DNA from: Candidatus Bilophila faecipullorum | Lineage (GTDB): Bacteria; Desulfobacterota; Desulfovibrionia; Desulfovibrionales; Desulfovibrionaceae | Length of the DNA: 64,000 nt | Reading direction: 5' to 3' | Assembly: GCA_944326695.1 (NCBI GenBank) | Contig: CALVEZ010000002.1 | Span: 62,001-126,000, forward strand | Shown here: in pieces, positions 1 through 64,000 of the stretch | Position numbering within the stretch: the stretch's first letter is position 1 | How the letters are laid out: each line of letters starts with the position of its first letter | Notes under the pieces: model-generated | Seen by the model: only the letters and a program-made list of their open reading frames with translations | Told to the model about the DNA's origin: nothing | The model's database searches: none | Made by a program: the position numbers and the translations under genes

Positions 1-78
1 ACGATGGTCGATACCGGCTGCCGCCCCTGCCACATGAGCCCGCAGGCGCGGGAAGCCGCCGCCAAAAACGGCAAGTAA
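1..78 (+). CDS. C-terminal end of a c-type cytochrome (partial)
   Basis: The window opens inside a gene whose last 25 residues include CRPCH, a CxxCH covalent heme-binding motif, followed by a short charged tail and a TAA stop. A heme motif this close to the C-terminus is usual in multiheme cytochromes c of the tetraheme/NapC-NrfH or cytochrome c3 kinds, which carry electrons in the periplasm. The protein start and the other heme sites lie outside the window, so the family cannot be fixed. A strong terminator hairpin follows at once. Confidence 0.7.
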   Translation, partial: TMVDTGCRPCHMSPQAREAAAKNGK

Positions 79-109
79 GGCTTTGAAACGCGGCCTTAAA
101 GGGCCCGAC

Positions 110-147
110 GACGCCCCGCCGGAACGTTTCCTGCGGGGCGTCCTTTT
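110..147 (+). terminator. Rho-independent terminator of the cytochrome gene
   Basis: A perfect 10-bp stem, GACGCCCCGC (110-119) with GCGGGGCGTC (133-142), is followed by CTTTTAT. It sits 30 bp after the cytochrome stop codon. Confidence 0.85.
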
Positions 148-636
148 ATGCGGGACGGCGTCCTTCCGTGTCCCGGCCCCCGGCCTTCGTCCCGGCGCGG
201 GAGGCGTATTCCGGCCCGGATCGCGTCCCCCGTGTCCTTCCTGCTATTCGCCGTTCTCGATCCGCCCCTCCATCGTGCCCGCCGCGCCGGGACATATCGT
301 CAAGCGATCATTCTATAAGCCATATTGAGTAAATATTTTGTCCTGTTACGATATGGATCGGGATACATCATACCTTTGGTTCATTTCGCTCCAATACTCT
401 GAAACAACCGGAAAAGGAACGCCTTAACAAGAGGAAAGGAGCTCCTTGTCGATACGGCCCAGAAATGCCTCTGCGGGAAGGCGCATTTTTCCCTTATGCC
501 GTCCCGCCTGTCACGCATCCCGGAAGCGCCGCCCTCTTTCCGGCGTCAGGCGTCGCCGCAGGCCGTGGCACCTTTCCCCGGCTGGCCTCTCTCCGCAACG
601 TCCTTAACGTCCTTTCCTTGCAGCGGGCAGGGCGTG
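148..636. other. Gene-free region between the cytochrome and the lactate permease
   Basis: About 490 bp without a convincing gene. Open frames here have no ribosome binding site and no recognisable protein features. An AT-richer patch at 300-400 could hold a promoter, but no clear -35/-10 pair stands out. Confidence 0.5.
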
Positions 637-670
637 AAAAAAGGAGCCTTCCCGAAGAAAGGCTCCTTTT
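637..670 (-). terminator. Rho-independent terminator of the lactate permease gene
   Basis: On the minus strand, AAAAGGAGCC and GGCTCCTTTTTT form a stem around a 12-nt loop and end in a T run. It lies about 40 bp past the permease stop codon. Confidence 0.85.
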
Positions 671-708
671 GGTTCATGGACGGCCTTCGGCAGAAGGCGT
701 CCGATGCT

Positions 709-2343
709 TTACGGCAGCATGAAGCTCAGCGGTCCGGCCTGCAGGTAGGTGAGCACGCAGAGCACCAGAGTCATGGCGATGCTGTGGCCGATGGTGAAGC
801 GGAAGAGGTTGCCTTCCTGCCCGACCATGTTGGTGGCGGCGGTGGCGACCGACAGGGACTGGGGCGAAATCATCTTCGCGGTCACGCCGCCCGAGGCGTT
901 GGAGGCCACCGCGAGTTCCGGGGACATGCCCACGGCCGCCGCCGTATCCTTCTGCATCCCGCCGAAGAGGGCGCAGGAGGAGGTGTCCGAGCCGGTGAGG
1001 AAGACGCCGAGCCAGCCGAGCAGGGGCGAGAAGAAGGGGAAGAGGCCGCCCGTGTGCGTGAAGGCGAGGCCCAGCGTGGAGCTCATGCCCGAGTAATTCA
1101 TGAGGTAGGCGAGGCCGAGGATCATGGCGATGGTCAGGATGGGGAAGGTCAACTGGCGCAGCGTGCGCATGAAGCAGGCCACGGCCTTGCCGAAACCGTA
1201 GCCGGGCATCATGGGCACGGACACGAGGCCGGAAAGCAGAATGGCCGTGCCGCCCGCCGAGAGCCAGTTGAAGGCGAAGGTCGCGCCGTACATGGTATCC
1301 TGCGCGACGATGGGCGCGGTCTTCATGACTTCACCGTGCAGCCCGGGCCAGCCGAAGCTGAGGTTCGCGCCCGGAACGGCGTTCAGGATGCCCTTGAACT
1401 GCGGCAGGCCCCAGAAGAAGACGAAGATCGCCAGCACGATGTAGGGGCCCCACGCCCGCAGCACCACGGCGGCGGGGTAGCCGGAACCGCTGAGGTTGGA
1501 TTCGGGCTCGCCCTCGAAACGGAAGGTGCGCGAAGGCTTCCAGACCTTGAGCAGCAGCACGAGGCCCACGATGGTGGCGATGGCCGAGCCGATGTCCGGG
1601 AGCGTCGGGCCGTGGTAGTTGGCGAGCAGGAACTGCGCCCCGGCGAAGCAGACGCCGCCCACGATGATGGCGGGCAACACTTCCATGCTGCGCTTGAAGC
1701 CGCACATGGTCACACAGACCCACAGGGGCACGATGAGGGCGAGAATGGGAAGCTGGCGGCCCGCAATGGCGCTGACCGTCATCTGATCGAGGCCGGACAC
1801 CGAGGCCGCCACAATGAGCGGCACGCCGATGGCTCCGAAGGCCACGGGCGCGGTGTTGGCGATGAGCGCGATGCCCGCGCCCCAGAGCGGCGTGAAGCCG
1901 AGGCCCACGAGCATGGCCGCCGCGATGGCGACCGGGGTGCCGAAGCCCGCCGTGCCTTCGATGAAGCAACTGAAGGCATAGGCGATGAACAGGGCCTGAA
2001 GGCGGCGGTCGTCGGTGAGGCGGGCGAGCGAGTCCTTGATGATTTCAAATTCGCCCGATTCCACAGTCATGTTGTAGACCCACACCGCCGTGATCACGAT
2101 CCAGACGATGGGGAAAAGCCCGAAGGCCGCGCCGTTCAGCGTAGAACTGACAGCCAGCGACAGCGGCATCCCCCACACGGCCACGGCCACGATCAGCGCG
2201 CCGATGAGCCCGGCTACGGCGGCGATATGGCCTTTCGCCTTCCGCACGGCGAGCATGTAGAAAAGGATGATCAGCGGAATGGCCGCAAGGCAGGCCGAGA
2301 TAACCACGCCGCCCACCGGCGCGTATTGCTGAACCCAAGGCAT
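709..2343 (-). CDS. lldP: L-lactate permease (LctP/LldP family)
   Basis: A 544-residue polytopic inner-membrane protein that imports lactate (and probably glycolate) by proton symport. It is almost entirely hydrophobic helices and carries the family block SCFIEGTAGFGTPVAIAAAM near residues 130-150, plus GSDTSS and NASGG motifs in the C-terminal half. The length matches the family (about 530-560). The start is set by a GAGGGGGG ribosome site just upstream. It is transcribed alone and has its own terminator. Lactate is the classical electron donor of sulfate and sulfite reducers, so this is probably the entry point for a main growth substrate. A near-perfect palindrome about 170 bp upstream may be its operator. 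Confidence 0.93.
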   Translation of the reverse strand: MPWVQQYAPVGGVVISACLAAIPLIILFYMLAVRKAKGHIAAVAGLIGALIVAVAVWGMPLSLAVSSTLNGAAFGLFPIVWIVITAVWVYNMTVESGEFEIIKDSLARLTDDRRLQALFIAYAFSCFIEGTAGFGTPVAIAAAMLVGLGFTPLWGAGIALIANTAPVAFGAIGVPLIVAASVSGLDQMTVSAIAGRQLPILALIVPLWVCVTMCGFKRSMEVLPAIIVGGVCFAGAQFLLANYHGPTLPDIGSAIATIVGLVLLLKVWKPSRTFRFEGEPESNLSGSGYPAAVVLRAWGPYIVLAIFVFFWGLPQFKGILNAVPGANLSFGWPGLHGEVMKTAPIVAQDTMYGATFAFNWLSAGGTAILLSGLVSVPMMPGYGFGKAVACFMRTLRQLTFPILTIAMILGLAYLMNYSGMSSTLGLAFTHTGGLFPFFSPLLGWLGVFLTGSDTSSCALFGGMQKDTAAAVGMSPELAVASNASGGVTAKMISPQSLSVATAATNMVGQEGNLFRFTIGHSIAMTLVLCVLTYLQAGPLSFMLP

Positions 2344-2511
2344 AGGAACCCCCCTCGTTGATGCTTGGCGGGGCGGCGGCCCCGCATGAAAGGCCCCCGC
2401 GTGGGCATTTCCGTGAAATGCCCGCTTGTTGCGGGGTATCCCAAAGAATAGACATTTCTTGTCCTTTACGATGAGAGGGCCGGGCGCGAGAAATGAAACT
2501 TTTCCATCAAC

Positions 2512-2532
2512 TCTATTCCAAAATGGAATAGA
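2512..2532. promoter_or_regulatory. Inverted repeat upstream of the lactate permease, candidate operator
   Basis: TCTATTCCA-AAA-TGGAATAGA is a perfect 9-bp inverted repeat in an AT-rich patch 169 bp upstream of the permease start. A half-matching copy (TATTCCAAAATGATA) occurs near 6709. A dimeric regulator site is the simplest reading. The regulator is unknown. Confidence 0.45.
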
Positions 2533-2908
2533 CTATTTGTTTTACACGGTTAGACTCAAGTATGGGGCGAAAAATGTCCCTCTCCCCCTTTACCCCCGCC
2601 TGGAAAGGAGGCACAACTTCCGGGCGGGCTTGCCCCGCTTGCGAACCTCCGCTTCCCTGAAGGCGCTGCCCTGGAGCCCTCCATCCCCTGCCGGACGGGG
2701 CCGGGAAAGGCCAATCCACGGGCCATGTTCCCGTCGGGGCCTCGCTTGCCTTCTTGCCCTTTCCCCTTGTAGTAAAGGTTTTTGCGGGCTGGAGGCTTCA
2801 AGGATTCGCCACGATTTTTCGAGGCGGATTCCGTCCGGCGGACAGGTGGAAACGGACAGGCAAGGCAGCGCGGTTTCCTGAAGGAGGCCGGGCGATGAAG
2901 CAACGCAG

Positions 2909-3421
2909 ATGAGGATGGGGATCGTGACGGACAACAGGTCGACGGGGTGGAAGGTACCTTTATTGTTTTGCGGCGTGATCCTTTCCGTGGTCTGCCTCGT
3001 GGGGCTGCTGCGCGGCAAGCCTGAACCACCCGCCGTACCCGGGCCGCTTCTCAATCAGGCGCGGGCGATCACCATCAATCTGGACGCCGATGCCGAAGGC
3101 AGGGAATGGAAGGCGCGCATCGCCTCCGCCGCCAGCGGCTTTGCAACGGCGGCGGACAAGGACGGACGCCTGAAGAATCTTATCGAAACATCCATTGAAT
3201 CCGGGCGATTCGATGCGGCCTGTACCGCCGCCGTGCTGGTGCGCGACGACACCCTGCGGGATGCCCTGCTTGCCCGTATCCTTGATGCGGCCTGCGCCCA
3301 ATGCGCCACGCTTCCGTGGGGCGTGCTGGCCGCGCACGGCATGGGCGACGCGGAAACGAAGGCGTCCGCTCACAGCGCCCTCACTCGTCAGTGGGAACGC
3401 TGTCATGAAAAAAACGAATAG
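2909..3421 (+). CDS. Hypothetical protein with one N-terminal membrane helix
   Basis: A 170-residue protein of no family I recognise. Residues about 14-36 form a single hydrophobic helix after a short basic segment, so the rest (mostly alpha-helical, alanine-rich, with three cysteines around residues 135-145) probably lies in the periplasm. Codon use fits the neighbours. The best ribosome site, AAGGAGG at 2881-2887, is placed for an ATG at 2895, but that frame encodes only five residues and stops at 2912, overlapping the start used here. Translation may therefore be coupled to this mini-ORF, or the true start may differ. Confidence 0.55.
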   Translation: MRMGIVTDNRSTGWKVPLLFCGVILSVVCLVGLLRGKPEPPAVPGPLLNQARAITINLDADAEGREWKARIASAASGFATAADKDGRLKNLIETSIESGRFDAACTAAVLVRDDTLRDALLARILDAACAQCATLPWGVLAAHGMGDAETKASAHSALTRQWERCHEKNE

Positions 3422-3523
3422 GGCGGCGGCCAAGAGGCAATCTCAAGAGACGGGCGCGTGTTTGGTGCGTGCGGACGGCGGGGCCTGTTTGCGTTGCGGC
3501 GCAGTGCGGCAGGGCCGGGCATG

Positions 3524-3546
3524 AAAAAAGGGCGGCAGGGCCGCCC
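3524..3546 (-). terminator. Terminator-like hairpin read on the minus strand
   Basis: GGGCGGC and GCCGCCC form a 7-bp stem with a 3-nt loop. On the minus strand it is followed by TTTTTTCAT. No convincing minus-strand gene lies upstream (3550-3818), so it either blocks antisense transcription or survives from a lost gene. The 3422-3818 interval is otherwise without recognisable genes. Confidence 0.5.
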
Positions 3547-3818
3547 GGGGTAAAGGAATCCCTTGGAAAGGGAGCCCGATGTGCTTTGATCCGGCTACAA
3601 CCCTTGGGGCTTCGCCGGATTTGTCTCGGTGCCGGACACGGAACCATGCGCTGTGCGGGTGGAGCCGTCGGGACGGCCCCGGTCCCGTCAGGGCCCGGGC
3701 ATACGCGGTGACGCGCCACGGAAATGGCGAGGCATACGCGGCCTTCAAAAGGCATAGGGCAAAAAAGCGCCCTTGGGAAATGAAAAAGCCGCATTGATGC
3801 CATGCGCGGGAAGAATAG

Positions 3819-4724
3819 ATGCTGAATATCCGTACCTTACAGATACTGGTGGAAGTGGCCAGGCAGGGGGGCTTTTCGCGCGCGGCCCAGACGGTCCACG
3901 CCGTGCAGCCCACGGTGAGCAAGGCCGTGCAAGCCGTGGAGGACCGGCTCGGGGTGCGCGTCTTCGAGCGGGCCAACAACGGCGTCCGCCTGACTGTGGA
4001 GGGCGAAATCGTCTACAGGCACGCCCTCAATATTCTTCAGGAATTCGAGGCTCTTGAGAACGATGTGGCCGCCCTGCACAATCTGGAAAAGGGCGTGCTG
4101 CGCATCGGCTTTCCCCCGGTGGCGAGCGGCATCCTCTTTGCCGATCTGCTGTCCAAGTATCGCCAGCTTTACCCGGGCATCAACATCGAATTGCAGGAAC
4201 AGGGCTGCGCGTCGCTGGAGCCGATGGTCCTTTCCGGCGATCTCGATCTGGCCGTGACCCTGCTTCCGGTGCCGTCCTCCTTCGCGTGGCTGCAAATCCG
4301 CGACGAGCCGCTCATGGTCATCATGCCGCCGGATCATCCCCTCGGGGATCGGCCCCGTCTCAAGATGGACGAGCTTGCGGACAGCGCCTTCATCGGCTTT
4401 GAGCAGGGCTTCCTCCTCAACGACCGCATTGAGGCCGTTTGCCGCCAACGGGGGCTGAAGCTCAACGAATGCCTGCGCAGCGGCCAGCTCGACTTCATCA
4501 TGACCCTCGTCTCCACAGGCATCGGCGTGGCCATCCTGCCCCGGCTGGAACTGGAGCGCCGCGAGCTTCCCAATATCCGCATCGCCCTTCTTGATGAGAA
4601 AGAACTCCGCTGGCGCGCCGCCTTCGTCTGGAGGCGCGGGGCCGTGCTTTCCTCCGCGGCGCAGGCTTGGCTGCGCCTGCTCCCCGGCGGGGAAGGGGCG
4701 CTCGCCGCCGAACTTGAGGCGTGA
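3819..4724 (+). CDS. LysR-family transcriptional regulator
   Basis: A 301-residue LysR-type regulator. Residues 1-60 form the winged helix-turn-helix (GGFSRAAQTVHAVQPTVSKA, then a RLGVRVFER wing), joined by a linker helix to a periplasmic-binding-protein-like effector domain from about residue 90 to 295. Family length is typical (about 300). The target is not shown: the gene is flanked by a hypothetical protein and by the convergent sodC, with no divergent partner that would suggest its regulon. It ends 132 bp before the convergent sodC stop, and a shared terminator lies between them. Confidence 0.88.
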   Translation: MLNIRTLQILVEVARQGGFSRAAQTVHAVQPTVSKAVQAVEDRLGVRVFERANNGVRLTVEGEIVYRHALNILQEFEALENDVAALHNLEKGVLRIGFPPVASGILFADLLSKYRQLYPGINIELQEQGCASLEPMVLSGDLDLAVTLLPVPSSFAWLQIRDEPLMVIMPPDHPLGDRPRLKMDELADSAFIGFEQGFLLNDRIEAVCRQRGLKLNECLRSGQLDFIMTLVSTGIGVAILPRLELERRELPNIRIALLDEKELRWRAAFVWRRGAVLSSAAQAWLRLLPGGEGALAAELEA

Positions 4725-4794
4725 TGGCGGCCCGGAAAAACTTCAAGGACTGCTTTAAGAAAATCCGCAAGCTCCCGAGAGCGTCTTCCGCAAA

Positions 4795-4828
4795 AAGGAA
4801 GGCGCCTCCCTGCTGTGTGGAGGCGCCT
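4795..4828 (-). terminator. Terminator between LysR gene and sodC
   Basis: GGCGCCTCC (4801-4809) pairs with GGAGGCGCC (4819-4827). On the minus strand the stem runs into TTCCTTTTTG, so it mainly ends sodC transcription. Confidence 0.8.
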
Positions 4829-4856
4829 TGTCCGGAGTTCGGACGAACCTTTCGCG

Positions 4857-5396
4857 TTAACGGATGACGCCGCAGGCGATGCGCCCGTCGCCTCCGCCCA
4901 TGGGCGGATTGTCGCTGTAATTGTCGCCGCCGGAATGGATCATCACGGAATGGCCCTTGAGGTCGGCGGTGGTCAGACGAGGCGCATGGAGCTTTGCCTT
5001 GGCCGCGCCTTCGGCGTCGGCGCGGATGCGGGGCAGATCGCCCTTGTGCCCCTTGCCTTCGGGTCCGGCGTGCGTCTTCGTCCCGGCGGGATCAAGATGG
5101 CCGCCCGCCGCCATGCCCGCCATCATCTTGCCGTTGCTTTCGGCTGGCTCGCAGGACGCGTTCTCATGAATGTGCATCCCGTGCTCGCCTTCCGGTAGGC
5201 CCGTGAGTTCCACGAGGATGTCCACCCCGGCCTCATTGCCGTCGGCATCCACAAAGGTGATGGTGCCGATTTCCTCGCCCACCCCCTGATCGGTAATGGC
5301 GTTGACCGGCACCTTGAGCGTATCGGCATGGGCCATGCCGAACATCAGCAGATTGCCGCACAGCACGCCGCAAACAAGCGCATAACGATTTTTCAT
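4857..5396 (-). CDS. sodC: Periplasmic Cu/Zn superoxide dismutase
   Basis: A 179-residue bacterial Cu,Zn-SOD that dismutates superoxide in the periplasm. A signal peptide covers residues 1-24 (cleavage after AHA). Metal ligands are visible: HGMHIHEN (Cu His72, His74/77 region), GGHLDP and GHKGD (Zn His and Asp), and the last Cu histidine in HSVMIHSGGDNYSD. The structural disulfide is Cys82 with the cysteine of GRIACGVI, and the electrostatic-loop Arg lies in that same motif. GGAGG sits 6 nt upstream of ATG. In an anaerobe this enzyme suggests exposure to host or environmental superoxide. It is monocistronic. Confidence 0.95.
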   Translation of the reverse strand: MKNRYALVCGVLCGNLLMFGMAHADTLKVPVNAITDQGVGEEIGTITFVDADGNEAGVDILVELTGLPEGEHGMHIHENASCEPAESNGKMMAGMAAGGHLDPAGTKTHAGPEGKGHKGDLPRIRADAEGAAKAKLHAPRLTTADLKGHSVMIHSGGDNYSDNPPMGGGDGRIACGVIR

Positions 5397-5529
5397 AACT
5401 GGCCTCCATACAAGGATATGCCTACTCTGGTAGCCGTGGCCTTCCCTGATAGCAAGAATAAATTGTCCGCATGGGCCTTTCGTGCGGAAAAAATAAGCCT
5501 TCGGAAGGAGGAACCCGGCGAGCGGGACA

Positions 5530-5760
5530 GCAAGAACAAGATGAGAACCTGACCAAACGCTCTGGCCATCGGCCTGTTCTCGACAAGATCACTTTCGACA
5601 TCTATAAAGGGGAAATGCCGCGCATCGTGGGTCTTACGGACGACGGCAAGACGACCTCCTCAACAGCCTGCCGCGTTTCATTTCGCTGAGGGTTCCATCC
5701 CGGCCCCGGCGCTACGACGGCCCGGCGTTCGCGCGGATTCGCGATCACGTCACCAAGAGC
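5530..5760 (+). pseudogene. Relic of an ABC transporter ATPase (N-terminal part only)
   Basis: Translation from about 5543 gives ENLTKRSGHRPVLDKITFDI and then YKGEMPRIVGLTDDGKTT. This matches the opening of amino-acid-type ABC ATPases (RPVL.GI.F.I..GE...IVG.SG.GKTT). The Walker A loop is damaged (GLTDDGKTT instead of GPSGSGKTT). One base is missing after it: LLNSLPRFIS continues in the +1 frame, and AEGSI in yet another. No Q-loop, signature or Walker B region follows. It is a dead fragment just upstream of the SDR gene. Confidence 0.65.
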
Positions 5761-5789
5761 ATCAAATGGTGGCAAGCCACGGAGGTTTC

Positions 5790-6662
5790 ATGAACTCTTC
5801 CCTTTCGTCCCTGCAAGCGCGGCTCTTTTCGCTGGAAGGGCGTAGCGCCCTCGTCACCGGGGCCGGTTCCGGACTCGGCAAATACATGGCCCACGCGCTG
5901 CTGCACGCCGGGGCCCGCGTCGTCCTTGTGGGGCGCGCGGCGGATCGGCTGCGGGCCGCCGCCGAGGAGCTTTTTCTGACGCTCGAAACGGGTGGTCCTA
6001 TCGGGCACGATTCCCCGCCCAGTGCGGAGAGCCGACTTACGGCTGAGCAGGGGAGGGCGCTTCGGGACCGTCTGGCCTGCCTGCCGTGGGACGTGAGCGA
6101 TCTGCAAAGCCTGCCGGACCTTGCCGCCCGCGCCGCCGAACCCTTCGGCGCGCCGGACATCCTCATCAACGCCGCCGGACTGAACCCGCGTCTGCCCTGG
6201 GACGAAATCTCGCCGGAAAAATGGGAATACACACTGCGCCTTAACCTTTCCGCGCCTTTCTTTCTCGCCCGGGCGCTCGTTCCGGCCATGACGGTTAAGG
6301 GGTGGGGACGAATCATCAACATCGCCTCCCTGCAAAGCTCGCGGGCTTTCCCCAACGGCGCACCTTATGGGGCCTCCAAGGGCGGCATAGCGCAAGTGAC
6401 CCGGGCCATGGCCGAGGCGTGGTCCCGCCCCGGAACGGGGATCACTGCCAACGCCATCGCGCCGGGCTTTTTCAAGACCCGGCTCACGGCCCCGCTTTTC
6501 GAGAAGCCGGAAACCATCAAGGCCCTCGCCCGCCAGACCACCATGGGCCGCGTGGGTACCGCCGAGGATATTCAGGGCCTGACCATGTTCCTCGCCTCTC
6601 CCGCTTCGGACTACATTACGGGACAGGTCATCCATATCGACGGCGGCTGGACGGCCATCTAG
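5790..6662 (+). CDS. Short-chain dehydrogenase/reductase (SDR)
   Basis: A 290-residue classical SDR, an NAD(P)-dependent oxidoreductase of a hydroxyl/keto group. TGAGSGLG near residues 24-31 binds the cofactor, INAAG is the NNAG-type motif, Ser in IINIASLQSS and YGASKGG (Tyr193, Lys197) form the active site, and IDGGW closes the fold. It resembles gluconate 5-dehydrogenase or 3-oxoacyl-ACP reductase-like enzymes, but the substrate cannot be read. An insertion at about residues 70-110 between beta-3 and the DVSD region makes it longer than the usual 250. The start at 5790 is preferred for GGAGG at 5781. An upstream in-frame ATG (5766) lacks a site. Confidence 0.85.
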   Translation: MNSSLSSLQARLFSLEGRSALVTGAGSGLGKYMAHALLHAGARVVLVGRAADRLRAAAEELFLTLETGGPIGHDSPPSAESRLTAEQGRALRDRLACLPWDVSDLQSLPDLAARAAEPFGAPDILINAAGLNPRLPWDEISPEKWEYTLRLNLSAPFFLARALVPAMTVKGWGRIINIASLQSSRAFPNGAPYGASKGGIAQVTRAMAEAWSRPGTGITANAIAPGFFKTRLTAPLFEKPETIKALARQTTMGRVGTAEDIQGLTMFLASPASDYITGQVIHIDGGWTAI

Positions 6663-7145
6663 GGGAAAATCCCTTAAAAGATAATCAAAAAATCAATGTA
6701 TTCCAAAATGATACGACACTGAGAGATGGAAGGCCGACGCGCCCTCAGCATAGTTTGCCCCACGCCGCCACAGGGAAAAGGCGGCTTTGCGGCAGATGAT
6801 CGCCTAAAGACCAGACTTGAGCACCGCACCGGGCAAGGCCACCTCACGGCTTGGCCTTGCCCCGCCATCCCCGCGCGGCCCCCGCTTCTCCCGGGAGCGG
6901 GCGTTGCGCCGTTTCTTGGTTCCGGGCGAAAGCCTTTTCCACATAAGTCCGTGGGTCATCCGAGGGGACGATTTTTCTCTTCATGTTGATCTCGTTTTTC
7001 CGCGTTTTCGGTCGCGAGATTGTTCCTCGCAAAATCCATTGTAGGGCCAGAAAAAAAGTTTTCTGGATTCATACATCGTAAATTGGCAAAATGCGCGTAG
7101 AAAGGATTTACAGGCCAAAAATGATGGACGGCAGAAATGAGGTTT

Positions 7146-7183
7146 TCTCTATTTCACATAATTAAGGTTATGTGAAATAGAGA
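7146..7183. repeat. Perfect 16-bp inverted repeat
   Basis: TCTCTATTTCACATAA (7146-7161) and its exact complement TTATGTGAAATAGAGA (7168-7183) flank a 6-nt loop. The element is AT-rich within GC-rich DNA, has no T tract, and lies more than 500 bp from any gene. It could be a regulator site, a mobile-element end or a structured RNA. Confidence 0.7.
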
Positions 7184-7335
7184 TTGCGGAATGGCTCCCT
7201 CAGGCGCGGTGTACGGGGTGCCTCCAGGTTGCGCTGGAAAAAGCGTCTTGCAAGAAGGAACTCTGCCGGATGGCGGCCCGTCCTTGAGGCGGCGTCCTGC
7301 CTGCTCGGAATCCGAAAAAATACTTCAAACGGGGA

Positions 7336-7359
7336 AAAGGGCCGTTACGCGGCCTTTTT
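7336..7359. terminator. Terminator-like hairpin
   Basis: GGCCG-TTACG-CGGCC with A-rich upstream and TTTTT downstream sequence could act on both strands. It lies inside the gene-free region, about 680 bp after the SDR gene. Confidence 0.5.
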
Positions 7360-7731
7360 CTTTGTTTGGAAAGCTGTTTTTTTGAATAGCCGGATTGTCA
7401 ATACAAGAAGGACTTGCTAGGCAAACGGGAAGTGCGCCCGCTTTCCGCGCTCTCATCGTAAGCTTTCGGTTTTCCCCTCGTACCAAAGAAAAGACTCAGG
7501 AAAAGGCTGACGAGGCGGACGCGGAAGAGCCCGCACCTTCCGTTTGGCATAGGCATCCATTGGAGCCAGAGGGCCGTCAGCGGACATAAGCCGACCGCTC
7601 ATTTCTGAATGGTGACAAATGGTTGAGATGAAGGCGGGCCACGGAGCCGGCCATAGCTGCTAACCGTCCGTCAAGCTGAACTCCGCCCGTATGTATGGCC
7701 GCTGGCCTCATCCCTGTGATACGAGGAAAAC

Positions 7732-8568
7732 ATGCTGCAAAAACCGAACAGGCGTCACTGCCCCAGCGGTCCCGTGACCGTGGAGCAACTGGAGGAAACC
7801 CTCCCTTCCGCCGCCGCTGCGGTGCATGAAATCATCCGCCGCGAAGGAGAAAAGGAAATGCGGCGGGACGGCCTCGCGCTTTTGTGGTCAGCCTTCGCAG
7901 CGGGCCTGACACTAAGCACGTCCTTCATTGCCAAAGGCCTCTTGCAGGCTGCTCTTCCCGCCGGGGCCGCCTTTTCCCTCGTGATCGCCATGGGGTATTC
8001 CATCGGCTTTATTCTGGTCGTCACGGCTCGGCAGCAGCTCTTCACGGAAAACACCATCACGCCCATCCTGCCGCTCATGACCAAGCCTTCTCTTTCCAGA
8101 CTGCGCCTTGTCCTCAGGCTGTGGGGAATCGTGCTCGCCGGCAATCTGGCGGGAGGGGCGCTGGCCGCCTTCATTTTCGTCCGGCTGCCGGTCTTTTCCC
8201 CCGAAGTCCTCACCCAGTTTTCCGCCATAGGCCGCCACATGATGCGTAATACCCCGTGGGAGATGTTCACCAAGGGCATCCTCTCCGGCTGGCTCATCGC
8301 AACGATGGTCTGGGTGCTGGCCGGGATCAATTATGCCAAAATCCTTATGATCTTCCTCATCACCTATCTCATTTCAGCGGGCGGCTTCACCCACACCATT
8401 GTGGGTTCCGTGGAAGCGTTTTTCCTCCTGTTCAAGGGAGAAAGCGACGTCGCCTCCGCTGTCTTCCGTTTCGGCATTCCCACGCTGCTCGGCAACATTG
8501 TAGGCGGAACCTGCATTTTTGCCCTCATCAGCCATGCCCAGATACGCAGCGACATGGCGGACAGCTAA
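7732..8568 (+). CDS. Formate/nitrite transporter (FNT) family membrane protein, YfdC-like
   Basis: A 278-residue protein with a cytoplasmic N-terminal helix (about 1-45) and six membrane helices in the FNT fold, which forms pentameric channels for small monovalent anions. Landmarks are the AAGLTLSTSFIAKG segment, the GNLAGG half-helix break near residue 140, the TKGILSGWLIATMVW region, and GGFTHTIVGSVEAFF with GNIVGGT toward the C-terminus. The layout is closer to the YfdC branch than to FocA or NirC, so the transported anion is uncertain. ATACGAGGAAAAC upstream supplies the ribosome site. It appears monocistronic. Confidence 0.85.
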   Translation: MLQKPNRRHCPSGPVTVEQLEETLPSAAAAVHEIIRREGEKEMRRDGLALLWSAFAAGLTLSTSFIAKGLLQAALPAGAAFSLVIAMGYSIGFILVVTARQQLFTENTITPILPLMTKPSLSRLRLVLRLWGIVLAGNLAGGALAAFIFVRLPVFSPEVLTQFSAIGRHMMRNTPWEMFTKGILSGWLIATMVWVLAGINYAKILMIFLITYLISAGGFTHTIVGSVEAFFLLFKGESDVASAVFRFGIPTLLGNIVGGTCIFALISHAQIRSDMADS

Positions 8569-8778
8569 CGGAAAAAGTTTGTCCTCCACGAGGCTGTCTC
8601 AGCCCCTCCCTGTCTGCACGGCTCCATGGCGGTGTCCTTTCACCTTTTCTCGGCAAGGCATCGTGTCGAAGACGGCGCTTCACAGGACGGCAGGGCGCGC
8701 AAAAACACCGCCGGAGTCACAGAGGCGGCGGCAAGCCCGGAGACGGTCCGACGGCATCGCACGCCCGGCATACGGAAA

Positions 8779-8804
8779 GGCCCCCGCCCCACCAGGCGGA
8801 GGCC
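8779..8804 (-). terminator. Hairpin after the DUF4125 gene
   Basis: GGCCCCCGCC (8779-8788) and GGCGGAGGCC (8795-8804) form a strong 10-bp stem with one mismatch just past the minus-strand stop. The following T run is weak (TTTCC). Confidence 0.55.
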
Positions 8805-8814
8805 CGAAAAAAGC

Positions 8815-9438
8815 TTAACGTTGCGCTGCCTTGCGTTCGGCGTCCTCAAGGGAAGCGTAGCCGTAGGCGCGGGCCGTATGCTCCGCTACCTCCTTGGCCA
8901 GATTGCGTCCCTCCGCCCGGCATTTCTCCACATAGTCGGCGTAGAGGCGCAGGGTTTCCAGTGAATAGGTCTTCAGTTCCCCGTCCAGATAGGTTTCAAA
9001 AGAAGTCTGCCACGGGGTATCCCCGTCACTGGTAAGCGGGCGGCCTCCGGCGCGCATATGCGGGTAGGCGCTGTCCACCTCACGCTCCCAGTCAAGCTGT
9101 ATTTTAGAGATGGCGGCAATAAGGCTCCTGGCCTCCTCGCTCACCGGAGGCAGGCTTTCACGGATGTTTTCAAAATCCCGGGGATGCGTCCTTTCCATCA
9201 TGAAGGCGTACTTCTCCGCGAGCGGATTGCGCCCTTGTCGAGCAGCCTCCTCCACGCCCCGCTTGTAGCTCTCCAAGAGCGGCTCGCTCCAGCTCTCAAA
9301 CTGACAGGCACGCATCTTCTTGAAAAAGGCCGGATCATTCTGGCAGGACGCGCGGCCTCCCTCGTTCTGGACTCGGTCGAACATCGTCCATTCCAGCTCG
9401 CACAATTCGCGGATCACATCTTTTTTGGCGTCCATCAT
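8815..9438 (-). CDS. DUF4125 family protein
   Basis: A 207-residue soluble protein matching the DUF4125 family by its LEWTMFDRVQNEGGRASCQ opening, the EKYAFMMERTHP block near residue 80 and the SFETYLDGELKTYS motif near 145. The family occurs mainly in anaerobes and has no established function that I know of. The cysteine in GRASCQ is a family feature. AGGAG sits 7 nt upstream of two adjacent ATGs. The gene is isolated, and the hairpin at 8779-8804 follows it. Confidence 0.8.
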   Translation of the reverse strand: MMDAKKDVIRELCELEWTMFDRVQNEGGRASCQNDPAFFKKMRACQFESWSEPLLESYKRGVEEAARQGRNPLAEKYAFMMERTHPRDFENIRESLPPVSEEARSLIAAISKIQLDWEREVDSAYPHMRAGGRPLTSDGDTPWQTSFETYLDGELKTYSLETLRLYADYVEKCRAEGRNLAKEVAEHTARAYGYASLEDAERKAAQR

Positions 9439-10167
9439 GGGTATCTCCTGTGTGTGACGTATGAAAATCGGTAATAAAAGCCCTGCCGCGACGCGACTTC
9501 AGAGGGGCTTTCCCGTGCGGACGGCATAGGCAACGTACGCACGGCACGGTCAAGACAGCGTTCTTGGCCTTATTATTCTCTTTCATTCGCCAAAAGGGAA
9601 GACTTAGAGGAGCCTTTCCGCCGTCTGTGCTACCCATGTATCCTGAAAAACTCCGAGCAGGGAAAAAATATCCGCTGGAATGGCTTCTGTAACAGTGTGA
9701 AAATACACTTAATAAAGTTTGATGCTTCCCTATTTCGGCTTTTTTCGTCCGTGTGATTTCCGTGAGCAACGAATATGGGCTCCCATGTTGAAAGCCTTCG
9801 TTCGCTGCATCAACGGAACTGCCCACCACCTCACTGACAAGATTGATGAAATAGCCGAGCGCGTTGGTCACGGGGTTTTCGCCGCCCGCGCACGGAATCT
9901 CCAATCGATCCCAAAACGGAAGGGCTCCCCGAAGGCGCACGGAATGCCCGGCACCTGCTCCGCACAGCCTCAAGGCCGGGGCGGAGACAGCGACTGTCTT
10001 TTTCCTTCTTTCCTCTCCAAAAGGGCCGGATGTGACTGTCAAAACACTCCAGTGGTCCGGTATCGTTATGGTAGTTTATAGTGAAAATTTTCTTTATCGC
10101 TATTGTAAAACCCTTTTTACCTCTGTTGAAGACGATCTCTAATGTGATTTTTTTCTTTATATTGCGC
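9439..10167. other. Gene-free region
   Basis: About 730 bp with no gene I can support. On the minus strand between 9870 and 9710 a stretch reads like ordinary protein (NALGYFINLVSEVVGSSVDA and on), but it has no start, no ribosome site and no family I recognise. It may be a gene relic. Confidence 0.4.
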
Positions 10168-10195
10168 TTGTCAGGCAATTGGACTAGTTTATCAT
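10168..10195 (+). promoter_or_regulatory. Probable sigma-70 promoter of the binding-protein gene
   Basis: TTGTCA (10168-10173), a 16-bp spacer, then TATCAT (10190-10195) in an AT-rich region. This leaves a leader of about 115 nt before the ATG at 10318. Confidence 0.4.
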
Positions 10196-10317
10196 AGAGA
10201 GAAAGTCCTGTTCTTTTCTTTCTCTATCCATCCATGCAACGCCAGCAAAGGAGGTTGATGCTTTCGGCCATCGTATTCCGCCTTTTTCATCACTCTTTTT
10301 CCTCCCGGGAGGACAGC

Positions 10318-11441
10318 ATGAAAAAACGAATGAGTCTCGTCGCCGTATTGGCAGCCGCAATGTTGTACAGTCCCTCCGCCTTGGCCGGGCCGATCAAGAT
10401 CGGCCTCATGGCGCCCATCACCGGGGCTTTCGCCAGCGAAGGGCAGGACATGCAGAAAATTTGCGAACTCATGACGGAAGAACTCAACAAGGCCGGAGGC
10501 ATCAACGGGAAAGAGGTACGGCTGGTGGTGGAGGACGACGGCTCCACCCCGCGCTCGGCGGCAACGGCGGCCAGCCGTCTGGTGGCGGCGGACGTGTGCG
10601 CGGCCATCGGAACGTACGGTTCGGCCATTACCGAAGCCTCGCAGGACATCTATGACGAGGCCGGGATCGTCCAGATCGGCACCGGCTCGACATCCATCCG
10701 GCTCACGGACAAGGGTATGAAGCGCTTCTTCCGCACCTGCCCCCGTGACGACGAACAGGGCCGCGTGGCGCAAAGCACGCTGGAAAAGCTCGGCTTCAAG
10801 AAGGTGGCCATCCTGCATGACAATTCCGCCTACGCCAAGGGGCTGGCGGATGAGGCCAGACAGCGCATCATGGACAAGAAAAGCGCGGACATCGTCTTTT
10901 TGACGCGCTGGTCCCGGGCGAACGGGATTACTCGGCCATCCTGACCAAGATCAAGGGCGTGGAGCCCGATGCCCTGCTCTTCACGGGCTACTATCCCGAA
11001 GCGGGCCTGCTGCTGCGCCAGATGCAGGAAATGAAATGGTCCCTGCCCATGATCGGCGGCGACGCCACCAACAACACGGACCTCGTGAAAATCGCGGGCG
11101 AAGCCGCGGCGGGCTATCGCTTCATCTCCCCGATCATGCCCTCCGACATCGACACCCCGAGGGCCAAGGCCTTCCTCGCGGCGTATCAGGCCAAATACGG
11201 CGGCCTGCCCAGTTCCATCTGGTCGGTGCTGGCCGGAGACGCCTACAACGTGCTCATCGCCGCCGTGAAAGCCAGGGGGGACGATCCCGCAGCCATCGCG
11301 GACTACCTCCACAACGATCTCAAGGGCCTCGACTGCTTCACGGGTCAAATATCCTTTGACGAAAAGGGCGACCGCGTGGGCGATCTCTACCGCCTCTACG
11401 AAGTCAACGCCAAGGGCGACTTCATCCTCCAGCCGAAGTAA
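10318..11441 (+). pseudogene. livK: Branched-chain amino acid ABC substrate-binding protein (LivK type), frameshifted
   Basis: Read across one frameshift, this is a full-length (about 374 residue) periplasmic binding protein of the Leu/Ile/Val family. It has a signal peptide (ending PSALA), IKIGLMAPITG at the mature N-terminus, LNKAGGINGKEV, then a second half with LLFTGYYPEAGLLLRQM, IGGDATNN and a C-terminal DDPAAIADYL region. The frame breaks in a run of five T at 10897-10901. Six T would restore ...VFFDALVPG. As written, translation stops at 10944. GGGAGGA marks the start. No permease or ATPase genes are adjacent. Phase variation, -1 slippage, a real mutation or a sequencing error are all possible. 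Confidence 0.82.
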
Positions 11442-11808
11442 CATCCCGCCGGAGGCCCGGAAGCATCCGGGCCTCCTCCCCGCCGCGCTGCACGCTCGCC
11501 ACCACACAGGGGATTTCCCCCATGATCGCGTAACCGAGCGCCTCCTGCATGAGCGAAAAGCCCGGCCCGCTCGTGGCGGTCATGGCCTTGTCGCCCGCCA
11601 CGGACGCGGCGCAGACGGCGCAGAGGGAGGAAATCTCGTCCTCCATCTGGATGAATTTGCCCCCCACGCGGGGCAAATCTCCGGCCAGCAGTTCCGCGAT
11701 TTCCGTAGACGGGGTGATCGGATACCCCGCGAAAAAACGCAGCCCCGCATACAGCGCCCCACGCACGCAGGCTTCGTTGCCCTGAACAAACAAGACGTCG
11801 CCGTTCAT
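11422..11808 (-). pseudogene. korA: 2-oxoacid:ferredoxin oxidoreductase alpha subunit, N-terminal third only
   Basis: The first 108 residues match the alpha subunit of 2-oxoglutarate/2-oxoacid:ferredoxin oxidoreductases: GNEACVRGAL, FFAGYPITPSTEIAE, FIQMEDEIS and AMTATSGPGFSLMQEALGYA. Homology stops abruptly after VQRGG. About 20 unrelated residues follow, read antisense to the 3' end of the convergent livK relic, and end at 11422. A complete subunit is about 370 residues, and no beta or gamma subunit follows, so a deletion has fused this gene to livK. Its ATG overlaps the end of the ferredoxin gene by 4 bp, as in intact kor operons. Confidence 0.82.
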
Positions 11809-12011
11809 GCGCCCTCCCCGGCTTCATCGCCTTCCCGTACGCACTCCACCGCCAGATCGGGACAATACAGCTCGCACAGGCCGCAGCCCACGCACAGCGC
11901 CGGATCGCAGACCGCCTTCCCGTCCTCCCCGAGCGAAAGTGCCCGCGAACGGCAAAACGCCACGCAGACCCCGCATCCCTTGCACCATTGCCGATTGATG
12001 AGGACTTTCAT
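11805..12011 (-). CDS. korD: 2[4Fe-4S] ferredoxin-like delta subunit of a 2-oxoacid oxidoreductase
   Basis: A 68-residue protein with two ferredoxin clusters, CKGCGVCVAFC and CVGCGLCELYC, each followed by a further Cys-Pro-type environment. It is the electron-transfer subunit that precedes korA in kor/vor operons. GGAGGG lies 6 nt upstream of ATG. The reading frame is intact, but the catalytic partners are truncated (korA) or absent, so the protein is probably an orphan on its way to loss. Confidence 0.8.
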   Translation of the reverse strand: MKVLINRQWCKGCGVCVAFCRSRALSLGEDGKAVCDPALCVGCGLCELYCPDLAVECVREGDEAGEGA

Positions 12012-13543
12012 ACGCTACCCTCCGGGACGCCCCCGCCCCGCCGTTGCTGATACTCCCCGGCGGGACCGCGCCCGCCGCCGTGAACACGCCCTGCGCTTCC
12101 GGCCCTGCGGAAACGCTCCAAAGCCCGGACTCCGGGCCGTACAGGTCCGCGGGACAGCCCACCTCCGCTTCCCCGCCGTTTCGAGCCGTCGCCCGGACAC
12201 CGCCTCCCCCGGCGGAGTGCAGACCGTGTAAAGCGCCGGGTTCTGGAACGAGGAACGCTCCCATCCCCACGCCGGAAACACAGGCTCGCCGCGCCACGGC
12301 GGGATCGCCCGGAGGACAGACTTCGGAAGGCGGGCTGTGGCCGTTGCCTCCGGGCGCCTTGGCACGCCCCGGGCAGGTGGCCGGGCGGGTCTGGGGGATG
12401 ATGAAAAAGGGGCACGGCCCACGCGAACGCACGGCCCGGCTCCTGTAGAGCACAGGGCTGGCGAAGGGGGCATGACGAGGACGCAAGGCAGGTCTTGCGC
12501 CCGGGCACGGGCCAAAGACCGTCCGGCCCGCAGGGGAGCCCTATAAAGCAAGGAAAAACGCCATCCGTAGGGTATCGCAAGCATGGGTCCGCTCCTTTAC
12601 AGAAGGAACACGCCAAGCGGCGGGACAGGCGGGAAGGTCCACGGCAAACGCCGAAGTCAGAGACGAGAAAGCCAAAGCCGAGCGTGAAAGGCCACACGGC
12701 TTGACGAAAAACCGGAAGCAAGAGCTTCGGAAGACGGGGCGACCGCCCTGCTCCCGGCCTGTCCGGAGTTCAGGCCGCCAAACCAGAACAACGGCAGACC
12801 CCGGACCTGTTTTTGCGGAGATTTGGGCGGAGAAGGAAAGAAAAAATGCAAGAAAAACGGGAAAAAAGACTGTTACACTTGAAAAATGGACAGAAAAAAG
12901 ACGCATACCCACAGGAAGAGACAGCAGAAAAACATTCAGCAGCCATGCCGGAGAACGGCATAAGGGTATAGAGGAAGGTGATTGAACTATACGTAGCACA
13001 AACGAAGGCAAGGTCAATAGCTTTATGAATATGTCTTTATATTCACAAAAGAGTCGCAAAAGAATAGAAGAGAAACATATTTCACAAAGTAAAGAAAGGC
13101 TGGCTTTCCAGGAGGTTTTCCCAAGGCTCCTCTCCAAACAGGTACGCTCTCCCTCCCAGCGGGGCTCTTGAAAAGACGCGGAAAAGGCCCGTCCGTCGGG
13201 CCGCCTCCCCTTGTCCGGCCCCTGCGCCGGGAATGCGCCCGACCGCGGCCCTGCGGCGCGTCTTCCCGGCGTGCCGGCGCAGGCGGCGGGACGCTCTTCT
13301 TCCTTTTCCGGCCATGTCCGGCAGAATCGGGCAAAAAGGAAAGAGGATCGGCCCTACCCCTCCGCGTGAGAACCCTTATACTCAAACAGGAACGTTCCCT
13401 TTCCGCCTCAAAACAGGATACAAGCGTTCACGGGAAGCGCCGGACGCTTTCCCTGTACGGAGCCATGCCCGCCCTCCCCGTGCCATCACGAGGGAGGCGG
13501 GCCTGAAGGCGGCCCCTCATCACCCCTTACGCCCGGAAGCATC
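12012..13543. other. Long gene-free region
   Basis: About 1.5 kb. The open frames here overlap on all strands, start without ribosome sites and give proline/arginine-rich low-information proteins typical of GC-rich noncoding DNA. An AT-rich segment at 12930-13090 could hold a promoter. I see no terminator, repeat or RNA gene I can defend. Confidence 0.5.
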
Positions 13544-14677
13544 ATGATCCTGACCCTTACCTCGTTCTTCCTTTTCGCCTACATCCTTATAAGCCTCATC
13601 CTGCCGGGGCCGGGCGGCCTCGCGGTCAAAACGGCGGCGGCCCTGCTCTGCCTTGTGTTCAGCCAGAAATTCCTGATTTACGAGAGGTTGGGCGGCGCTT
13701 TCTTCGCCCCCGATCTGCCCCGCCCCTTCCTTTTGGTAATGGAAACGCTCTACGCCGCGCTGGTGATCCTCTTTTTCCTGCTTCTCCTCAAAGACCTTGC
13801 GGGCCTCGTCCTCTGGCTGAGCCGACAGATGGGCGGCTCATGGCACCTGCCCTTTACCGTGGCCCAGCGAAGCGGGGGGCTGGTCGCCCTTGCCCTTGCC
13901 CTCGGCGTCTTCGGCGTGTGGCAGTCGGTGAAGGTGCCTGCAGTGCGCACCGTCGAAATCGTCCTGCCGAACCTTCCCGCGCAAGCGGACGGCTTTTCTC
14001 TCGTGCAGCTTTCCGACATCCATATCGGCCCGCTGCTCAAAGGCCCCTGGCTGCGGTCGGTGGTAGAGAGGTCCAACGCCCTGCACCCCGACGCCGTGGT
14101 CCTGACCGGGGATTTCATCGACGGCACGCCGGACCAGCTCGCGGCGGACATCGCGCCCCTCGGTGATCTGCGCGCCAAGTACGGGGTTTACGGCATCACC
14201 GGCAATCATGAATATTACTACAATGTTGCGGCATGGCTGCCGGTCCTTGAAAGGCTCGGCGTGGACATGCTGCACAACGAGCATCGAGTCCTCGGCCCCG
14301 AAGGTGCGGAAGTGGTGATCGCGGGCTTGCCCGATCCCACGGAAAAGCGTTTCGGCGGGCCGGGGCCGGATTTTGAGGCGGCGCTGAAAGGCGCGCCCGA
14401 CACGGCGCGGGTGCTGCTCGCACACCAGCCGGGCGGGGCGAGGGAGCATCAAGGGGTGGATATGCAGCTTTCCGGGCACACGCACGGCGGGCTCATCTTT
14501 TTCCTGAAGTCCCTCATCGCACGCTTCAACGCAGGCTTCGTCAACGGCGAATACGACGTGGACGGCCTGAAACTCTACGTGCACCCGGGCACGGGGCTGT
14601 GGAACGGCTTCTCCTACCGCCTCGGCGTGCCCTCGGAGATAACCCGCTTCATCCTGCGCGCTCCGGGGAACTCCTGA
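13544..14677 (+). CDS. Membrane-anchored calcineurin-like metallophosphoesterase (YaeI-like)
   Basis: A 377-residue protein with about four N-terminal membrane helices (residues 1-125) followed by a calcineurin-fold phosphoesterase domain. Di-metal ligands are in order: QLSDIHIG (Asp, His), GDFIDG (Asp), GNHEYY (Asn, His), LLAHQP (His) and SGHTHGG (His-x-His). Relatives such as YaeI hydrolyse phosphodiesters, probably of lipid or cell-envelope origin (UDP-diacylglucosamine hydrolase LpxG is in the same superfamily). The substrate here is unproven. CGGAAG lies 6 nt before ATG. The gene stands alone between long noncoding stretches. Confidence 0.88.
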   Translation: MILTLTSFFLFAYILISLILPGPGGLAVKTAAALLCLVFSQKFLIYERLGGAFFAPDLPRPFLLVMETLYAALVILFFLLLLKDLAGLVLWLSRQMGGSWHLPFTVAQRSGGLVALALALGVFGVWQSVKVPAVRTVEIVLPNLPAQADGFSLVQLSDIHIGPLLKGPWLRSVVERSNALHPDAVVLTGDFIDGTPDQLAADIAPLGDLRAKYGVYGITGNHEYYYNVAAWLPVLERLGVDMLHNEHRVLGPEGAEVVIAGLPDPTEKRFGGPGPDFEAALKGAPDTARVLLAHQPGGAREHQGVDMQLSGHTHGGLIFFLKSLIARFNAGFVNGEYDVDGLKLYVHPGTGLWNGFSYRLGVPSEITRFILRAPGNS

Positions 14678-15314
14678 ACAGCGGCGCGAAGCTGACGGCA
14701 AGCCCCCTCCATCCTGTGTGCGCCCGGGAACACGTCGCCTGTCGGGTAGGCCGTCCCTCGTGGCCTGTGCCGTGCTGGGGCGGGCTCTGCGCGGCGGGTC
14801 CATAACGTAAGGAAACGGACGCCCTCTGATTCGAGCGCCCGAGCTTCTTGTGCAAAGTCGGCAGGAAGTTGATGCCACGGAAACACCCAACGAGGCGCAA
14901 CCCTCCCGCGCCGGTAGAACCACGTCAAAGCGGACTGCCCCCTGGAGCGTGTTGACACTCAACAAATAAAGCCGGGGTTTTTCGGTGTGCTGCCTTGTAC
15001 TCCGCCAAGGGAATGGTTGTTTCTAACCTACCTGAAAAAAATGAGGATTAGAATAGTGTCAACAGTCCCTCGCCCAAGCGGGCCCCGGACCAAGGCGGCG
15101 GACGGTTCTCGGAGGCGACAAAACACCGGGCGCCATCCGGCGCATAAAAAAACGCCGGACGCATCCGTGCGCGGCTGAAAAGCCCGTGCACCATGCTCCG
15201 GCGGGAAAAAAGGGCCGCCGTGGAATCTCTCTTCTCTTGGAAGGGGCATTCCACGGCAGCGGAAAAGGCATAAAGGACGGCGGAAAACGTTTCCCGCCGG
15301 GGCTCTCAGGCCGT

Positions 15315-15342
15315 GCCGTCACAAGGCGGATGGCCTATTGAT
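15315..15342. repeat. 28-bp block repeated at 18719-18746
   Basis: GTCACAAGGCGGATGGCC with flanks matches GTCACAATGGCGATGGCC at 18721 at about 25 of 28 positions, including the following TATTGAT/TCTTGAT. Both copies lie in gene-free DNA next to other inverted repeats. This suggests two ends or two relics of one mobile element. Confidence 0.5.
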
Positions 15343-15348
15343 GGCCTT

Positions 15349-15477
15349 AGAGCCGTTTCATTTTGAAACTGCTCTGGCCACACGCAGGTGCGGCCCGCCA
15401 CAATGCGGCGTAGTTTCTGCCAAAAATGACGTTTTTGGCAGAATGCCAACTTTGACTTGTGGAAAAAATCAAAGTTG
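15349..15477. repeat. Three consecutive inverted repeats
   Basis: Hairpin 1: AGAGC-C-GTTTCA/TGAAAC-T-GCTCT around 15350-15375. Hairpin 2: TTCTGCCAAAAA (15415-15426) with TTTTTGGCAGAA (15432-15443), perfect. Hairpin 3: CAACTTTGA (15447-15455) with TCAAAGTTG (15469-15477), perfect. They lie downstream of the minus-strand helicase gene and could end its transcript or form a structured RNA or mobile-element end. Confidence 0.6.
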
Positions 15478-15561
15478 ATTTGCTCCAGAATAACCACAAA
15501 CGTTGCTGACGCCGTTCCTATAATAAAATCACCATAGTAAATGATGAGAACCGGGTGATGG

Positions 15562-17334
15562 TCAGACGTCCTGGGACTGCTCGAACTGTTTCCGGCCCGT
15601 GGTGGAGCCGCGCGGCTTTTTGAATTTGGCGGAAGGCTGGCGGCGCGGCCCGGGCTTGAACGCCCGGCGCGGAGCGGGGTCCGGGCCCTCGTCCATCTTG
15701 GCGGATATCCTCACGCCGCTTATGAAAACGCCCTTGTTGAGCGTGACCAGCACGCCCTCGGCGAGTTCGGCGGCGACTTCCACCACGCTGAAGGCGTTGC
15801 GGATGTCGATAGCCCCGATGCTCTGGCCCGAAATGCCGCTCTCTCCGGTGATCGCCCCCACCAGCGCGCGGGGGGTTGCGCCGTGCGTGCGCCCCACGTT
15901 CAGATGCAGGCGGCTCATGGGGCCGCTCTCCCGGCGGCGCGGGCGCTGTTCCCGGTTTCTCGGGCCGTCATCAAAGGCGGGACGGGGCGGCACGGCCAGC
16001 GGATCGCTCTCGCTTACAGCCTCCTGCGCGCCGAAATCGCGCTGCATGAGCAGCTTGAGCAGGGCTGCGGCCATATCCCGCGCCACAGCCTCGCCTTCCG
16101 GGAAATTCTCGGCCTGAAAATCCTCCACCAGCAGCCGCCAGCGGTCCAGCGCGCCTTCGGCCAGCGTGCTGCGCACCTCTTCCAGCAGCTTGGACGTGCG
16201 GATATTGTGGACGTCGCGCAAGGTGGGCAATTGCCCCTGCGTGATGCGCGCCTTGGTGTAGCGGGTGATTTCCCGAATCTTGTACTGCTCGCGCACGGTG
16301 ACGAAGGTGAAGGCCCGGCCCACGCGCCCCGCTCTTCCGGTGCGGCCTATGCGGTGGACGTAGCCCTCAACGTCGTGCGGGATGTCGTAATTGATCACCG
16401 CGTCCACGTCGTCCACGTCGATGCCGCGCGCGGCAACGTCCGTGGCCACCAGAATTTCGAGGCCGTCCGAACGGAAACGGCCCATCACCCGGTCGCGCTG
16501 CGTCTGGTTCAAATCCCCGTGCAGGCCGTCGGCCTGATAACCGCGCTGCTGCAAATGGACGGTGATCTCGTCCACATTGCGCTTGGTGGCGCAGAAGACA
16601 AGGGCCTTGCGGAAACCTTCCGAGTCCAGAACCCGGCACAGGGCGTCCATCTTCTGGTAGGGCCGCACTTCGTAATAAAGCTGCTCGATGGCCGGGACGG
16701 TGAGCATCTTGTGCGCGATGGTCAACATTTCCGGCTCACGCAGGAAACGCTTGCTCAAGTCGCGGATGGGCTGGGGCATGGTGGCGGAAAAGAGCACCTT
16801 CTGACAGTCTTCGGGGCTCTGCGCGAGGATGAGCTCAATGTCTTCGCGGAAGCCCATATCGAGCATTTCGTCCGCTTCGTCGAGCACGACCATCCGCGTG
16901 CCGTCCAGACGCAGGGTGCCGCGCTGCAAGTGATCGATAACCCGGCCCGGCGTGCCCACGACCACCTGCGCGCCCTTGGCCAGCGCCCGTATCTGCCTTT
17001 CGATGGGCTGGCCCCCGTAAATGGGGAGAATGAAAATGGAACGCCGATAGGCGGCCAGCTTGCTCAGCTCCTCGGACACCTGAATGGCGAGTTCGCGCGT
17101 GGGGCACAGCACCAGCGCCTGCACGCCCTTGCTTTCCGTGGTCCTTTCCAGAAGGGGCAGCCCGAAGGCGGCGGTCTTGCCGGTCCCGGTCTGCGCCTGT
17201 CCGACGGCGTCGCGTCCGGTCAAAAGGGGCGGGATCGCCAAAATCTGAATGGGAGAGGGTTCCTCAAAACCCAAATCGGCAACGGCTTTCAAAAGTTCTC
17301 GGGATAAGCCCAATTCTTCAAACGATGCGGCCAT
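15562..17334 (-). CDS. deaD: DEAD-box ATP-dependent RNA helicase, DeaD/CsdA type
   Basis: A 590-residue helicase that unwinds RNA duplexes in ribosome assembly and mRNA turnover, especially in the cold. In order: Q motif and GFEEPSPIQ, Walker A AQTGTGKT (about residue 47), PTRELA, TPGR, Walker B VLDEADEM, SAT, then the second RecA domain with FCATKRNVDE, ATDVAARGID and HRIGRTGRAG. The last 200 residues hold a dimerisation-like helical region and the DbpA-type RNA-binding domain (HLNVGRTHGATPRALVGAI...), then a basic Arg/Lys/Pro-rich tail ending QDV. The start at 17334 follows AGGA and begins at the Q-motif helix. The open frame extends much further upstream, but only as antisense to the thioesterase gene. 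Confidence 0.95.
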   Translation of the reverse strand: MAASFEELGLSRELLKAVADLGFEEPSPIQILAIPPLLTGRDAVGQAQTGTGKTAAFGLPLLERTTESKGVQALVLCPTRELAIQVSEELSKLAAYRRSIFILPIYGGQPIERQIRALAKGAQVVVGTPGRVIDHLQRGTLRLDGTRMVVLDEADEMLDMGFREDIELILAQSPEDCQKVLFSATMPQPIRDLSKRFLREPEMLTIAHKMLTVPAIEQLYYEVRPYQKMDALCRVLDSEGFRKALVFCATKRNVDEITVHLQQRGYQADGLHGDLNQTQRDRVMGRFRSDGLEILVATDVAARGIDVDDVDAVINYDIPHDVEGYVHRIGRTGRAGRVGRAFTFVTVREQYKIREITRYTKARITQGQLPTLRDVHNIRTSKLLEEVRSTLAEGALDRWRLLVEDFQAENFPEGEAVARDMAAALLKLLMQRDFGAQEAVSESDPLAVPPRPAFDDGPRNREQRPRRRESGPMSRLHLNVGRTHGATPRALVGAITGESGISGQSIGAIDIRNAFSVVEVAAELAEGVLVTLNKGVFISGVRISAKMDEGPDPAPRRAFKPGPRRQPSAKFKKPRGSTTGRKQFEQSQDV

Positions 17335-17622
17335 GATATTCCTGAAGGTAAAAAGGTCGAAGTACGCCGACCATAGACCTATTGCGCCGAAGACACAAGA
17401 CCCGGAATGCGGCGTACAAAAGCGAGCCCTGAAAGGAGGCCGCCCGGAGGGGCGAGGCGCGCAAGGCACGGCAAAGCGCGACGGTGCCGCCGTGCCCGCG
17501 TTCCTTCCGCAGGGTGGCGGCCCGGCGGGGCGAGGCGGCTCAACTGGACGGGGGTACGCAAGGCGTGGTACAGCCGAGGCTTCCGCTATCCGTTTTTCCC
17601 TTTTCCATCGCAAGGAATCGCT

Positions 17623-18420
17623 ATGCTTGAAAACCCCGAATACACGCTGCCGGTACGGGCACGCTACGGCGAGGCCGGGACGGACGGCAAAATCCGCCTC
17701 GGCGCGCTGGCGAACTGGTTTCAGGAGGCGGCGGGGCACAACGCCTCTGCCCTCGGTTTCGGCGACGAACGGCTTTTTGCCGAAGGCAAGACATGGATAC
17801 TCACCCGCCTGACCCTGCGCATCCGCGATCTGCCCGCGCCGGGCGACGAGGTGCGGGTCCGCACATGGCCCGCCAAACTCGAACATCTGGGACACAGGGG
17901 CTATGAGGTCTACGACGCCGCCGGGCGACGCCTCGTCGCGGCGGTGAGCGCGTGGACGGTCATGGACCTCTCCACCCGCCGCCTGACGTCGCTCCCGGAA
18001 CATCTGGCCGCCATGTATCCGGTGAAGACGCTCCCCTGCATCCCCTTCCCCTCGCGGACCATCCCCCGCCTGCGCGAAGGCGTGCGCAGCGCGAACGTGC
18101 TTGTGCGCCGCGACGATCTCGACATCAACGGCCACGTCAACAACGCCCGCTATCTGGGCTGGCTGCTCGAATGCCTGCCGTGGAAGCCCGGCGAAAGCCT
18201 CATGCCTTCGCTTCTCGACGTCACCTTCCGGGCCGAATGCTTCCCCGGCGACGCGCTCGTCTCCCAGTGCGTGCCGCTCCCGGACGAATCCGATCCCTCC
18301 GTCCCCGACGATTTCCCAGCCGCGCCGCACGGCCTGCTGCACGTCCTGCGCCGGGCCGATTCCGGCGACGACGTCTGCCGCGCCGTCACGCGCTGGCTGG
18401 AAAGGCCGGACCTCGCCTGA
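17623..18420 (+). CDS. Acyl-ACP thioesterase (FatA/FatB-like)
   Basis: A 265-residue double-hotdog thioesterase that releases free fatty acids from acyl carrier protein. The N-terminal hotdog starts with a YGEAGTDGKIRLGALANWFQ block. The second holds the active-site motif DINGHVNNARYLGW (Asn and His). RBS AAGGA lies upstream of ATG. The longer frame beginning at 17407 is low-complexity and overlaps the divergent helicase promoter region, so it is rejected. It is divergent from deaD and otherwise monocistronic. With the acyl-ACP synthetase fusion at 29.8-34.0 kb, it suggests active fatty acid release and reuse. Confidence 0.85.
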   Translation: MLENPEYTLPVRARYGEAGTDGKIRLGALANWFQEAAGHNASALGFGDERLFAEGKTWILTRLTLRIRDLPAPGDEVRVRTWPAKLEHLGHRGYEVYDAAGRRLVAAVSAWTVMDLSTRRLTSLPEHLAAMYPVKTLPCIPFPSRTIPRLREGVRSANVLVRRDDLDINGHVNNARYLGWLLECLPWKPGESLMPSLLDVTFRAECFPGDALVSQCVPLPDESDPSVPDDFPAAPHGLLHVLRRADSGDDVCRAVTRWLERPDLA

Positions 18421-19064
18421 AAATCTTCTACGCCCGGCGGGGCCTTCCGCGCCGCAAAGGGCTTTTCCCCGCGCCGCCCAGCCACGCACAGGGGGAACAA
18501 AGCGGCGGCTCGCCCCTTGCGGAACGCCCCGCCGCCCGTGAAAGCCCCTTTTGCCCAAAGACAAAAAAGATCGTCCACCGCCAAGACGGTTCCCCGCAAG
18601 GCCACCCGGCGCCACGCCGCCCTGGAGGAAAAGCGGCGTTGCGGCGGGCGGTTCCCTGCGGGCCGAGCCGGGGCGGTATCATCATTCCTTAGACAAGAAA
18701 CTGACGGCTCCGCCCGGCGGCGTCACAATGGCGATGGCCTCTTGATAGTATAATGTGAAGCCCAAACGGTATGGGCGACGTTTCCATCATGGAATCAATG
18801 CAGTGAAAGATTGAGGCTTCACGCCCCGGCCTTGATCAAGAAGGTTGGCAGCATTCACTTTTGGCTCTGTCACCGACAATGATTGACCCTTTTTTCGCTC
18901 TGGGAGTTTCAGGAGTTTTCAACGCTGTTGAGGAAAGAGGCTCCACCATGCGGAAACTCTCGTCCGTATTGTTCTGAATTCCCCGGGAAATATATCAATC
19001 GATTGCCAGGGCACAGCCTTCGTTTCACTATCAGCATCAGAGTATAAAGGCAGGGTGGCCGCGT
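18421..19064. other. Gene-free region with lower-GC segment
   Basis: About 640 bp. The right part (18740-19060) is lower in GC than its surroundings. It holds the second copy of the 28-bp block (18719-18746), the inverted pair GTGAAGCC/GGCTTCAC about 68 bp apart near 18752-18818, and the palindrome TTCCATCATGGAA. No coding frame persists. It looks like a decayed mobile element. Confidence 0.45.
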
Positions 19065-20288
19065 CTAGGAGGGGCCTCCGGGCCTGCGGCGGTCCGCGTC
19101 GTCATAGGAACGATCCTCGCGCCATGCCTCCCACTCGTGGCGGGCTCCCTTGTAGACGGCCCCGGTCCCGTGCCACGAGGCCAGCAGCCCTTCCTTGAGC
19201 CAGCGGGCCGCGCCGCGCACGGGCTCGGCGAAGGCCGCCGCGTGATCGCGCAGCGCGCCGAGGTCCACGTCCGGGATGGCCTCAAGCACGCGGTTGGCCG
19301 CGCCCTTGTTCAGGCCGTAGACGTGGCCCTGCGAAACGGCGAAGATATTGGGATTGACCAGTTCCACAAAACGTTTCTGGGCCGCGTAGTTGCCCGAGGG
19401 GAACTCGCAGCGCAGCAGCCGGAAACGGCTGTCCGCGAAAAGCCGGGCCACCGCCTCGGCGTCGCTGTCCGTGACCACCGAGGCCGCGTATTCGAGAATG
19501 CCCGCCTCGCCCTTGAAGAGCCGATAGAAACGGTCGAGGTAGGCGGCGGCGCGCTCCTCCCCGAGGGCCTCGCGCAGGGCCTCGTCCGCGTCGATGACCT
19601 TGTAGCCGTAGCGGCCGTTGTTCTTATAGATGTATTCGTGGTAGAAAAGCGTCTCGAAAAGCGACCAGTCCGGCGTGGGGCTGCGGTACAGCTCATCCAC
19701 GATCTCCAGCGGATCGCCGTGTTCGGCGCACAAATCCTTGAGGATGGCCGTGTCGTAGAACCAGCAGAAATGTTCCAGAAACCATTTGTGGTTGCGGGTC
19801 TTCAGTAGGTAGTTGTTGTTCTTGACCACTGTCAGGAACAGGAAGCCGGCCCGCTGCCTGCGGTTGATGTCGCTGTAGGCGAGGAAGGGAGCGGCGAAAT
19901 ACTCGTCGAACAGCGCGTTCATGCGCGTAGGCCGGGCCCACATGCTCTCGGAGTCGAGGAGCAGGCTCTGTTCGGGATCGATGTAGAGCTGGGCATACCA
20001 CTTCTTGAGCGACTGGAAGGAAAACTTCCCGTACTTGTCGAGCAGCACGCCCGGCGTGATGCGCACGGAAAAGTGCTCAAGGATGTCCTCGAAGCAGAGC
20101 ACGTTGAGGTTGAGATCGTTGTAGTCGCGGGCGATCTTTTCAAAAGGCCGCACGTCCTCCCGGTTGACGATGAAATAGACCGGGAAATCCCGCTCCTCCA
20201 CGTACATGCGGAAGCTCTGGAGGTATTTGGGGATATACTGGAAATGCCCCCGGTAGGTGGGGGTGATGATGCAGCGTTCCACGCGCAT
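19065..20288 (-). CDS. Glycosyltransferase-like protein of a surface-glycan cassette
   Basis: A 407-residue cytoplasmic protein. The opening IITPTYRGHFQYIPKYLQSF is typical of GT-A-like sugar transferases. LLLDSESMW near residue 112 sits where a DxD-like metal motif would be expected, and the central part is rich in aromatic residues (WFLEHFCWFYD). It resembles the DUF6492-type putative glycosyltransferases, but I cannot fix donor or acceptor. AAGGAG is 5 nt before ATG. It is the last gene of a three-gene operon, starting 19 bp after the nucleotidyltransferase/HAD gene. Confidence 0.6.
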   Translation of the reverse strand: MRVERCIITPTYRGHFQYIPKYLQSFRMYVEERDFPVYFIVNREDVRPFEKIARDYNDLNLNVLCFEDILEHFSVRITPGVLLDKYGKFSFQSLKKWYAQLYIDPEQSLLLDSESMWARPTRMNALFDEYFAAPFLAYSDINRRQRAGFLFLTVVKNNNYLLKTRNHKWFLEHFCWFYDTAILKDLCAEHGDPLEIVDELYRSPTPDWSLFETLFYHEYIYKNNGRYGYKVIDADEALREALGEERAAAYLDRFYRLFKGEAGILEYAASVVTDSDAEAVARLFADSRFRLLRCEFPSGNYAAQKRFVELVNPNIFAVSQGHVYGLNKGAANRVLEAIPDVDLGALRDHAAAFAEPVRGAARWLKEGLLASWHGTGAVYKGARHEWEAWREDRSYDDADRRRPGGPS

Positions 20289-20307
20289 GAAGACTCCTTG
20301 CAGGCGC

Positions 20308-21363
20308 TCAGTCGGCCAGATATTCCTTGAGGGAAGCGTTGCGGGGCAGCGAAATGGCCAGACACGAGGGATAGGGGTTGGTAGGCGCGAAATCGTTGAT
20401 GAGCACGCGCGCCGCATGGTTGAGCCCCATGACCACCGCATGCGGGCGCAGGCCGCAGTCGCGCAACATGGCCTCAAGCGGCTCGCGGAAAGCTTCGTCC
20501 CGGCAGGTGGTCACGACGATCTGCGCGCCCGCGTCCTGCAGGGCGCGCAGGGCGGCCACGTTGTCCTCAAGCATCTCGGCATTGTTGTTCCAGTTGATTT
20601 TCCCGTAGCGGCCCGAGTTCTTCATGAGCACGCCGTCCACGTCCACAAAATAGGTGCGGCTGCGCTTTTGCAGCGCCTTCCACTCGGCAAGCGTCCCCCA
20701 ATCCTCGTAGGCCCGGGCCATGAGCGGTACGAAGGTTTCCCCCCGTTCGCGGATGAGCCATGCGATGACGTCGCTCATGTAGATTTCCCGGTTCTCGGAC
20801 TCCAGCGCGTGATAGGCCACCTCGAACATGGCTGTCGAGGCGAAGAGGTAGAGCCCGACGGCGATGACGTGGGAAACCACCCGCTTTTCGATGATGGTTT
20901 CGATTCGCCCTTCCGTATCGAGCAGGAGGAAGCTCTTGGCCGCCACGTTGGGCACGGAGGGATCGCGGCTGATGTCGTAGCCCGCTACGGCGTTGAGCGG
21001 CCCGGCGGGGATGTCCGCCTCAATGAAGTTGTCGGAATCCTTGACGGCGAAATCGCCGTTGACGCGCATCCGCCGCAGGGTGAGCTGGACGGTTTCGGCC
21101 ACGCTGCCGGTGAAGTCGTCAAGGACGCAGACCTCCACCCCGTGGCGTCCCGCAAAAACCTGTCCGAGGATGCGCTCGGCGTCGTGGCGTTCGGCGTGGG
21201 GCCGCACGATGGTCACGATGACGCGCTCGAAACGCCCGGCGGGCAGGCCGTCAAGCGCCTTGTCGATCATGAGGCGGCCATCCGGGTGGGTCAGCAGCCA
21301 TTTGGGTTTCATGCCCGGATAACGGCTCGACTTCCCCCCGCAGGGCACGATCAGCGTACTCAT
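20308..21363 (-). CDS. Sugar/choline-type nucleotidyltransferase fused to a HAD-like domain
   Basis: A 351-residue two-domain protein. Residues 1-230 form a nucleotidyltransferase (PCGGKSSRYPGMKPKWLL is the GGxSxR...PK signature, with VKDSDNFI in the place of the metal-binding Asp). This kind of domain activates a phospho-compound with CTP or another NTP. Residues 240-351 form a HAD-type phosphatase domain (TYFVDVDGVLMKN with the catalytic DxD, TTCRDE, LINDFAP). Its start overlaps the stop of the upstream kinase gene by 4 bp, so the two are translationally coupled. The pairing of kinase and nucleotidyltransferase parallels LicA/LicC of phosphocholine pathways, but that is inference. Confidence 0.75.
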   Translation of the reverse strand: MSTLIVPCGGKSSRYPGMKPKWLLTHPDGRLMIDKALDGLPAGRFERVIVTIVRPHAERHDAERILGQVFAGRHGVEVCVLDDFTGSVAETVQLTLRRMRVNGDFAVKDSDNFIEADIPAGPLNAVAGYDISRDPSVPNVAAKSFLLLDTEGRIETIIEKRVVSHVIAVGLYLFASTAMFEVAYHALESENREIYMSDVIAWLIRERGETFVPLMARAYEDWGTLAEWKALQKRSRTYFVDVDGVLMKNSGRYGKINWNNNAEMLEDNVAALRALQDAGAQIVVTTCRDEAFREPLEAMLRDCGLRPHAVVMGLNHAARVLINDFAPTNPYPSCLAISLPRNASLKEYLAD

Positions 21364-22226
21364 AGATACTCCTTTATCACATCAATGCGCTTCATGACGT
21401 CGCCCATCGTGCGGTCCAGATACCGCAGCGTGGGGGTGTCATGGGTATAGGGAAGAATACGCAAAGTATTGAGAAGAATGATATGATAAATCATATAGAG
21501 CTTTGAGACGCCTTCTTCGAGGTCTACCACCTTCTTGACGAGCACCTCCTTGGCGATGCGCAGCTTGAGTTCCCGGTGGATGTCTTTCGGCAGGCTGCGG
21601 TAGGACCAGCGGAATTCGAGGTCCTGAAAGAGCTTGGCCACGTCGATCATCCAAGAATTGTAGAATGAATCAAGAAAATCAATAAGGTAGATACGCCTGT
21701 TCTCGGTGACGAGGATGTTCTCGAGCGTCAGATCGCCGCAACAGTAGCTGTGCGGCACGGTGGAGAAATCGAAATTCCGCAGCTTGCGCACGGCCTCAAG
21801 CACTGTCGCCTCGCGCCGGGGCAGGTTCCTGGTTACCGCGCCGATCTTGCGCGAGAAAAGCGCGGCGGCACGCGCCCCGGGCTTCTTGCGGCGCAGGGGG
21901 AGGCTCTCAAAGAGCATATCCAGAAAATGGAGGATGTCCTCAATGTCCAGATGCTCGATGGACTCGGCCATCTTCCGGGCAGGGATGTATTCCATGTCGA
22001 AATAGAAAAAGCCGCCGTCGTACCCCGCGCCGAGCACGGCGGGCGTCCGCACGGCGTCCATATTGAAATGCTTCTGTTTGAGAAGCTGGCGCTTGAGCCG
22101 CTCGTTGTAGGCAAAGCTGGTGGACTGTTTCCTGATGAAGGGGTCGCCCCCCGCTTGGCAGAGCATGACCCGGCACCCTGAATGCCCTGAAAGATCACGG
22201 ATAGTATTGACGGGCGATACGCACAT
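21360..22226 (-). CDS. Phosphotransferase (choline/aminoglycoside kinase-like)
   Basis: A 288-residue small-molecule kinase of the APH/choline kinase fold. The catalytic loop is HSYCCGDLTLENILV (Brenner-type GDxxxxN) near residue 185, and the metal-binding Asp follows in IYLIDFLDSF. The N-lobe is short. The start at 22226 follows a perfect AAGGAGG. A longer frame adds 12 residues without a site. It is the first gene of the operon 22226-19065 and probably phosphorylates the compound that the next gene activates for attachment to a surface glycan or teichoic-like polymer. Confidence 0.72.
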   Translation of the reverse strand: MCVSPVNTIRDLSGHSGCRVMLCQAGGDPFIRKQSTSFAYNERLKRQLLKQKHFNMDAVRTPAVLGAGYDGGFFYFDMEYIPARKMAESIEHLDIEDILHFLDMLFESLPLRRKKPGARAAALFSRKIGAVTRNLPRREATVLEAVRKLRNFDFSTVPHSYCCGDLTLENILVTENRRIYLIDFLDSFYNSWMIDVAKLFQDLEFRWSYRSLPKDIHRELKLRIAKEVLVKKVVDLEEGVSKLYMIYHIILLNTLRILPYTHDTPTLRYLDRTMGDVMKRIDVIKEYL

Positions 22227-22325
22227 CTTGGCCTCCTTATGAAAGGGGGTGAAAGGCCCCACTTAGATAAAGAGTAAAGATGACGGTAATTTATATGTCA
22301 AATATTTTCCCGTGAAAACGTGCGG

Positions 22326-22465
22326 CTTCTCACGCGGGCGTATGATGGTCCCGTTGCGCGGAAGCAAGGGCGGTCCCAAGCGTCTCACGCGGACGCGTGA
22401 GGGCCGGGTTTCCCACCGAGGATTTCCGCTTCACCCGTCGGCGTCCATGCGGGCGCGCCTACGCA
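22326..22465. repeat. Short GC-rich units at about 56-60 bp spacing
   Basis: TCTCACGCGGGCGTATGA (22328), TCTCACGCGGACGCGTGA (22384) and GTCCATGCGGGCGCGCCTA (22443) are related and nearly evenly spaced in the gap between the kinase and porin genes. There are only three units, so chance similarity is not excluded. Confidence 0.35.
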
Positions 22466-22526
22466 GCGGGAAACGCACCCCTACCAAGGGGGTTGGAGGG
22501 AGTTATCCTCCGCAAAAAACAGCCTC

Positions 22527-23927
22527 TTATAAAGAAAAGGGGATGCCGATAAAAAGCTTGAGATCGCGTTCGGACTGAAAGACGTTGCGGTAGACGGTCC
22601 AGCTCGGCTGATCCGTGCCGTTGCGGTATTCGGTGTAGTGAAGCTTGACAAAGGCGCCCTTCAAGGGGCCCTCTGGCCGCACGTAGTCGAGATCAAAGGT
22701 AAAAGCCCACTCCTTGAGGCGTTCGGCTGCGCCGTAGCCCTGCCCGTCGCAACCGAAGGCCGCGCCCGCGCCCGCCGCGAAGCCCGGCACGGGCAAGAGG
22801 TCGTCAAGCTCGCGCCGCACGCCCGCGAAGACGGCCTTCTCGTTATGGGCGTTCCAGTCCGAGCGCGCGTCCCACCATACGTCGAGGGCCCCGGCAGAGC
22901 TGCCGTTCTTGTCCGTCAGACGATAGGCGAACTGCCCTTGACTCTCCGGGCCGGACAAAGGCGCGCGGACATAGGTTCCCTCCAGCCGGAAGAGCCACGG
23001 CTTGCGCTCATACCTGCCGAAAAGATAGTGCAGCGAGGCCAGCCCGTTGAAGTTGTCATTCGGGCCTCCGGAATCGTCGCTGTCATCCATAAGATACAGG
23101 TGGTAGCCGAAAGATAGGACGTCACTCTTCCGCTCCACGCGCCGGGCGGCCTTGAAGTGGGCGTTTCGGAGGTGGCCTTTCGATTCCCCGTAGCCCGCCT
23201 CCAGCGTGAGGCCGCCCCCAAAGGCGTAACGGGCCCCGGCGCTCCACAGCCACGGCACGCGCGTCTCGCCGTCGTTCTTGCGGAAGCGGTTCATATGCAG
23301 GAACCACGGGGACTTGTACTCGTCCGCCCACGCCGCGGCCACGGACAGCCCCCCCACATCCGCCCCGACGTTGAAGCCTCGGTAGGTGCCCGGCATGATC
23401 GACCAGTTCACCCCGAGCACGCCCGGTCCCGTGGGCTGGAAATAGCCGGCCTTGGCCCATGCCGGGCCCGCCTTGGCCTTGAGCGCGGCCTTGTAGACGG
23501 AAACGCCGTCGTCCGTGGCGCGGCGGCTCCAGTCGGGATGCCACGGATCGCCCCACGGCTCGAAGCCCATCTCGTGATCCACCGCGCCCTTGTTGAAAAC
23601 GTCGTGGGAACCGAAAACCCCGAAGTCGAAACCGAGGGCGTCCCCCGCGAAGCCGGAGGAAAAATCCGCATTGGCCTGAAGCGAGGCGTGGTTGAGGTTG
23701 ACCTCGTAGCGGCCCTTGTCCTTGTCGTAGCGCCGCCGGTCGCGGCGGTAGAAATAGACCCCGCCCGTTACCTGCGCTTCGTCGAAAAAGCGCGTGCCCG
23801 TGCGGAAGGTCTCCCGCGAGTCCAGCCCCGCCGTTTCCGGCGCAAGGTCCTCGCCCGCCCGCGCCGGGAGTGCGCAGGCCAGAAGAAGCAGCGCGAAGGG
23901 CCAAAGGCGACGCGGGGCCACGGCCAT
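22527..23927 (-). CDS. Outer-membrane porin of the OprD family
   Basis: A 466-residue beta-barrel porin. A signal peptide (about 1-23, ending PARA) precedes alternating amphipathic strands with many aromatic residues. The OprD family start FFDEAQVTGGVYFYRRDRRR and the terminal strand ending in a hydrophobic pattern closing with SL are visible. Family members let amino acids, peptides, sugars or chitooligosaccharides cross the outer membrane, and the substrate here is unknown. The start at 23927 gives a clean signal peptide although its ribosome site is weak. The open frame upstream is Arg/Ala-rich noise. It lies 215 bp after the EIIC-EAL gene on the same strand and may be co-transcribed. Confidence 0.82.
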   Translation of the reverse strand: MAVAPRRLWPFALLLLACALPARAGEDLAPETAGLDSRETFRTGTRFFDEAQVTGGVYFYRRDRRRYDKDKGRYEVNLNHASLQANADFSSGFAGDALGFDFGVFGSHDVFNKGAVDHEMGFEPWGDPWHPDWSRRATDDGVSVYKAALKAKAGPAWAKAGYFQPTGPGVLGVNWSIMPGTYRGFNVGADVGGLSVAAAWADEYKSPWFLHMNRFRKNDGETRVPWLWSAGARYAFGGGLTLEAGYGESKGHLRNAHFKAARRVERKSDVLSFGYHLYLMDDSDDSGGPNDNFNGLASLHYLFGRYERKPWLFRLEGTYVRAPLSGPESQGQFAYRLTDKNGSSAGALDVWWDARSDWNAHNEKAVFAGVRRELDDLLPVPGFAAGAGAAFGCDGQGYGAAERLKEWAFTFDLDYVRPEGPLKGAFVKLHYTEYRNGTDQPSWTVYRNVFQSERDLKLFIGIPFSL

Positions 23928-24142
23928 CAGGCCCCGGGCTCGGAAGAAGTGGCGGAAAAAGGCGCAAGGAAGGGCAAGGCCACGGAAGGGCAGGAGGCAA
24001 AGGCCGTCGGACAGGTCACGGAACACCGCACCAAGGCGGCACAAACCCCGGGCAAGGCCGCCGGAAGGACGGCCCCCGCAGGGCGGGCGGTTCCCCGCAG
24101 AAAGGCTTCCGGTGCGCCACGAGGCCACAAGAAAAGACCTCC

Positions 24143-26404
24143 TCAGGCCTCGCCCCGGCGTGTCCCGTCCGGGCCGTCCGATCCTTCCGTCCCGGCGGGA
24201 GCGGTGTGCGGGCCGACGGGCTGAGGCCCGGCCTCGGCGGAGGCGACGCGGCTGTTGGTTTCAAGGATGAAACGCAGGCAATCCCCGGCAAGGAGGGGCC
24301 TGCTGTAACGGTAGCCCTGAAAAACGTCGCACCCGAGGCGGCGCAGCACGGCGATCTGTGCGTCATCCTCTACAAACTCGGCCACGCTGGTCATACGCCG
24401 CGCCCGGCACAGGCGGGTGATGGAAGCGACGATGTCCTGGCAAATGGGGTTCGTCACCACTTCCCGGCTGATGGCCCCGTCGATTTTCACCGCGCTGACC
24501 GGGAACTGCTTGAGGTACTTGAGGGAACTGTGCCCCATGCCGAAATCGTCGATGGCGAGGAGCAGCCCGGATTCGTAGAGGTGGGTCAGGATGCGGCTTT
24601 CCGGGGTATCGGCGCCGAGCGCGGCGGATTCCGTCACTTCAAGGCTGACGAGGGAAGGCGGCAGGCCGTGCGCGTGCAGGCTTTCCAGCAGCTTTTGCGG
24701 GAAACCGCGCCGCAGTTGGAGCGCGGAAACGTTGACGGACATGGTCAGGTCTTCAATTCCCCGGTCGAGCCAGTCCCGGCGCACGGCGCAGGCCGTGTCG
24801 AAGACCCACAGGCCGATGGCCCCGATGAGCCCGGAATCCTCCGCCAGCGCGATGGTGATCGGCGCGGGAATCGAACCGTAGGAAACGTGATTCCAGCGGA
24901 GAAGCGCCTCCACACCCTTCACCCGGCCCGTGGCCGAGGCAATCTGCGGCTGGAACTCCAGATAGAGCCCCCGACCATGCTTATAGTCGTATTCCAGATC
25001 GACGAGCAGGCTGCGCGCCAGCGACCCCACGTCGCCATCGTGATCAAGGATATGTCGGGACGACCCCGCGGGAGCGCAGGAAAGCTCAAGGAGACGCCGG
25101 AACGCGCTCCTGATCTGCTTCACCCTGATCTTGTTGGCCAGCAGCACGAAAGGCACGTAGACGAACATCCCTATGCCGATATTAACAATCTGGAGGAGCG
25201 TGCCGCGCAGGGACCCCGTGGACAGGTAGCCGTTGAGCAGGATGGGCGTCGTCCATTGCGTTTCCACGCTGGTGCCGGGGACGAGCCCGGTCACTACGGA
25301 CACGTAGCTGATGGCGGACAACAGCAGAGGCGTGACCAGAAAGGGGATAAGCATGAGCGGGTTGAGCACGATGGGCAGGCCGAAGAGCAGCACTTCGTTG
25401 ATGTTGAAGACGCCCGGCACCAGCGCGATGAGCCCGATGCGGCGGCTGGCCTGCGTCTTGCCCCAGAAGGCGAGCGCCAGCGCAAGGCTGATGCCCGTCC
25501 CGGCCCCGCCCATGAACACGAAAGTATCCATGAACGTCTTGGTCATGACGTAGGGCAAAGGCATCCCTGCTGCGGCTGCGGCTTCGTTGGCGAGTATGGC
25601 CGCGCCGTAGATGTCGTGCGTGATCGGATCGAGGACGTTGGAGCCGTGCACGCCCGCAAACCACAGCCCGTGCAGCGAAAGGATGTACATCATCCCCCGC
25701 CCGAGCCCTTCCCCGATGGAGTCGAAGGGCCAGCGCAAGAGCCGGTATACGGCCTCGTGCAGCGACATCCCGGTTTCGGAAAGCATGAGCGTCCCACACG
25801 CGGCAAAGACCACGACGGTCAGCATCCCCGGCACAAGCGCGTTGAAGGCCTGCGGGATGGCGATGTCCGACGCGCCGCCGGGCAGGTGCAGGTGCAGTTT
25901 CCGAAAGGAAAAGAGAAAGAGGAAAAGCCGCGTGGAAAGGATGCCCACGAGGATGGCCACGAAAAGCCCGGCCACCCCGAGCCAGCGCAGGGGCAACGCG
26001 CCGTCTTCCGGCTGGAGCAGACAGAAAAACGAGGCGAAGGCCACCAGCCCCGCGATGACCGGATTGGCCCGCAGGACGGCTTGCGCGCCGTTGAACTGGA
26101 GCGTCAGGTGGTGAGCAAGGGAAAAGACCATGATGAGCGACATCACGGAAAAGGTGCCGTCTTTCAGGATATTGCCCAAAAGAGGCCAGTCCGGGCCGAA
26201 ATGGGCCGCCATGAACGCCTGATAGCTCGGCAGGGGGAAACTGTTCAGAAGCTCGGCCAGCGACCCGAGGAACATGAGCGGCAAGGTGACCACAAGGGCC
26301 GAACGGATCGCCGCCAGCGTCGGGCTGCTGGAAACGTGGTCCGCCCACGGCAGGAGGACTTCTTCAATCTTTCTGGAAATGTCGCACAGCTTCCGTATCA
26401 TCAT
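24143..26404 (-). CDS. Fusion of a cellobiose/lactose-type PTS EIIC domain to an EAL c-di-GMP phosphodiesterase
   Basis: A 753-residue inner-membrane protein. Residues 1-440 are a PTS EIIC of the lactose/chitobiose/cellobiose family, with about ten helices, the WFAGVHGSNVLDP loop, GGAGTGISLALAL and the substrate-site segment PGVFNINEVLLFGLPIVLNP. A linker follows. Residues about 480-735 are an EAL domain with LEFQPQI, GVEALLRW, the metal ligand Asn in MSVNVSALQ, LEVTESAAL, IDDFGMGHSSLKYLKQF, the lysine in VKIDG and AEFVED (usual AEGVE). Most catalytic residues are present. No EIIA, EIIB, EI or HPr gene is nearby, so the EIIC part probably senses a sugar rather than phosphorylating it. GAAGGG precedes the ATG. 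A short acidic tail ends the protein. Confidence 0.88.
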   Translation of the reverse strand: MMIRKLCDISRKIEEVLLPWADHVSSSPTLAAIRSALVVTLPLMFLGSLAELLNSFPLPSYQAFMAAHFGPDWPLLGNILKDGTFSVMSLIMVFSLAHHLTLQFNGAQAVLRANPVIAGLVAFASFFCLLQPEDGALPLRWLGVAGLFVAILVGILSTRLFLFLFSFRKLHLHLPGGASDIAIPQAFNALVPGMLTVVVFAACGTLMLSETGMSLHEAVYRLLRWPFDSIGEGLGRGMMYILSLHGLWFAGVHGSNVLDPITHDIYGAAILANEAAAAAGMPLPYVMTKTFMDTFVFMGGAGTGISLALALAFWGKTQASRRIGLIALVPGVFNINEVLLFGLPIVLNPLMLIPFLVTPLLLSAISYVSVVTGLVPGTSVETQWTTPILLNGYLSTGSLRGTLLQIVNIGIGMFVYVPFVLLANKIRVKQIRSAFRRLLELSCAPAGSSRHILDHDGDVGSLARSLLVDLEYDYKHGRGLYLEFQPQIASATGRVKGVEALLRWNHVSYGSIPAPITIALAEDSGLIGAIGLWVFDTACAVRRDWLDRGIEDLTMSVNVSALQLRRGFPQKLLESLHAHGLPPSLVSLEVTESAALGADTPESRILTHLYESGLLLAIDDFGMGHSSLKYLKQFPVSAVKIDGAISREVVTNPICQDIVASITRLCRARRMTSVAEFVEDDAQIAVLRRLGCDVFQGYRYSRPLLAGDCLRFILETNSRVASAEAGPQPVGPHTAPAGTEGSDGPDGTRRGEA

Positions 26405-27775
26405 GTTCCCTTCATGGTCGCCGTTCCTGATCCGCCGCCCCGCAAAGCGAGCATCCAAGGGAACGGATTCGCTACCCATAAGCGTAGAAGCTTTTCTTGT
26501 ACAGGGCCTTCTCTTCCTCCGATCCGGAGGTTGAAAGAGCCCTCTGCGCCCTCTCCCGCGTGTCCCCTGTTGGCCTGTTGAACGGAAAGGGGCGGCCTTC
26601 GGGAAGCCGCGACGGGGCGGCAGGCCGGATACTTTCCGTGTGGCAGCTTCCCCCGCTTCCGCACGAGCCGCAAGACGGCGTACCGTCAAGCAGGGGACAG
26701 GCCAGAACGAACGGCATCGGGCCGGGCTCTCCGGTATTGGAGAGGGCGCTTCCGACCGGCGCGTGCCGGGCTGCAGGGGTTGTCCTGTCCGCAGGTGCGC
26801 GGCCTCTCAAACAGGGATGCCGTGAGGCCGCGATAAAAAAGGATACGCTTCCCCCGCGCCCTTCCCGGAGGACACGCCTGAACAGGCCCCTTTCCGCAGC
26901 GGAGGAAGGCCGTACCAACGTTTCCTCTTCCGAGGCGGCGAAACCCATCCGCTCCAGCCGCCCAGCGTGGCCCGCCCCCGCACGGCGGCAAGGCTCGTGA
27001 CCTCCCCCGGAACATCCGCCCAAGGGCAGGGCGGCGCGGGCTGTCCTTCGCCCCCCGGACCTGTCCGACCATCCGCTGCGTCGGACACGGGGCGCAACAC
27101 GGAAGGCCGGAACCAGCGCGAAAGCCCGAAATGGCGCATCCCGTACCGCACAAGCGCCCCCGGGCCGAGAAAGCGAGCGTCCTTTTCAGGCAACGCCGAT
27201 GGCCGGACACCGGAGTCAGCACGTCCTCGGCGGCGGGCGTGTTCCAACAACGCCAGCCGCAGCCGGACAGCCAAGGGCGGTATTGACGAAAACCGCGTTT
27301 CACGCCACCTTGCCGTATCCGAATATTCTAAGGCTACGTCCAGCCGCCGGGCTGGCCCAGCGGAAAGGGGCGCTTCTCTACGGGCCTCTCCGCGCCTTAA
27401 GGAGGCCCACACTGTAAAACCCTGCTCTCTTTCCCGGGATGTCCGCGTCCTGCCGCAAGGAAACCTGCCAGCACGGAAGGGGCCGCTCCCATGATAGATT
27501 TCAGCGCCTTTCCGCGCACAGAGCAAGACGGGAAAGTCGCGTCAAGGCCCGACCGGGGCCTGCTCAAACCGTCAAAAGCAGCCTTGCCCTTGCGGATGCT
27601 TTCTTCCCTGCCGGGGCCTTTCCCCTCGGCCCGTGTCGCTTTGTGGTCTGACAGGACAGGCCCGGGAAGGAAAGGAGACCCGCAACCGCAGGGCCGATCA
27701 CAGACACCGCGAGACTACCCGTTCCACGTTGCCGCGCAACCTGAAAAACAAGGCCCGAACCGCCACGGAGAAAAC
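26405..27775. other. Long gene-free region
   Basis: About 1.37 kb with no gene, repeat or terminator I can support. Many overlapping Arg/Pro/Gly-rich frames run on both strands, as expected from GC-rich noncoding DNA. Confidence 0.5.
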
Positions 27776-28210
27776 ATGCCTCAACGTTATGTCGTCAGCG
27801 CCTGTCTTGCAGGCGAACATTGCCGTTACGACGGCGGCTCCTCGCCCTGCGAGGCGGTCATGGAACTGGTCCGGGAAGGCCGGGCGGTCCCGGTCTGCCC
27901 GGAAACGCTCGGCGGCCTGCCCACGCCGCGCACGCCCGCCGAAATCCGCGAGGGCCGCGTGATCATGCGCGATGGCCGGGACGTGAGCGAAGCCTTCGCG
28001 CGCGGGGCCGCGGAAGCCCTGCGCCGTGCCCTCGCGGAGGGCTGCGACGCCGCCATCCTCAAGGCCCGCTCGCCTTCCTGCGGGGCCGGGATGGTGTATG
28101 ACGGCACCTTCACCGGCAGGCGCGTCCCCGGGGAAGGTGTCTTCGCCCGCATGGTCCGCGAGGCCGGGCTCCCCGTCGAAACGGAAGAAACATACCGGAA
28201 AAGTCGGTAA
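27776..28210 (+). CDS. DUF523 family protein (YbbK-like)
   Basis: A 144-residue protein with the DUF523 hallmarks: VSACLAGEHCRYDGG at the N-terminus, VCPETLGGLPTPR near residue 40, and AILKARSPSCG followed by YDGTFTGRRVPGEGV. The conserved cysteines (Cys9, Cys15, Cys41, Cys102 region) suggest metal or Fe-S binding. The family has no established biochemical role that I know of. GGAG lies 5 nt before the ATG. The upstream extension of the frame has no matching features. Confidence 0.85.
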   Translation: MPQRYVVSACLAGEHCRYDGGSSPCEAVMELVREGRAVPVCPETLGGLPTPRTPAEIREGRVIMRDGRDVSEAFARGAAEALRRALAEGCDAAILKARSPSCGAGMVYDGTFTGRRVPGEGVFARMVREAGLPVETEETYRKSR

Positions 28211-28944
28211 AATATATTACAGATTATCACAAGCAGCCTGCTTTTTCAAGATATGTCCGTGCATTTGGAGGCCCTTTCCCCGAAACCTCTAAACGTCTTG
28301 TAAGACGAGTCGGAAGAAGCCGGGCGGGGCATCCCGAGACGGACGGCCCGACTCTTCCTTTCAGGACTGTTCCGCTGATCAGGACGGTCCGTCTGAGGAG
28401 CCAGCCCCGGCACGGGCTCTTACCTTTCAACGCCTGCCCGACGTTGGGGATGGATTCCATCTCCGGCGCGGCGGTCCGGCTGAGTGCCGGAGCATCCGCC
28501 ATATCTCCCCTTCCGGTGACGGGCGTTTGACCGTGAGCACCCGTGGGAACCCGGCCCATGTTGACGCCTCCCCTCGCCTTGCCGCCAGCCCGTCTGCGGG
28601 GAAGCTCGAAGAGCCTGTTGAACGGCCCGTTCGGATGCGGCCACCGCCCTTGCCTGCGGGGAAAAACGCTCCCTCGGCTTCCTCACCTCTGGCAAACGGT
28701 TACCGTCGAGGAGCTGGGGGGGAGCCGGCCCCGGCCAGCACCCCTGCCGGGGGCGGCGGGACGGCTTCTGTCCTGCGCCTCTTCTCCTCACATCCCGCCT
28801 TTTCCCCCACCCTCCACGCCCTTGCCGTCCGTGTCGGCAGAATCCGGCTCCTCAAGAATTCGGCCTTGCTGTCCTTTTTTTCTCAATATAGCAGGACTGT
28901 TACGCATGAGGCCGCCTTTTTCTGTTCCGGGCCGCAAAAAATGC
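28211..28944. other. Gene-free region before the ArsR gene
   Basis: About 730 bp with no supported gene. The small hairpin CGTCTTGTAAGACG at 28293-28306 lacks a T tract. The rest is GC-rich without clear motif structure. Confidence 0.45.
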
Positions 28945-28974
28945 TTGACTCTTTATAACTAAAAAACTAGTTAT
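28945..28974 (+). promoter_or_regulatory. Promoter with palindromic operator of the ArsR gene
   Basis: TTGACT (28945-28950) fits a -35 box. Within the spacer and -10 region lies a perfect inverted repeat ATAACTA-AAAAAC-TAGTTAT (28955-28974), typical in size and shape of an ArsR/SmtB operator. Only 6 bp separate it from the ATG. No ribosome site is visible, so the transcript may be leaderless and autoregulated. Confidence 0.6.
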
Positions 28975-28980
28975 ATAGTC

Positions 28981-29367
28981 ATGAATACACAATACCTCAA
29001 CGGACTCCCAGCGGAATGGGCGGCCACAGCCGAGGTCTTCGCGGCGCTGGGCGACGGCACGCGGCAAACCATCCTGCTCCTCTTCGAGCCGGGGGAAGCC
29101 ATCGCACTCAAAACCCTTGTGGACAGCCTGCCCCTCAGCCGCTCGGCCACCGTGCACCATCTGAAGGCGCTGGAACAGGCGGGCTTGCTCGTACCGCTCA
29201 AGCACGGGCGCTCGCTTTCCTATACGCTGAACGCGGCCCGCCTTGTCGAAGCCCTCGACCGGGTGAAGGATTACGCCGCAGCCTACCTTACGGCAACGGA
29301 CGTAAAGGCCGACGGGCAAGACGCCGGACCTGCCCGCATCCGCAGGGCGGAAGACGCCCAAAGATAA
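28981..29367 (+). CDS. ArsR-family winged-helix transcriptional regulator
   Basis: A 128-residue regulator with the ArsR fold: AEVFAALGDGTRQTILLLF (helix 1-2), the recognition helix LPLSRSATVHHLKALEQAGLL, and a wing PLKHGRSLSYTLN. There is no CxC or CxxC metal site in helix 3 (the position reads ALKTLVDSLPLS), so it may sense something other than arsenic or metals. The palindrome in its promoter suggests autoregulation. The nearest downstream gene in the same direction is the large acyl-ACP synthetase fusion at 29807, about 440 bp away. The C-terminal 30 residues are charged and extend past the usual domain. Confidence 0.85.
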   Translation: MNTQYLNGLPAEWAATAEVFAALGDGTRQTILLLFEPGEAIALKTLVDSLPLSRSATVHHLKALEQAGLLVPLKHGRSLSYTLNAARLVEALDRVKDYAAAYLTATDVKADGQDAGPARIRRAEDAQR

Positions 29368-29806
29368 GCAGGCAAGCGAAGAACCAAAGCCGTTCACGCC
29401 CTCACAGCGAAGGACGCCGACGGAAGTCCCTGAACGGCGGAAGCGGCCTTCCGGCAACGCCTTTTCCCCGGGGAACCTTTTCCTGACCCGCCTCCAGAAG
29501 GACACGGACTCTTGCTGATGTTCCTCCGCGCCGCGCACGATGCCGACGAGGAAAACCGCGCGAAGACGTAGCGAAAAGCAGAGGCCTACAAGCGGGCATG
29601 GCTTGTTTCCTTTCCGGCTCGGCCTTTGACCGGGGGCCTCCTGTCGGGGCGGGCGATTCGGGTGCGGATACGGTACCCTCCGTGTTTTTTCAGCGGCTGC
29701 CATGCCTTCCCCGGCTTCGGCGCGAAACCATCCACGGCTACGGCGCAGCCCCTTCCTGTTGCGGATGCGGCGCGGCCCACTCACACCTTCAGGCAGGAGA
29801 TGCTCC
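29368..29806. other. Gene-free region between ArsR and the acyl-ACP synthetase fusion
   Basis: About 440 bp without gene, terminator or repeat I can support. Confidence 0.45.
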
Positions 29807-32800
29807 ATGAGCGCTGACGACAACGGCCTGCGGCAGGCGGCTCCCCTCGGGGCCAGCTACGTCATGGGAACGTTCAACGACAACTTTTTCAAGCAGGCGG
29901 CCCTGCTTCTCGCGGTGGGCGTGGGCAACGCCGCTTTTCAGGCTCGCGCCACGTTCGTGTTTGCGCTTCCCTTCGTGCTCTTCTCGGCGTGGAGCGGGTG
30001 GCTGGCGGACCGTTTCCCCAAGAAGCGCCTCGTCATCGCGGCCAAGGCGCTGGAACTGGCCGCCATGCTCGCAGGCGCGTGGGGTATGGTCATGCTCGAC
30101 TGGACATGGCTGCTGGCCATGATCTTCTGTATGGGCCTCAGTTCCACGCTGTTCAGCCCCGCGCTCAACGGCTCCATCCCCGAACTCTTCCCCGTGGGGG
30201 CCGTGCCGCGCGTCAACGCCCTGTTCAAGCTCGGCACCACGGCCTCGATCCTGTGCGGCGTCTGCCTCGCCGGGCTATCCCTTGATCAGACGTGGCTCGA
30301 TACGGTCCAGCCCTTTGGCCGCTGGCTCGTCGCGGCCGTGGCCGTCCTCGTGGCCGCCGCCGGGCTCGTGGCCGCCCTCTTCATCGAAGCGCGGCCCGGC
30401 GCCGGGAGCGTCCGGCCCTTCCCGTGGTCTGCCCTTGTGGACTCCTTCCGGCATCTGCGCGAGGCCCGCCGGGACCGGCCCCTTTACCTCACCATCTGGG
30501 CCGAAGCCTTCTTCTATGCCCTGTCCACCCTGCTGCTCCTCGAAATCAACGCCCTCGGGCGCGGCGAACTCGGCCTGTCCTACACCGTCACCAGCCTCCT
30601 GCCCGTGGCCCTCATGGTCGGCATCTGTGCGGGCTCGCTCCTCGCGGCCCGGGGCACGCCCGAAAGCTGGCGGGCCCTGCTCGCGCCCTCCCTTTTCGGC
30701 ATCGGGCTCCTGCTCTGCCTCGTGCCCCTCGCGGCGAATGCCCCGCAAGCGTGGCGCTTCCCTCTGCTCTTCCTCATCTATGCCGCCGCCGGGACGTGCG
30801 GAGGGCTCTATCTCATCCCCGTCACCAGCTTCGTGCAGGTGCGGCCCGCGCCCACGGAAAAGGGGCGCATCCTCGCCCTCGACAACTGCCTCTCCTTTTG
30901 CGGCATCCTGCTGGCCGGGCAAGCCTATCTGCCGCTGTCGGCCCTGCGTGCGTCGAGCGGGCATTTCGTCCTCGGCCTCCTCTGCTTTGGGGCGGGGCTG
31001 ATTTTCCTTATGGGCATCCGGCGGATGGGCGGCCTCGCGGCAGCTCCCCTTGCCTCCTCTCCCTTGGCCTGCGCCGCCGACAAGGATGACAGGGCCGCTT
31101 CCTCCCCCGTCGCCGCTTCCGCCTTATACGCTTCCGCCAGCCCTTCGGCCCTTTCTCCGGCGTGCGCCGGGGCGCAGGGCGCGGCATCCTTGGCCGCCTC
31201 TCCGCAAGCCCCGGTCCCTGCCGCCTTCGCTTCCCTGCCCTCCCCGGCTGGCCCCGCTTCCCCCGCCCTTGCCCCGGCCTCTTCGGGCTTGGGCGGCGGC
31301 CCCACTTCGGACAGGGCGGACCGAGGGCGTTTCCGGCCTTCCCTCGCGCTGCGCCTCCTCCTGCCCGTGGCCCGCGCCCTGCTCGGCCTGCGCTACCGCG
31401 TGCGCGTGGACGGGCTCGATGCGGTACGCGCCCGCGACGACGGACGCCCCATCCTCTTTCTGCCCAACCATCCCGCGCTCATCGATCCGGCGCTCGTCTA
31501 TACGGCTCTTGCCGACTATACCCCGCGCCCGCTGGGGGACGTCCATCAGATGGACCGGCCAGTGATTCGTTCCGTGGCCTCACTGCTCGGGACCATCCCC
31601 ATCCCGGACCTGCGCCGGGACGGGCGGCGTGCGGCAAAGGGCGTGCACGAAGCCCTCGGGCGCGTGGCCGAAGCCCTGCGCGCCGGGGACAATATCCTCC
31701 TCTATCCGGCTGGCGGCCTTTCCCGTGACGGAAAGGAACGGCTCGGCGGCAACCGGGGCGCGCACGACCTGCGCGAGGCCGTGCCCGGGGCCCGCGTGGT
31801 CCTCGTCAGGACGGCGGGACTGTGGGGAACGTCCTTCAGTTGGGCGCGCGGCACGGCCCCGGACAGCCTGCGCGGGCTGGCGAGGGGGGCGGCCCTGCTG
31901 CTCCTGAACGGGCTTTTCTTCATGCCGCGCCGCGAAGTCCGCATGAGCCTCCTCGAACCCGAACTGCCCGATCCCGCCGAGGGCGTGCGCGCCTTCAACG
32001 CGGCGCTGGAAGCTTTCTACAACGCCGGGGATGAGCCCGCTCTTGCGGTGCCGGAACACTTCCTGCGCGGGGCCGCCCCTCGGCCCCTGCCCACACGGGA
32101 GGCGGAAAATGCGACGGACGGTGAGGAGCGCCCGGCGGCGGACATGGACCCCGCCCTGCGTGAGGCCGTGCTCTCCCTGCTGCGCGACGAAAGCGGCGCG
32201 GAGGACATCCCTGACGGCGCGGCCCTGTCCGCCGATCTGGGCATCGACAGCCTTGCGCTGGTCAACGTGGCCGCAGGGCTGGAAGAGCTTTCCGGGCGGC
32301 CCGTGGAAGAACTGGAAGACCTGCGTACCGTGGCCGACTGCTTCCTTGCGGCATCGGGGCGGCTGGGGAGCGCGCGGGATGCCGCCGAAGCGCCCGGCGC
32401 GTGGTTTGCCTCGGGCCCGGCCCTGCCGCTCTCGGTCCCGGCGGGGTCTGACCTCGTGGAAGCGGCCTTCCGGCAGGCCGCTTCCGCCCCCTCGCGGCTC
32501 ATGCTCGCGGACGGCGGCACGGCGCTGACCGCCCGCGAGGTGATCACCCGCGCACTGGCCCTGTCCGCCTTCGTGCGGGCAAGGACCCGGGACGAGGCCC
32601 GGGTGGGCATCATGCTGCCCGCCTCGTCCGCCGCCGCCCTGACGTGGCTGGCCGTGCTCATCGCCGGGAAGGTTCCGGTCATGTGCAACTGGACGGCGGG
32701 CCCCGCCAACTTCGCCCACGGCCTCAAGGCCACGGGCGCGCGACATGTCCTGACCTCGTCCCGCCTCCTTGAGCGGCTGGCCGGGCAGGGCTTCCCGGTG

Positions 32801-34024
32801 GACAATCACGCCGACGCCTGGATCGCGCTTGAGGACGCGCCCGCCTCCCTGAGCCTTCTTGACAAGATCGGCGCATTCCTGCGCGCACGGCTGCTGAGCT
32901 TGCCCCTCGTAGGGGCGGCGGCCATGCCGCGGGGCGTGCCGGGGACGGCGGCCATCCTCTTCACGTCCGGATCGGAGTCGCTCCCCAAGGCGGTGCCGCT
33001 CTCGCACGCCAATATGCTGGCCAACTGCCGCGACATCGCCGCCGTGCTGCGTCTCACCACGCACGACCGGATGCTCGCCATGCTGCCGCCCTTCCACTCG
33101 CTGGGGCTGACCGGGAACATCGCCCTGCCGCTGCTCTTCGGTCTGCCCGCCGTCTATCACGCCAACCCCACGGAGGGCGCGCGCCTCGCCGCCCTCGCCC
33201 GCCGCTGGAGGCCCACCGTGACGGTGGCCCCGCCCACCTTCCTCGACGGCATGATCCGCAAGGCCCGGCCCGGCGATTTGACTTCCCTGCGCCTCGGCTT
33301 CGTGGGTGCGGAAAAGTGCCCGGACGCCCTGCACGCGGCCTTTGCCGCCATCTCGGGCGGCGTCCTCTGCGAGGGCTACGGCGTCACCGAATGCGCCCCC
33401 GCCGTAAGTGTGAACCGGCCCGAGGACGTCCGGCCCGGCACCATCGGGCTCCCTCTGCCCTCGGTCCGCACCGCCGTGGTTACGCCCGAAACGCCGCCGC
33501 GCCGCGTCGCCCCCGAGGAAACCGGAATGCTGCTCGTATCCGGCCCCAACGTCTTCGGCGGCTATCTCGGCGTCGAGCCGGACAAGCAGCCCTTCGTGGC
33601 CTTCGAGGGCCGCACGTGGTACCGGACGGGCGATCTGGTGAGCGAGGACGAGGACGGACGGCTGACCTTCCGGGGACGGCTGAAGAGGTTTGTGAAGATC
33701 GGCGGAGAAATGATCTCGCTTCCGCAGATTGAGGACGCCCTGCTCGCGGCCTTCGGGGAACGGGCCGAAGGCGAAGGCCCGGCGCTGGCCGTGGAAAGCG
33801 GGGACGATGCGGCCATCGTGCTCTTCGCCGCCCTTCCCGTCACCCGCGAGGAGGCCAACGCCGCCCTGCGCCGCGCCGGGCTTTCCGGCCTCTCCTCCGT
33901 GGCCCGCGTGCTCCGGCTCCCCGCCCTCCCCGTCCTCGGCACGGGCAAGACCGATTACCGCGCCCTTCGCACGCTCTGCACCCAAACCGACCAGGGCGTG
34001 TCAACGCTCAACGGGGGAAAATGA
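29807..34024 (+). CDS. aas: LplT-PlsC-ACP-acyl-ACP synthetase fusion (Aas-type lysophospholipid repair)
   Basis: A 1405-residue four-part protein. Residues 1-415 are a major-facilitator lysophospholipid flippase (LplT-like, FNDNFFKQAALLLAVG near the start, DRFPKKR loop). Residues 416-505 are an Ala/Ser/Pro linker. Residues about 510-770 are a PlsC acyltransferase (FLPNHPALIDP, LYPAGGLSRDG). Residues about 785-855 are an acyl carrier domain with LGIDSLALVN, whose serine would carry phosphopantetheine. Residues about 885-1405 are an AMP-forming acyl-ACP synthetase (FTSGSESLPKAVPLSHANM, EGYGVTECAP, YRTGD, KRFVKIGGE, GTGKTDYRAL). It would flip lysophospholipids inward and reacylate them with fatty acids activated in place. 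E. coli does this with separate LplT and Aas and no built-in ACP. AGGAG supports the start; the longer upstream frame does not. Confidence 0.92.
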   Translation: MSADDNGLRQAAPLGASYVMGTFNDNFFKQAALLLAVGVGNAAFQARATFVFALPFVLFSAWSGWLADRFPKKRLVIAAKALELAAMLAGAWGMVMLDWTWLLAMIFCMGLSSTLFSPALNGSIPELFPVGAVPRVNALFKLGTTASILCGVCLAGLSLDQTWLDTVQPFGRWLVAAVAVLVAAAGLVAALFIEARPGAGSVRPFPWSALVDSFRHLREARRDRPLYLTIWAEAFFYALSTLLLLEINALGRGELGLSYTVTSLLPVALMVGICAGSLLAARGTPESWRALLAPSLFGIGLLLCLVPLAANAPQAWRFPLLFLIYAAAGTCGGLYLIPVTSFVQVRPAPTEKGRILALDNCLSFCGILLAGQAYLPLSALRASSGHFVLGLLCFGAGLIFLMGIRRMGGLAAAPLASSPLACAADKDDRAASSPVAASALYASASPSALSPACAGAQGAASLAASPQAPVPAAFASLPSPAGPASPALAPASSGLGGGPTSDRADRGRFRPSLALRLLLPVARALLGLRYRVRVDGLDAVRARDDGRPILFLPNHPALIDPALVYTALADYTPRPLGDVHQMDRPVIRSVASLLGTIPIPDLRRDGRRAAKGVHEALGRVAEALRAGDNILLYPAGGLSRDGKERLGGNRGAHDLREAVPGARVVLVRTAGLWGTSFSWARGTAPDSLRGLARGAALLLLNGLFFMPRREVRMSLLEPELPDPAEGVRAFNAALEAFYNAGDEPALAVPEHFLRGAAPRPLPTREAENATDGEERPAADMDPALREAVLSLLRDESGAEDIPDGAALSADLGIDSLALVNVAAGLEELSGRPVEELEDLRTVADCFLAASGRLGSARDAAEAPGAWFASGPALPLSVPAGSDLVEAAFRQAASAPSRLMLADGGTALTAREVITRALALSAFVRARTRDEARVGIMLPASSAAALTWLAVLIAGKVPVMCNWTAGPANFAHGLKATGARHVLTSSRLLERLAGQGFPVDNHADAWIALEDAPASLSLLDKIGAFLRARLLSLPLVGAAAMPRGVPGTAAILFTSGSESLPKAVPLSHANMLANCRDIAAVLRLTTHDRMLAMLPPFHSLGLTGNIALPLLFGLPAVYHANPTEGARLAALARRWRPTVTVAPPTFLDGMIRKARPGDLTSLRLGFVGAEKCPDALHAAFAAISGGVLCEGYGVTECAPAVSVNRPEDVRPGTIGLPLPSVRTAVVTPETPPRRVAPEETGMLLVSGPNVFGGYLGVEPDKQPFVAFEGRTWYRTGDLVSEDEDGRLTFRGRLKRFVKIGGEMISLPQIEDALLAAFGERAEGEGPALAVESGDDAAIVLFAALPVTREEANAALRRAGLSGLSSVARVLRLPALPVLGTGKTDYRALRTLCTQTDQGVSTLNGGK

Positions 34025-34179
34025 AGTAGGGTCTTTTTAGTTGGCTTGCCCTGTACTCCGTCGGGGAAAATGATTTCCCCACTCTCCCTACAAAAGGGGA
34101 ACAGGTAAAGGGTGAACAGGCCCCAAAGCGGGAGAAGGCCCACCGGAACGCTACGGCACTCGAACAGAGGCCATAGCCC

Positions 34180-34650
34180 GGCGGGTCTTCTTTCGCCTCA
34201 CGCCGAAGTGGGGAAAGGAGACGGGAAACGTCCGGTCCCGCTCCTCCACCCGCAAGGAGATCGAAACTCCTGTCCCGAACTTCTGCGCGCTTGGCGCATC
34301 GTTGGGCGTGGGGATTTCATCTTGCGTTGAGGCGGGCCGAATACGTACGGTGAGGGAGCCTGCAAAGGAGTATTTCACCCTATGCCCCGAGGCGGGCCAC
34401 CCGCACGTGAAGCACGGCGGGGATGGTGGAGTATTTCCTCCCACCCACGGAGGCGGGGTCACGCGCCTCTCGGCATGGGAGGCCGTCTTTCATCACGCAC
34501 GCGGCGGCGCAAGGCTCCTCAACCAAAAAGAGAGGGGAAAGGCCCACCTCTCATGCAGCAGACGCGCTCATTTGGAAGGGAGAAGACATCCGGCAAGCTC
34601 CTCCCGCACCTTTGGCGCTTTCCTCCCATACGTTGAAGCCGCGACAGGAT
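34180..34650. repeat. Degenerate repeat units at about 60-bp spacing
   Basis: A unit reading roughly RTATTTCMYCC then GAGGCGGG recurs: ATTTC cores at about 34191, 34313, 34372, 34432, 34488 and 34619, and GAGGCGGG at 34329, 34389 and 34450. Intervals are 60 bp or simple multiples. Read on the minus strand the best units run CCCGCCTC...GGTGAAATAC, a shape recalling repeats ending in GAAAY. The region 34025-34843 has no supported gene. It may be an eroded CRISPR-like array, but identity between units is low. Confidence 0.45.
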
Positions 34651-34843
34651 GCCCCTTCGCCGCAGGGGCCTTCTTCTCTTGCCGCCTGCTCTTTTCCGCC
34701 TCCTCTGCCTTCATCTGTCCTCCTCTCTCCACTTTGCGAGCCATTGCAAAATGCAGGGGGAAACGACCCTTCCCTTGCGTTTTGTAGGCAAAGCGCGCTC
34801 TTCTTTTCTTCCTATCATACTGAAAAAGAACACTCTCTTTCCT

Positions 34844-34859
34844 TGGCACGCCCTATGCT
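34844..34859 (+). promoter_or_regulatory. Probable sigma-54 (RpoN) promoter upstream of the kdp operon
   Basis: TGGCACG-CCCT-ATGCT matches the -24/-12 consensus TGGCACGNNNNTTGCW at every defined position but one, with GG and GC correctly spaced. It points toward kdp, whose first ORF begins 369 bp downstream. Activation by an enhancer-binding protein is implied. No such gene is in the window, nor are kdpD or kdpE. Confidence 0.6.
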
Positions 34860-35000
34860 TAAGGGGAGTGTTCCCCGTCCCCTCCCGGGCGGCGGGCCGC
34901 TTCCTTGCGCGGCGCGGGCCGTGCGCCCGGGAATCTCCAATCCCATGTCAGGGCGGCTGCACGACGCCCCCGGAGGTTGGAGAAAGGCCCTGCCCGCCTT

Positions 35001-35080
35001 TGGACAAGGGGGGCCCCGGGACCGGATGCCCGGCTATCCGATGGGCAAGGGGGCCCCGGGTCTGGATGCCCGGCTATCCG
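35001..35080. repeat. Two tandem 40-bp repeats in the kdp leader
   Basis: The segments 35001-35040 and 35041-35080 share GGGCCCCGGG and GGATGCCCGGCTATCCG at identical offsets. The unit contains internal palindromes (GGGGCCCC and CCCGGG), so the leader RNA could fold strongly. The surrounding 34860-35227 is otherwise without a gene. Confidence 0.7.
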
Positions 35081-35227
35081 AAACCGGGCTGCCGGGCCTG
35101 CGCTGCGGGATGGCCCGTCGCCTTGCCAAGAGGCACGGCCCGCGCCTTCGGGACAGGGGCGGCACTCCTGCGCCGCACGCGCCGGAAGCCGTCGGGAACA
35201 TCGATCATCATCTGTATGGAGGAGACT

Positions 35228-35308
35228 ATGTTTATTGGAATGATCCTGCTCGGATTGCTCACCTTCGTCTGCATGGTGGGCCTGACCTGTCTGTGCGACC
35301 GGCTCTAA
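35228..35308 (+). CDS. 26-residue single-helix membrane peptide preceding kdpF
   Basis: GGAGGAG 4 nt upstream introduces an ORF of 26 residues that is almost entirely one hydrophobic helix and ends CLCDRL. It lies 13 bp before kdpF and is spaced like an operon member. Its sequence differs from KdpF. It may be an accessory micro-protein of the potassium pump, or a leader peptide whose translation controls the operon. I do not recognise a named family. Confidence 0.6.
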   Translation: MFIGMILLGLLTFVCMVGLTCLCDRL

Positions 35309-35321
35309 AGGAGAGTGCCCC

Positions 35322-35402
35322 ATGCTCATCATCGCTGCCGTGGCGCTGGCCTACTGCGTCGGCTATCTCGTCTACGTCATTCTTTCCACGGAACAAAAAT
35401 AA
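35322..35402 (+). CDS. kdpF: KdpF, small stabilising subunit of the Kdp potassium ATPase
   Basis: A 26-residue membrane peptide with the KdpF-like ending GYLVYVILSTEQK (E. coli KdpF has GYLVYALINAE). It stabilises the KdpABC complex in the inner membrane. AGGAGAG lies upstream, and kdpA starts 12 bp after the stop. Confidence 0.8.
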   Translation: MLIIAAVALAYCVGYLVYVILSTEQK

Positions 35403-35414
35403 CGGAAGGACACC

Positions 35415-37106
35415 ATGCAGTCTCTTTTGTATCCCGCGCTGGTCATTGCGCTTTCCATCCTTGTCTCATGGCCCGTCGGCAAACTGGCCACGTGGGGCAT
35501 GTGCGATCCGCAGGAAAAAAGCGGATTCCGGCACGGCCTCGACGCCCTCTTCGTCAAAATCGGCGGGCGGGCGGCCACGGTCGGGCAGGACTGGAAACGG
35601 TACACGCTGGCCATGCTGCTTTTCAATGCGATCATCTTTACCGTGGCCTTTCTGGTGATGGGCTTTCAGCACCTCCTGCCGCTCAACCCGGACGGCATGG
35701 GGCCGCTGGAGCCGAGCCTCATCTTCAACACGATGGCCTCGTTCACCTCAAACACCAATCTCCAGCACTACTCGGGCGAGCAGGCGCTCAGCTACTTCTC
35801 GCAGCTTTTCAGCATCATGTGGCTCCAGTACGTCACGCCCGCCACGGGCCTGTGCGTGCTCGCGGCCATCGCCCGGGGGCTTTCCGGCAAGGCCGTCTTC
35901 GGCAATTTCTACATGGACCTCATGCGGGCCACCTTCCTTGTGCTCATCCCCATCTGCGTGATCACGGCCACCATGCTGGTGCTCGGCGGCCTCGTGATGA
36001 CGCTCGACGGTTCCGCCGTGGCGACCACCCTCGAAGGCGCGAAGCAGACCATCGCCCGCGGCCCGGTGGCGGCCTTCCTGACCATCAAGGACCTCGGCAC
36101 CAACGGCGGCGGCTTCTTCGGACCCAACGGCACGCATCCCTTTGAAAACGCCAACTTCTTCACCAATCTCATCGAAACCATGTGCCTTGTGGTCATCCCG
36201 ATGGGCTGCGTGTGGATGTTCGGCCGCATCACCGGACGCATGCGGCACGCCGCCGTGATCTTCGCGGTCATGCTGGCCTTCATGGTCCTCAAGATCGGCT
36301 TCTCCGTCGCCTTTGAAAGCGAGCCCTCCGCCGCCTTCCACAACCTGCCCGTAGCTGAAAGCTCCAACCTCGAAGGGAAGGAACTGCGCTTCGGCGTGGC
36401 CGCCGGACCCACCTACAGCGTCTTCACCACCTGCTCCAGCAACGGCTCGGTCAACGCCATGCACGACAGCCTGAACCCGCTGGCGGGCCTCATCCCCATG
36501 ATCGGCATGTGGCTCAACACCACCTTCGGCGGCGTGGGCGTCGGCTTCGTCAACATGTTCCTCTACATCGTCATCGGCGTCTTCATCAGCGGCATGATGG
36601 TGGGGCGGACCCCGGAATATCTGGGCAAAAAGGTGGAAACCCGCGAAATGAAATTCGCCCTGCTCGGCGTGCTGGCCCATCCGCTGTTCATCCTCGGCGG
36701 CACGGCGCTGTTCGCCGCCACCTCGTGGGGCCGGGATACCGTCCTGAACAGTGGCTTCCACGGCTTCTCTGAAATCCTCTATGAGTTCACCTCGGCCTCG
36801 GCCAACAATGGTTCGGGCTTTGAGGGCCTTGGGGACAACACCATCCCGTGGAACATCTCCACCGGGCTCGTAATGCTCCTCAACCGCTTTATTCCCATCG
36901 TCTTCCCGCTCGCCATCGCAGGCTCGCTGGCCGCGAAGAAGGCCTGCCCCGAATCCGCGGGCACCCTGCGCACGGACACGCCCCTTTTCGGCTACGTGCT
37001 CTTCGGCTGCGTGCTCTTTGTGGGCGCTCTGCTCTTCATGCCCGCCGCCGTGCTCGGCCCCATCGCGGACCATCTCGTCAACGTCGCGGGCGTCATGGCC
37101 AAGTGA
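35415..37106 (+). CDS. kdpA: KdpA, potassium-binding and channel-like subunit
   Basis: A 563-residue subunit with the SKT fold: four membrane-pore-membrane repeats whose selectivity loops read [11 protein letters not shown] (about residue 112), [10 protein letters not shown] (about 230), [12 protein letters not shown] (about 338) and [12 protein letters not shown] (about 460). It binds K+ with high affinity and passes it to KdpB through the intersubunit tunnel. Length matches E. coli KdpA (557). GGAAGG precedes the ATG, and kdpB begins 26 bp after the stop. Confidence 0.97.
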
Positions 37107-37132
37107 TCCGACCGCACAGAAGGAATACCTCT

Positions 37133-39199
<2,067 letters not shown>

Positions 39200-39339
39200 G
39201 GGAAAGGCGGCTTCCGCGGGGCGTGCCCGTGGAGAGGCTTTTCAATCCCCCGGCGCGGAGGCGGCATCGCCTCGCCGCCCCGCGCCGCATCATTCAATCA
39301 TCCAGCGGAACCCGCCCCGGCGGGCTCGGGAGAAACGAT

Positions 39340-39930
39340 ATGACAACCGCAACGCCTTCTCTGAGCATCTTCGACCACCTGTGGACCAACGCCCGTCTGG
39401 TCGTCGCCACCATGTTCGTCTGCTGCGTGCTGTACACGCTGCTTATCCTCGGCATCGGGCAGACCTTCACGCCCTTCTCGGCCAACGGCTATCTGCTCTA
39501 CAACGACAAGGGCGAGCTTGTGGGCAGTTCGCAGATCGCCCAGTCCTTCACCAAACCCGAATACTTCTGGCCCCGCCCCTCCGCCGTGGACTACAACGCC
39601 GCGGCCACGGGCGGCAGCAACCTTTCCCCCGCCAGCAAGGAACTGCGCGAACGGGCGGAAAAGACCATCGCCCTGTACGGCGCGACGGAAAGCAACAAAA
39701 TACCCGCCGATCTCGTGACTGCCTCGGGCGCGGGCATGGACCCGCACATCACGCTGGCCGGGGCCGAATACCAGCTTGACCGCGTGGCCGCCGCGCGGGG
39801 CCTCGACAAGGCCGTTGTGCGCGGGCTCATTCAGGAGCACGCCACCATCCCCGGCGGCCCGCTCACCAACGCCCCCATCGTCAACGTGCTGGAACTGAAT
39901 ATCGCCCTCGACGCCTTGACGAAGAAGTGA
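39340..39930 (+). CDS. kdpC: KdpC, catalytic chaperone subunit of the Kdp pump
   Basis: A 196-residue protein with one N-terminal membrane helix (about 20-42) and a periplasmic domain containing GSSQIAQSFTKPEYFWPRPS, GSNLSPAS and the terminal PIVNVLELNIALD block. It stabilises the KdpB-nucleotide complex. The start at 39340 follows GGGAG. There is a 140-bp gap after kdpB, unusually long for this operon. No kdpD/kdpE sensor-regulator pair follows. A degenerate CRISPR-like array begins directly at its stop codon. Confidence 0.95.
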   Translation: MTTATPSLSIFDHLWTNARLVVATMFVCCVLYTLLILGIGQTFTPFSANGYLLYNDKGELVGSSQIAQSFTKPEYFWPRPSAVDYNAAATGGSNLSPASKELRERAEKTIALYGATESNKIPADLVTASGAGMDPHITLAGAEYQLDRVAAARGLDKAVVRGLIQEHATIPGGPLTNAPIVNVLELNIALDALTKK

Positions 39931-40431
39931 TGCCCCACCCGTGCAGACCGGGATGGAAGATTCCACTTGCCGTTGCGTAAGCAGTACGGTGGCCCCCGTA
40001 GGGGCAGGGGTAGCCGACCTTGTGGGCCAGCACCAGCGAGTGGGCGGCGGCCCACAGGAGGGGCACAAGATTGACCACGGGCCATTCGGGGGGCGTCTCC
40101 ACGATCCCCCCGCCCGTGCGTGGACGGGTCCCGGTGGACGCGCCGGAAGACGCCGATCTGCACGATTTCCCCGCCCGTGCGGGACAGGCCCGTCACAATC
40201 CCATTCTCTTTTTAAGCCGCCCGATCCCTCCAGCTCGTGCGGGCGCGGGATTGACTCCTTTTCGTCCTCCCGCGCATGGACCCGGCACTCCAGCCCGTGC
40301 GGGCTCGGGTTGACCCGGTCCATTGACGAGGTGGCTTTTCTTGCTTTGCTCCAGCCCGTGCGAGCACGGGTTGACCCTCGCCCTGCCCGGCAAATCCCCC
40401 TGCTTCCAGCACGTGCAGGCACGGGGTTGAC
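39931..40431. CRISPR. Eroded CRISPR-like array, nine units, no cas genes
   Basis: The four best units are 28-29 bp and begin at 40228, 40288, 40349 and 40404. They share CTCCAGCCCGTGC and CGGGTTGACC around a GC-rich dyad. Spacers of 31, 33 and 27 bp are unrelated to each other. Five weaker units continue leftward at about 40167 (CCCCGCCCGTGCGGG), 40107, 40048, 39990 and 39931, keeping a 58-61 bp period to the kdpC stop codon. Unit length, period and dyad fit type I-E arrays. Decay toward the left suggests long inactivity. No cas gene is in the window. Confidence 0.7.
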
Positions 40432-40501
40432 GCCCGGGCGTGCGGCAGGAAGCGGATTTCCCTCTCGGGGTGCGGGAGGGTCTGCCGTTCTCCCTCAAAA
40501 C

Positions 40502-40545
40502 GCTTGCGTATTTCTGTTATAATGCTTGCGTATTTTTGTTAAAAT
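40502..40545. repeat. Tandem pair of 22-bp AT-rich repeats
   Basis: GCTTGCGTATTTCTGTTATAAT (22 bp at 40502-40523) is followed at once by a copy with two changes (40524-40545), then AAAGGAGG at 40550. The pair sits at the right edge of the CRISPR-like array. No start codon follows the ribosome-like sequence. It could be leader remains or a regulator site. Confidence 0.6.
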
Positions 40546-40702
40546 ACCTAAAAGGAGGAAAAGAAACGGAAAATCTATTCCTAACAGCTTCCCTTCTCAA
40601 AGAAATCCGTTTTCGCGCATTGTAGCCGCGCGCCCTCCCGGTTGCGGCCCGGCATAGACCCGGCGGGAGGGGTCAGCCTTTTCTTCCGGGAAGCGGCGCA
40701 TG

Positions 40703-40741
40703 AAAAAGGCATCCGGCCTCGCAAGAGTACCGGATGCCTTT
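40703..40741 (-). terminator. Terminator of the gsi-dmpA-dppA operon
   Basis: GGCATCCGG (40708-40716) and CCGGATGCC (40730-40738) form a 9-bp stem. On the minus strand it runs into TTTTTCATG just after the last gene. Confidence 0.85.
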
Positions 40742-40764
40742 GTATGTATGGGCGAAAAGGCGGC

Positions 40765-41583
40765 TCAGGCCACGGAAGCGGCCATTGCCGAAAAGGTGTT
40801 CAGGGTGCGGCAGACGTCAAGGGGCGTGGCCGCCGTGAAGCCCACGCAGACGGGCGAAAGCCGTTCCACGCCCGGCATGGCCGCAAAGAGATCGGCATGG
40901 TAGGTCCGCACCGTGGAAAGCTGCACCGCAAAGGGCCCGGGGAGGGACAGCGGACGGCACAGGGGGTTGAGCAGGGCACGGCGCGCAGCCTCGCGCAGGG
41001 CCTTGTGCACGATCTCCGGGTGGCTGTGCACGGCGGCCCGGGTGCTCAGCGCCCGTTTCACGGTGACGATCTCGGCGTGCGGGAAGACGGCGGCGGCTTC
41101 GGCGGCGAGGCAGTCGTCGCCGCTCAGGAGCCGCACGGGGACGCCGCAGGCTCCGGCCAGAAGGCCGTTCAGGAAATATTCGCCTACGGGCACGCCGTTG
41201 ACGCGGATTTCCGCAAAGGCGCTCCCGTTGATGGTGTGCGCGAGGACGCCGTAAGCCCCGGCCCGGGCGTGGTAGCCGATCATGAACAGGCCGTTCCAGC
41301 GGCCCTCGTTCAGCCCCGCCATCATGCCCCAGAGCCGGGGCTTGCCCGAGACAAGGCAGGCGGCGGGATGCAAGTCTTCAAGGATGACGTTGCGGTAGGT
41401 GCCGTGCCCGTCCGCGACCCACACCTCTGTGGCCCCGCCCTCAAGCGCGCCCTCGACCGCGGCGTTGACCTCGCCGGTCATGAGCCGCCGCGCCCGTTCG
41501 TACTCCTGCGAGCCGGGCCGGGTCTGCTCAGGGTCGCAAATACCGCTGATGCCTTCGATGTCCGCGGAAATCAAAACGCGCAT
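40765..41583 (-). CDS. dppA: D-aminopeptidase, M55 family (DppA-like)
   Basis: A 272-residue zinc aminopeptidase of the self-compartmentalising M55 family, which removes D-amino acids from short peptides such as cell-wall fragments. Expected metal ligands are visible: SADIEGI (Asp8, Glu10 region), DGHG (His about 60), GYHARAG (His about 104) and the Glu in VGEYFLNG (about 133). HTINGS is also conserved. GGAGG lies 5 nt before the ATG. The start lies within the end of the upstream P1 peptidase gene (13-bp overlap), so the two are coupled. It closes the peptide-import operon. Confidence 0.9.
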   Translation of the reverse strand: MRVLISADIEGISGICDPEQTRPGSQEYERARRLMTGEVNAAVEGALEGGATEVWVADGHGTYRNVILEDLHPAACLVSGKPRLWGMMAGLNEGRWNGLFMIGYHARAGAYGVLAHTINGSAFAEIRVNGVPVGEYFLNGLLAGACGVPVRLLSGDDCLAAEAAAVFPHAEIVTVKRALSTRAAVHSHPEIVHKALREAARRALLNPLCRPLSLPGPFAVQLSTVRTYHADLFAAMPGVERLSPVCVGFTAATPLDVCRTLNTFSAMAASVA

Positions 41584-42665
41584 AAAGCCTCCTTGCCCAC
41601 GATTTCCCGCCATTCCGGGAGCGCCTCGCGGATGGAGAGGCGTCGCCGCCCTTCCCGGCCCACGATGGGCTCGGCCAGAAAAAGCGCTTTGAACACGGCC
41701 TGTTCCGTCGCTTCGGCGGCGGCCTGAAAGAGAACGTCGAGCCACGAGTCCGGCGCGTGCGGCAAGAGGACGGGCTCCCCCGCCTCCGGCCACGGCAGGG
41801 CGTGGGCCGTTGAAAAGGCGACGGCCACATCCCCGCTGCCGTGCCCGTAAATGGACCCGGTGCGGGCCAGCCCGTTCCCGGCCCGCTGCGCCAGACGCCC
41901 GAGCTGGGCGATATCGAGCGGCGCGTCCGTGGCCAGAACCATGATGATGGACCCCTTTTCCGGCGCGGCGGCCTCCCGCGCGGGGTATCCCGCCCCGCCC
42001 TGCGCCGCCAGACGCTCGCAAAGCAGCTTCCCCACCGGGCGCCCGGCCAGAAGGCAGTGCCCGGGCTTGCCGAAATTGGACAGGACCAGCGCGCCCACCG
42101 TGAACGTTGTTCCCGCGCAGTCCGCCCGGCGCGAGGCCGAGCCGATGCCGCCCTTCAGATGAAAGCAGGACATGCCCCGCCCGGCCCCCACGCTCCCCTG
42201 CGCGAAACGGCGATCCGCGGCGGCGCAGGCGGCGAGGTAGTGCTCCTCGCGCACGGCCAGCGCCTGAATGTCGTTCAGATAGCCGTCGTTGCACTCCAGC
42301 ACCAGCGGGTTGACCGTGGGCCACTCGCGCCCCACCTCGGGATGGGCGGCCACGGCCTGCCGAATCTGCGCCGTGGCGATCTCGCCCACCGAAAAGGTAT
42401 TGGTCAACGCAAGGGGCGTTTCAAGGCAACCCAGTTCGGCTACCTGCATGAGCCCCACGCTCTTGCCAAAGCCGTTGAAGACGCGGCAGGCGGCCAGCGG
42501 CTTGCGCAGCAGGGGATCGGCGTTGGGAAGGATGGCCGTCACCCCGGTCTGGATCGCGCCCGCGTCGAGGGTGCAATGCCCGACGCGGACCTCGCCCACG
42601 TCGGTGATCGCGTCAAGCGGCCCGCTCGGCAGGGAGCCCACGCGGGGAAAAAGGCATTCCGGCAT
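41571..42665 (-). CDS. P1 family aminopeptidase/D-esterase (DmpA-like)
   Basis: A 364-residue N-terminal-nucleophile hydrolase. In this family the precursor cleaves itself before a serine that becomes the catalytic residue. Here that site is most likely the Gly-Ser of EKGSIIMVLATDAPL near residue 250. Other hallmarks are GVTAILP, NTFSVGEIATAQI, ECNDGYLND, GSVGAGRGM, and YGHGSGDVAVAFST in the beta chain. Relatives release N-terminal D- or L-residues from short peptides and amides. It starts 3 bp before the gsiD stop, so it is in the transporter operon and probably trims imported peptides. Confidence 0.88.
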   Translation of the reverse strand: MPECLFPRVGSLPSGPLDAITDVGEVRVGHCTLDAGAIQTGVTAILPNADPLLRKPLAACRVFNGFGKSVGLMQVAELGCLETPLALTNTFSVGEIATAQIRQAVAAHPEVGREWPTVNPLVLECNDGYLNDIQALAVREEHYLAACAAADRRFAQGSVGAGRGMSCFHLKGGIGSASRRADCAGTTFTVGALVLSNFGKPGHCLLAGRPVGKLLCERLAAQGGAGYPAREAAAPEKGSIIMVLATDAPLDIAQLGRLAQRAGNGLARTGSIYGHGSGDVAVAFSTAHALPWPEAGEPVLLPHAPDSWLDVLFQAAAEATEQAVFKALFLAEPIVGREGRRRLSIREALPEWREIVGKEALCAF

Positions 42666-42667
42666 GG

Positions 42668-43561
42668 CTATTCCTGATCGATCTTCGGATCGAGGGCGTC
42701 GCGCAGGCCGTCCCCGAAGAGGTTGAACATGAGCACCGTCAGGAAGATGGCGAGGCTCGGGAAAATCGCCACGTGCGGGGCGATGACCATGTCGGCGCGG
42801 GCCTCGTTGAGCATGGCCCCCCATTCGGGCGTGGGCGGCTGCGCGCCGAGGCCGAGGAAGGACAGGCTCGCCGCCGTGATGATGGAGGTGCCGATGCGCA
42901 TGGAGAAATAGACCACGATGGAGGAGATGGTCCCGGGGAAGATGTGGCGCAGCATGATGGTCATGGGCCCGGCCCCGAGGCTGCGCGCGGCCTCCACAAA
43001 GGTCTGGCGTTTCAGGGCCAGCGTGTTGCCGCGCACAAGGCGCGCGAACGTGGGGATGCTGAAGATGGCCACGGCGAGGATGACGTTGGCCATGCCGCTG
43101 CCGAGGATCGCCACCACGCTGATGGCCAGCAGGATGCCGGGGAAGGCGAAGAGCACGTCGCAGATGCGCATGACCACGCGGTCCCACCAGCCCTCGAAAT
43201 AGCCCGCGGTCAGGCCGAGGAAGGTGCCGACCACCGCGCCCACGAGCACGGAGGAGAAGCCCGCCGCCAGCGAGATGCGCGTCCCGGCGAGGATGCGGCT
43301 GAAAATGTCGCGGCCAAGCGAATCCACGCCGAACCAGTGCGCCGCCGAGGGGCCTTCGTTCAGCATGTCGTAGTTGAAGAAATTCTCGGGATCATAGGGC
43401 ACGAGCCACGGCCAGAAGACCGCGACGAGCACGAGGACGACGATGAAGCCCCCGGCAAAGAGCGTCATGCGCTGCCGCCTGAACTTGCGCCAGAACTCGC
43501 TCCACGGGGTGCGGACTTTCGCGGGGCCGGCCGTTGCCGTCGAGATGTCGGTATTTTGCAT
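42668..43561 (-). CDS. gsiD: Peptide/glutathione ABC transporter permease (GsiD/DppC type)
   Basis: A 297-residue permease with a cytoplasmic N-terminus, a first helix at about 35-57, then the OppC domain. [24 protein letters not shown] and the EAA-type loop [21 protein letters not shown] that contacts the ATPase are visible. [16 protein letters not shown] is a typical late motif. It works with GsiC to move di- or tripeptides or glutathione across the inner membrane. It starts 8 bp after the gsiC stop. The longer frame beginning upstream would overlap gsiC and lacks a ribosome site. Confidence 0.9.
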
Positions 43562-43568
43562 GATGGTA

Positions 43569-44492
43569 TCACTTGAAGCAGATGCGCGGGTTGATGACGG
43601 CATAGAGGACGTCCACCAGCAGGTTGATCAGGATGAACTCCAGCGAAAAGAGCAGCACTTCGGCCTGCAGGACCGGGTAGTCGCGCATTTCCACGGCGTC
43701 CACCAGCAGCCGCCCGAGGCCCGGCCAGTTGAAGACCTTCTCCACGATGATGGAGCCGCCGAGCAGGAAGCCGAACTGGAGGCCCATCATGGTCACGACC
43801 GGAATGAGGGCGTTGCGCAGGCCGTGCTTGACGATGACCTTCCACTCGCTGAGGCCCTTGGCCCGGGCCGTACGGATATAGTCGTCCTGGAGGATTTCCA
43901 CGAACGAGGCGCGCGTGAAGCGGGCCATGACCGCCGCCACCCCCGCGCCGAGGGTGATCGAAGGCAGGATGTAGTGTTTCCACGTGTCCGCGCCCACGGT
44001 GGGCAGCCAGCCGAGGCCCACGGAAAAAATCTCCATGAGCAGCAGGCCCAGCGCGAAGGTGGGGAAGGAAATGCCCGAAACCGCAAGGGCCATCCCCGCG
44101 TGATCCTGCCATTTGTTGCGCCGCGTGGCCGAAACCATGCCGATGACGAGGCCGAAGAAGACCGACCAGACCATGCTCCAGACCGTCAGCCAGAAGGTCG
44201 CCGCGAAACGCTCCCCGATTTCGTCGCGCACCGGCCGCTTGGTGCGGATCGAGGTGCCGAAATCCCCTTTCGTCAGGATTTTGCCGAAATAGGCGACGAA
44301 TTGTTCCGGTATGGGTTTATCCAGCCCGAGGTCCTTGCGGACCAGTTCCACCGTGGTCTGATCGGCCTCGGGCCCGGCCGCGAGGCGCGCCGGATCGCCG
44401 GGGAGCATGTGAACGAAGAGAAAGACCAGCACCGCGACCAGAAAAAGCGTGGGAATCAGCCCGAGGAGCCGTTTGACGAGATAATGGAGCAT
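43569..44492 (-). CDS. gsiC: Peptide/glutathione ABC transporter permease (GsiC/DppB type)
   Basis: A 307-residue permease of the OppB class (E. coli GsiC is 306). It begins [20 protein letters not shown] with the first helix and HMLPGDPA after it. The ATPase-coupling EAA loop is [20 protein letters not shown], and [18 protein letters not shown] is the standard C-terminal block. Six helices are visible. Gene order gsiA-gsiB-gsiC-gsiD equals that of E. coli. Confidence 0.93.
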
Positions 44493-44541
44493 CCGCGAAA
44501 CCTCATGGGAAGGGGGGCGGGGAAGGCCCCGCCCCTCAGGA

Positions 44542-46089
44542 TCAGTTCAGTTCGATCTGTTCAAAGAAGTAGCTGCCGTCAGGCATGACGTACATGCCCT
44601 TCAGATTCTTGCTGGTGGCGTAGAGGAGCTTCTCGGTCACGAGGAAGACCCACGGCGCGTCCTTCCATACTTCGTTCTGGATTTCGGTGTAGAGCCTGGT
44701 CTTCTCGGCGCGGTCCGTGGTGTTCAGGGCCTTGATGATGTCCGCATCCACCGTGTCGTTCTTGTAATAGCTGATGTTGTACATGAAGGGCGGGGTCTTG
44801 TCCCCGGCCAGCAGCGGACGGATGGCCCAGTCGGCCTCACCCGTGGAGGAGGACCAGCCGGTGTAGTACATGCGCACGGGCGCGGTGGCCGGGTCCTGAT
44901 GGCTTTCGACCTTTTCCACACGCTGCCCGGCCTCAAGAGCCTGCACCTGCGCCTTGATCCCGACCTGCGCGAGCTGCTGCTGCACGAACTGGATCACCTT
45001 CTGGGCGGTGGTGTGGTTGTAGGCGGACCACAGGGTGGTTTCAAAGCCGTTGGGATAGCCGGCTTCCTTCAAAAGCTCCCTGGCCTTCTGGGGATCGTAG
45101 GGCCAGGGGCCGAGCTTCACGGCGTAGTCGACGCCCGCGGGCACGACGCCCTCGGAGGGAATGGCGTAGCCGTTGAAGGCCACCTTGGCCAGCGCCTGCT
45201 TGTTGATGGCGTAGTTGATGGCCTGACGCACCTTCGGGTTGTCGAAGGGCTTCTGGAGCATGTTCATGTTCAGGTAGCGCGCGATGATGGAAGGCGCAGC
45301 CACCATGTTGATGTTGGGTTCCTTCTCAAGGACGGCGGCCTGTTCAAAGGGCACGGGGAAGGTGAAGTGCGCTTCGCCGGTGCGCATCATGGCCGAGCGG
45401 GCGTTGTTGTCGACAACGGGCACCCACTTGATGGCGTCGACCTTGGGCAGGCCCGGACGCCAGTAGTTGGGATTCTTGACGCCCTTCAAATAGTCGGTCT
45501 GAATCCATTCCACGAAAGTGAAGGGGCCGGTCCCGACGGGATGGAAGGCGATGTCCTTGCCGTACTTCGCGAGCGCGGCGGGGGAGATCATGACCGCCGA
45601 GGGATGGGCGAGCTGGTTGATGAAGGGAGAGAAGGGGGTCTTCAGAGTGACCTTGGCGGTGTATTCGTCCACCACTTCGGTCTTGGCGATGTTCGAGTAG
45701 AGGCTGTAGCGCTTGAGCTTGTTGTCCGGGTTGGTGACGCGGTCGAAGTTCACCTTCACGGCTTCGGCGTTGAAATCGGTGCCGTCGTGGAACTTCACGC
45801 CCTTGCGCAGGTGGAAGGTGTAGACGAGCCCGTCGGGGGTGACTTCGTGGCTCTCGGCGAGCACGGGGCGCAGTTCCATCTTCTCGTTGAAGCCGTAGAG
45901 CCCTTCATAGAAGGTTTTCGCGCAGGCGTGCGAGATGGTGTCGTTGGCGTCCCAGGGGTCGGTGGTGGTCAGGGTCGAGGCCACGGTGAGCACGACCTCT
46001 TTTTGCGCCTGAGCAAGGCCGGGCGCACAGAGCGCGACGGCCAGCCCCGCGGCCAGAGCGAATTTTTTCCATTGATGACGGAAAACCAT
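44542..46089 (-). CDS. gsiB: Periplasmic peptide/glutathione-binding protein (GsiB type)
   Basis: A 515-residue SBP_bac_5 protein (E. coli GsiB is 512). A signal peptide (about 1-28, ending AQAQ) precedes the mature start [20 protein letters not shown]. Conserved blocks include [34 protein letters not shown], and [24 protein letters not shown] sits upstream of the ATG. Similarity is to the GsiB/dipeptide group, but cargo (glutathione, dipeptides or other small peptides) cannot be decided from sequence alone. A 133-bp gap with GC-rich dyads separates it from gsiA. Confidence 0.9.
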
Positions 46090-46222
46090 GCCTATTCCTC
46101 CTTCGTCATAGGGATGAAGATGACGGCGGCCCCCCTGGGGCGCGCCGGGTGAGGCGCACAAGCCGGGAACACTCCCGCCTCCCGCGCCCCTTATGGGCGG
46201 ATGCGCGGGCGCGCGGGCGGGA

Positions 46223-48106
46223 TCACATCCAGTCCGCGACCTGCTGCCGGGACACGAAATGACCGGGCGTGACCTCTTCGAGCGGCGGCACCACGGGATT
46301 GTAGTCGGCCGGGCGCACGGGGCTGGGGATTTCGCCGGACAGGAGCGTGCGCGACATGCTGCGGCGCGAGGGATCGGGGATGGGCACCGCCGACATGAGC
46401 CGCCTGGTATAGGGATGCAGGGGGTTTTCAAAGACGTCCCGCCGCGAGCCGAGTTCCACGATCTGGCCGAGGTACATCACGGCCACGCGGTGGCAGACCC
46501 GCTCGATCACCGCCATGTCGTGCGAGATGAACAAAAAGGCGATGCGGAACTCGCGCTGAAGGTCGAGCAGCAGATTGATGATCTGCGCGCGCACCGAGAC
46601 ATCGAGGGCGGAGACGGATTCGTCCGCGATGATGATGTGCGGGTTCATGGCGAGCGCCCGGGCGATGCACACGCGCTGGCGCTGGCCGCCGGAAAACTCG
46701 TGCGGATAGCGGACCGCCACGCCGGGATCGAGATCGACCTTTTCCAGAAGCTGGGCGACTTTGCGCTCGGCTTCCTGCCGGGAGCAGACCTTGTGGATGA
46801 GCAGGGGCTCCATGATGGAAAAGCCGACCGTGAGGCGCGGGTCGAGGGAGGCGTAGGGGTCCTGAAAGACGTACTGAATGTTGCGGCGCAGCTTCTGGAG
46901 GTGGGCGCTCGACAGGCGCATCAGGTCGTGGCCGTCGAAGAAGATGTCCCCGGAACGCGGCGTTTCAAGGCCGATGAGCGAACGGCCGATAGTGGACTTG
47001 CCGCAGCCCGATTCCCCGACGAGGCCGAGGGTTTCGCCGGGATAGAGATCGAAGCTGACCTGTTCGACGGCGTGGACGCGGCGCTTGACCGTACCCCAGA
47101 AGCTCGTTTCCACGTCGAAGCGGGTGACGAGCTTGTTCACGCGCAGCACGGGTTCGGTGCCGGGCCGGACCGGAGCCGCCGCCTCGGTAGACGGGGCGGA
47201 GGCCTTGGCGTCAACGGCGAGGCCCATGCGTTCGGCCTCCGGGTCTTTGGGGTGCAGCAAGGGGAAGGGCGCGGGATCGTCCGTCCCCCGCATGGAGCCG
47301 AGGCGCGGCACGGCGGCGAGCAACGAGCGGGTGTAGGGATGACGCGGCTCGTGGAAAATCTGGGTGCAGTCGCCTTCTTCCACGGCCTCGCCGTGGTACA
47401 TGACGAGCACGCGGTCGGCCACTTCCGCCACCACGCCCATATCGTGGGTGATGAAGATGACCGCCATGTGCATTTCTTCCTGCAACTGGCGGATAAGCTG
47501 AAGTATCTGCGCCTGAATGGTCACGTCGAGCGCGGTGGTGGGCTCGTCGGCAATGAGCAGGGAAGGCTTGCACGAGAGGGCCATGGCGATCATGACGCGC
47601 TGGCGCATCCCGCCAGAAAGCTGGTGGGGATAGCGTTTCAGCACCTGTTTGGCCTCGGGGATGCGCACCAGCTCAAGCATCCGCAGGGCTTCGGCCTGCG
47701 CCTCGGCGCGGCTGAGGCCCTGATGGAGCATGACCGCCTCGGCCACCTGCACCCCCACGGGGAAGACGGGGTTGAGCGAGGTCATGGGCTCCTGAAAAAT
47801 CATGGAAATTTCCCCGCCCCGGATGGTACGCATGGTGGCGTCGTTGGCGCGGGCGAGATCGAGCGTCTGCCCGTTGCGGCGGGTAAAGGCGATGCTCCCT
47901 TCGGCAATGGTGCCGCCGCCGTGCTCGATAAGCCGCATGATCGACAGGGAAGTCACCGACTTGCCCGAGCCGGACTCGCCCACGATGGCCAGCACTTCCC
48001 CGGCCCGCACATGGAAGTTGAGGTTCTTGACGGCCACGACGCTCCTTTCGGACGTGTCGAAACGCACGGTCAGGCCATCGACTTCCAAGACATTCGTATC
48101 CTTCAC
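46223..48106 (-). CDS. gsiA: Dual ATPase of the peptide/glutathione importer (GsiA type)
   Basis: A 627-residue protein with two complete ABC domains (E. coli GsiA is 623). Domain 1 has [17 protein letters not shown] and [14 protein letters not shown]. Domain 2, after a linker at about 270-320, has [16 protein letters not shown] and [14 protein letters not shown]. Each ends with the oligopeptide-permease region HPYTR. The start is taken as GTG at 48106, preceded by GGGAGAAG. An in-frame ATG 60 bp upstream has no site. A consensus -35 box lies about 180 bp upstream, so gsiA may be transcribed separately from iaaA. Confidence 0.92.
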
Positions 48107-48260
48107 TAGATTCTTCTCCCGTTCTCCCGCCCTGCGGCGCTTTCCGGCGGATGCCGTCGCCCGCAACGATGTTCAAAGGCCCGCCGATCCCGCAGCTCCG
48201 TCCGGCGCGGGGGCCCAGGCCGCCGCGCAAAGTCCGCCGCCCGCAGGTATCGGCTTTACG

Positions 48261-48291
48261 TTAATAAAAGCGAAGCGCTATGCCCTGTCAA
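48261..48291 (-). promoter_or_regulatory. Probable sigma-70 promoter of the gsi operon
   Basis: On the minus strand, TTGACA (48291-48286) is followed after 18-19 bp by TTATTA/TATTAA. This leaves a leader of about 150 nt before the gsiA GTG. Confidence 0.55.
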
Positions 48292-48357
48292 TACCCGCCC
48301 GGCATCCGCCGTCCGGCCCTCCGGCTTTCTCGACTTCAACAACCCGTAAAAGCATGG

Positions 48358-48377
48358 AAAAAATGTCCACATTTTTT
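48358..48377. repeat. AT-rich inverted repeat upstream of gsiA
   Basis: AAAAAATGT-CC-ACATTTTTT is a perfect 9-bp inverted repeat about 65 bp upstream of the gsi promoter. It could be an operator, or a terminator of iaaA (either strand ends in T). The remaining DNA between gsiA and iaaA (48107-48582) shows no gene. Confidence 0.55.
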
Positions 48378-48582
48378 TTGCCGCCCTTGGTCCCCCGGGG
48401 CGGGGGCCGGCCCTGACGCCGTCCGACGGCCCGCCCCGCTTGTGGGGGGGCGGGGGAGCCAAACAGACAGCACCGCGAATACGGGCCTGAGCTGAACGCC
48501 CATCGCGCTCATCCCAAAGGCTGAGGCTCTCCCGGCCCTCTTTCCACGGGAGGAAGGGTGTCCTCCCTGCGGCGGAAGCTCC

Positions 48583-49560
48583 TCAGGAAATGCGTTCCTC
48601 CTCGCCGTAAATGCCCACGCGGGGCTCTTCACCGGGGCGGACGCAGCCGCGATACATGCCTTCCGAAATGAAGGGAAGGGCCACGTTGCCCGCGCTGTCC
48701 ACGGCGATGAGGCCGCCCGTGCCGCCGAGCCGCCCCACGTTTTCCAGCACGGCCCGTGCCGCCTCGTCGAGCCCGACGCCCTGATAGCGCATCCGGGCGG
48801 CGAGATCGTGCCCGACCACGGCGCGGATGAAATATTCCCCGGACCCCGTGCAGGACACGGCGGCCACGTCGTCGGCGTAGCAGCCCGCGCCCACAAGTGG
48901 CGTATCCCCCACACGGCCCGGCAGCTTGTTGGTCATGCCGCCCGTAGAGGTGGCGGCGGCAAGGCGGCCCTCGGCGTCGAGCGCCACCGCGCCCACGGTT
49001 CCCATCTTGCTCATCTCGTTGAGCGGACGTCCCGCCAGCGCAGCCGCGCCGTCATGATCGAGCAGGGCCTTGCCGGGCTGCCCGTCCCGCGCCCGCCGCA
49101 ACTGCGCGAGCCGCTCTTCCGTATCGAAATAGGACTCCGGCTCAAAAGCCACGCCCCGCTCTTTCAGGAAGGCGATGGCCCCTTCCCCGGTCATCAGCAC
49201 GTGGGGGGACTGCTCCATCACCACACGGGCGGCTCTGATCGGGTTCCTGACGCCATGCACGCAACAGACCGCGCCGCTTTTGAGCGTGTGGCCATCCATG
49301 ACGGCGGCGTCAAGCTCATGCGTTTCCGCGCTGGTGTACACCGCGCCGCGCCCCGCGTTGAACAGCGGACAATCCTCCAGCAGGGAAACGACCAGCGTTG
49401 CCGCGTCGAGCGCCGAAGCCCCCGCCGCCAGCGCGTCGCGCCCCTGTTCGAGGAAGGACCGCAAGGCCCGCCGATATTCCTTTTCCGCTTCCGGGGACAG
49501 CGCCGCCCGGTTGATCGTGCCCGCGCCGCCATGCAGCGCCAAAACGGGAACCCTTGCCAT
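48583..49560 (-). CDS. iaaA: Isoaspartyl peptidase/L-asparaginase (IaaA type)
   Basis: A 325-residue Ntn hydrolase (E. coli IaaA is 321) that cleaves isoaspartyl dipeptides and asparagine. ALHGGAGTI opens the alpha chain, NAGRGAVYT follows, and self-cleavage would occur before the Thr of SKMGTVGAVALD, which becomes the nucleophile. GGMTNKLPGRVGDTP and CTGSGEYFIR are the substrate-binding blocks of the beta chain. In E. coli iaaA lies directly in front of gsiABCD, and the same order is kept here with a 476-bp gap. GAGGTGGTTGGA precedes the ATG. The longer upstream frame lacks a site. Confidence 0.93.
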   Translation of the reverse strand: MARVPVLALHGGAGTINRAALSPEAEKEYRRALRSFLEQGRDALAAGASALDAATLVVSLLEDCPLFNAGRGAVYTSAETHELDAAVMDGHTLKSGAVCCVHGVRNPIRAARVVMEQSPHVLMTGEGAIAFLKERGVAFEPESYFDTEERLAQLRRARDGQPGKALLDHDGAAALAGRPLNEMSKMGTVGAVALDAEGRLAAATSTGGMTNKLPGRVGDTPLVGAGCYADDVAAVSCTGSGEYFIRAVVGHDLAARMRYQGVGLDEAARAVLENVGRLGGTGGLIAVDSAGNVALPFISEGMYRGCVRPGEEPRVGIYGEEERIS

Positions 49561-49698
49561 TCCAACCACCTCTCTGGGAGATAAAAGATGCCGGTTCGCC
49601 CTGCGGCTTCCAAACGGTCGTGCAATATAGCCGCTTTTATCCCTTTTGCCTAGAGTGAAATACGACCTCCCAACGAAGGCCGCCCTGCGCGGCAGAAG

Positions 49699-49900
49699 CG
49701 CCCACCCTGTGCCCAACTCCCGGAGGAGATACCAGAAATGGGGCCGGGAAAACGCCCACCCTGGTCACATGCGCCTCCAAAAGGAAGAAGAAGAAGAAGA
49801 AGAAGAATCAGTCTGGAGAGCCCACGCCGCAGGATACAAGGGGGTCTAGCTTCGCTCCTCTCTCCTCGGAGTCTGGAGGGCTCACGCCACAGGATACCGG
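49699..49900. repeat. Short repeat units at about 60-bp spacing, with an embedded (GAA)8 tract
   Basis: GTCTGGAGAGCCCACGCC and GTCTGGAGGGCTCACGCC begin at 49811 and 49871, exactly 60 bp apart, and continue alike through CAGGATAC (24 of 27 positions). Weaker GCCCACCCTG units lie at 49700 and 49754. Eight GAA triplets at 49784-49807 sit between units. The interval 49561-50158 holds no supported gene. An eroded CRISPR-like array is possible. Confidence 0.5.
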
Positions 49901-50158
49901 AGACGCGGCGGGTTTTCCCCACGCCACGGCAGAAGGAGGATTTCCCGCCCGGCGGTTCCAGGTTTTCCGGCTGGCGGGGAATCGGCGCGGGCTCGGCGGC
50001 TTCCCCCCAAGACCCCTTCCCGCCGGATTTCCCCGCAAGCCCGGCTTTCGCTTGCGCAGCCCCGGCAAGAGCGATACCGTGGCCCCTCCTGCCGTTTTGC
50101 GCCGCGAGGCCGTGTCCGCCGCGCCGGGCGGCCCCATGTGCAAGCCTCAGGGGGACCT

Positions 50159-52033
50159 ATGCACGCCTTGGACAGCCGGGAAACGTGGAACGACGCCGAT
50201 CTTCTCGCGGCCCTGAGACGGATTTTCGGCTATACGTCCTTCCGGCCACAGCAACGGGACATCATCCGGGGCATCCTCGACGGGCGGGACTCGCTGTCGA
50301 TCATGCCCACGGGCGGCGGCAAAAGCCTCTGCTTCCAGCTTCCCGCCGCCCTCAGGGACGGCGTCTGCGTGGTGATCAGCCCCCTCATCTCGCTCATGAA
50401 GGATCAGGTGGACGCCGCCTGCGCCAACGGCCTGCGGGCCGCCGCGCTCAACAGTTCCCTCGACGCCGCCGGACGGGGCGCCGTGCATGCGGCGCTGCGC
50501 GAAGGCGCGCTCGATCTCCTCTATATTTCGCCGGAACGCCTGAACGTCCCCGGCTTCTGGGACACGCTGGCCGCCCTGCCCCTCGCCTTCTTCGCGATAG
50601 ACGAGGCCCATTGCATTTCGCAATGGGGGCACGACTTCCGGCCCGACTACCTCGCCCTGTCCGGGCTTGTGGAGCGGTTCCCCGGCTGCCCGGTGGCGGC
50701 CTTCACCGCCACGGCCACGCCCGAGGTGGAGCGGGACATCCTGCAACGCCTCGGCCTGCGCGACCCGCTGCTCATCCGCTCCTCCTTCGACCGCCCCAAC
50801 CTCTTTTACCACGTCCAGCCCAAGGAAAACGTGCACGCCCAGCTCACCGCCTTTCTTGAGCGGCACGCCGGGGAATCGGGCATCGTCTACCGCTCCACGC
50901 GCAAAAAGGTGGAAGAGACGGCGGCCTTCCTGCAAAAAAAGGGCTTCCGCGCAGGCTGCTACCACGCGGGACTGGGCGATGCGGAGCGGGCACGCGCGCA
51001 GGAAGCCTTTCGGCGGGACGAGTGCCCGCTCATGGTGGCCACCGTCGCCTTCGGGATGGGCATCGACAAGCCGGACGTGCGTTTCGTGGCCCACCTCGAT
51101 CTGCCCAAAAATCTGGAGAGCTACTATCAGGAAACCGGGCGCGCCGGACGCGACGGCGACCCCGCCCATTGCCTCCTGCTGTACAGCCCGGCGGACATGG
51201 CGCAACTGCTCTACTTCGCCCGCCAGAGCGAGGACGAGGACCAGCGCGCCGTGGCGGAACGGCAGGCATACGCCATGCTCGACTACGCCGACCGCAACGA
51301 GTGCCGCCGCAAGACGCTTCTGGCCTATTTCGGGGAAGCCTACCAAGCTCCCTGCGGCGGCTGCGACGTGTGTACGGGCGAGATACGGGAGGAGGACTAC
51401 ACCATCGAGGCGCAAAAGGCCCTGTCCGCGATGGTTCGCAGCGGCTGCCGCTTCGGGCGGGTGCTGATCATGGACATCCTCATGGGCGCGGACAGCCGCC
51501 GCATCAGGGAAACCGGCTTCCACAGCCTGCCCACCTACGGCGTGGGCAAGGATCGCAGCCGCCGTTTCTGGCGCTATCTCATCGACGCCCTGCTCCGGCA
51601 CGGGCTGGCCGCCACGGAGGGCGAAGACTATCCGGTCCTGCGCGTGACTGAGGCCGGATGGGAAACGCTGCGGGGGAAAAACCCCTTCCGGGCCCTGCGG
51701 ATCGTGGAAACCCGCGCCAAACGCACGCGGGAAAAGACGGCGGCGGACCCCGGAAGCGCGGACGAAAGCCTCTTCCAGCGCCTGCGGGAGGAGCGGCGGC
51801 GTTTGGCCGAGGCCGCGCAGGTGCCGCCCTACGTCATCTTCCACGACAGGGCACTCCGGGAAATGGCCGCGCGCAAGCCAGCCAGCCCGGAGGAGCTTCT
51901 CGACGTTCCGGGCGTCGGCGAAAAGAAGCTGCGTCAGTACGGCGAGGCCTTCCTCGCGGCCATCGCCGCCCATGTGTCGGAAACGGACGTTTCAGCGGCA
52001 ACGCCGGACCCCGTTTCAGCGGCATCCGCCTGA
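50159..52033 (+). CDS. recQ: ATP-dependent DNA helicase RecQ
   Basis: A 624-residue 3'-5' DNA helicase of recombination and fork repair. Helicase motifs in order: FRPQQRDII (motif 0), MPTGGGKS (Walker A, about residue 58), DEAHCISQWGHDFRP (Walker B and the aromatic loop), FTATATPEV, GIVYRSTRK, FGMGIDKPDVR and QETGRAGRDG. The RQC zinc site is CRRKTLLAYFGEAY...CGGCDVC, followed by a winged helix and a C-terminal HRDC domain (ASPEELLDVPGVGEKKLRQYG). Length is close to E. coli RecQ (609). CAGGGGG precedes the ATG at 50159. The tail after HRDC (TDVSAATPDPVSAASA) is unstructured. Confidence 0.95.
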   Translation: MHALDSRETWNDADLLAALRRIFGYTSFRPQQRDIIRGILDGRDSLSIMPTGGGKSLCFQLPAALRDGVCVVISPLISLMKDQVDAACANGLRAAALNSSLDAAGRGAVHAALREGALDLLYISPERLNVPGFWDTLAALPLAFFAIDEAHCISQWGHDFRPDYLALSGLVERFPGCPVAAFTATATPEVERDILQRLGLRDPLLIRSSFDRPNLFYHVQPKENVHAQLTAFLERHAGESGIVYRSTRKKVEETAAFLQKKGFRAGCYHAGLGDAERARAQEAFRRDECPLMVATVAFGMGIDKPDVRFVAHLDLPKNLESYYQETGRAGRDGDPAHCLLLYSPADMAQLLYFARQSEDEDQRAVAERQAYAMLDYADRNECRRKTLLAYFGEAYQAPCGGCDVCTGEIREEDYTIEAQKALSAMVRSGCRFGRVLIMDILMGADSRRIRETGFHSLPTYGVGKDRSRRFWRYLIDALLRHGLAATEGEDYPVLRVTEAGWETLRGKNPFRALRIVETRAKRTREKTAADPGSADESLFQRLREERRRLAEAAQVPPYVIFHDRALREMAARKPASPEELLDVPGVGEKKLRQYGEAFLAAIAAHVSETDVSAATPDPVSAASA

Positions 52034-52160
52034 CGGGAAACGGAAACCGCCTCAGCGGAACGCGGCTGATGGGAAAAGCCTTCACGCGGGAAGGGCTGCA
52101 ACACCGCAACGAAACGCGGCTGATCGGAAAAGGCGGCCCCCTCAGAGGAATCAGGCTGCT
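52010..52160. repeat. Degenerate short repeats just after recQ
   Basis: GCGGCATCCGCCTGACGGG, GCGGAACGCGGCTGATGGG and AACGCGGCTGATCGG recur between 52018 and 52125, with CGTTTCAGCGGCA before them. The copies are 15-20 bp and spaced 35-60 bp. They could be decayed protein repeats or noncoding repeats. No function is apparent. Confidence 0.4.
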
Positions 52161-52212
52161 CCCCAAAGACCCCGCTTCCGGCAGGCAACGGTTCTTTACT
52201 CAAGGGAAAGGA

Positions 52213-52243
52213 ACGCCGCCTCAGATCAAAGGCGGCGTCTTTG
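52213..52243. terminator. Terminator between recQ and the convergent GGDEF gene
   Basis: ACGCCGCC (52213-52220) pairs with GGCGGCGT (52231-52238), followed by CTTTG on the plus strand and by TTCCTTT on the minus strand. Confidence 0.65.
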
Positions 52244-52279
52244 CAGGGGGCCCCTCGGCGGAAAGCGGCCCCGGCCTCC

Positions 52280-53242
52280 TCAGGAAAGCGTAGCCCCTTT
52301 GGACGCCTTTTTGCGGGCGTAGAGCATGGCGTCCGCACGGCGCACGGTTTCCGAAAGCCCGCGATCCGTCGCGGGGTCGTAAAAGGCATAGCCCCACGCA
52401 AAGCTCAACGGGACGACGTTTCCGGCGTTGGCGGCCTCCCGGCGGCGTTCGAGGTCACGGAGATACGCTTCCACGGCGGCGTTTTCGCCGGAGCGCAGGG
52501 TCACGACGAATTCGTCCCCGCCGTAACGGTATACATGGGCTTCGGGCGGCATGGAGTCCCGCACGAGAGCGGCGAAACGCCGCAGCAGATCATCCCCGGC
52601 CAGATGCCCGAGGGTGTCGTTGACCGCCTTCATGCCGTTGAGATCAAAAAGGATGAAGCACAAGCCCTGCTTGTCGGCCTCGCGGGAGAGGTACACAAGG
52701 CCCGCTTCGTAGGCGTTGCGGTTGCCGAGCCCGGTGAGGCTGTCCGTAAAGGCCATCCGCCGGGTATGCTCCACGTATTCGTAGACATCCTTGCCGAAAC
52801 GCAGAGGGAAAACCTCGTCCGGCTCCATGACCTCGTAAGGATGCGAAACGTGCATATGGACGACCTTGAGCCGATCCCCGCAGAGGCGGTAGCAAAAGGA
52901 AACCCGTTGCAGGGTGCGGAGAAAAAAATCCGTGCCGGGATCGGACGTTACATAATAATGGCCCGCCACGATGCAGGAAACGGCGTCCTCGCAGACGACC
53001 TGATAGTGTTCCCGCTCCATCGTGAAGGTGAAATCCTTCTCGCACTCCAGCGTGTCCTGAAGCTGACGCAATCCGTTGGTGAATTGCGTGCGCAAGGGGC
53101 CGATCCACATGACGCTCTCGGCCAGTTGATCCCATACAAAATCCCAGTCGCGGCGGTAGTGGCGACGCATGATCTCGCTGGTCAGCTCCATGCCGCGCCG
53201 TCCCAGCGGCCCGAAGGTTTCGCCATTCAGAATGCAGTACAT
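52280..53242 (-). CDS. Diguanylate cyclase with an N-terminal SnoaL/NTF2-like domain
   Basis: A 320-residue cytoplasmic protein. Residues 1-150 form an alpha+beta domain resembling SnoaL/NTF2-like sensory modules. Residues about 160-315 are a GGDEF domain (FTDSLTGLGNRNAYEAGL, LFDLNGMKAVNDTLGHLAGD, YRYGGDEF), so it should make c-di-GMP. The Arg of the inhibitory RxxD site is absent (PPEAHVYRYGGDEF), so product feedback is probably weak. GAGGAACC precedes the ATG. The PAS-GGDEF gene ends 9 bp upstream on the same strand, and the two probably form an operon. Confidence 0.87.
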   Translation of the reverse strand: MYCILNGETFGPLGRRGMELTSEIMRRHYRRDWDFVWDQLAESVMWIGPLRTQFTNGLRQLQDTLECEKDFTFTMEREHYQVVCEDAVSCIVAGHYYVTSDPGTDFFLRTLQRVSFCYRLCGDRLKVVHMHVSHPYEVMEPDEVFPLRFGKDVYEYVEHTRRMAFTDSLTGLGNRNAYEAGLVYLSREADKQGLCFILFDLNGMKAVNDTLGHLAGDDLLRRFAALVRDSMPPEAHVYRYGGDEFVVTLRSGENAAVEAYLRDLERRREAANAGNVVPLSFAWGYAFYDPATDRGLSETVRRADAMLYARKKASKGATLS

Positions 53243-53251
53243 GGTTCCTCG

Positions 53252-54901
53252 TCACCCTCCGCGGAGGTTTCGCCGCCCCCATTCCGGCGTTGCGGGCGCC
53301 GGTTCGCTCAGCGAGGGGCAGCAGGGGATGAAGACGCAGCAGCGCGCCTTGCCGCTGGCCTTGGCCTTGTAAAGGGCCATGTCGCTGCGGCGGATCAGCT
53401 CGTCGATGTTCAGGGAAGAATCGTCCGACTGGGCGATGCCGATGCTCGCGGAAAGGCCCTCAAGCCGTGCCGAACTCTGAAACGAGTCGGCTATCCGGTC
53501 GAGCAGCCCCCGGGCCCGTTCCTCAAGCGCCCGCAGGCCGCAGTCACCGAGCAGGGCGATCAGGAATTCGTCGCCGCCGACGCGGGCCACGAGATCATCG
53601 GGGAAGCTTTCGCGCAGGAGCCGGGCCACGATGATCAGCGCCTCGTCGCCGCACTGGTGGCCGTAGCGGTCATTGACGGACTTGAAATTGTCGATGTCCA
53701 GATAGAGCAGGCTGACCCGCTCGCGGTTCCTGTTCTTGTCGAGGGCGGCGTAAAAGTAGCGGCGGTTGTAGAGGCCGGTCAGGGCGTCGGTATTGGCGCT
53801 GTGCAGCAATTCACGCTCGAAGGTGCGCTCGATGGTTACGTCGCGGCACAGGCACAGCCGCCCCACCTCCTGCTGGAAGACGTCAAGCAACGGCTCCTCG
53901 TGGATTTCCATGATGGCCGTCTTGCCGCCCAGCCGGACCGTGAACTCCCTGTTGCCGTCCGGCCCCACGGGAAGGTTTTCCCCAAGGGCCGCGCGCTTCC
54001 AGTCGGCGTAATCGCTCCCGGTGATCTTCTCGGCGGCGATCTGAAAATATTCCTCGAACTTGGCGTTCACCTTGACGACGCGCCCGGCCGCGTCGCGGAT
54101 GAGCACGGCAAAGGGAATGCTCCCCAAAATGATCTCAAGCTCGACGTCCATGTTCTTCAGGGCCGTCACGTCATGAGCGATGCCCACCGTGCCCATGATG
54201 GCGCCGTCCTCGTCAAAAAGGGGCGACTTGTAGGTCTTGAACTGGAGCATCCCCCGGCGGCTTTTCACCATCTCGTCAAAAAGGCAGGTGCGGCCCTTCT
54301 CAAGCACGGTATCATCCGTTTCCAGACAGACGTATTCGCCCTTTTCGTACTCTTCCTTTTTGAGGTCCCAGATATAATAATGGCCGCGTCCCTCTATCTG
54401 GCGCTTGGTCTTGCCTACGGCGTCGCAAAAGGCATCGTTGACCTTCAGATGCGCGCCCCGCACGTCCTTGAACCAGACCAGATCGGGAATGCTGTCAATG
54501 GTGGTGTTCAGATAGGTTTCCGTAAGCCGCCGGTCCTTGCGTTCCTTGAGGGCGGCCAGATGCCGCCGCAGGCCCGAGGCCAGCCGCGCGGAGGTGAGGG
54601 GAGAAAGCCACACGTCGTCAACGGCCTCCAGCTCGGCCTCGTCGAGAGCCGCCAGCCGTTCCGCCTCCATGCAGAGAATAAGGAGCGCACCGGGCTTGCA
54701 GCCGCCGCGCAGCTCGTGCAGGGACTGACGCAAAGGCAGGTCGATGACGGCGATGTCCGCCGCACCGAGAGCCTCGGGCGTCAGGGAAGGACAAAAGGCT
54801 ATTTCATGCTCGAAGCGCTCCAAGGGCACAATGCGCCGAAGCCGCTCCTCAATCGCCAAGTCCTTGCCGAACAGAGTAATCGTAATCCTGCACTGGTACA
54901 C
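53252..54901 (-). CDS. Receiver-like/PAS/PAS diguanylate cyclase
   Basis: A 549-residue protein. Residues 1-120 resemble a receiver-like fold (VIDLPLRQSLHEL at the phosphoacceptor position reads Asp-Leu, function uncertain). Two PAS domains follow at about 125-250 (DSIPDLVWFKDVRGAHLKVN...) and 255-375 (ILGSIPFAVLIRDAAGRVVK...). A complete GGDEF domain ends the protein (NTDALTGLYNRRYFYAALD, LDIDNFKSVNDRYGHQCGD, ARVGGDEFLIAL). The RxxD site is not conserved. The start is GTG at 54901 after GGAG. It is the first gene of a two-gene diguanylate cyclase operon. Confidence 0.87.
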   Translation of the reverse strand: MYQCRITITLFGKDLAIEERLRRIVPLERFEHEIAFCPSLTPEALGAADIAVIDLPLRQSLHELRGGCKPGALLILCMEAERLAALDEAELEAVDDVWLSPLTSARLASGLRRHLAALKERKDRRLTETYLNTTIDSIPDLVWFKDVRGAHLKVNDAFCDAVGKTKRQIEGRGHYYIWDLKKEEYEKGEYVCLETDDTVLEKGRTCLFDEMVKSRRGMLQFKTYKSPLFDEDGAIMGTVGIAHDVTALKNMDVELEIILGSIPFAVLIRDAAGRVVKVNAKFEEYFQIAAEKITGSDYADWKRAALGENLPVGPDGNREFTVRLGGKTAIMEIHEEPLLDVFQQEVGRLCLCRDVTIERTFERELLHSANTDALTGLYNRRYFYAALDKNRNRERVSLLYLDIDNFKSVNDRYGHQCGDEALIIVARLLRESFPDDLVARVGGDEFLIALLGDCGLRALEERARGLLDRIADSFQSSARLEGLSASIGIAQSDDSSLNIDELIRRSDMALYKAKASGKARCCVFIPCCPSLSEPAPATPEWGRRNLRGG

Positions 54902-55454
54902 GCTTTTTCTCCATTGGCAGTCAGAAGGCCCATCGCGCCCCGGATCGGCGCCTGCGCAAAGCCGCGCCTGCCCGCAAAAGGCCTTTGCCTAATCCTCTTC
55001 TTTCTCTCATGCTATCCTCTTCCGAGCCGCCGGGCAACATGCCTAGGGGCTCATTGTTAAGAAAAAAGCACTTTTCCCGCCAAACAAAGACGGCAAAGGC
55101 TGGCCCGAGCCGCCCCGCTTTCCCCGATCCCACGCCGCCATCCCCGATCACAGCGTCGCCTTGCGCTCTCAGCCCCGCGTCCATTCCCTGTGAACACTTC
55201 CGGGCCCGCGCCGCCTCATGTGTTGCCGGTCCCGGCCTTCGCGCCCTCCAGAGATGGCGGGGCGGGATGTTTTTTGTCGGTGGTTTTCGTTTGGTGTGGG
55301 GGGAATGGCGGTTGCGGTTTAAAAGTAACATAATGTAAAATTGATTATGACTTTTTATAGAACCGGCAAGAGTCGGGACGCAGCCCTCCTGCGCGGCCAC
55401 CCTCTTGCGGGAGCCGTCGGAAGACCGCAGCGCAGAATGCTTTGTTGTCGGCGG
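54902..55454. other. Gene-free region
   Basis: About 550 bp without a supported gene. An AT-rich patch near 55310-55360 lies downstream of the minus-strand membrane protein gene. No clear terminator is present. Confidence 0.45.
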
Positions 55455-56324
55455 TTATGAGCGGGGTAAAGGCTTGCGCAGGCGCGCCGGGCCGAAATAG
55501 GACGTCGCCCACGTCAGGGCGAGCACGAAGAGCGCGGCAAAGAGGCTTGCGGCGATGTCCCACGGCCACGGCGCGGAAAGAGACAGCCGCATGATGAGCG
55601 TTCCGATGACAAAGCCCGAATTGCGGAACACGGCATGAAAGCTCGGCATGAAACGCTGTGAAATGAGCACCAGCGCGATGTCGGCGAAGATGAGTACGGT
55701 GTAGATGGTTTCAAAAAAGGCCATGTCCGCCCCGGTGCGGGAGAAAACGGCCAGATCGCGCAGGGCGATGCCCACGAAGAGCGCAATCAGGCCAAGGGAA
55801 ATGAGTTTTTTGGACATGACGTAGCGCATCCGCTCGTCGGGATCGGTAATGTAGTTCTGATGCGTGCGCCATTGATAGTAAAAGCCAAGGCAGATGAAGA
55901 TGCACAAGGCCCCTGTCCCCGCCGAGGCGATATGAATCACCGGACCGATCCCCGCCGTCAGGTTGACCGGCTCGGGCAGGTGCGAAAGCTCCTTGAAGGC
56001 GTCGCGCAGCAGGATGAGGGCCATGACCTCGAACTGCTTGCCGAGTGACTTTGAGAGCGAACCCGCGATGGTCAGGATAAGTTCGATGACCTCCATGCCG
56101 AGGATGAGCGTGAAGGCCAGATGGATGGCCTGAAAGTGGTTCAGGGGCGTGATTTGAGCCATCCACGGCGGCAACCAGCCCTGCCGGTTGGCCTCGATGC
56201 CGAAAAGCCCCGCCAGATAGACGAAGAAAATCCCCGCCGCCAGCCCGCGCCGCGTGCGCGGGTGCTGCCAAAAATGATGAATGGCATCATAGACATGAGT
56301 CAGTGGCTCGAACTTTTCAATCAC
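55455..56324 (-). CDS. Polytopic membrane protein of unknown function
   Basis: A 289-residue protein with seven or eight membrane helices. No family is recognised. Helix 1 (GLAAGIFFVYLAGLFGIEA) is followed by a loop WLPPWMAQITPLNHFQAIHLAF, and paired charges (LGMEVIELIL, RDAFKELSHLPEP, DPDERMRY) lie between helices. The start is uncertain. GTG at 56324 begins the first plausible amphipathic segment, and an upstream ATG at 56414 would add an Arg/Pro-rich stretch. It may be an uncharacterised integral membrane protein of anaerobes. It sits between a GGDEF operon and a GGDEF relic. Confidence 0.65.
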   Translation of the reverse strand: MIEKFEPLTHVYDAIHHFWQHPRTRRGLAAGIFFVYLAGLFGIEANRQGWLPPWMAQITPLNHFQAIHLAFTLILGMEVIELILTIAGSLSKSLGKQFEVMALILLRDAFKELSHLPEPVNLTAGIGPVIHIASAGTGALCIFICLGFYYQWRTHQNYITDPDERMRYVMSKKLISLGLIALFVGIALRDLAVFSRTGADMAFFETIYTVLIFADIALVLISQRFMPSFHAVFRNSGFVIGTLIMRLSLSAPWPWDIAASLFAALFVLALTWATSYFGPARLRKPLPRS

Positions 56325-56521
56325 GGCTGCAACCTGAGGCGGGGTAAAGGTGAAGGGACGGCGAAGCCGGGAAAAACGGCGAGGGCAAGCCCCGACAGGG
56401 ACGGCTTTCGGCAAAGAAAGACCACGGCGTCGCTGCGGGAGCGGGGCAAGCCCCGGTACGGGCGGCTTTTGGAAAACAGCAGGCGGACCAAGGATAACGT
56501 CCCCATCCGCCGGGCGGCAGG

Positions 56522-56710
56522 CTACGACAAGGTACCGGCCTTGTCAAAATCCGGGCCGCAGACCTCTCCATAGAAGGAAAAACGTTGTTTGCCCAGCCGC
56601 TTGGAATGATAAAGGGCCGCATCCGCCTTGCGGAAAAGCCCTGCGAAGGGGGTGTCGTCGTCCGGGGCCAGCGTGATGCCGATACTGGCGGAGACAGGTA
56701 CCGGGTAGCC
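56522..56710 (-). pseudogene. C-terminal relic of a GGDEF diguanylate cyclase
   Basis: About 62 residues match the end of a GGDEF domain: PVSASIGITLAPDDDTPFAG then FRKADAALYHSKRLGKQRFSFYG. The GGDEF motif itself, which should lie about 60 residues upstream, is missing. In its place are a (GAA)10 tract, GC-rich DNA and further simple repeats. No start codon or ribosome site precedes it. It is best read as a remnant whose 5' part was lost or replaced. Confidence 0.75.
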
Positions 56711-56780
56711 GGATGGTTTCACACGTGACAGCCCTTCCCCGGCAGGTCTGTGGACGCACCTGCGGGCAGAAAACTGACGG

Positions 56781-56810
56781 GAAGAAGAAGAAGAAGAAGA
56801 AGAAGAAGAA
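56781..56810. repeat. (GAA)10 trinucleotide tract
   Basis: Ten uninterrupted GAA triplets just upstream of the GGDEF relic (TTC repeats on the coding strand of the relic). Confidence 0.95.
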
Positions 56811-56916
56811 ACCAGCGGCAGAGAGGGGCCTGAAGACCATCCCTGCCTTCTGCCCGGAAGGGCACCTGAAAACATGAGGCGTGTTCGAGTGAAAGACCGA
56901 CTGCGAGGATGCGAGA

Positions 56917-56982
<66 letters not shown>

Positions 56983-57199
56983 CCTTTATCCGTTTTCGTG
57001 AACGCGCACTCTTCCCCGGTACGGAAAGGCCGGCTGGTGGGACGGCCATGCGGCGGGACTTCACCGCCCTCCCAGGTATCGAAAGAAGAAACCGCAATCC
57101 GAAGCTCCACGCAAGACAGGCAGCCCCGAAGGACTGCCTGCTGTATGTAAAGGGGGAATCCCTCGCCGCGGAAAGGCCTTCCGCGACGCCTTCACGCCC

Positions 57200-57412
57200 G
57201 CACGGCCGCACGGGACGGCTCCCCCGAGGGGCCCGCTTTCACCCCATTCTCCCCCGAGAAGCGCGCGAAACCGCCCTTGCCGCGTGCCCGCTGAGAGGTC
57301 CTGCAACTGCCCGGTCCGGACTGGCTGGACTCCCGCGCGGCCACGGGAGAGCGGATTAGTATGTCGCGGCGGGTCAGATTCTGGCTGGACTCCCGCGCAG
57401 CTACGTGATCGG
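57200..57412. repeat. GC-rich units at 60-bp spacing
   Basis: CTGGCTGGACTCCCGCGC occurs at 57321 and again at 57381, exactly 60 bp apart, with similar continuations (GGCCACGGGAG, AGCTACGTGA). A related CGCCCGCACGGCCGCACGGG lies two periods earlier, near 57205. The unit read on the minus strand is G-T/C rich with a central dyad. Two good copies plus one weak copy are too few to call an array on their own. Confidence 0.45.
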
Positions 57413-57820
57413 CATCCCTGCCGGATTTGGCCTCGCGCCACAAATGGAGGCGTTTGCCACGGATAGAGGAATACCCCACGCGCAGGGGGCTACGTGCCAC
57501 GCGGTCGAAAGGGTCAGGGAGCCACCACGCGGCTCGTAATCGGGAACATCAGGATACGGGGTAAGATTATCGGTCTTTTGAGATTTCCAGACGATGATCC
57601 CGTCCTTGGCGAAGACGTCGAAGGAGCACAAGTCTGGACAGTTGGCCCCGTGGGTGAAACGCACCGCCTTGTCGTAGGGCCAGCGGCGAAGACAAGAGTC
57701 CTCCCATGCCCGGCCACTCCGCCGCTCCTCGTCGTGGCGCATGGCATAGGCGAGGTCCTTTTCCGGTTCCACGGCCCGCCGCCCTCTGTCACGGATCGTG
57801 CGCGAGGTAAGGAAACGCAT
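57400..57820 (-). pseudogene. narG: N-terminal relic of respiratory nitrate reductase NarG
   Basis: AAGGAGG 4 nt before the ATG at 57820 introduces about 105 residues that match the NarG N-terminus: WEDSCLRRWPYDKAVRFTHG (family WED.Y..RW..DK.VRSTHG), NC..LCSFDVFAKDGIIVWK, TDN...YPDVPDYEPRG. The Fe-S ligand block is damaged (NCPDLCSF for NCTGSCSW). Homology then moves to another frame, giving IRGKRLHLWREAKSGRDADH (family MR..L..MWREAK..H.DPV). After that only repeat-like DNA remains of a protein of about 1200 residues. It is a dead remnant of nitrate respiration. Confidence 0.8.
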
Positions 57821-58114
57821 GGAGCCTCCTTGGACAATCGTGTCTTTTCAGGCGATTGTAGGTGGAGGCCCGCGGCTTGCAATGAGTATCAGACTAGAGG
57901 CTGCCTATTTACACCCCGGCGCGGATAAGAGCCTCAACGAGCGCCCATCCCTTGGGGAGGTCCCCCGTCCGGCGGAGGTTGGCCTTCCGGCGGGCGGGGG
58001 CGGCGCGGCCCTCACACCGCGCGGCGAGGACGGGCTACGCGGGACGGGCCAGTCTTCACACGCCCGTACCATATTGCCTCTCTTCCGTAGAAGGGCCGCT
58101 CATCCGTGGACTTG
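57821..58114. other. Gene-free region
   Basis: About 290 bp between the narG relic and the periodic repeat block. No gene or signal can be supported. Confidence 0.4.
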
Positions 58115-58465
58115 CTCCCGCCTCTTCGTGGGCTCGGCCCCTCTTCGGAGGGAAGACCGCCTCGTCAGTCTTGCCCGACGCCTTCCTTCTTCGCATGGGG
58201 CAGGGGCATCATCTTGAGGATGCCTCGGGCGACGCCCTGCTTCTCCACCGTCTGGAGCAGGAAGATCGGGCGCACGATGCTCTCCCCTTCTCCATCCTTC
58301 CCCTGCCCCACGCAGGGCAGAGCAGCGGGCCTTGAGACGTTCACGCCGTTATCCACCCTCCCCCTGCCCCACGTGGGGCAGAGCGTCTTGACGGTGGGAC
58401 GGATGCCCACGATTTCCCCTTCTCCTGGCCTATTTCTCCTAGCCCACGTGGGGCAGAGGGGCGTC
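58115..58465. repeat. Palindromic units at about 60-bp spacing
   Basis: CCCTGCCCCACGCAGGGCAG at 58301 and CCCTGCCCCACGTGGGGCAG at 58362 are 61 bp apart. The second contains the perfect 18-bp palindrome CTGCCCCAC-GTGGGGCAG. AGCCCACGTGGGGCAG recurs at 58441, and decayed forms lie near 58122, 58183 and 58241. The last copy forms the 3' end of the XRE gene. The regular spacing resembles an eroded CRISPR-like array, but a family of palindromic elements is also possible. Confidence 0.55.
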
Positions 58466-58876
58466 GCAGGGGACACCGGGGCGGGAGAGGCGCAGCCGGG
58501 CGCTCTCTTCGCGCAGCCTGCCGTTCTCTACCAGCAGGCGGCGATTTTCGGCGTTGAGCGCCCGGTTTTCGGCGCAGACTTCCCGGCGTTCCACGCGTTC
58601 CTCGCGCAGTTCCCTTTCCAGAACCTCACAGCGGCGGCAGGGGTCCGCCCCTTCCGGGGCCGCAAGCCCACCCCGCATAGAGCCCTTGCCGAAGAGCAGC
58701 CATGCCGGGGATACGTCAAAAATGGTGCACATATTGATAATAAAGTCCAAATCAGGCAGATTTGTCCCCCGTTCGTAACGGCCCAGCGTCGTCAGGGGCG
58801 TTTGGAGCCGGGAGGCAAAATCGCTTTGGGTCAGGCTTCCGCGTACGGCGCGGAGGCGCTTTTGCAATGTGTCCAT
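58439..58876 (-). CDS. XRE-family (phage repressor-like) regulator with a C-terminal coiled coil
   Basis: A 145-residue protein. Residues 3-62 are a Cro/cI-type helix-turn-helix (SLTQSDFASRLQTPLTTLGRYERGTNLPD), followed by SPAWLLFGKG, common in repressors of bacteriocin and prophage genes. Residues about 88-130 form a heptad coiled coil (RCEVLERELREERVERR..., ENRALNAENRRLLVENGRLR), probably for dimerisation. The last residues (CDAPLPHVG) are encoded by one of the palindromic 60-bp-period units, so the repeat may have created the present end. The start at 58876 begins the HTH domain. Its ribosome site is weak (GGGA). AT-rich DNA at 58965-59030 could hold its promoter. Confidence 0.8.
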   Translation of the reverse strand: MDTLQKRLRAVRGSLTQSDFASRLQTPLTTLGRYERGTNLPDLDFIINMCTIFDVSPAWLLFGKGSMRGGLAAPEGADPCRRCEVLERELREERVERREVCAENRALNAENRRLLVENGRLREESARLRLSRPGVPCDAPLPHVG

Positions 58877-59318
58877 GCGAAAAAGTCCCAAGCCACGGCC
58901 TTTGCCTCCCCTTATGGTCGCCCGGCAAGAGCAAGGGCGCACGGATGCTATCCGAAGCCAATCCGAGGGGATATAACCATTTTTGATTGACAATAACTCA
59001 AAAACGGATTAGAAAAGCCGTTGGCGGTTGAGGAATGTTGTAATGACTGAAACTCTACCGAACCGTTAATAAATTATCAACAATAAGGGCGGAAGGCCTG
59101 CACAGGCCCCGTTCCGAGGAAAAAACGACTCAAAGCCTTCTTTGCTGGAAGGTTGTTTTGTTACGTCATCCCGCCCGTATGGGCCACTGGAGTGAATACA
59201 GGGAACAGGTGCGCTGTCCGTACCCGAGAAGTTTTCCTGTATTTGCTCTTTGTCGTCGAACGTGCTAGCTTTGGACGTGTATGTGTCGGGGAACACCCTC
59301 ACGATGTAAGGACAGTCA

Positions 59319-62801
<3,483 letters not shown>

Positions 62802-63489
62802 TTTCCTTTTATTTTCATCTCGTTAAAGAAACAGCAATCGGCCCCTGACAGGTTTTACCGGCTTTTTTCCTCCGTTGCTTCTCCGCTTTCTTGACCGTTT
62901 GCCGCCACTCGCTTTTTTCCCAAAAAAGTTCTCGTCGTTATTGAGAACACCTCTTTTCCGAAAAACCTTTGTCTTTTTCGGGTCTGCTCCCGTCATTCCT
63001 CCCCCTCTGCGGAACTCCTTTCAGACCATGCCCCCCACATGGCCGACGGGAGTTTTTTCATGGCCTGTCCTCCTTGGCTTCCGATGAATGCCCACCTCGT
63101 CCCCTCCGCTGCCCGTGCCCTATTCCAGACAGACGCCGGAGCCTCTCTCCGTCGCTCCAGACAGGAAGCTTCCACAGGGAAACCAACACCTCCGATCCCG
63201 CTGTCCAGGGCGCAGCATCTGCATGAAAAAGCCAGTCCCTCGCACCTCTCAGAGGCAGGGGCGCTGCCAGTGTTTCGAGAGAATCAGGCAAACAATGGAG
63301 AGGATTGTATCTCGTCCGGGCCACGGAGAGGAGCTACCATAGCGTTGATCTCAGAGAAGAAGACGCCGAAGCCTCGGACGGCCTTTTCCGACGATCCGAT
63401 GGGACGGGAAGGCCGCCGCTTTCCCTAAAAAGGTACGATGACCATAGGGTGTCCTGTCGGCATCTTTGATTTCGGCTGCCATGCCCCAA
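62802..63489. other. Gene-free region after the GGDEF/EAL gene
   Basis: About 690 bp. Apart from the hairpin cluster at 62912-62981 it holds no gene I can support. Confidence 0.45.
62912..62981. terminator. Cluster of three small hairpins
   Basis: CTTTTTT-CCC-AAAAAAG (62912-62928), GTTCTC...GAGAAC (62928-62948) and CCGAAAAA...TTTTTCGG (62958-62981) follow each other about 110 bp after the GGDEF/EAL stop. The last two end in pyrimidine runs and could end transcription. Confidence 0.5.
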
Positions 63490-63605
63490 GCTGTACATCG
63501 GGAACGCATCAAGCAGGGCTTCGTGATCGTCGGCGTCATGCCGAACGGCAGGAACATGAAGGACATCAACGTGTTACTATCGGCAAAAACTGCTTTTTCT
63601 CAAAC
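63490..63605 (+). pseudogene. Possible C-terminal relic of a GNAT acetyltransferase
   Basis: The frame reading YRERIKQGFVIVGVMPNGRN-type residues (from VHRERIKQGF onward, then MKDINV) resembles the last strand of GNAT enzymes (GF..VGV.P.G...KDG.Y.D). Only about 35 residues remain, without a start or ribosome site, and the match is short. Confidence 0.3.
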
Positions 63606-63689
63606 TATGACCCGAAAATCGTGAGCGGGCCGAGTCCGGCCGGATACCACATCCGAGCGGCACGGCTCGCCTGACCCAAGGAGGCAATC

Positions 63690-64000
63690 ATGAGCGAACA
63701 AACGAATCTTTCCAGAAGGACGTTCCTGAAAGCGGGTGCTCTGGCCGTGGGAGGCGTCGCTCTCAACGGCGTGCCCACGGACTGGAACAAGGCACATGCC
63801 GCTTCCACCACCGGGACAGCGGAAACGGCGAAGGTGTATTTCACCAGCGCCATCACGCCGGAAAGCCTGATCCAGCTCTATGAAGCTCTGGGACATCCGC
63901 TGAAGGGCAACGTTGCGGTGAAAATTTCCACGGGCGAACCCGGCGGACATCATTTCCTGCAACCGGCCCTCATCGCGCCGCTGGTCAGGAAGCTGAACGG
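63690..64000 (+). CDS. Tat-exported DUF362 domain protein (partial, 5' end)
   Basis: AAGGAGG 6 nt upstream introduces a protein with a twin-arginine signal (SRRTFLKAGALAVGG, cleavage probably after AHA near residue 37). The mature part begins KVYFTSAITPESLIQLYEAL, followed by VAVKISTGEPGG, which matches the DUF362 family, often found next to ferredoxin modules and exported with a bound cofactor. The gene continues past the window after about 103 residues, so later domains such as 4Fe-4S clusters cannot be seen. Confidence 0.85.
   Translation, partial: MSEQTNLSRRTFLKAGALAVGGVALNGVPTDWNKAHAASTTGTAETAKVYFTSAITPESLIQLYEALGHPLKGNVAVKISTGEPGGHHFLQPALIAPLVRKLN

Follow-up and report, generated by a model that had tools for sequence, protein, structure and literature searches.

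An EIIC permease domain fused to an EAL phosphodiesterase and encoded beside a chitoporin homologue: a candidate chito-oligosaccharide receptor in c-di-GMP signalling

The EIIC-EAL gene and its neighbours

The window analyzed here is the whole 64,000-nucleotide stretch of contig CALVEZ010000002.1 from Candidatus Bilophila faecipullorum, and the locus under study comprises two neighbouring genes on its minus strand (Table 1). The first encodes a single protein in which a PTS permease domain (EIIC) is joined to an EAL phosphodiesterase domain, confirming the open reading frame that a sequence-only reading of this DNA had proposed. The frame starts with an ATG at 26404, preceded by the purine-rich, Shine-Dalgarno-like AAGGGA, and its stop lies at 24143. 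A Pfam scan of the whole protein detected two domains only, PTS_EIIC (residues 34-359, E = 7.8e-31) and EAL (residues 477-703, E = 1.2e-54), and no GGDEF domain. The EIIC part scored above the cut-off of TIGR00410 (lactose/cellobiose IIC; 284 versus 236 bits), its nearest solved relative is bcChbC (PDB 3QNQ), aligned over residues 11-430 (E = 1e-72), and by homology it has a ten-TM fold. The sequence-only reading had called this EIIC cellobiose-type; we infer from the evidence described below that the likely ligand is better narrowed to chito-oligosaccharide.

Table 1. Features of the EIIC-EAL locus (window coordinates)
Feature	Position	Strand	Evidence
EIIC-EAL fusion gene, 753 aa	24143..26404	(-)	ORF, PF02378, PF00563, AlphaFold2 model
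EIIC domain, residues about 11-431, lactose/cellobiose/chitobiose class	25112..26374	(-)	TIGR00410, 3QNQ, Foldseek
Linker of the fusion protein	24977..25112	(-)	AlphaFold2 secondary structure; conserved G460, L466, D469, L470
EAL phosphodiesterase domain, residues 477-703	24296..24976	(-)	PF00563, residue table, VIA match
Chitoporin (ChiP-like, OprD family) gene, directly downstream of the fusion	22527..23927	(-)	NF047822, 7VU2, chiP identity

The OprD porin previously noticed beside the fusion proved to be, more specifically, a homologue of chitoporin (ChiP). Its best PDB match is the chitoporin 7VU2 (E = 1e-89, residues 47-465, covering the whole barrel), chitoporins were the only PDB relatives in the match list, and it is 39% identical to an annotated enterobacterial chiP. 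The score against the NF047822 equivalog was 375.6 bits, below the cut-off of 750, and because this is half of the cut-off value, the substrate may differ. The start with the signal peptide lies at about 23927, and there is an alternative in-frame GTG at 24128, which would add 67 residues before the signal peptide and is preceded by a GAGGAGG overlapping the stop codon of the fusion. This arrangement (24128-24145) is probably due to chance, with translational coupling as a possible explanation. A terminator-like hairpin in the gap between the two genes (24151-24134) was discarded; it is weak, and such matches often arise by chance in the window.

After the chitoporin gene, three close or overlapping genes follow on the minus strand (19065-22262). 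One product is APH/choline-kinase-like, another combines a MobA-like nucleotidyltransferase with a HAD-like phosphatase, and the third, of 470 aa, has no Pfam match. The three genes possibly form a surface-decoration pathway, and no homologues of them were found beside other EIIC-EAL genes. The plus strand encodes, at 29807-34024, a 1405-aa protein in which a long Ala/Pro/Ser-rich linker connects an MFS transporter to a PlsC-type acyltransferase, and which also contains an AMP-binding domain.

Predicted structure of the fusion protein

The AlphaFold2 model, for which 35 fusion sequences were used as input, contained both folds, with a mean pLDDT of 87.2 and a pTM of 0.80. When the model was used in a Foldseek search, 3QNQ ranked first and EAL phosphodiesterases came next, and by VIA-align the EAL part matched the EAL domain of BifA with a Z of 33.4 and MucR with a Z of 31.9. 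The last TM helix is predicted to run on as a long helix (399-442), and a second helix (457-475) enters the EAL domain. Because the rmsd between the model and 3QNQ is large (about 10), the prediction suggests a different relative position of the two EIIC subdomains than in 3QNQ, a difference that is not to be over-read.

Conservation of the sugar site and the catalytic residues

The alignment used to compare residues contained 45 full-length fusions, one fusion truncated at its start and six transporters. W245, H250, E334 and W382 of bcChbC, among which we take H250 and E334 to be the key sugar-site residues on the basis of the 2011 structure, correspond to W248, H253, E337 and W384 of the fusion. 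The PGVFNINE motif pointed out earlier is present in the EIIC domain and contains E337. Equivalents of these four residues were invariant in all the 45 full-length fusions and in the truncated one, which come from several phyla, and they were unchanged down to 29-33% identity. This invariance argues against the view that EIIC does no more than dimerise the protein and anchor it in the membrane, without binding a ligand, a view that would also leave the pairing with ChiP, described below, unexplained. Although membrane anchors of unknown sensory role are common among phosphodiesterases, we therefore consider this explanation barely credible for EIIC-EAL.

The EAL domain had been described as largely intact, and it is intact; the qualifier was an understatement, since every motif residue checked is present (E499, N558, E589, E592, D619, D620, K640, E676, E679 and Q696). 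Accordingly, lowering of c-di-GMP by the fusion would fit the sequence of its EAL domain. Among the aligned fusions, the motif lysine (K640 here) is replaced by Q only in L127 and L129, two EIIC-EAL copies of genus g19 that may be inactive; one of the two genomes also encodes an unlinked ChiP. The G of DDFG is replaced by S or N in several relatives, mostly from Bacillota.

PTS components in the home genome and in other fusion genomes

The home genome is a 3.63 Mb draft assembly that is 98.6% complete, and the absences reported here rest on profile searches of it. The EIIC-EAL fusion is the only PTS_EIIC protein in the whole genome. The searches gave no match to PTS_IIB (PF02302) or to lactose-type PTS_IIA (PF02255), and the N-terminal domain of EI (PF05524) and HPr (PF00381) were absent as well. 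The sequence-only reading had noted that no EIIA, EIIB, EI or HPr is encoded nearby and had proposed a check for lactose-type IIB and IIA in the genome; the observation thus holds genome-wide. A search with PF02896 showed an apparent EI in all nine genomes examined, and the home-genome candidates were rejected, since the two PEP-utilizers_C matches are PPDK-type proteins with PPDK_N and the EI-specific domain is absent. With the same profiles, both EI and HPr were found in 17 of the 18 other fusion genomes tested, indicating that the searches for them work; the sole exception, G077, is only 54% complete. A functional PTS Enzyme II has a cognate IIB and IIA as well as EI and HPr, and none of these was found, leaving the home-genome EIIC with its sugar site kept and no visible phosphoryl donor. 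These absences, together with the invariant sugar site, support the earlier proposal of a receptor rather than a PTS transporter.

Since most of the other fusion genomes have EI and HPr, a link to the PTS is possible in them. In addition, a review of c-di-GMP proteins lists PTS_EIIC as one of their rare domains and terms it a phosphoreceiver (PMC8846402). Both points would agree with a sensor in which the bound sugar is phosphorylated by an EIIB from a different class and the state of the PTS controls the EAL domain. However, such a sensor is highly improbable here, because the home genome has no detectable EI, HPr or lactose-type IIA and IIB, and because, in a survey of the same GTDB family (247 genomes), PTS_IIB occurred in 16, mostly in a fructose-type-like form, and only four of the 16 contain the fusion. 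In 15 of the 16, PTS_IIB was found as a tandem pair within one frame of 578-705 aa, which looks like a fructose-type IIBC.

Distribution of the fusion

In the same survey, TIGR00410 matched in 37 of the 247 genomes, and all the 37 matches lay inside open frames of 707-894 aa, so that, judged by frame length and this profile, none of the family genomes has a stand-alone EIIC of this class. The EAL domain lay within the available sequence for 25 of the 37 and was deduced from frame length for the other 12. Fusions with the same domain order were found in Desulfobacterota, Pseudomonadota, Bacillota, Spirochaetota and Synergistota (the named genomes being from Desulfovibrio, Desulfobulbus, Azoarcus, Duganella, Thiorhodococcus, Rhizobiales, Sporomusa, Lachnospiraceae, Oscillospiraceae, Treponema and Synergistales), and their occurrence in five phyla indicates that the fusion is not due to chance. 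The survey of domain architecture called for by the sequence-only reading thus establishes EIIC-EAL as a conserved family. In a quick maximum-likelihood tree with thin sampling of transporters, the fusions were placed apart from the six transporter EIICs (SH-aLRT 99), a topology that would be compatible with a single old fusion event.

Association of the fusion with chitoporin genes

ChiP-like genes were found in 10 of the 247 family genomes, and eight of the 10 also carry the fusion (Fisher p = 4.5e-6 for all genomes and 9e-5 for near-complete ones, kinship being ignored in both). ChiP is located directly downstream of the fusion in five of the family genomes (G000, G077, G160, G192 and G235) and also in an Azoarcus MAG, where roughly 40-60 bases separate the two genes. 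The link to the porin is therefore stronger than had been guessed, as several genera, and one genome of another phylum, have the chitoporin beside the fusion. Within the family, seven fusions associated with ChiP group in a single clade (SH-aLRT 100), and the eighth ChiP genome, G189, has a fusion placed in a different clade. The pairwise identities of ChiP correlated with those of the fusion (Spearman 0.60, with non-independent pairs). ChiP was not detected for 29 of the 37 family fusions, so other ligands are likely for these.

In ChiP genomes with the fusion, the searches detected neither GH20 hexosaminidase nor GH18 chitinase, so the pore and the EIIC are unlikely to serve chitin degradation. 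This result and the pairing with ChiP together favour sensing of chito-oligosaccharides over feeding on them. An EIIC-EAL fusion beside a chitoporin, in a genome without a detectable PTS, suggests that a transporter was recycled as a receptor to sense chitin fragments, not to eat them.

The absence of these enzymes also bears on two explanations in which sugar moves through the EIIC. EIICs of the lactose/cellobiose/chitobiose class are elevator transporters (PMC7329351, PMC11393339) and are dimeric (PMC7329351), and the sugar-site and gate motifs are all conserved in the fusion. It could thus act as a transceptor, in which EIIC facilitates the inward movement of unphosphorylated chitobiose and the EAL domain responds to the act of transport; the shift of the model relative to 3QNQ (rmsd 10) would fit a different transport state. 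Nevertheless, a genome with no GH20 or GH18 found to use the sugar and no PTS to trap it speaks against this explanation, and we regard it as unlikely.

The direction of control might also be reversed, so that the EAL domain would sense c-di-GMP and thereby gate a sugar channel. Some EAL domains do work as effectors that bind c-di-GMP, FimX and LapD being examples, but the catalytic residues are kept in the fusion, unlike in effectors of that type, and transport would lead nowhere without a PTS or known hydrolases. The chance that control runs in this direction appears to be quite small.

Proposed mechanism

We consider it rather probable that the fusion works as a transmembrane receptor for chito-oligosaccharides, with c-di-GMP carrying its signal. 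As to ligand identity, conformational coupling, phosphodiesterase activity and direction of the response, we infer the following scheme. Chito-oligosaccharides, probably (GlcNAc)2 or similar, would cross the outer membrane via the ChiP-type porin and bind to the EIIC, which has lost its PTS partner, at a site that faces the periplasm. The bound sugar would shift the elevator-type EIIC dimer between states and thereby set the position of the transport domain, and the last TM helix, continuing into the cytoplasm, could pass this shift to the paired EAL domains. EAL domains commonly act as dimers, and an altered EAL dimer would change c-di-GMP hydrolysis, the simplest case being that hydrolysis is switched on.

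A broader reading, for which we see somewhat less than an even chance, is that EIIC-EAL proteins are widespread PTS-independent sugar receptors in which an elevator fold has become a sensor, and that in this organism ChiP and the receptor make up a self-contained pair of genes for detecting chitin fragments from other organisms, without a PTS, GH18 or GH20 to use them.

Comparison with known systems

The EIIC domain belongs to the same family as bcChbC, the N,N'-diacetylchitobiose EIIC of Bacillus cereus, and has the same sugar-site residues, whereas bcChbC is a stand-alone PTS permease with EIIB and EIIA partners and the EIIC studied here bears an EAL domain and has no PTS relay. The EAL domain shares its fold and motif residues with BifA, MucR, DosP and PdeA; in those proteins, PAS, haem, MHYT or other domains drive the EAL domain, while in the fusion a PTS permease would take the sensory role. 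An outer-membrane chitoporin is likewise paired with a chitobiose-class EIIC in the enterobacterial ChiP (7VU2) and Chb system, although the pair described here looks dedicated to signalling, with no IIA/IIB, GH18 or GH20 found. Among the matches listed, plasmid-borne EIICs were, where annotated, ordinary PTS permeases and serve for comparison only.

Control of an EAL phosphodiesterase by sugar status is known from EIIA-Glc and PdeS of Vibrio cholerae, where it is indirect, depending on the PTS and acting via EIIA phosphorylation and a separate protein (PMC6877527). The control proposed here would be direct, within one polypeptide and without the PTS. The combination of EIIC and EAL is already known at the database level, and the fusion has the same Pfam domain as the PTS_EIIC c-di-GMP proteins of the above review; in contrast to the label of phosphoreceiver (PMC8846402), the absence of a detectable phosphoryl donor here points to ligand sensing. 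The literature searched, which covered few subscription papers, contained no experimental study of an EIIC-EAL protein. What is new is the sugar site kept in a genome without a detectable PTS, the strict fusion state in the family and the pairing with a chitoporin.

The known external ligands of c-di-GMP enzymes are few, and a phosphodiesterase with a structurally understood sugar permease as its sensor makes ligand, coupling and direction directly testable. If the proposal is true, it would correct the view of EIIC as a phosphoreceiver in c-di-GMP proteins, show the evolution of a transporter into a receptor in a genome without a detectable PTS, and tie chitin sensing to c-di-GMP in Desulfovibrionaceae-like bacteria.

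Other gene neighbourhoods

An all-against-all comparison of the open reading frames around 31 fusions revealed no widely shared operon partner beyond ChiP, the recurrent genes being signalling genes only. Fusions without ChiP sit among histidine kinases, GGDEF proteins and MCPs. In Duganella radicis (L053 2683-10581), two tandem EIIC-EAL genes flank a Reg_prop/Y_Y_Y/GGDEF protein. In two relatives, the EIIC-EAL/ChiP pair is followed by a gene for a methyl-accepting chemotaxis protein (L152 12510-14258 and L153 11819-13567), which contains a CZB domain according to the Pfam scan of the L152 copy, the L153 copy being its homologue, hinting at chemotaxis toward the same ligand as that of the pair.
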